11,394 nt of DNA, from NCBI GenBank assembly GCA_025362765.1, contig JANYFI010000055.1, positions 1 to 11,394 on the forward strand, read 5' to 3'. Every line of letters starts with the position of its first letter. Within the stretch, counting starts at the first letter, position 1. This DNA comes from Ferruginibacter sp. Its GTDB lineage: Bacteria > Bacteroidota > Bacteroidia > Chitinophagales > Chitinophagaceae. The notes below the pieces were generated by a model. It saw nothing but the letters and a program-made list of their open reading frames with translations. It did no database searches and was not told the origin of the DNA. Shown one piece after another: positions 1 to 11,394 of this stretch. A program made the position numbers and the translations under genes.

Positions 1-507
1 GGAGATGCAGGTTATTTCGGAAAAGTGCCAGGTGCACATCATGACGGCGGTGCCAGGGACGTCAACGGTAGACCTATTCTTGGAGGAGATGGAGTACAGG
101 TTGTAGGCGGGGCTGGCAATATTGAATATGATCCTAACACCGGTGTAATAAAAAACTATAGCGCACTTAAATTCAGCCCAAATGATTCAACACAAAACTG
201 GATTCAGGACTATGTAAGCAGTTTCTATAACGATCCCCAACACACAATGGTAAATAAAACCTATGCCAAATTGCGGGAACTGGTTATCAGTTACTCCTTG
301 CCTAAAAAGTTTCTTGGAAAGGCGGTAAGTAAAGTAGATATTTCTTTTGTTGGCAGAAACCTGTTGTACTTTTTCCCACAGGCATTTAAAGACATGGATG
401 TTGATCAGTACCCCGGCCGCAACCAGTTCAACAGTATCAGCAGAGAATACGATTTACAAACACCTACAACCAGGAGTTACGGGTTTAACATTAATGTGGT
501 TTTCTAA
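1..507 (+). CDS. SusC/RagA-family TonB-dependent outer-membrane transporter, C-terminal fragment
   Basis: This is the last 168 codons of a gene whose start lies left of the window. The frame is open from base 1, so the GTG at 25 is an internal valine and not a start. The visible part is the end of the beta-barrel. It has the family's usual closing pattern: a 'KLRELVISYSLPKKFL' strand, a 'VGRNLLYF' strand, and a final aromatic-ended strand 'SYGFNINVVF'. SusC proteins import substrates too large for porins across the outer membrane, powered by TonB, and form a complex with a SusD lipoprotein lid. The next gene, 27 bp downstream, is such a SusD partner, so the two are almost certainly co-transcribed. 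The plug domain and any N-terminal carboxypeptidase-like or signalling domain are outside the window. The substrate cannot be read from this fragment. Confidence 0.93.
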   Translation, partial: GDAGYFGKVPGAHHDGGARDVNGRPILGGDGVQVVGGAGNIEYDPNTGVIKNYSALKFSPNDSTQNWIQDYVSSFYNDPQHTMVNKTYAKLRELVISYSLPKKFLGKAVSKVDISFVGRNLLYFFPQAFKDMDVDQYPGRNQFNSISREYDLQTPTTRSYGFNINVVF

Positions 508-534
508 ATATAAACATCATCAAAAACTATTTGT

Positions 535-2145
535 ATGAAATCAGTGAAATATAAAATAATTTTTGCACTTACCGGGCTCGTAATTCTTGTAGGTTGTAGC
601 AAAAAATTCGAAGACTTTTCGAAAAACAAAAATCTTCCACTAGCTGTGCCACCTGGCCTTATATTGAAGGCTGTACTGAAAGATATTGTAGTATATCCGG
701 GTGGATATGAAGATAAAGCAGGCCAGTATATTGCTTCAAATTATACGTATTATGGAGATAATAAATATTGGACCGGAAGTGCGAGTCTTAATTATGGAAC
801 ATTAAATAACATTGTATCCATGGAAGCGCTGGCAAAAAAAGCTTCATCTGGCTCAGATGATAACCCTTATCACGCATTAGGTTTGTTTTTACGTGCATTT
901 CTATTTGTAAATATGAGTGAAAAAGTGGGGGACCTTCCTATGACGGAAGCATTGCAAGGCATTGCTAATAGTACTCCGAAATATGATACACAAAAGGAAA
1001 TATTCATGCAATCATTAAAGTGGCTTGATACAGCTAATACTTTAATGGCAGGTTTTATTCAAAATAAATATCTACAGTCACAAGGGCCTACTTATTTTTC
1101 TGGAGATTTTTACTATTTCGAAAGACTATCTCTTCCTACCACTGGGGGAAATGGTACAGATGCCTTGATACAATGGCAAAAAACCATTAATAGTTATAAA
1201 TTAAGAGTACTCATTGAATTAAGCAAAAAAACCGGCGAAGCAGATCTGAATATAAAAGGTCAGTTTAATGATATCGTTAGCAATCCAACGAAGTATCCCA
1301 TCTTTGGAAGTAACAGCGACAACCTTCAATATGTGTACAACGATAAGTTTAATTACTATCCTGACAATGCAACCAACTATGGTAATAATGCAAGCCGTTT
1401 AAATCTTGGATCTACGTTTTTAAATACCCTTAGTTCTTTAAATGATTTGAGAGCGATGATTTTAGCAGAACCAGCCCGGGGCTTGGGCTTTGGCGATACC
1501 GACTTTAGGTCTTATGCTGGAGCTCCGCTTGGATCAGGTTTAAGTACGCTGGCAACAGAATCTGGTGCTGGCAAGCTGTCCTTATACAATTACAATCACT
1601 ACTATTCCGGCCTTACAGGGGAGCCTACTTTGATAGTAAGCTATGCGGAAGTTTGTTTTAGTATAGCAGAAGCAATTAACAGAGGATGGACAACAGGAAG
1701 CGCCGAAACCTGGTATACCAACGGTGTAAAAGCAATGTTTGATTTTTATGGCATCAAGGATGGCGATAACACAGTAACATTGCGCAAGGCGGACGGAACA
1801 GGGAATCTTGTTTATACAGTTCCATTTAGTTTTACTACCTACTTTAATCAGCCACTTGTAAAGTACAAAGGTGATAATGCAGATGGATTGGATCAGATAA
1901 TAACCCAAAAATACCTGGCCTACTTCCGTAATTCTGGTTTACAGGGCTATTACCTATGGAGAAGAACAGGATTGCCAACATTTGACATAGGTGCTGGAAC
2001 TGGAAACGGAAATAAAATTCCAAGAAGATTTCAATATCCAAATAATGAAATTTCTGTAAACGGAACTAACCTGAGTGCTGCAGTGCAAAGCCAGTTTGGC
2101 GGAGCCGGAGATGATATTAACGAAGATATTTGGCTGGTTAAGTAA
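535..2145 (+). CDS. SusD/RagB-family outer-membrane lipoprotein (SusD-like_2 type)
   Basis: A complete 536-residue protein. It opens with a lipoprotein signal peptide: basic MKSVKYK, a hydrophobic stretch at about residues 8-19, and the lipobox LVGC with Cys21 as the lipidated residue. The mature N-terminus (SKKFEDF, then a short Lys/Asn/Pro-rich linker) and the segment 'HALGLFLRAFLFVNMSEKVGDLPMTEA' at about residues 113-140 are typical of the SusD-like_2 / RagB group, whose helical TPR-like repeats hold a substrate lid over the SusC barrel. The length is normal for the family (about 500-550) and the C-terminus 'INEDIWLVK' looks intact. It follows the SusC gene by 27 bp. The start context is A/T-rich with no Shine-Dalgarno sequence, as usual in Bacteroidota. 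Family members bind glycans, peptides or other ligands. The downstream phosphonate genes suggest a phosphonate- or phosphate-bearing ligand, but this is inference. Confidence 0.94.
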   Translation: MKSVKYKIIFALTGLVILVGCSKKFEDFSKNKNLPLAVPPGLILKAVLKDIVVYPGGYEDKAGQYIASNYTYYGDNKYWTGSASLNYGTLNNIVSMEALAKKASSGSDDNPYHALGLFLRAFLFVNMSEKVGDLPMTEALQGIANSTPKYDTQKEIFMQSLKWLDTANTLMAGFIQNKYLQSQGPTYFSGDFYYFERLSLPTTGGNGTDALIQWQKTINSYKLRVLIELSKKTGEADLNIKGQFNDIVSNPTKYPIFGSNSDNLQYVYNDKFNYYPDNATNYGNNASRLNLGSTFLNTLSSLNDLRAMILAEPARGLGFGDTDFRSYAGAPLGSGLSTLATESGAGKLSLYNYNHYYSGLTGEPTLIVSYAEVCFSIAEAINRGWTTGSAETWYTNGVKAMFDFYGIKDGDNTVTLRKADGTGNLVYTVPFSFTTYFNQPLVKYKGDNADGLDQIITQKYLAYFRNSGLQGYYLWRRTGLPTFDIGAGTGNGNKIPRRFQYPNNEISVNGTNLSAAVQSQFGGAGDDINEDIWLVK

Positions 2146-2194
2146 ATTTGTTTTGTTGTAATAAAAAATATTTTTTTATTTGAGAAGGTAGAAT

Positions 2195-2234
2195 ACGATT
2201 AAGGCGAAACTCAAAGTAGTTTCGCCTTAATCGT
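2195..2234 (+). terminator. Perfect 17-bp hairpin between the SusD and phosphoesterase genes
   Basis: The arm acgattaaggcgaaact (2195-2211) and its exact reverse complement (2218-2234) enclose a 6-base loop, caaagt. GGTA at 2187-2190 can add four more pairs with TACC at 2235-2238 past a 4-base bulge. The hairpin lies 49 bp after the SusD stop and 25 bp before the next start. The following bases are only moderately T-rich (attttaaa), so it is either an imperfect intrinsic terminator or an RNA processing/stability element that sets the ratio of susCD to downstream mRNA. The A/T run just upstream (2161-2180) holds a weak -7-like TATTTTTT at 2169 with TTTG 18 bp before it. A transcript starting there would carry the hairpin in its leader. 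Confidence 0.6.
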
Positions 2235-2259
2235 TACCTAATTTTAAAAAATAACAACC

Positions 2260-5058
2260 ATGTTAACCACGGGAAAAACTTTTTTTTGTTTTGTTACCAC
2301 TTTTTTTATTGCTGCAATTACGCAGGCGCAACAAAAAAAAGCAACCGTACTTTCTGTACCTGGCAGCAGCCAGTTTTGCAAAATAGATCCTGCAGCAACT
2401 TCAGTGTTGCCCAGCGGCCGCTTCCTTACGCCGGCCGGCGAGTTTATCCGCATCACGGATAAACCATTTGGAATGGCACTTTCGCCAGATGGTAAAAAAG
2501 CCGTCACCCTGCACAATGGTGTATTTACTATTATTGATTTAGCTACTTTAAAAGACATCCGCGTTCCCGGATATGAAAATAAAATCAATTCGCCATTGGC
2601 GCACGAACCGTTAAACAGCAGCCCGTTTGGAACTGATTCGGTTTTGCAAAGCGCCATACAAAATGTGTTGCCACAGGGTTCTTTCCTGGGTGTGGCTTTT
2701 GCACCGGATTCAAAAACGGTGTATTTAAGTGGTGGTGACAATGGCGCCGTGATTGTGTATGATATTGAAAAATTACAACGGCTTGATTCCATTTCATTAA
2801 ACGGAACTATCGATGGCGCACAGTTTGGCGAGAGCTTTACCTCCGATCTTTTATTAAATGAAGCCAATCATGAGTTACTGATTTTAGACAGGGGAAATTT
2901 CAGGTTGGTACGCTATGATATTGACGCTAAAAAAATTACCGCCTCTATCCCTTCAGGGCGTCAGCCATTCGGATTGGCATTGAGCGCCGACAAAAAAATG
3001 GCTTTTGTAGCCAATGTGGGCGCCTATGCGTATCCGCTGGTGGAAGGAATGACAAAAGATAATTACAATTCGATGATGATTTCTCATCACCCATATGGAG
3101 ACAATACAAAAGAGTCAATCAATGGTACGGAAACAGAAGGTAAAAAAATTCCGGGGGTTGGTAGTCCGCATTCTCCAGAAGCCATGAGTGTATTTGCCAT
3201 GGACCTTGCCACCAATAAAGTAGTAGATAAATTTAAAACCGGTTTCCAGGTAGGTGAAATGATTGAAGGGGCAGAAGTGGTGGGTGGAGCAAGTCCCAAC
3301 TCTGTTGCGGTAGGAAAACAGTTTGTATATGTAACCAATGCTACCAATGATAACATATCTGTTATTGATTACCGGCAACATAAAATAGTGGGCCGTATTC
3401 AAATAGCCGTTGATAAACGGATTGATCATTACCGTGGATTATTGCCCTTTGGAATTACTTTAAGCAAAGATGAGAAAACACTGTATGTTGCCTTGCTTGG
3501 TTTTAATGCAGTTGCCGTAATTGATGTGGCAACAAAAACTACCAAAGGATTGATACCTACCGGCTGGGGACCGACAAGGGTAAAACTGAGCAATGATGAA
3601 AAAGAAATTTACATTATCAGTTGCCGTGGCCTTGGGGCAGGACCCAATGGTGGCGATGGTTTCGTAACGCCGCCGCAGGGAACTTATATCGGCGATATTC
3701 AGTTGGGCAGTTTTCAAAAAGTAAACATGCCTTCTGCCACTGAACTGGCCGCTTATACCAAACAAACCATCAGCAATACTTTTGTGAGTACAGAAGTTAC
3801 TATTGATAATAATCCCCTGCCTGCATCAACCGGTGCACACCAAAGCCCGATAAAATATATTGTGTACATCACCAAAGAAAACAGAAGTTATGATGAAGTG
3901 ATGGGACAGTTAAAAAATGCCAACGGCGATAGCACGCTTGCCAGGTTTGGCGTAGATTGCGCATACACGTTACCTGATTCGCTGAGGGCAAAATATGCTC
4001 ATTTAAAAGTAACACCCAATCACCACAAAGCTGCCAAACAGTTTTCTTTTAGTGATAATTTTTATTGCGATAGCGATGCTTCTATTCACGGGCATCATTG
4101 GATGATGGGGGTAATACCCAATGAATGGGTTGAGTCCAATTCAAGTGTTGATAAAACAGCAAACTTATTTTCAAAAGCACCAGGCCGCCGCTTCCCAGGC
4201 TCAACAGGAAGTATGGACCCCGAAGATTACGGAGAGATTGGCGGCATGTGGGAAGCAATGGAAAGAAAGCATGTAAATTTTTACAATTTTGGAGAAGCCA
4301 ATGAAACGGCGCATGTACGCGAAGATTGGATGGACACTGCAACGGGTGCGGCCCATGCCGTGATGGTGCCGATGCAAAAAGCATTGTTTACAAGAACCAG
4401 TCATAATTACGCAGGCTTTAACACCAATATTCCAGACCAGTTTCGCATGAACCAGTTTGAAAGCGAGTTTACAAAAATGTGGATTAAAGGAAAGAAGCCA
4501 TTGCCTTCATTAATTACCATGCAGGTGCCTAACGACCATACCGCTGGCGCAAGACCGGAAGATGGTTATTTTTTTCCGCAATCATTTGTGGCGGACAACG
4601 ATTTAGCTGTTGGCAGAATTTTACACTTTTTATCCCGCACCAAATACTGGAAAAATATGCTGGTGATCATTACCGAAGATGATCCGCAGGGTGGGGTTGA
4701 CCATATTGATGCCCACCGTAGTATTCTAATGATGGCTGGTCCTTATGTAAAGAAAGGGTATGTAAGCCATACCCATGCTAATTTTGGAGCCATCTTAAAA
4801 ACCATTTATAATATTTTGGATGTGCCCTATGTGAATCAATATGATGTTACCGCTTCTTTATTACAGGATTTTTTTACCACCAAACCAGATTATACACCAT
4901 ATACTTTGGAGCAACATGATCCCAGGGTTTTTGATGTTGAAAAAGCGATGAAAAAATATGGCCGCTCTGTTGACTGGCGTAAGGTAATGCAAGGTCCGGA
5001 TATGGATGATGAAGATGAGATTCGTAAAAATCATTACAAACAAACCAACGGAAAATAG
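2260..5058 (+). CDS. Exported YncE-like beta-propeller / alkaline phosphatase-superfamily phosphoesterase
   Basis: A 932-residue two-domain protein of the type named 'bifunctional YncE family protein/alkaline phosphatase family protein'. It has a Sec signal peptide (hydrophobic residues 8-20, likely cleavage after A23 in ITQA-QQ), no lipobox and no sorting domain, so a periplasmic location is likely. Residues about 60-460 are beta-propeller blades with the recurring pattern 'PFG.ALS.D.K..FVAN' and 'I.VID....K..G.I', interrupted by a long insert near 265-345. Residues about 530-895 form a PF04185-like phosphoesterase: E540-N541-R542-S543 at the first metal-site motif, D604-S-D-A-S608-I-H-G-H-H613, PNDH around N758-H760, and E806-D807-D808 followed by D814-H815, D817 and H819 as likely metal ligands. 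Relatives include phospholipase C and acid phosphatase AcpA. The context suggests release of a phosphonate or phosphate group from an ester in the periplasm. The true substrate is unknown, and a calcium-dependent phosphatase or phytase-like role is possible. Confidence 0.9.
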   Translation: MLTTGKTFFCFVTTFFIAAITQAQQKKATVLSVPGSSQFCKIDPAATSVLPSGRFLTPAGEFIRITDKPFGMALSPDGKKAVTLHNGVFTIIDLATLKDIRVPGYENKINSPLAHEPLNSSPFGTDSVLQSAIQNVLPQGSFLGVAFAPDSKTVYLSGGDNGAVIVYDIEKLQRLDSISLNGTIDGAQFGESFTSDLLLNEANHELLILDRGNFRLVRYDIDAKKITASIPSGRQPFGLALSADKKMAFVANVGAYAYPLVEGMTKDNYNSMMISHHPYGDNTKESINGTETEGKKIPGVGSPHSPEAMSVFAMDLATNKVVDKFKTGFQVGEMIEGAEVVGGASPNSVAVGKQFVYVTNATNDNISVIDYRQHKIVGRIQIAVDKRIDHYRGLLPFGITLSKDEKTLYVALLGFNAVAVIDVATKTTKGLIPTGWGPTRVKLSNDEKEIYIISCRGLGAGPNGGDGFVTPPQGTYIGDIQLGSFQKVNMPSATELAAYTKQTISNTFVSTEVTIDNNPLPASTGAHQSPIKYIVYITKENRSYDEVMGQLKNANGDSTLARFGVDCAYTLPDSLRAKYAHLKVTPNHHKAAKQFSFSDNFYCDSDASIHGHHWMMGVIPNEWVESNSSVDKTANLFSKAPGRRFPGSTGSMDPEDYGEIGGMWEAMERKHVNFYNFGEANETAHVREDWMDTATGAAHAVMVPMQKALFTRTSHNYAGFNTNIPDQFRMNQFESEFTKMWIKGKKPLPSLITMQVPNDHTAGARPEDGYFFPQSFVADNDLAVGRILHFLSRTKYWKNMLVIITEDDPQGGVDHIDAHRSILMMAGPYVKKGYVSHTHANFGAILKTIYNILDVPYVNQYDVTASLLQDFFTTKPDYTPYTLEQHDPRVFDVEKAMKKYGRSVDWRKVMQGPDMDDEDEIRKNHYKQTNGK

Positions 5059-5213
5059 TTGCATTAATGATGAGTGCGAATGTCAAAATAATTCCATTTC
5101 GTTTGCTGCTTTTTTGCATCAAGGGAAAAAAATACAGGCCCCTTACCAGACAAGGCCTTCGGTTAATGTACTTTATTCTGTAATTTTTAATTTAAACCTT
5201 TAATAAATAAATA
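5059..5213 (+). other. 155-bp spacer before the HAD hydrolase gene
   Basis: No gene is visible here. A short ORF starting inside the end of the preceding gene and running through this gap looks like chance. No exact TAnnTTTG -7 element is present; the nearest is TAATTTTT at 5181-5188, without a well-placed TTTG upstream. AGGCC and GGCCT (about 5135-5157) could form a weak 5-bp stem. The last 50 bases are very A/T-rich, as expected just upstream of a Bacteroidota start codon. Confidence 0.4.
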
Positions 5214-5885
5214 ATGATAAAAATGATTGTTTTTGACATGGCGGGAACCACAGTTGATGAAGACAATGTAGTATATAAAACGCTAAGACAAGTAATCAAT
5301 GATGCGGGCTATAATTTTACTTTGGACCAAGTGCTGGAAGCCGGGGCTGGTAAAGAAAAGCTACAGGCAATCAAAGACATTATTCAATCAGATGCAAAGC
5401 CTCAGGAAAGTAATTTTGCAGAAAATCTGTACAAAGTTTTTGATAAAGCATTAGAGCATGCATACAATAACCTAAATGTAAAACCCCAGCAAGGCGCGGA
5501 AGAATTATTTACATTGTTGCGGCAAAAAAATATATTGGTAGTTTTAAATACCGGCTATAACGAAACCACGGCAAGGCGCCTGCTGAAAAAGTTGCATTGG
5601 GCGGAAGGCGAACAGATTGATGGATTAATCACTGCAACTGACGTGAAAAATAACAGGCCATTACCTGATATGATTCACCTGGCAATGAAAAAGTTTTTGA
5701 TAAGCGATGCAAAAGAAGTTGTGAAGATAGGAGATTCAATTACTGATATTGAAGAAGGTCAGAATGCAGGCTGCGGGTTGAGCATAGGGATAACAACAGG
5801 CGCCCATACCGAAAGTCAATTAAAGTCTGCAAATCCTGATTTTGTTATTAATCATTTAATGGAATTGGTGCCGTTGCTGAATTAA
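5214..5885 (+). CDS. Phosphonatase-like HAD hydrolase (PhnX-related)
   Basis: A complete 223-residue cytoplasmic HAD-superfamily protein. The first motif is D8-M-A-G-T12-T13. Most HAD phosphatases have DxDxT, whereas phosphonoacetaldehyde hydrolase (PhnX) and the PhnX-like family (TIGR03351) have DxAGT, with Ala in place of the general acid. Further family marks are T113 in LNTGY (motif II, compare TTGY in PhnX), R148 in NNRPLPD where ordinary HADs carry lysine, and G-D174-S-I-T-D178 as the Mg-binding motif. In the helical cap, K47 in GAGKEKL aligns by eye with the Schiff-base lysine of PhnX (GLLK, Lys53 in the Bacillus cereus enzyme). The protein is about 40 residues shorter than classical PhnX. 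The expected reaction is phosphonoacetaldehyde to acetaldehyde plus phosphate, using the product of the adjacent PhnW. A related substrate is possible, since the PhnX-like clade is less well characterised. The start gives MIKMIVFD; M4 is an alternative. Confidence 0.88.
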   Translation: MIKMIVFDMAGTTVDEDNVVYKTLRQVINDAGYNFTLDQVLEAGAGKEKLQAIKDIIQSDAKPQESNFAENLYKVFDKALEHAYNNLNVKPQQGAEELFTLLRQKNILVVLNTGYNETTARRLLKKLHWAEGEQIDGLITATDVKNNRPLPDMIHLAMKKFLISDAKEVVKIGDSITDIEEGQNAGCGLSIGITTGAHTESQLKSANPDFVINHLMELVPLLN

Positions 5886-5892
5886 ATAATTC

Positions 5893-5936
5893 CCCTGCTG
5901 GAATAAAATTGCTAAAAGCTGCACAGTCAGGCAGGG
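5893..5936 (+). terminator. Possible weak terminator after the HAD gene
   Basis: CCCTGC at 5893-5898 pairs with GCAGGG at 5931-5936 (one extra T-G wobble inside), leaving a loop of about 30 bases and followed by TTTC. It starts 8 bp after the stop codon. The loop is long and the T run short, so termination is uncertain. The position just before the candidate phnW promoter fits a transcript boundary. Confidence 0.3.
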
Positions 5937-5950
5937 TTTCATATCTCTGA

Positions 5951-5984
5951 TTTGTAAAGTCTTTTAATTCGAAGGCTATTTTTG
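5951..5984 (+). promoter_or_regulatory. Candidate Bacteroidota promoter for phnW
   Basis: TATTTTTG at 5977-5984 matches the Bacteroidota -7 consensus TAnnTTTG exactly. TTTG at 5951-5954 fits the -33 element, with a 22-bp spacer that is slightly longer than the usual 19-21. Transcription would start near 5990, giving a leader of about 60 nt before the phnW start at 6050. This is the best promoter match seen in the gaps of the cluster and suggests that phnW and the FAD oxidoreductase can be transcribed separately from the HAD gene. Confidence 0.5.
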
Positions 5985-6049
5985 TAATTCCACTTTTAAA
6001 AATCAGTGTTGGCATAGCTTTTTACAATTCATTTATCAATAAATTATAC

Positions 6050-7135
6050 ATGCAAAAACTATTATTTACGCCGGGCCCCCTTTCTACTTCTAAAACTGTA
6101 AAAGAAGCCATGTTGCAGGATATGGGCTCAAGGGATCATGCATTTTTATTAGCAGTAAAAGAAATAAGAGATGGATTATTAACACTGGCAGGTGTCTCAA
6201 AAGAACAAGGCTATGAATGCGTAATCGTGCAGGGTTCGGGAACATTTGGGGTAGAAAGCGTGGTGGGCAGTGTGGTTGGTGCAAGTGACACACTGGCGAT
6301 TTTAGTAAATGGCGCTTACGGGGAGCGCATAGTAAAAATGGCAAAAATTAATCGTATTAATCACCTGGTGCACCGGTTTGAGGAAGATGAAATTGTTACT
6401 CCGGAAGCTACCGAAAAATTCCTGGAAGAAAATCCCGCCATTACGCATGTGGCTTGTATCCATAGCGAAACCACTACCGGCCTCTTTAATCCAATTGAAG
6501 CCATCGGCGCGGTTTGTAAAGCACAGAACAAAGTTTTTATTGTAGATGCCATGAGCAGTTTTGGCGGCGTTGAAATGGATATGCAACAGATGCACATTGA
6601 CTTCCTGGTGTCTTCTTCCAATAAATGTATAGAAGGTGTGCCTGGTTTTTCTTTTGCGTTATGTAAAAGAACCGAACTGGAAAAAGCAAAAGGCCAGGGC
6701 AGAAGTTTAAGTCTTGATTTATACGACCAGTGGAATGGATTGGAAAGCAACGGCCAGTTTCGGTTTACGCCACCAACGCTCAGTATCATGGCTTTTCGGC
6801 AGGCAATGAAAGAACTGGAAACAGAAGGCGGCGTTTCGGCAAGGCAGGCACGTTACCAGGCAAACAAAAAACTGCTCGATGAGGGAATGGCCGCACTTGG
6901 GTTCAGGCAATATTTACAACCCGAAATACAGGGCCATATCATCACGTCTTTTTTATATCCTACTCATATCCCTTTTAATTTTGAGCATTTTTATAACCAG
7001 CTCAACGACCGCGGTTTTGTAATTTATCCAGGTAAGCTCAGCAAGGCAGATGCTTTTCGGATCGGCAATATCGGCCAGATTTTTCCGGATGATATTAAGC
7101 GGTTGGTGACTGCGGTAAAGGAAGTGTTACAATAA
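6050..7135 (+). CDS. phnW: 2-aminoethylphosphonate:pyruvate transaminase
   Basis: A 361-residue PLP-dependent fold-type I aminotransferase of class V, close to the usual length of PhnW (about 365-370). It transfers the amino group of 2-aminoethylphosphonate to pyruvate, giving phosphonoacetaldehyde and L-alanine in the cytoplasm. The N-terminus 'LLFTPGPLSTSKTVKEAML' and 'DMGSRDHAF' are hallmark PhnW segments. D166 in IVDAMSSFGG would hold the PLP ring nitrogen, and K192 in SSSNKCIEGVPG is the Schiff-base lysine; both sit two residues before their counterparts in the Salmonella enzyme (Asp168, Lys194). 'QGSGTFGVE' supplies the cofactor phosphate cradle. The gene lies between the phosphonatase-like HAD gene and an FAD oxidoreductase gene, so its product would go straight to C-P bond cleavage. 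A close relative, AepZ, runs the same reaction in the biosynthetic direction, but no phosphonate-synthesis genes (PEP mutase, decarboxylase) are visible, which favours catabolism. Confidence 0.94.
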   Translation: MQKLLFTPGPLSTSKTVKEAMLQDMGSRDHAFLLAVKEIRDGLLTLAGVSKEQGYECVIVQGSGTFGVESVVGSVVGASDTLAILVNGAYGERIVKMAKINRINHLVHRFEEDEIVTPEATEKFLEENPAITHVACIHSETTTGLFNPIEAIGAVCKAQNKVFIVDAMSSFGGVEMDMQQMHIDFLVSSSNKCIEGVPGFSFALCKRTELEKAKGQGRSLSLDLYDQWNGLESNGQFRFTPPTLSIMAFRQAMKELETEGGVSARQARYQANKKLLDEGMAALGFRQYLQPEIQGHIITSFLYPTHIPFNFEHFYNQLNDRGFVIYPGKLSKADAFRIGNIGQIFPDDIKRLVTAVKEVLQ

Positions 7136-7153
7136 TTTTATGCTGAAATTACC

Positions 7154-8389
7154 ATGACCTTCAATATGTCAGAAAGGGCAGATGCAATAGTAATCGGCGG
7201 GGGAATCTTCGGTTGTGCTATAGCATATTATTATACCCGTAACAATCCCGGAAAAAAAATAATCGTATTCGAGCGCAATGAAATTTGCGGAGCCGCTACC
7301 AGCCGTGCGGCGGCGTTGCTTACACGTATCAGGGCGAAGAAAGATTTTATCCCGCTTTCACTGGAAACATATCATGCGATTGCCGAAATGGAAAAACTGT
7401 TGGGTGAAACGCTTGACGTGAAAACGGTTGGTACGCTGCACGTGGCAGCAACCGACACTAGTGTGGCAGAGTTGGAAACGCTGATGGGCATAGCAACTGC
7501 TTTCAACGAACCTGCAACTTACCTGGACCAGGCTGCGGTAAAAGCAAAAGCCCCCTGGTTAAAAATAGAGGAAGTGTTGAAGTGTGGATTTATGCCGCAG
7601 GATGCGTACTGCGATCCCTACCTGCTCGGAACATTCTTTGCCCGCTGCGCAAAAATGCAGGGTGCTGAAATACGGCAAGGTGTAGACGTTGGCAATATTT
7701 TATTGGAGAATGGCAACGCCATTGGTGTTGCAACTTCACAGGGTAATATATACGGCGATGCAGTAGTGATTGCCGCAGGGGCATGGTCGCCGATATTAGC
7801 TATGCGGGCGGGGGTTGGTTTACCAATGGCGCCGGTACGGAGCCAATACTGGATCTCGGAACGAAGTGAAATTTTTCCACCGGCATCTCCCATTGTTATT
7901 TTACCGGATGCACAGGCTTATGCAAGGCCTGAAGGTGGCGGTCTTCTTTTTGGTATTCGTGAATTGCAGTCTTTTGCAACATCACCAGCAAATATTCCAA
8001 ATGATATCAGAGATTTTTCTTTTAGCGGGGATAGAGGCATGAATGACCTTGCCGCCGTAATTGATAAACTCGCCCGCTTTTTTCCTGCTGTGTATGATGT
8101 TGGATTAAAATATTACATCGCCGGTTTTTCCGGTTATACACCTGATAATAATTTAAGCATGGGACCGGTGCAGGGGATTGAGCACTTATTCGCCGCAACG
8201 GGCTGCGTTGGAGCAGGTATTTCAGTGGCAGGTGGTGTAGGAATGGCTTTCGCTGAAATGATTGCGGGCAAACCCAATCCTTACGATTTTACCAATTTCA
8301 ACCTGGAGCGTTTTGGAAAGATAGATGCTTTCAGTAATGCGTGGTTGCAACAGTGCGCTATAGCCAGATCGAGAAAAAGAAGCGGTTAA
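7154..8389 (+). CDS. FAD-dependent amine oxidoreductase (DAO family), likely acting on a phosphonate
   Basis: A 411-residue DAO/glycine-oxidase-type flavoprotein. The N-terminal Rossmann motif is IVIGGGIFGCAIAYY (G15-G-G-I-F-G20), with E40 in VFERNE binding the FAD ribose. 'GAATSRAAALLTRIR' at about residues 46-60 is the second FAD-contact loop, and 'GFSGYTPDNN...AATGCVGAGISVAGGVG' from about residue 324 is the C-terminal FAD-binding closure. No signal peptide is present. The family oxidises secondary or primary amines to an imine, which hydrolyses to an aldehyde or keto compound, with oxygen or another acceptor. FAD oxidoreductases recur in phosphonate clusters (PbfC, PbfD and the TIGR03364 group), where some oxidise N-methyl-AEP or related amines to phosphonoacetaldehyde. 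That is the likely role here because phnW ends 18 bp upstream, which indicates one operon. Substrate and exact subgroup are not settled by the sequence. M5 (7166) is an alternative start. Confidence 0.87.
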   Translation: MTFNMSERADAIVIGGGIFGCAIAYYYTRNNPGKKIIVFERNEICGAATSRAAALLTRIRAKKDFIPLSLETYHAIAEMEKLLGETLDVKTVGTLHVAATDTSVAELETLMGIATAFNEPATYLDQAAVKAKAPWLKIEEVLKCGFMPQDAYCDPYLLGTFFARCAKMQGAEIRQGVDVGNILLENGNAIGVATSQGNIYGDAVVIAAGAWSPILAMRAGVGLPMAPVRSQYWISERSEIFPPASPIVILPDAQAYARPEGGGLLFGIRELQSFATSPANIPNDIRDFSFSGDRGMNDLAAVIDKLARFFPAVYDVGLKYYIAGFSGYTPDNNLSMGPVQGIEHLFAATGCVGAGISVAGGVGMAFAEMIAGKPNPYDFTNFNLERFGKIDAFSNAWLQQCAIARSRKRSG

Positions 8390-8535
8390 CTATTGCTATT
8401 TTGTTGTTGGCAACAATCAAGAGATGGCGAATCATTTAACCTGCTAAATTTTTAGCAATAAAATATTATGGTGTTGTTGGCGAATAACACTAATTTGATA
8501 TCGTGTTCAACTACTAAAATAAAACGAGCTATTTC
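8390..8535 (+). other. Hairpin-rich spacer between the oxidoreductase and transporter genes
   Basis: Three short inverted repeats lie in a row: TTGTTG/CAACAA with loop TTGG (8401-8416); TGCTAAA/TTTAGCA with a 2-base centre (8442-8457), which as DNA is also a near-perfect operator-like palindrome; and GTGTTGTT/AATAACAC with loop GGCG (8471-8490, one G-U pair). No exact TAnnTTTG promoter element is present; TAATTTG at 8491-8497 lacks one base. The first hairpin could end the phnW operon, and the others could be part of a leader or protein-binding site for the transporter gene. This does not match a riboswitch that I recognise. Confidence 0.4.
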
Positions 8536-9858
8536 ATGTACATCTCTGAAACCCTGCAAAATAAAATAAAGAATATGCCCCTTTGGGCATTGTCAATTTA
8601 TGCAGCCGTAAGTGCATTTTGCGTATACTTCTGTATGTATGCTTTTAGAAAACCCTTTACCTCAGCGGGTTTTACGGGAATTGCTTTTTTGGGGATTAGT
8701 TATAAGGTTTGGCTCGTAACCGCCCAGGTTATTGGTTACATGCTCAGTAAATTTTATGGTATAAAATTTATTTCTTCCATGAAAGGAGAAAAAAGAGCCG
8801 GAACAATTATACTGTTGATATTGCTTGCGTGGCTGGCTTTATTGTTATTTGCCGTTACGCCGACACCTTATAATATTATTTTTCTTTTTTTAAATGGCTT
8901 TCCGTTGGGAATGGTTTGGGGGCTGGTATTTAGTTTTTTGGAAGGAAGAAAAACAACTGAATTTATGGGTGCCGTTTTGTCGATTAGTTTTATTTTTTCT
9001 TCCGGCGTAGTAAAAAGTGTGGGAAAGGCAATTGTGATATATTGGCATATAAGTGAAATGTGGATGCCCTTTATTGCAGGGGCGTTTTTTGTGTTGCCCA
9101 TGATTTTATTTACCTGGTTGCTCAATCATATTCCGCCACCAAATGACGAAGACATTTTATTGAGAAGTGTACGAAAACCAATGACAGGCGCGGAAAGAAA
9201 AGCTTTTTTAAACCGCTTTTTGCCAGGTATTTTCGTTATTGTTTTTACCTATGTTTTGCTGACAATCCTACGGGATTTCAGGGATAATTTTTCCAATGAA
9301 TTATGGAAAGAACTCGGCTATGGAAACAATGCGGCGATTTTTACTGAAACGGAAACCTGGGTATCGCTGATTGTGTTATTTTGTATGAGTTTGCTGATAC
9401 TGGTTAAAAACAATATCCGGGCATTTATGATCAATCATTTTATTATTATTGGAGGCTATTCGCTGGCGTTTTTATCCACCATTTTATTTATGGCGCATTA
9501 TATTAACCCGGTAATATGGATGACCATGATTGGTACCGGTTTGTACCTGAGTTATGTTCCATTCAATGCGTTGTATTTTGAAAGAATGATAGCTACTTAT
9601 AAGGTAAAAAGTAATATTGGGTTTATCATGTACGTAGCAGATGCGTTTGGTTATCTGGGCAGTGTGCTGGTGTTATTTTTAAAAGAATTTATCGGTGTTA
9701 AATTATCCTGGACAACCTTTTTTACCAATGCTGTTTTATTCATTTCGGTTACTGGTATTGTTGGTACTTTTATGGCAGCGTTTTATTTTAAAGGAAAATA
9801 TGCTTCAATGCAAAAGCCAGGTGCAGCGCCCGCAGCAATACCCAGTCCTTTACAATGA
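8536..9858 (+). CDS. MFS transporter, DUF5690-like, probable phosphonate/organophosphate carrier
   Basis: A 440-residue integral inner-membrane protein with about 12 hydrophobic helices (approximate starts 17, 50, 88, 111, 143, 175, then 229, 270, 295, 318, 355, 387) and a hydrophilic central loop at about 197-228. This is the 6+6 layout of the major facilitator superfamily. I place it in the DUF5690 family, a Bacteroidota-rich group. TM1 ends in 'YFCMYAFRKPF' (R38), which resembles the Y-x-x-R-K segment of organophosphate:phosphate antiporters such as GlpT and UhpT. TM7 carries 'LLTILRDFRDNF' (R246, R249), at the place of the second substrate-binding arginine of GlpT (Arg269). The context of phosphonate-catabolic enzymes fits import of AEP or a related phosphonate. 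The Ala/Pro-rich C-terminal tail (about residues 425-440) is unremarkable. Function and coupling ion are inferred. An unrelated solute remains possible. Confidence 0.85.
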   Translation: MYISETLQNKIKNMPLWALSIYAAVSAFCVYFCMYAFRKPFTSAGFTGIAFLGISYKVWLVTAQVIGYMLSKFYGIKFISSMKGEKRAGTIILLILLAWLALLLFAVTPTPYNIIFLFLNGFPLGMVWGLVFSFLEGRKTTEFMGAVLSISFIFSSGVVKSVGKAIVIYWHISEMWMPFIAGAFFVLPMILFTWLLNHIPPPNDEDILLRSVRKPMTGAERKAFLNRFLPGIFVIVFTYVLLTILRDFRDNFSNELWKELGYGNNAAIFTETETWVSLIVLFCMSLLILVKNNIRAFMINHFIIIGGYSLAFLSTILFMAHYINPVIWMTMIGTGLYLSYVPFNALYFERMIATYKVKSNIGFIMYVADAFGYLGSVLVLFLKEFIGVKLSWTTFFTNAVLFISVTGIVGTFMAAFYFKGKYASMQKPGAAPAAIPSPLQ

Positions 9859-9906
9859 AAATCTACAAAAGACATAAAGTAAAGGAGTAAAATTTTTATT
9901 TGAGGG

Positions 9907-9930
9907 CAAAAAGTTATACGCAGCTTTTTG
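9907..9930 (+). terminator. Terminator-like hairpin after the transporter gene
   Basis: CAAAAAGTT (9907-9915) pairs with AGCTTTTTG (9922-9930), including one G-U pair, around a 6-base loop. The descending arm is itself T-rich and is followed by TTG. It lies 48 bp after the transporter stop and fits an intrinsic terminator at the end of the + strand cluster. The A-run in the other arm would give a T-run on the minus strand, so it may serve the convergent gene too. Confidence 0.5.
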
Positions 9931-9943
9931 TTGTAAATGTAAG

Positions 9944-10046
9944 GTGCGTTCCCAATAATATTGACTCATTTTAGTGTTGCCTATATTAGCCTTCATAATG
10001 TTTACACATCATCCAAAAATGAAGTAAGTGTTCATTGGGAATGCTC
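9944..10046. repeat. About 100-bp element with imperfect terminal inverted repeats
   Basis: GCGTTCCCAAT at 9946-9956 is matched in inverted orientation by ATTGGGAATGC at 10034-10044 (10 of 11 bases pair strictly, the remaining one as G-T). Further in, ACT-CATTTT (9964-9972) pairs with AAAATG-A-AGT (10016-10025) past a 1-base bulge. The central 40 or so bases contain no ORF. The structure resembles a small non-autonomous mobile element or the leftover ends of an insertion sequence. No clear target-site duplication is seen. It could equally be a long bidirectional terminator, because it sits between two convergent genes. Confidence 0.5.
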
Positions 10047-10077
10047 TTTAATTATCTGTTACTTTTAAACAATTCGC

Positions 10078-11394
10078 CTACTCTTTTATAAATACAGTAT
10101 GTTCAGTTGCAGATACTCTTTTCAGCAGCAAAGTGTATAATCCTTTGGGCAATGCGTTAATGTCTATTGAAAAACCCGTAACGCTATTGAGTACCACTTG
10201 TTGTTCAATTAGTTTTTTACCAGTAATGTCTGTTATTTGTATGGTGGCTTTTTCAGCGTTGCCGGTAGCCTGTACATGCAACATATTTTTTGCCGGATTA
10301 GGAAATGCCAGCAAATGCTTGTCAATAGTTGTTTTTATTGCCAACACTTTACTGTAGCTGTATTTTCCATTGATATCAACCATTTTCAAACGATAATAGG
10401 TAAACGGTTTATTAATTGTTAAATCTGTGTAAGAATAATTTTTAATAACGTTGCTGTTACCGGCAGCATCAAGTTTTGCAATGGACCTGAAGGTAGCGCC
10501 TCCGTCATCACTTCTTTCAACATAAAATAAGGCAGTGTTTTGTTCTAAACTTGTTTGCCAGTCAAGCAGTACCCCTTGTCTTTGCCTGGTAGCGGTAAAA
10601 TTTAACAGGCTTACCGGCAGTACAATGTTTGTTGAACTGACTGAAAATGGGGAGAAAGACAGGACGCCACTTCGCGTAAACGTATATGGGCCGGTTCCTG
10701 ATGCTGTGCCTGTCTGTCCGGGATCCCAAAACCCGCCGACATAGTGGTTAAGAAAAATATGCGTTCTGTCAAACAAAGAGAGTTCGTCAGCCGCATTCCA
10801 TTGCAAAGTTATATTTGCGTTGGAAGCGCCAGGTGTTTGTTCCTGTATGTACCAGGTTTTATTTACAACTCCCTGTGTTATCGCGTTGCCGGTACTGCCG
10901 TTGATCAGTACCTTGTCCTTAACATTAATACCAAAATAATCATACACTCCTGTATTGGTGATGGTCACCGGAGTAAACGAAGTCGCTTTGCCTGATTGAA
11001 CAGGGAAGCTAACCGGAGATGCCCCTACCGGCATAAAAAAACTTCCTGAACTATCAGTAATTATTCTGGGAACCCGTAGATCAAATGCGTCAACCTGCAA
11101 ATTATAAGGCCCAAGATAAATTGAGTCTGCTCCTTCTACCCTTAGATGTTGTACTGTAAAATTAGAAGATAACTGCGTGTTTAAACCACCCGAAATAGTT
11201 AGTTGTCCAGTATAGCTGCCAGCTCCTCCAATAGTGTGTGGTATTGTGCCGGCGCCACTTGAAGTAATGGCGAAAACTCCATTACTGGCATTGTTAATAA
11301 TCCCAGTATTATAAAAGTTGCCATTTACAAAAACCAAACCTGTTCCCACATTAATAGTACTTCCATTGTTGGTAAGGTTGTTGCAAAAAAGAGA
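10078..11394 (-). CDS. T9SS-secreted surface protein with type A sorting domain, N-terminus beyond window
   Basis: The minus-strand frame is open to the right edge, so the start lies outside; the GTG at 11349 is an internal codon. At least 438 residues are visible. The first half is Gly/Asn/Thr-rich and beta-structured ('GNFYNTGIINNASNG', 'GAGSYTGQLTISGG'), like passenger regions of large Bacteroidota surface proteins. Then comes a common module, 'PVSLLNFTATRQRQGVLLDWQT...FYVERSDDG...YYRLKMVDINGKYSYSKV', which often precedes a sorting domain. The last 80 or so residues (about 10081-10317) are a T9SS type A C-terminal domain: 'FPNPAKNMLHV', 'ITDITGKKL', 'IDINALPKGLYTLLL', 'VFIKE'. Such proteins cross the outer membrane through the type IX system and are anchored or released after the domain is cut off. 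No catalytic domain is visible. It converges on the phosphonate cluster and is probably independent of it. Confidence 0.9.
   Translation of the reverse strand, partial: SLFCNNLTNNGSTINVGTGLVFVNGNFYNTGIINNASNGVFAITSSGAGTIPHTIGGAGSYTGQLTISGGLNTQLSSNFTVQHLRVEGADSIYLGPYNLQVDAFDLRVPRIITDSSGSFFMPVGASPVSFPVQSGKATSFTPVTITNTGVYDYFGINVKDKVLINGSTGNAITQGVVNKTWYIQEQTPGASNANITLQWNAADELSLFDRTHIFLNHYVGGFWDPGQTGTASGTGPYTFTRSGVLSFSPFSVSSTNIVLPVSLLNFTATRQRQGVLLDWQTSLEQNTALFYVERSDDGGATFRSIAKLDAAGNSNVIKNYSYTDLTINKPFTYYRLKMVDINGKYSYSKVLAIKTTIDKHLLAFPNPAKNMLHVQATGNAEKATIQITDITGKKLIEQQVVLNSVTGFSIDINALPKGLYTLLLKRVSATEHTVFIKE

Follow-up and report, generated by a model that had tools for sequence, protein, structure and literature searches.

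The stretch of Ferruginibacter DNA analysed here (the window) probably carries a locus for aminophosphonate utilisation that relies on a SusCD importer. The window is the entire 11.4-kb contig G000:C748, from a source genome that is 69 % complete and divided into 852 contigs. On its plus strand, between positions 1 and 9858, lie the end of a SusC gene and then the genes for SusD, an esterase, a PhnX-like hydrolase, PhnW, a PbfC-like FAD enzyme and a DUF5690 protein. Profile searches thus recover, on one strand, every gene that the initial annotation had named (SusC/SusD, phosphoesterase, HAD hydrolase, PhnW, FAD enzyme and transporter). The intergenic gaps measure, in gene order, 27, 114, 155, 164, 18 and 146 bp; given these distances and a perfect 17-bp hairpin between susD and the esterase gene (2195..2234, plus strand), a single transcript is not implied. 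The susD-esterase gap (2146-2259) folds at -35.4 kcal/mol (z -6.5), with none of 200 shuffles folding as well, and no long T-run is found directly 3' of the hairpin, which may be an attenuator or a processing site. An Rfam search returned no match at gathering threshold, so a known structured RNA is rejected for the window.

The locus encodes three putative enzymes of aminophosphonate breakdown. The product of 6050..7135 (plus strand) is assigned as PhnW, the 2-aminoethylphosphonate (AEP):pyruvate transaminase, with 487.0 bits to TIGR02326 (cut-off 400.8) and, among solved chains, matches to 9kk8 (E value 1e-114) and 1m32 (1e-111). The PhnX-like HAD protein (5214..5885, plus strand), a proposed phosphonoacetaldehyde hydrolase that would break the C-P bond, scores 233.3 bits with TIGR03351 (cut-off 218.9). 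It is not a true PhnX as defined by TIGR01422, to which it scores 112.4 bits against a cut-off of 220. Among the 34 genomes counted as PhnX-like, only 7 pass the curated TIGR03351 cut-off, the counting threshold of at least 174 bits lying below that cut-off for most. Residues D8, K49, D174 and D178 of the window protein align with D12, K53, D186 and D190 of PhnX and are conserved in all 40 rows, the window's included; D8 and K49 thereby provide the aspartate nucleophile and the lysine of PhnX-type chemistry, PhnX K53 being the Schiff-base lysine. In the chain 2ioh, an arginine occupies the position of PhnX K53.

The third enzyme is an FAD oxidoreductase (7154..8389, plus strand; PF01266, 195 bits), proposed to oxidise N-methyl-AEP to phosphonoacetaldehyde. 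Over its whole length it is 43 % identical to an FAD enzyme encoded on plasmid pAB510a of Azospirillum sp. B510, between phnX-type and pbfA-type genes and near phnW; the next listed pAB510a match reaches 31 %. As the window gene also sits among AEP genes, we call its product PbfC-like, a name based on identity and neighbours. Two other candidate families were rejected, HpnW (TIGR03364) at 48.7 bits against a cut-off of 285.1 and TIGR03329 at 31.3 bits against 632.8. PbfC of Azospirillum sp. B510 was assayed, according to the available part of PMC10590968. With PhnW and the PhnX-like protein above their cut-offs and an FAD enzyme resembling that of the Azospirillum cluster, the aminophosphonate pathway predicted by the initial annotation holds at the level of sequence, and the assignment of the cytoplasmic enzymes is well supported.

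Upstream of these genes, the window opens with the gene end for a TonB-dependent outer-membrane channel of the SusC/RagA type (1..507, plus strand); it covers the C-terminal 168 aa, because the contig begins inside the gene. The fragment matches the end of TIGR04056 (positions 895-981 of 981) at 49 bits; being cut by the contig start, it cannot reach the full-length cut-off of 368. In linked loci elsewhere, a SusC homologue precedes SusD. The SusD-type surface lipoprotein (535..2145, plus strand) scores 195 bits with PF12771 (cut-off 27) and 105 bits with PF12741, has the SusC end upstream, and carries a lipobox cysteine, C21, assigned by eye and invariant in 30 of 30 aligned rows.

The gene after susD (2260..5058, plus strand) encodes a 932-aa protein with beta-propeller matches and a PF04185 phosphoesterase domain (37.1 bits, cut-off 23). 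Its N-terminus, judged by eye, resembles a signal peptide and suggests export. Residues E540, N541, S608, D759, H760, D807, D808 and H815 are invariant in 14 of 14 rows, including the window's. In relatives, a second, PF01663-type esterase is found in addition to or in place of the PF04185 enzyme; family support is modest, with 26-39 bits in the four linked copies scanned against a cut-off of 23, and the second esterase of G020 stays below that value. One or other esterase type directly follows SusD in 13 of 18 SusD-bearing loci, a count that includes the window and excludes L200, which has a weak 34 % label. The PF04185 esterase adjoins SusCD and PhnX-like/DUF5690 genes in G095 and L088, and SusCD and an HD oxygenase in G326:C14 and G241:C4. 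Of seven orthologues scoring above 700 bits in a sample of 149 genomes, three lie by phosphonate genes and two near neither phosphonate genes nor SusD.

The last gene of the series (8536..9858, plus strand) encodes a DUF5690 membrane protein (PF18943, 562 bits). It falls below the cut-off of the MFS_1 profile, and sequence-profile comparison with GlpT-like MFS proteins or solved structures gave no profile-level match. Its predicted fold is that of an MFS protein, however, with the human glucose-6-phosphate transporter SLC37A4 as first structural match, in keeping with the organophosphate-type transporter suggested earlier. DUF5690 and PhnX-like genes occur together in 31 of the 149 genomes, one without the other in 8 and neither in 110. 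In 8 of the 31 the two lie apart, and in G060, G081 and G144 DUF5690 has neither a PhnX-like gene nor known phosphonate neighbours. In G119 it is part of a phnA-phnY-DUF5690-phnW run. Synteny and predicted fold together lead us to propose that DUF5690 imports an aminophosphonate, possibly as a transporter of the phosphate-antiporter type. No paper in the literature searched names this family.

Co-occurrence in other Bacteroidota genomes was surveyed in two overlapping samples of 149 and 296 genomes, uncorrected for kinship and with at most four candidates per genome in one SusD scoring round. Across both, 19 SusD copies, the window's among them, score at least 230 bits. Thirteen of these lie beside PhnX-like, PhnW, PbfA or DUF5690 genes, and 15 do so once a phosphonate-type HD oxygenase is counted, where "beside" means within 5 kb in the 149-genome sample and, in the phylum loci, anywhere on the stretch retrieved (at most 6.3 kb in one round). 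Genes of relatives come from a simple ORF picker, so that starts and gaps are approximate; tblastn on the DNA recovered PhnX-like genes it had missed in L118, L128 and L091 and an HD oxygenase in L114, and left both counts unchanged. Neighbours were labelled by their best BLAST match to the window or a cluster member, and weak "PDE663" labels (25-34 %) were not relied on. SusCD and the esterase thus adjoin phosphonate genes in further genomes, so that the co-occurrence check named by the initial annotation comes out in favour of its reading, and the arrangement is not confined to this one.

The window's SusD belongs to a clade of 11 rows (support 96/94), 10 of which are linked to phosphonate-type genes. 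Members of this clade are joined to different cassettes: PhnW, PbfC-like and PhnX-like in the window, PhnWYA and PbfC-like in L103, PbfA (690 bits, cut-off 525) and PhnX-like in L088, and HD oxygenase and PhnX-like in G095 and others. Tight gene runs are seen in G095, G125 and G130; that of G095 (SusC-SusD-esterase-second esterase-HD oxygenase-PhnX-like-DUF5690-FAD) has gaps of 2-35 bp and one overlap. Four close SusD copies lack a phosphonate gene on the stretch retrieved: that of G020, next to two permeases and a PF01663-type esterase; that of G101:C8; that of G105:C70, next to a tyrosine-phosphatase-like gene; and that of G107, next to a phospholipase C and an endo/exonuclease-phosphatase. 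They suggest that the role of this SusD lineage may extend to other organic phosphorus.

Synteny suggests that SusCD and the esterase act in the same pathway as the phosphonate enzymes. SusD and SusC would bring an ester-bound aminophosphonate (a phosphonolipid head group, phosphonoglycan or similar) across the outer membrane, and the exported PF04185 esterase, joined or replaced in relatives by the PF01663-type enzyme, would release AEP or N-methyl-AEP in the periplasm. From there DUF5690, as a transporter of the organophosphate:phosphate antiporter type within the MFS, would carry the aminophosphonate to the cytoplasm, possibly with phosphate moving the other way. There, PhnW would convert AEP, and the PbfC-like enzyme N-methyl-AEP, to phosphonoacetaldehyde, which the PhnX-like hydrolase would split into acetaldehyde and phosphate. 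For the ligand we infer its identity, bulk and ester-bound state, and likewise the cleavage of its ester by the esterase, the antiport mode of DUF5690 and the regulation of the locus. The broader reading, evenly poised in our judgement, would be a dedicated modular locus present in more than one Bacteroidota order, in which a SusCD lineage for ester-bound aminophosphonates is combined with an exported esterase, a DUF5690 aminophosphonate:phosphate antiporter and interchangeable C-P cassettes.

Alternatively, SusCD and the esterase could form a general organic-phosphorus (PUS) importer that takes up phosphodiesters, for example lipid head groups or nucleic acid, while the phosphonate genes share its location or its regulation only as a further source of phosphorus. 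We hold this to be unlikely, since the window's SusD clade shows linkage to phosphonate-type genes in 10 of its 11 members, the loci vary in their alternative aminophosphonate cassettes, and the G095 genes are so closely packed. It draws on the phosphatases or phospholipase C next to the unlinked close SusDs of G105 and G107, on more distant SusDs in G144:C2 and G125:C15 that have the PF04185 esterase and no phosphonate gene in the stretch, and on the PusCD systems of Flavobacterium (Lidbury et al. 2020, PMC8115612), SusCD-like pairs for organic phosphorus that are induced by phosphate depletion. Like the window, whose esterase is judged by eye to be exported, PusCD pairs have periplasmic phospho(di)esterases and organic-phosphorus transporters of the inner membrane encoded nearby, and one sentence in the text of PMC8115612 places phosphonate-degrading enzymes among their neighbours. 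However, PusD1 and PusD2, two of the six PusD forms, carry PF07980/PF14322 and the window's SusD PF12771/PF12741 (the remaining four forms fall in three subclades), and the neighbours here make up a complete aminophosphonate pathway with DUF5690.

A direct import of free small aminophosphonates by SusCD, with the esterases acting on something else, appears distinctly less plausible. In L127 and L194 the HD oxygenase comes straight after SusD, no esterase of either type intervening, and several loci of the window's set are devoid of the PF04185 enzyme; nevertheless, an esterase type follows SusD in most SusD-bearing loci and, to our knowledge, the SusCD systems characterised to date carry larger ligands. 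That the end of an ordinary glycan locus lies beside a phosphonate operon by chance is very unlikely: SusCD pairs are numerous in Bacteroidota, the contig begins inside SusC with the upstream genes beyond view and the hairpin separates susD from the esterase gene, but this reading is rejected on the binomial tail for 13 of 19 (5e-20 at an assumed chance of 0.015, 2e-13 at 0.05, kinship uncorrected), and in the gene runs compared, what lies between SusD and the phosphonate genes is esterases, apart from a TonB-dependent receptor in L109 and a 436-aa protein in L112.

The proposed aminophosphonate locus built on SusCD resembles several known systems. The initial annotation had held that a SusCD pair devoted to phosphonates would be a new use of the import system, a point partly anticipated by the PusCD pairs published for organic phosphorus. 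The SusCD-phosphonate locus as such was not found in the open-licence PubMed Central literature searched, in which PMC8115612, whose figures and supplements draw its phosphonate neighbours, was covered as text. Known PhnWX, PhnWYA and Pbf clusters share PhnW, the PbfC-like FAD enzyme and a PhnX-type hydrolase with the window, and PbfA and PhnY/PhnA with its relatives (PMC10590968, PMC12366243); in the parts available, these papers have already described PbfC from the FCB group, phnY-phnA from Bacteroidetes and the occurrence of pbfA alongside phnX in groups other than Proteobacteria. In contrast, the window has a TIGR03351 PhnX-like protein instead of a TIGR01422 PhnX, with SusCD, an exported esterase and DUF5690 alongside, and the main text of PMC12366243 mentions neither SusC nor TonB. 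AepP, a GlpT-related 2-AEP permease of Pseudomonas putida (PMC8316502), offers a precedent for an organophosphate:phosphate antiporter-type MFS protein acting on AEP, as proposed for DUF5690, which is a separate Pfam family linked to it by predicted fold rather than by profile. The Maribacter forsetii SusC/D pair P177_RS04595/04600 resembles the window in its neighbours, an alkaline phosphatase, an FAD oxidoreductase and a phosphonatase-like hydrolase; it is up on laminarin, expressed on glucose too, and taken by its authors for a laminarin importer (PMC11345257). The available parts of PMC9671461, PMC10752948 and PMC11892949 have no bearing on a SusCD-phosphonate locus.

Reduced phosphorus is held in phosphonolipids and phosphonoglycans, while the AEP transporters described in the available part of PMC8316502 handle the free compound. 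If the proposal is true, a SusCD route would account for how Bacteroidota could gain access to the bound phosphonate pool and would caution against taking each induced SusCD pair for a glycan importer. One SusCD lineage would then be devoted to C-P ligands, and DUF5690 would gain a function, one that the locus already puts in testable form.

The gene set perceived in the initial annotation is borne out by profile matches, all on the + strand (1-9858): the last 168 aa of SusC, SusD, an esterase of 932 aa with propeller and PF04185 parts and an N-terminus resembling a signal peptide, a PhnX-like HAD hydrolase (TIGR03351), PhnW, an FAD enzyme (PF01266) and the DUF5690 membrane protein (PF18943), separated in this order by 27, 114, 155, 164, 18 and 146 bp. 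The window spans the whole of contig G000:C748, from a genome that is 69 % complete, and named close homologues include Ferruginibacter and other Chitinophagaceae. The spacer that separates susD from the esterase gene contains a perfect 17-bp hairpin (2195-2234; z -6.5), with no long T-run seen directly 3' of it. Given the gap sizes and this hairpin, co-transcription of the window genes in the Ferruginibacter genome would at most be plausible. The susD-esterase junction measures 12 bp in genome G095 and 36 bp in the relative's locus L088, where the full hairpin is thus impossible. Outside the locus, the contig end cuts a T9SS-sorted protein (10078-11394, - strand; TIGR04183 35.6 bits, PF18962 45 bits).

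The proposed phosphonate pathway is probably real. PhnW scores 487 bits against a curated cut-off of 400.8, and its match to a solved chain has an E-value of 1e-114. This cut-off is exceeded in 13 of 149 genomes, and a PhnX-like or DUF5690 gene lies within 5 kb of 9 of the 14 PhnW copies (these 13 and a truncated one in G082). PhnX operates through Schiff-base chemistry. The window HAD reaches the TIGR03351 cut-off and does not reach that of the true-PhnX model; when it is aligned to 2iof, residues D8, K49, D174 and D178 coincide with PhnX D12, K53, D186 and D190. All four residues are invariant in 40/40 rows, the window included, and the chemistry is therefore likely retained. The best plasmid match of the FAD enzyme is on Azospirillum sp. 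B510 pAB510a (43 %; the second among the matches listed has 31 %), between phnX-type (25 % to the window's) and pbfA-type genes and with phnW nearby. According to PMC10590968, PbfC of this strain converts N-methyl-AEP to phosphonoacetaldehyde; the plasmid record is unannotated, and we infer that its FAD enzyme is the assayed PbfC. PhnW and the FAD enzyme would then supply the same intermediate, which the PhnX-like enzyme would hydrolyse. Homologues of the FAD enzyme number 588 at E 1e-20 in the protein database; close copies (E 1e-40) occur in only 2 of 149 genomes, adjoining PhnW in both.

For the proposed importer DUF5690, no function was found in the open-licence PubMed Central literature; AepP, a GlpT-related AEP importer (PMC8316502), offers a precedent. 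Seven relatives' loci (L087, L089, L090, L093, L096, L097, L098) combine a PhnX-like gene with a GlpT/PgtP-like MFS transporter and an HpnZ-type dehydrogenase. DUF5690 was not seen in the stretch in four of them, so that the two transporter families may be interchangeable. In L119, L121, L123 and L129, DUF5690 (family f21) adjoins what by eye is a PHP-like protein, away from phosphonate genes; PhnW and PhnX-like enzymes are encoded elsewhere in these genomes.

The association of SusCD with phosphonate genes also holds beyond the window. SusD has 26 matches at E 1e-25 in the 149 genomes; PhnX-like, PhnW or DUF5690 genes lie within 5 kb of 8 of the 12 scoring at least 250 bits, but of only 2 of the 14 weaker ones. 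The phylum sample of 296 adds seven genomes with a SusD copy of at least 230 bits. Five have PhnX-like, DUF5690 or PbfA genes within the fetched stretch, and in the remaining two (G326:C14 and G241:C4) an HD oxygenase occurs together with the window's type of esterase (61 % and 74 %). Pooled linkage is 13/19, or 15/19 with the HD oxygenase counted, and tblastn on DNA agrees. Three weaker phylum matches comprise one adjoining a PF01663-type esterase (G420) and two without relevant neighbours (G326:C33, G150). In a tree of 29 SusDs, the window's clade (support 96/94) has 10 of 11 rows linked; the linked label changes 4 times (shuffled mean 9.8), and linkage was thus gained, or lost, elsewhere in the tree too. 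In the four unlinked cases among the 19 (G020, G101:C8, G105:C70, G107), PbfA was likewise not found. The close SusD relative in G107:C1 (L170) adjoins a phospholipase C and an endo/exonuclease-phosphatase, and that in G105:C70 (L169) a tyrosine-phosphatase-like protein; these are possibly other organic-phosphorus SusCD systems.

In Maribacter forsetii, PMC11345257 describes a SusC/D pair (P177_RS04595/04600) most highly expressed on laminarin and published as a laminarin-transporter candidate. The pair is expressed on glucose too, the reference being a limited casamino-acid control, and the neighbours described there (alkaline phosphatase, FAD oxidoreductase and phosphonatase-like hydrolase) resemble a phosphonate locus. 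It may be a locus like the window's that was interpreted as a laminarin importer, or it may warn that such pairs do answer to glycans.

In the initial annotation, a SusCD pair dedicated to phosphonates would be a new use of SusCD. For organic phosphorus this novelty falls, since SusCD pairs for it are already described by Lidbury et al. (PMC8115612). PMC10590968 and PMC12366243 likewise report PbfC from the FCB group, phnY-phnA from Bacteroidetes, and pbfA together with phnX beyond the Proteobacteria. A tie between a SusCD lineage and a complete aminophosphonate pathway was not found in the open-licence PubMed Central literature.

The PF04185 part of the esterase keeps E540, N541, S608, D759, H760, D807, D808 and H815 in 14/14 rows, and residues of this kind are catalytic in the family. 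Among its seven orthologues above 700 bits in the 149 genomes, three have phosphonate genes nearby, four have SusD and two have neither (G088:C4, G132:C73). This esterase is a common, non-obligatory part of the locus, which a PF01663-type enzyme replaces or joins.

Some loci lacking PhnW (L113, L131, L109, L127) carry a TIGR03276-type HD oxygenase, a PhnX-like enzyme and an HpnW-type FAD enzyme, hence two potential C-P cleaving enzymes each; within the HD oxygenase cluster, L113 and L105 pass TIGR03276, and L131 and L085 fall slightly below its cut-off. A TonB-dependent receptor (PF00593/PF07715) stands between SusD and the HD oxygenase in L109 (5483-7552), and one 50 % identical to it adjoins two esterase copies in L173 (2265-4313).

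G095 has SusC, SusD, PF04185 esterase, PF01663-type esterase, HD oxygenase, PhnX-like, DUF5690 and HpnW-type FAD genes (gaps of 35, 12, 5, 5, 4, 2 and -8 bp). L088 reads SusC-SusD-PF04185 esterase-DUF5690-HpnW-PbfA-PhnX-like (PbfA 690 bits, cut-off 525), L103 reads SusC-SusD-PF01663-type esterase-HD oxygenase-PhnA-PhnY-PhnW-FAD-DUF5690 (PhnA 496 bits, PhnY 665 bits), and L200 is another variant with PbfA. The parts are not universal, DUF5690 not being found in G385's fetched stretch. We infer the SusCD ligand, ester cleavage and locus regulation. Across the loci the importer side recurs while the aminophosphonate enzymes are exchanged, and we take this pattern as the best indication that SusCD would import a ligand bearing an aminophosphonate.
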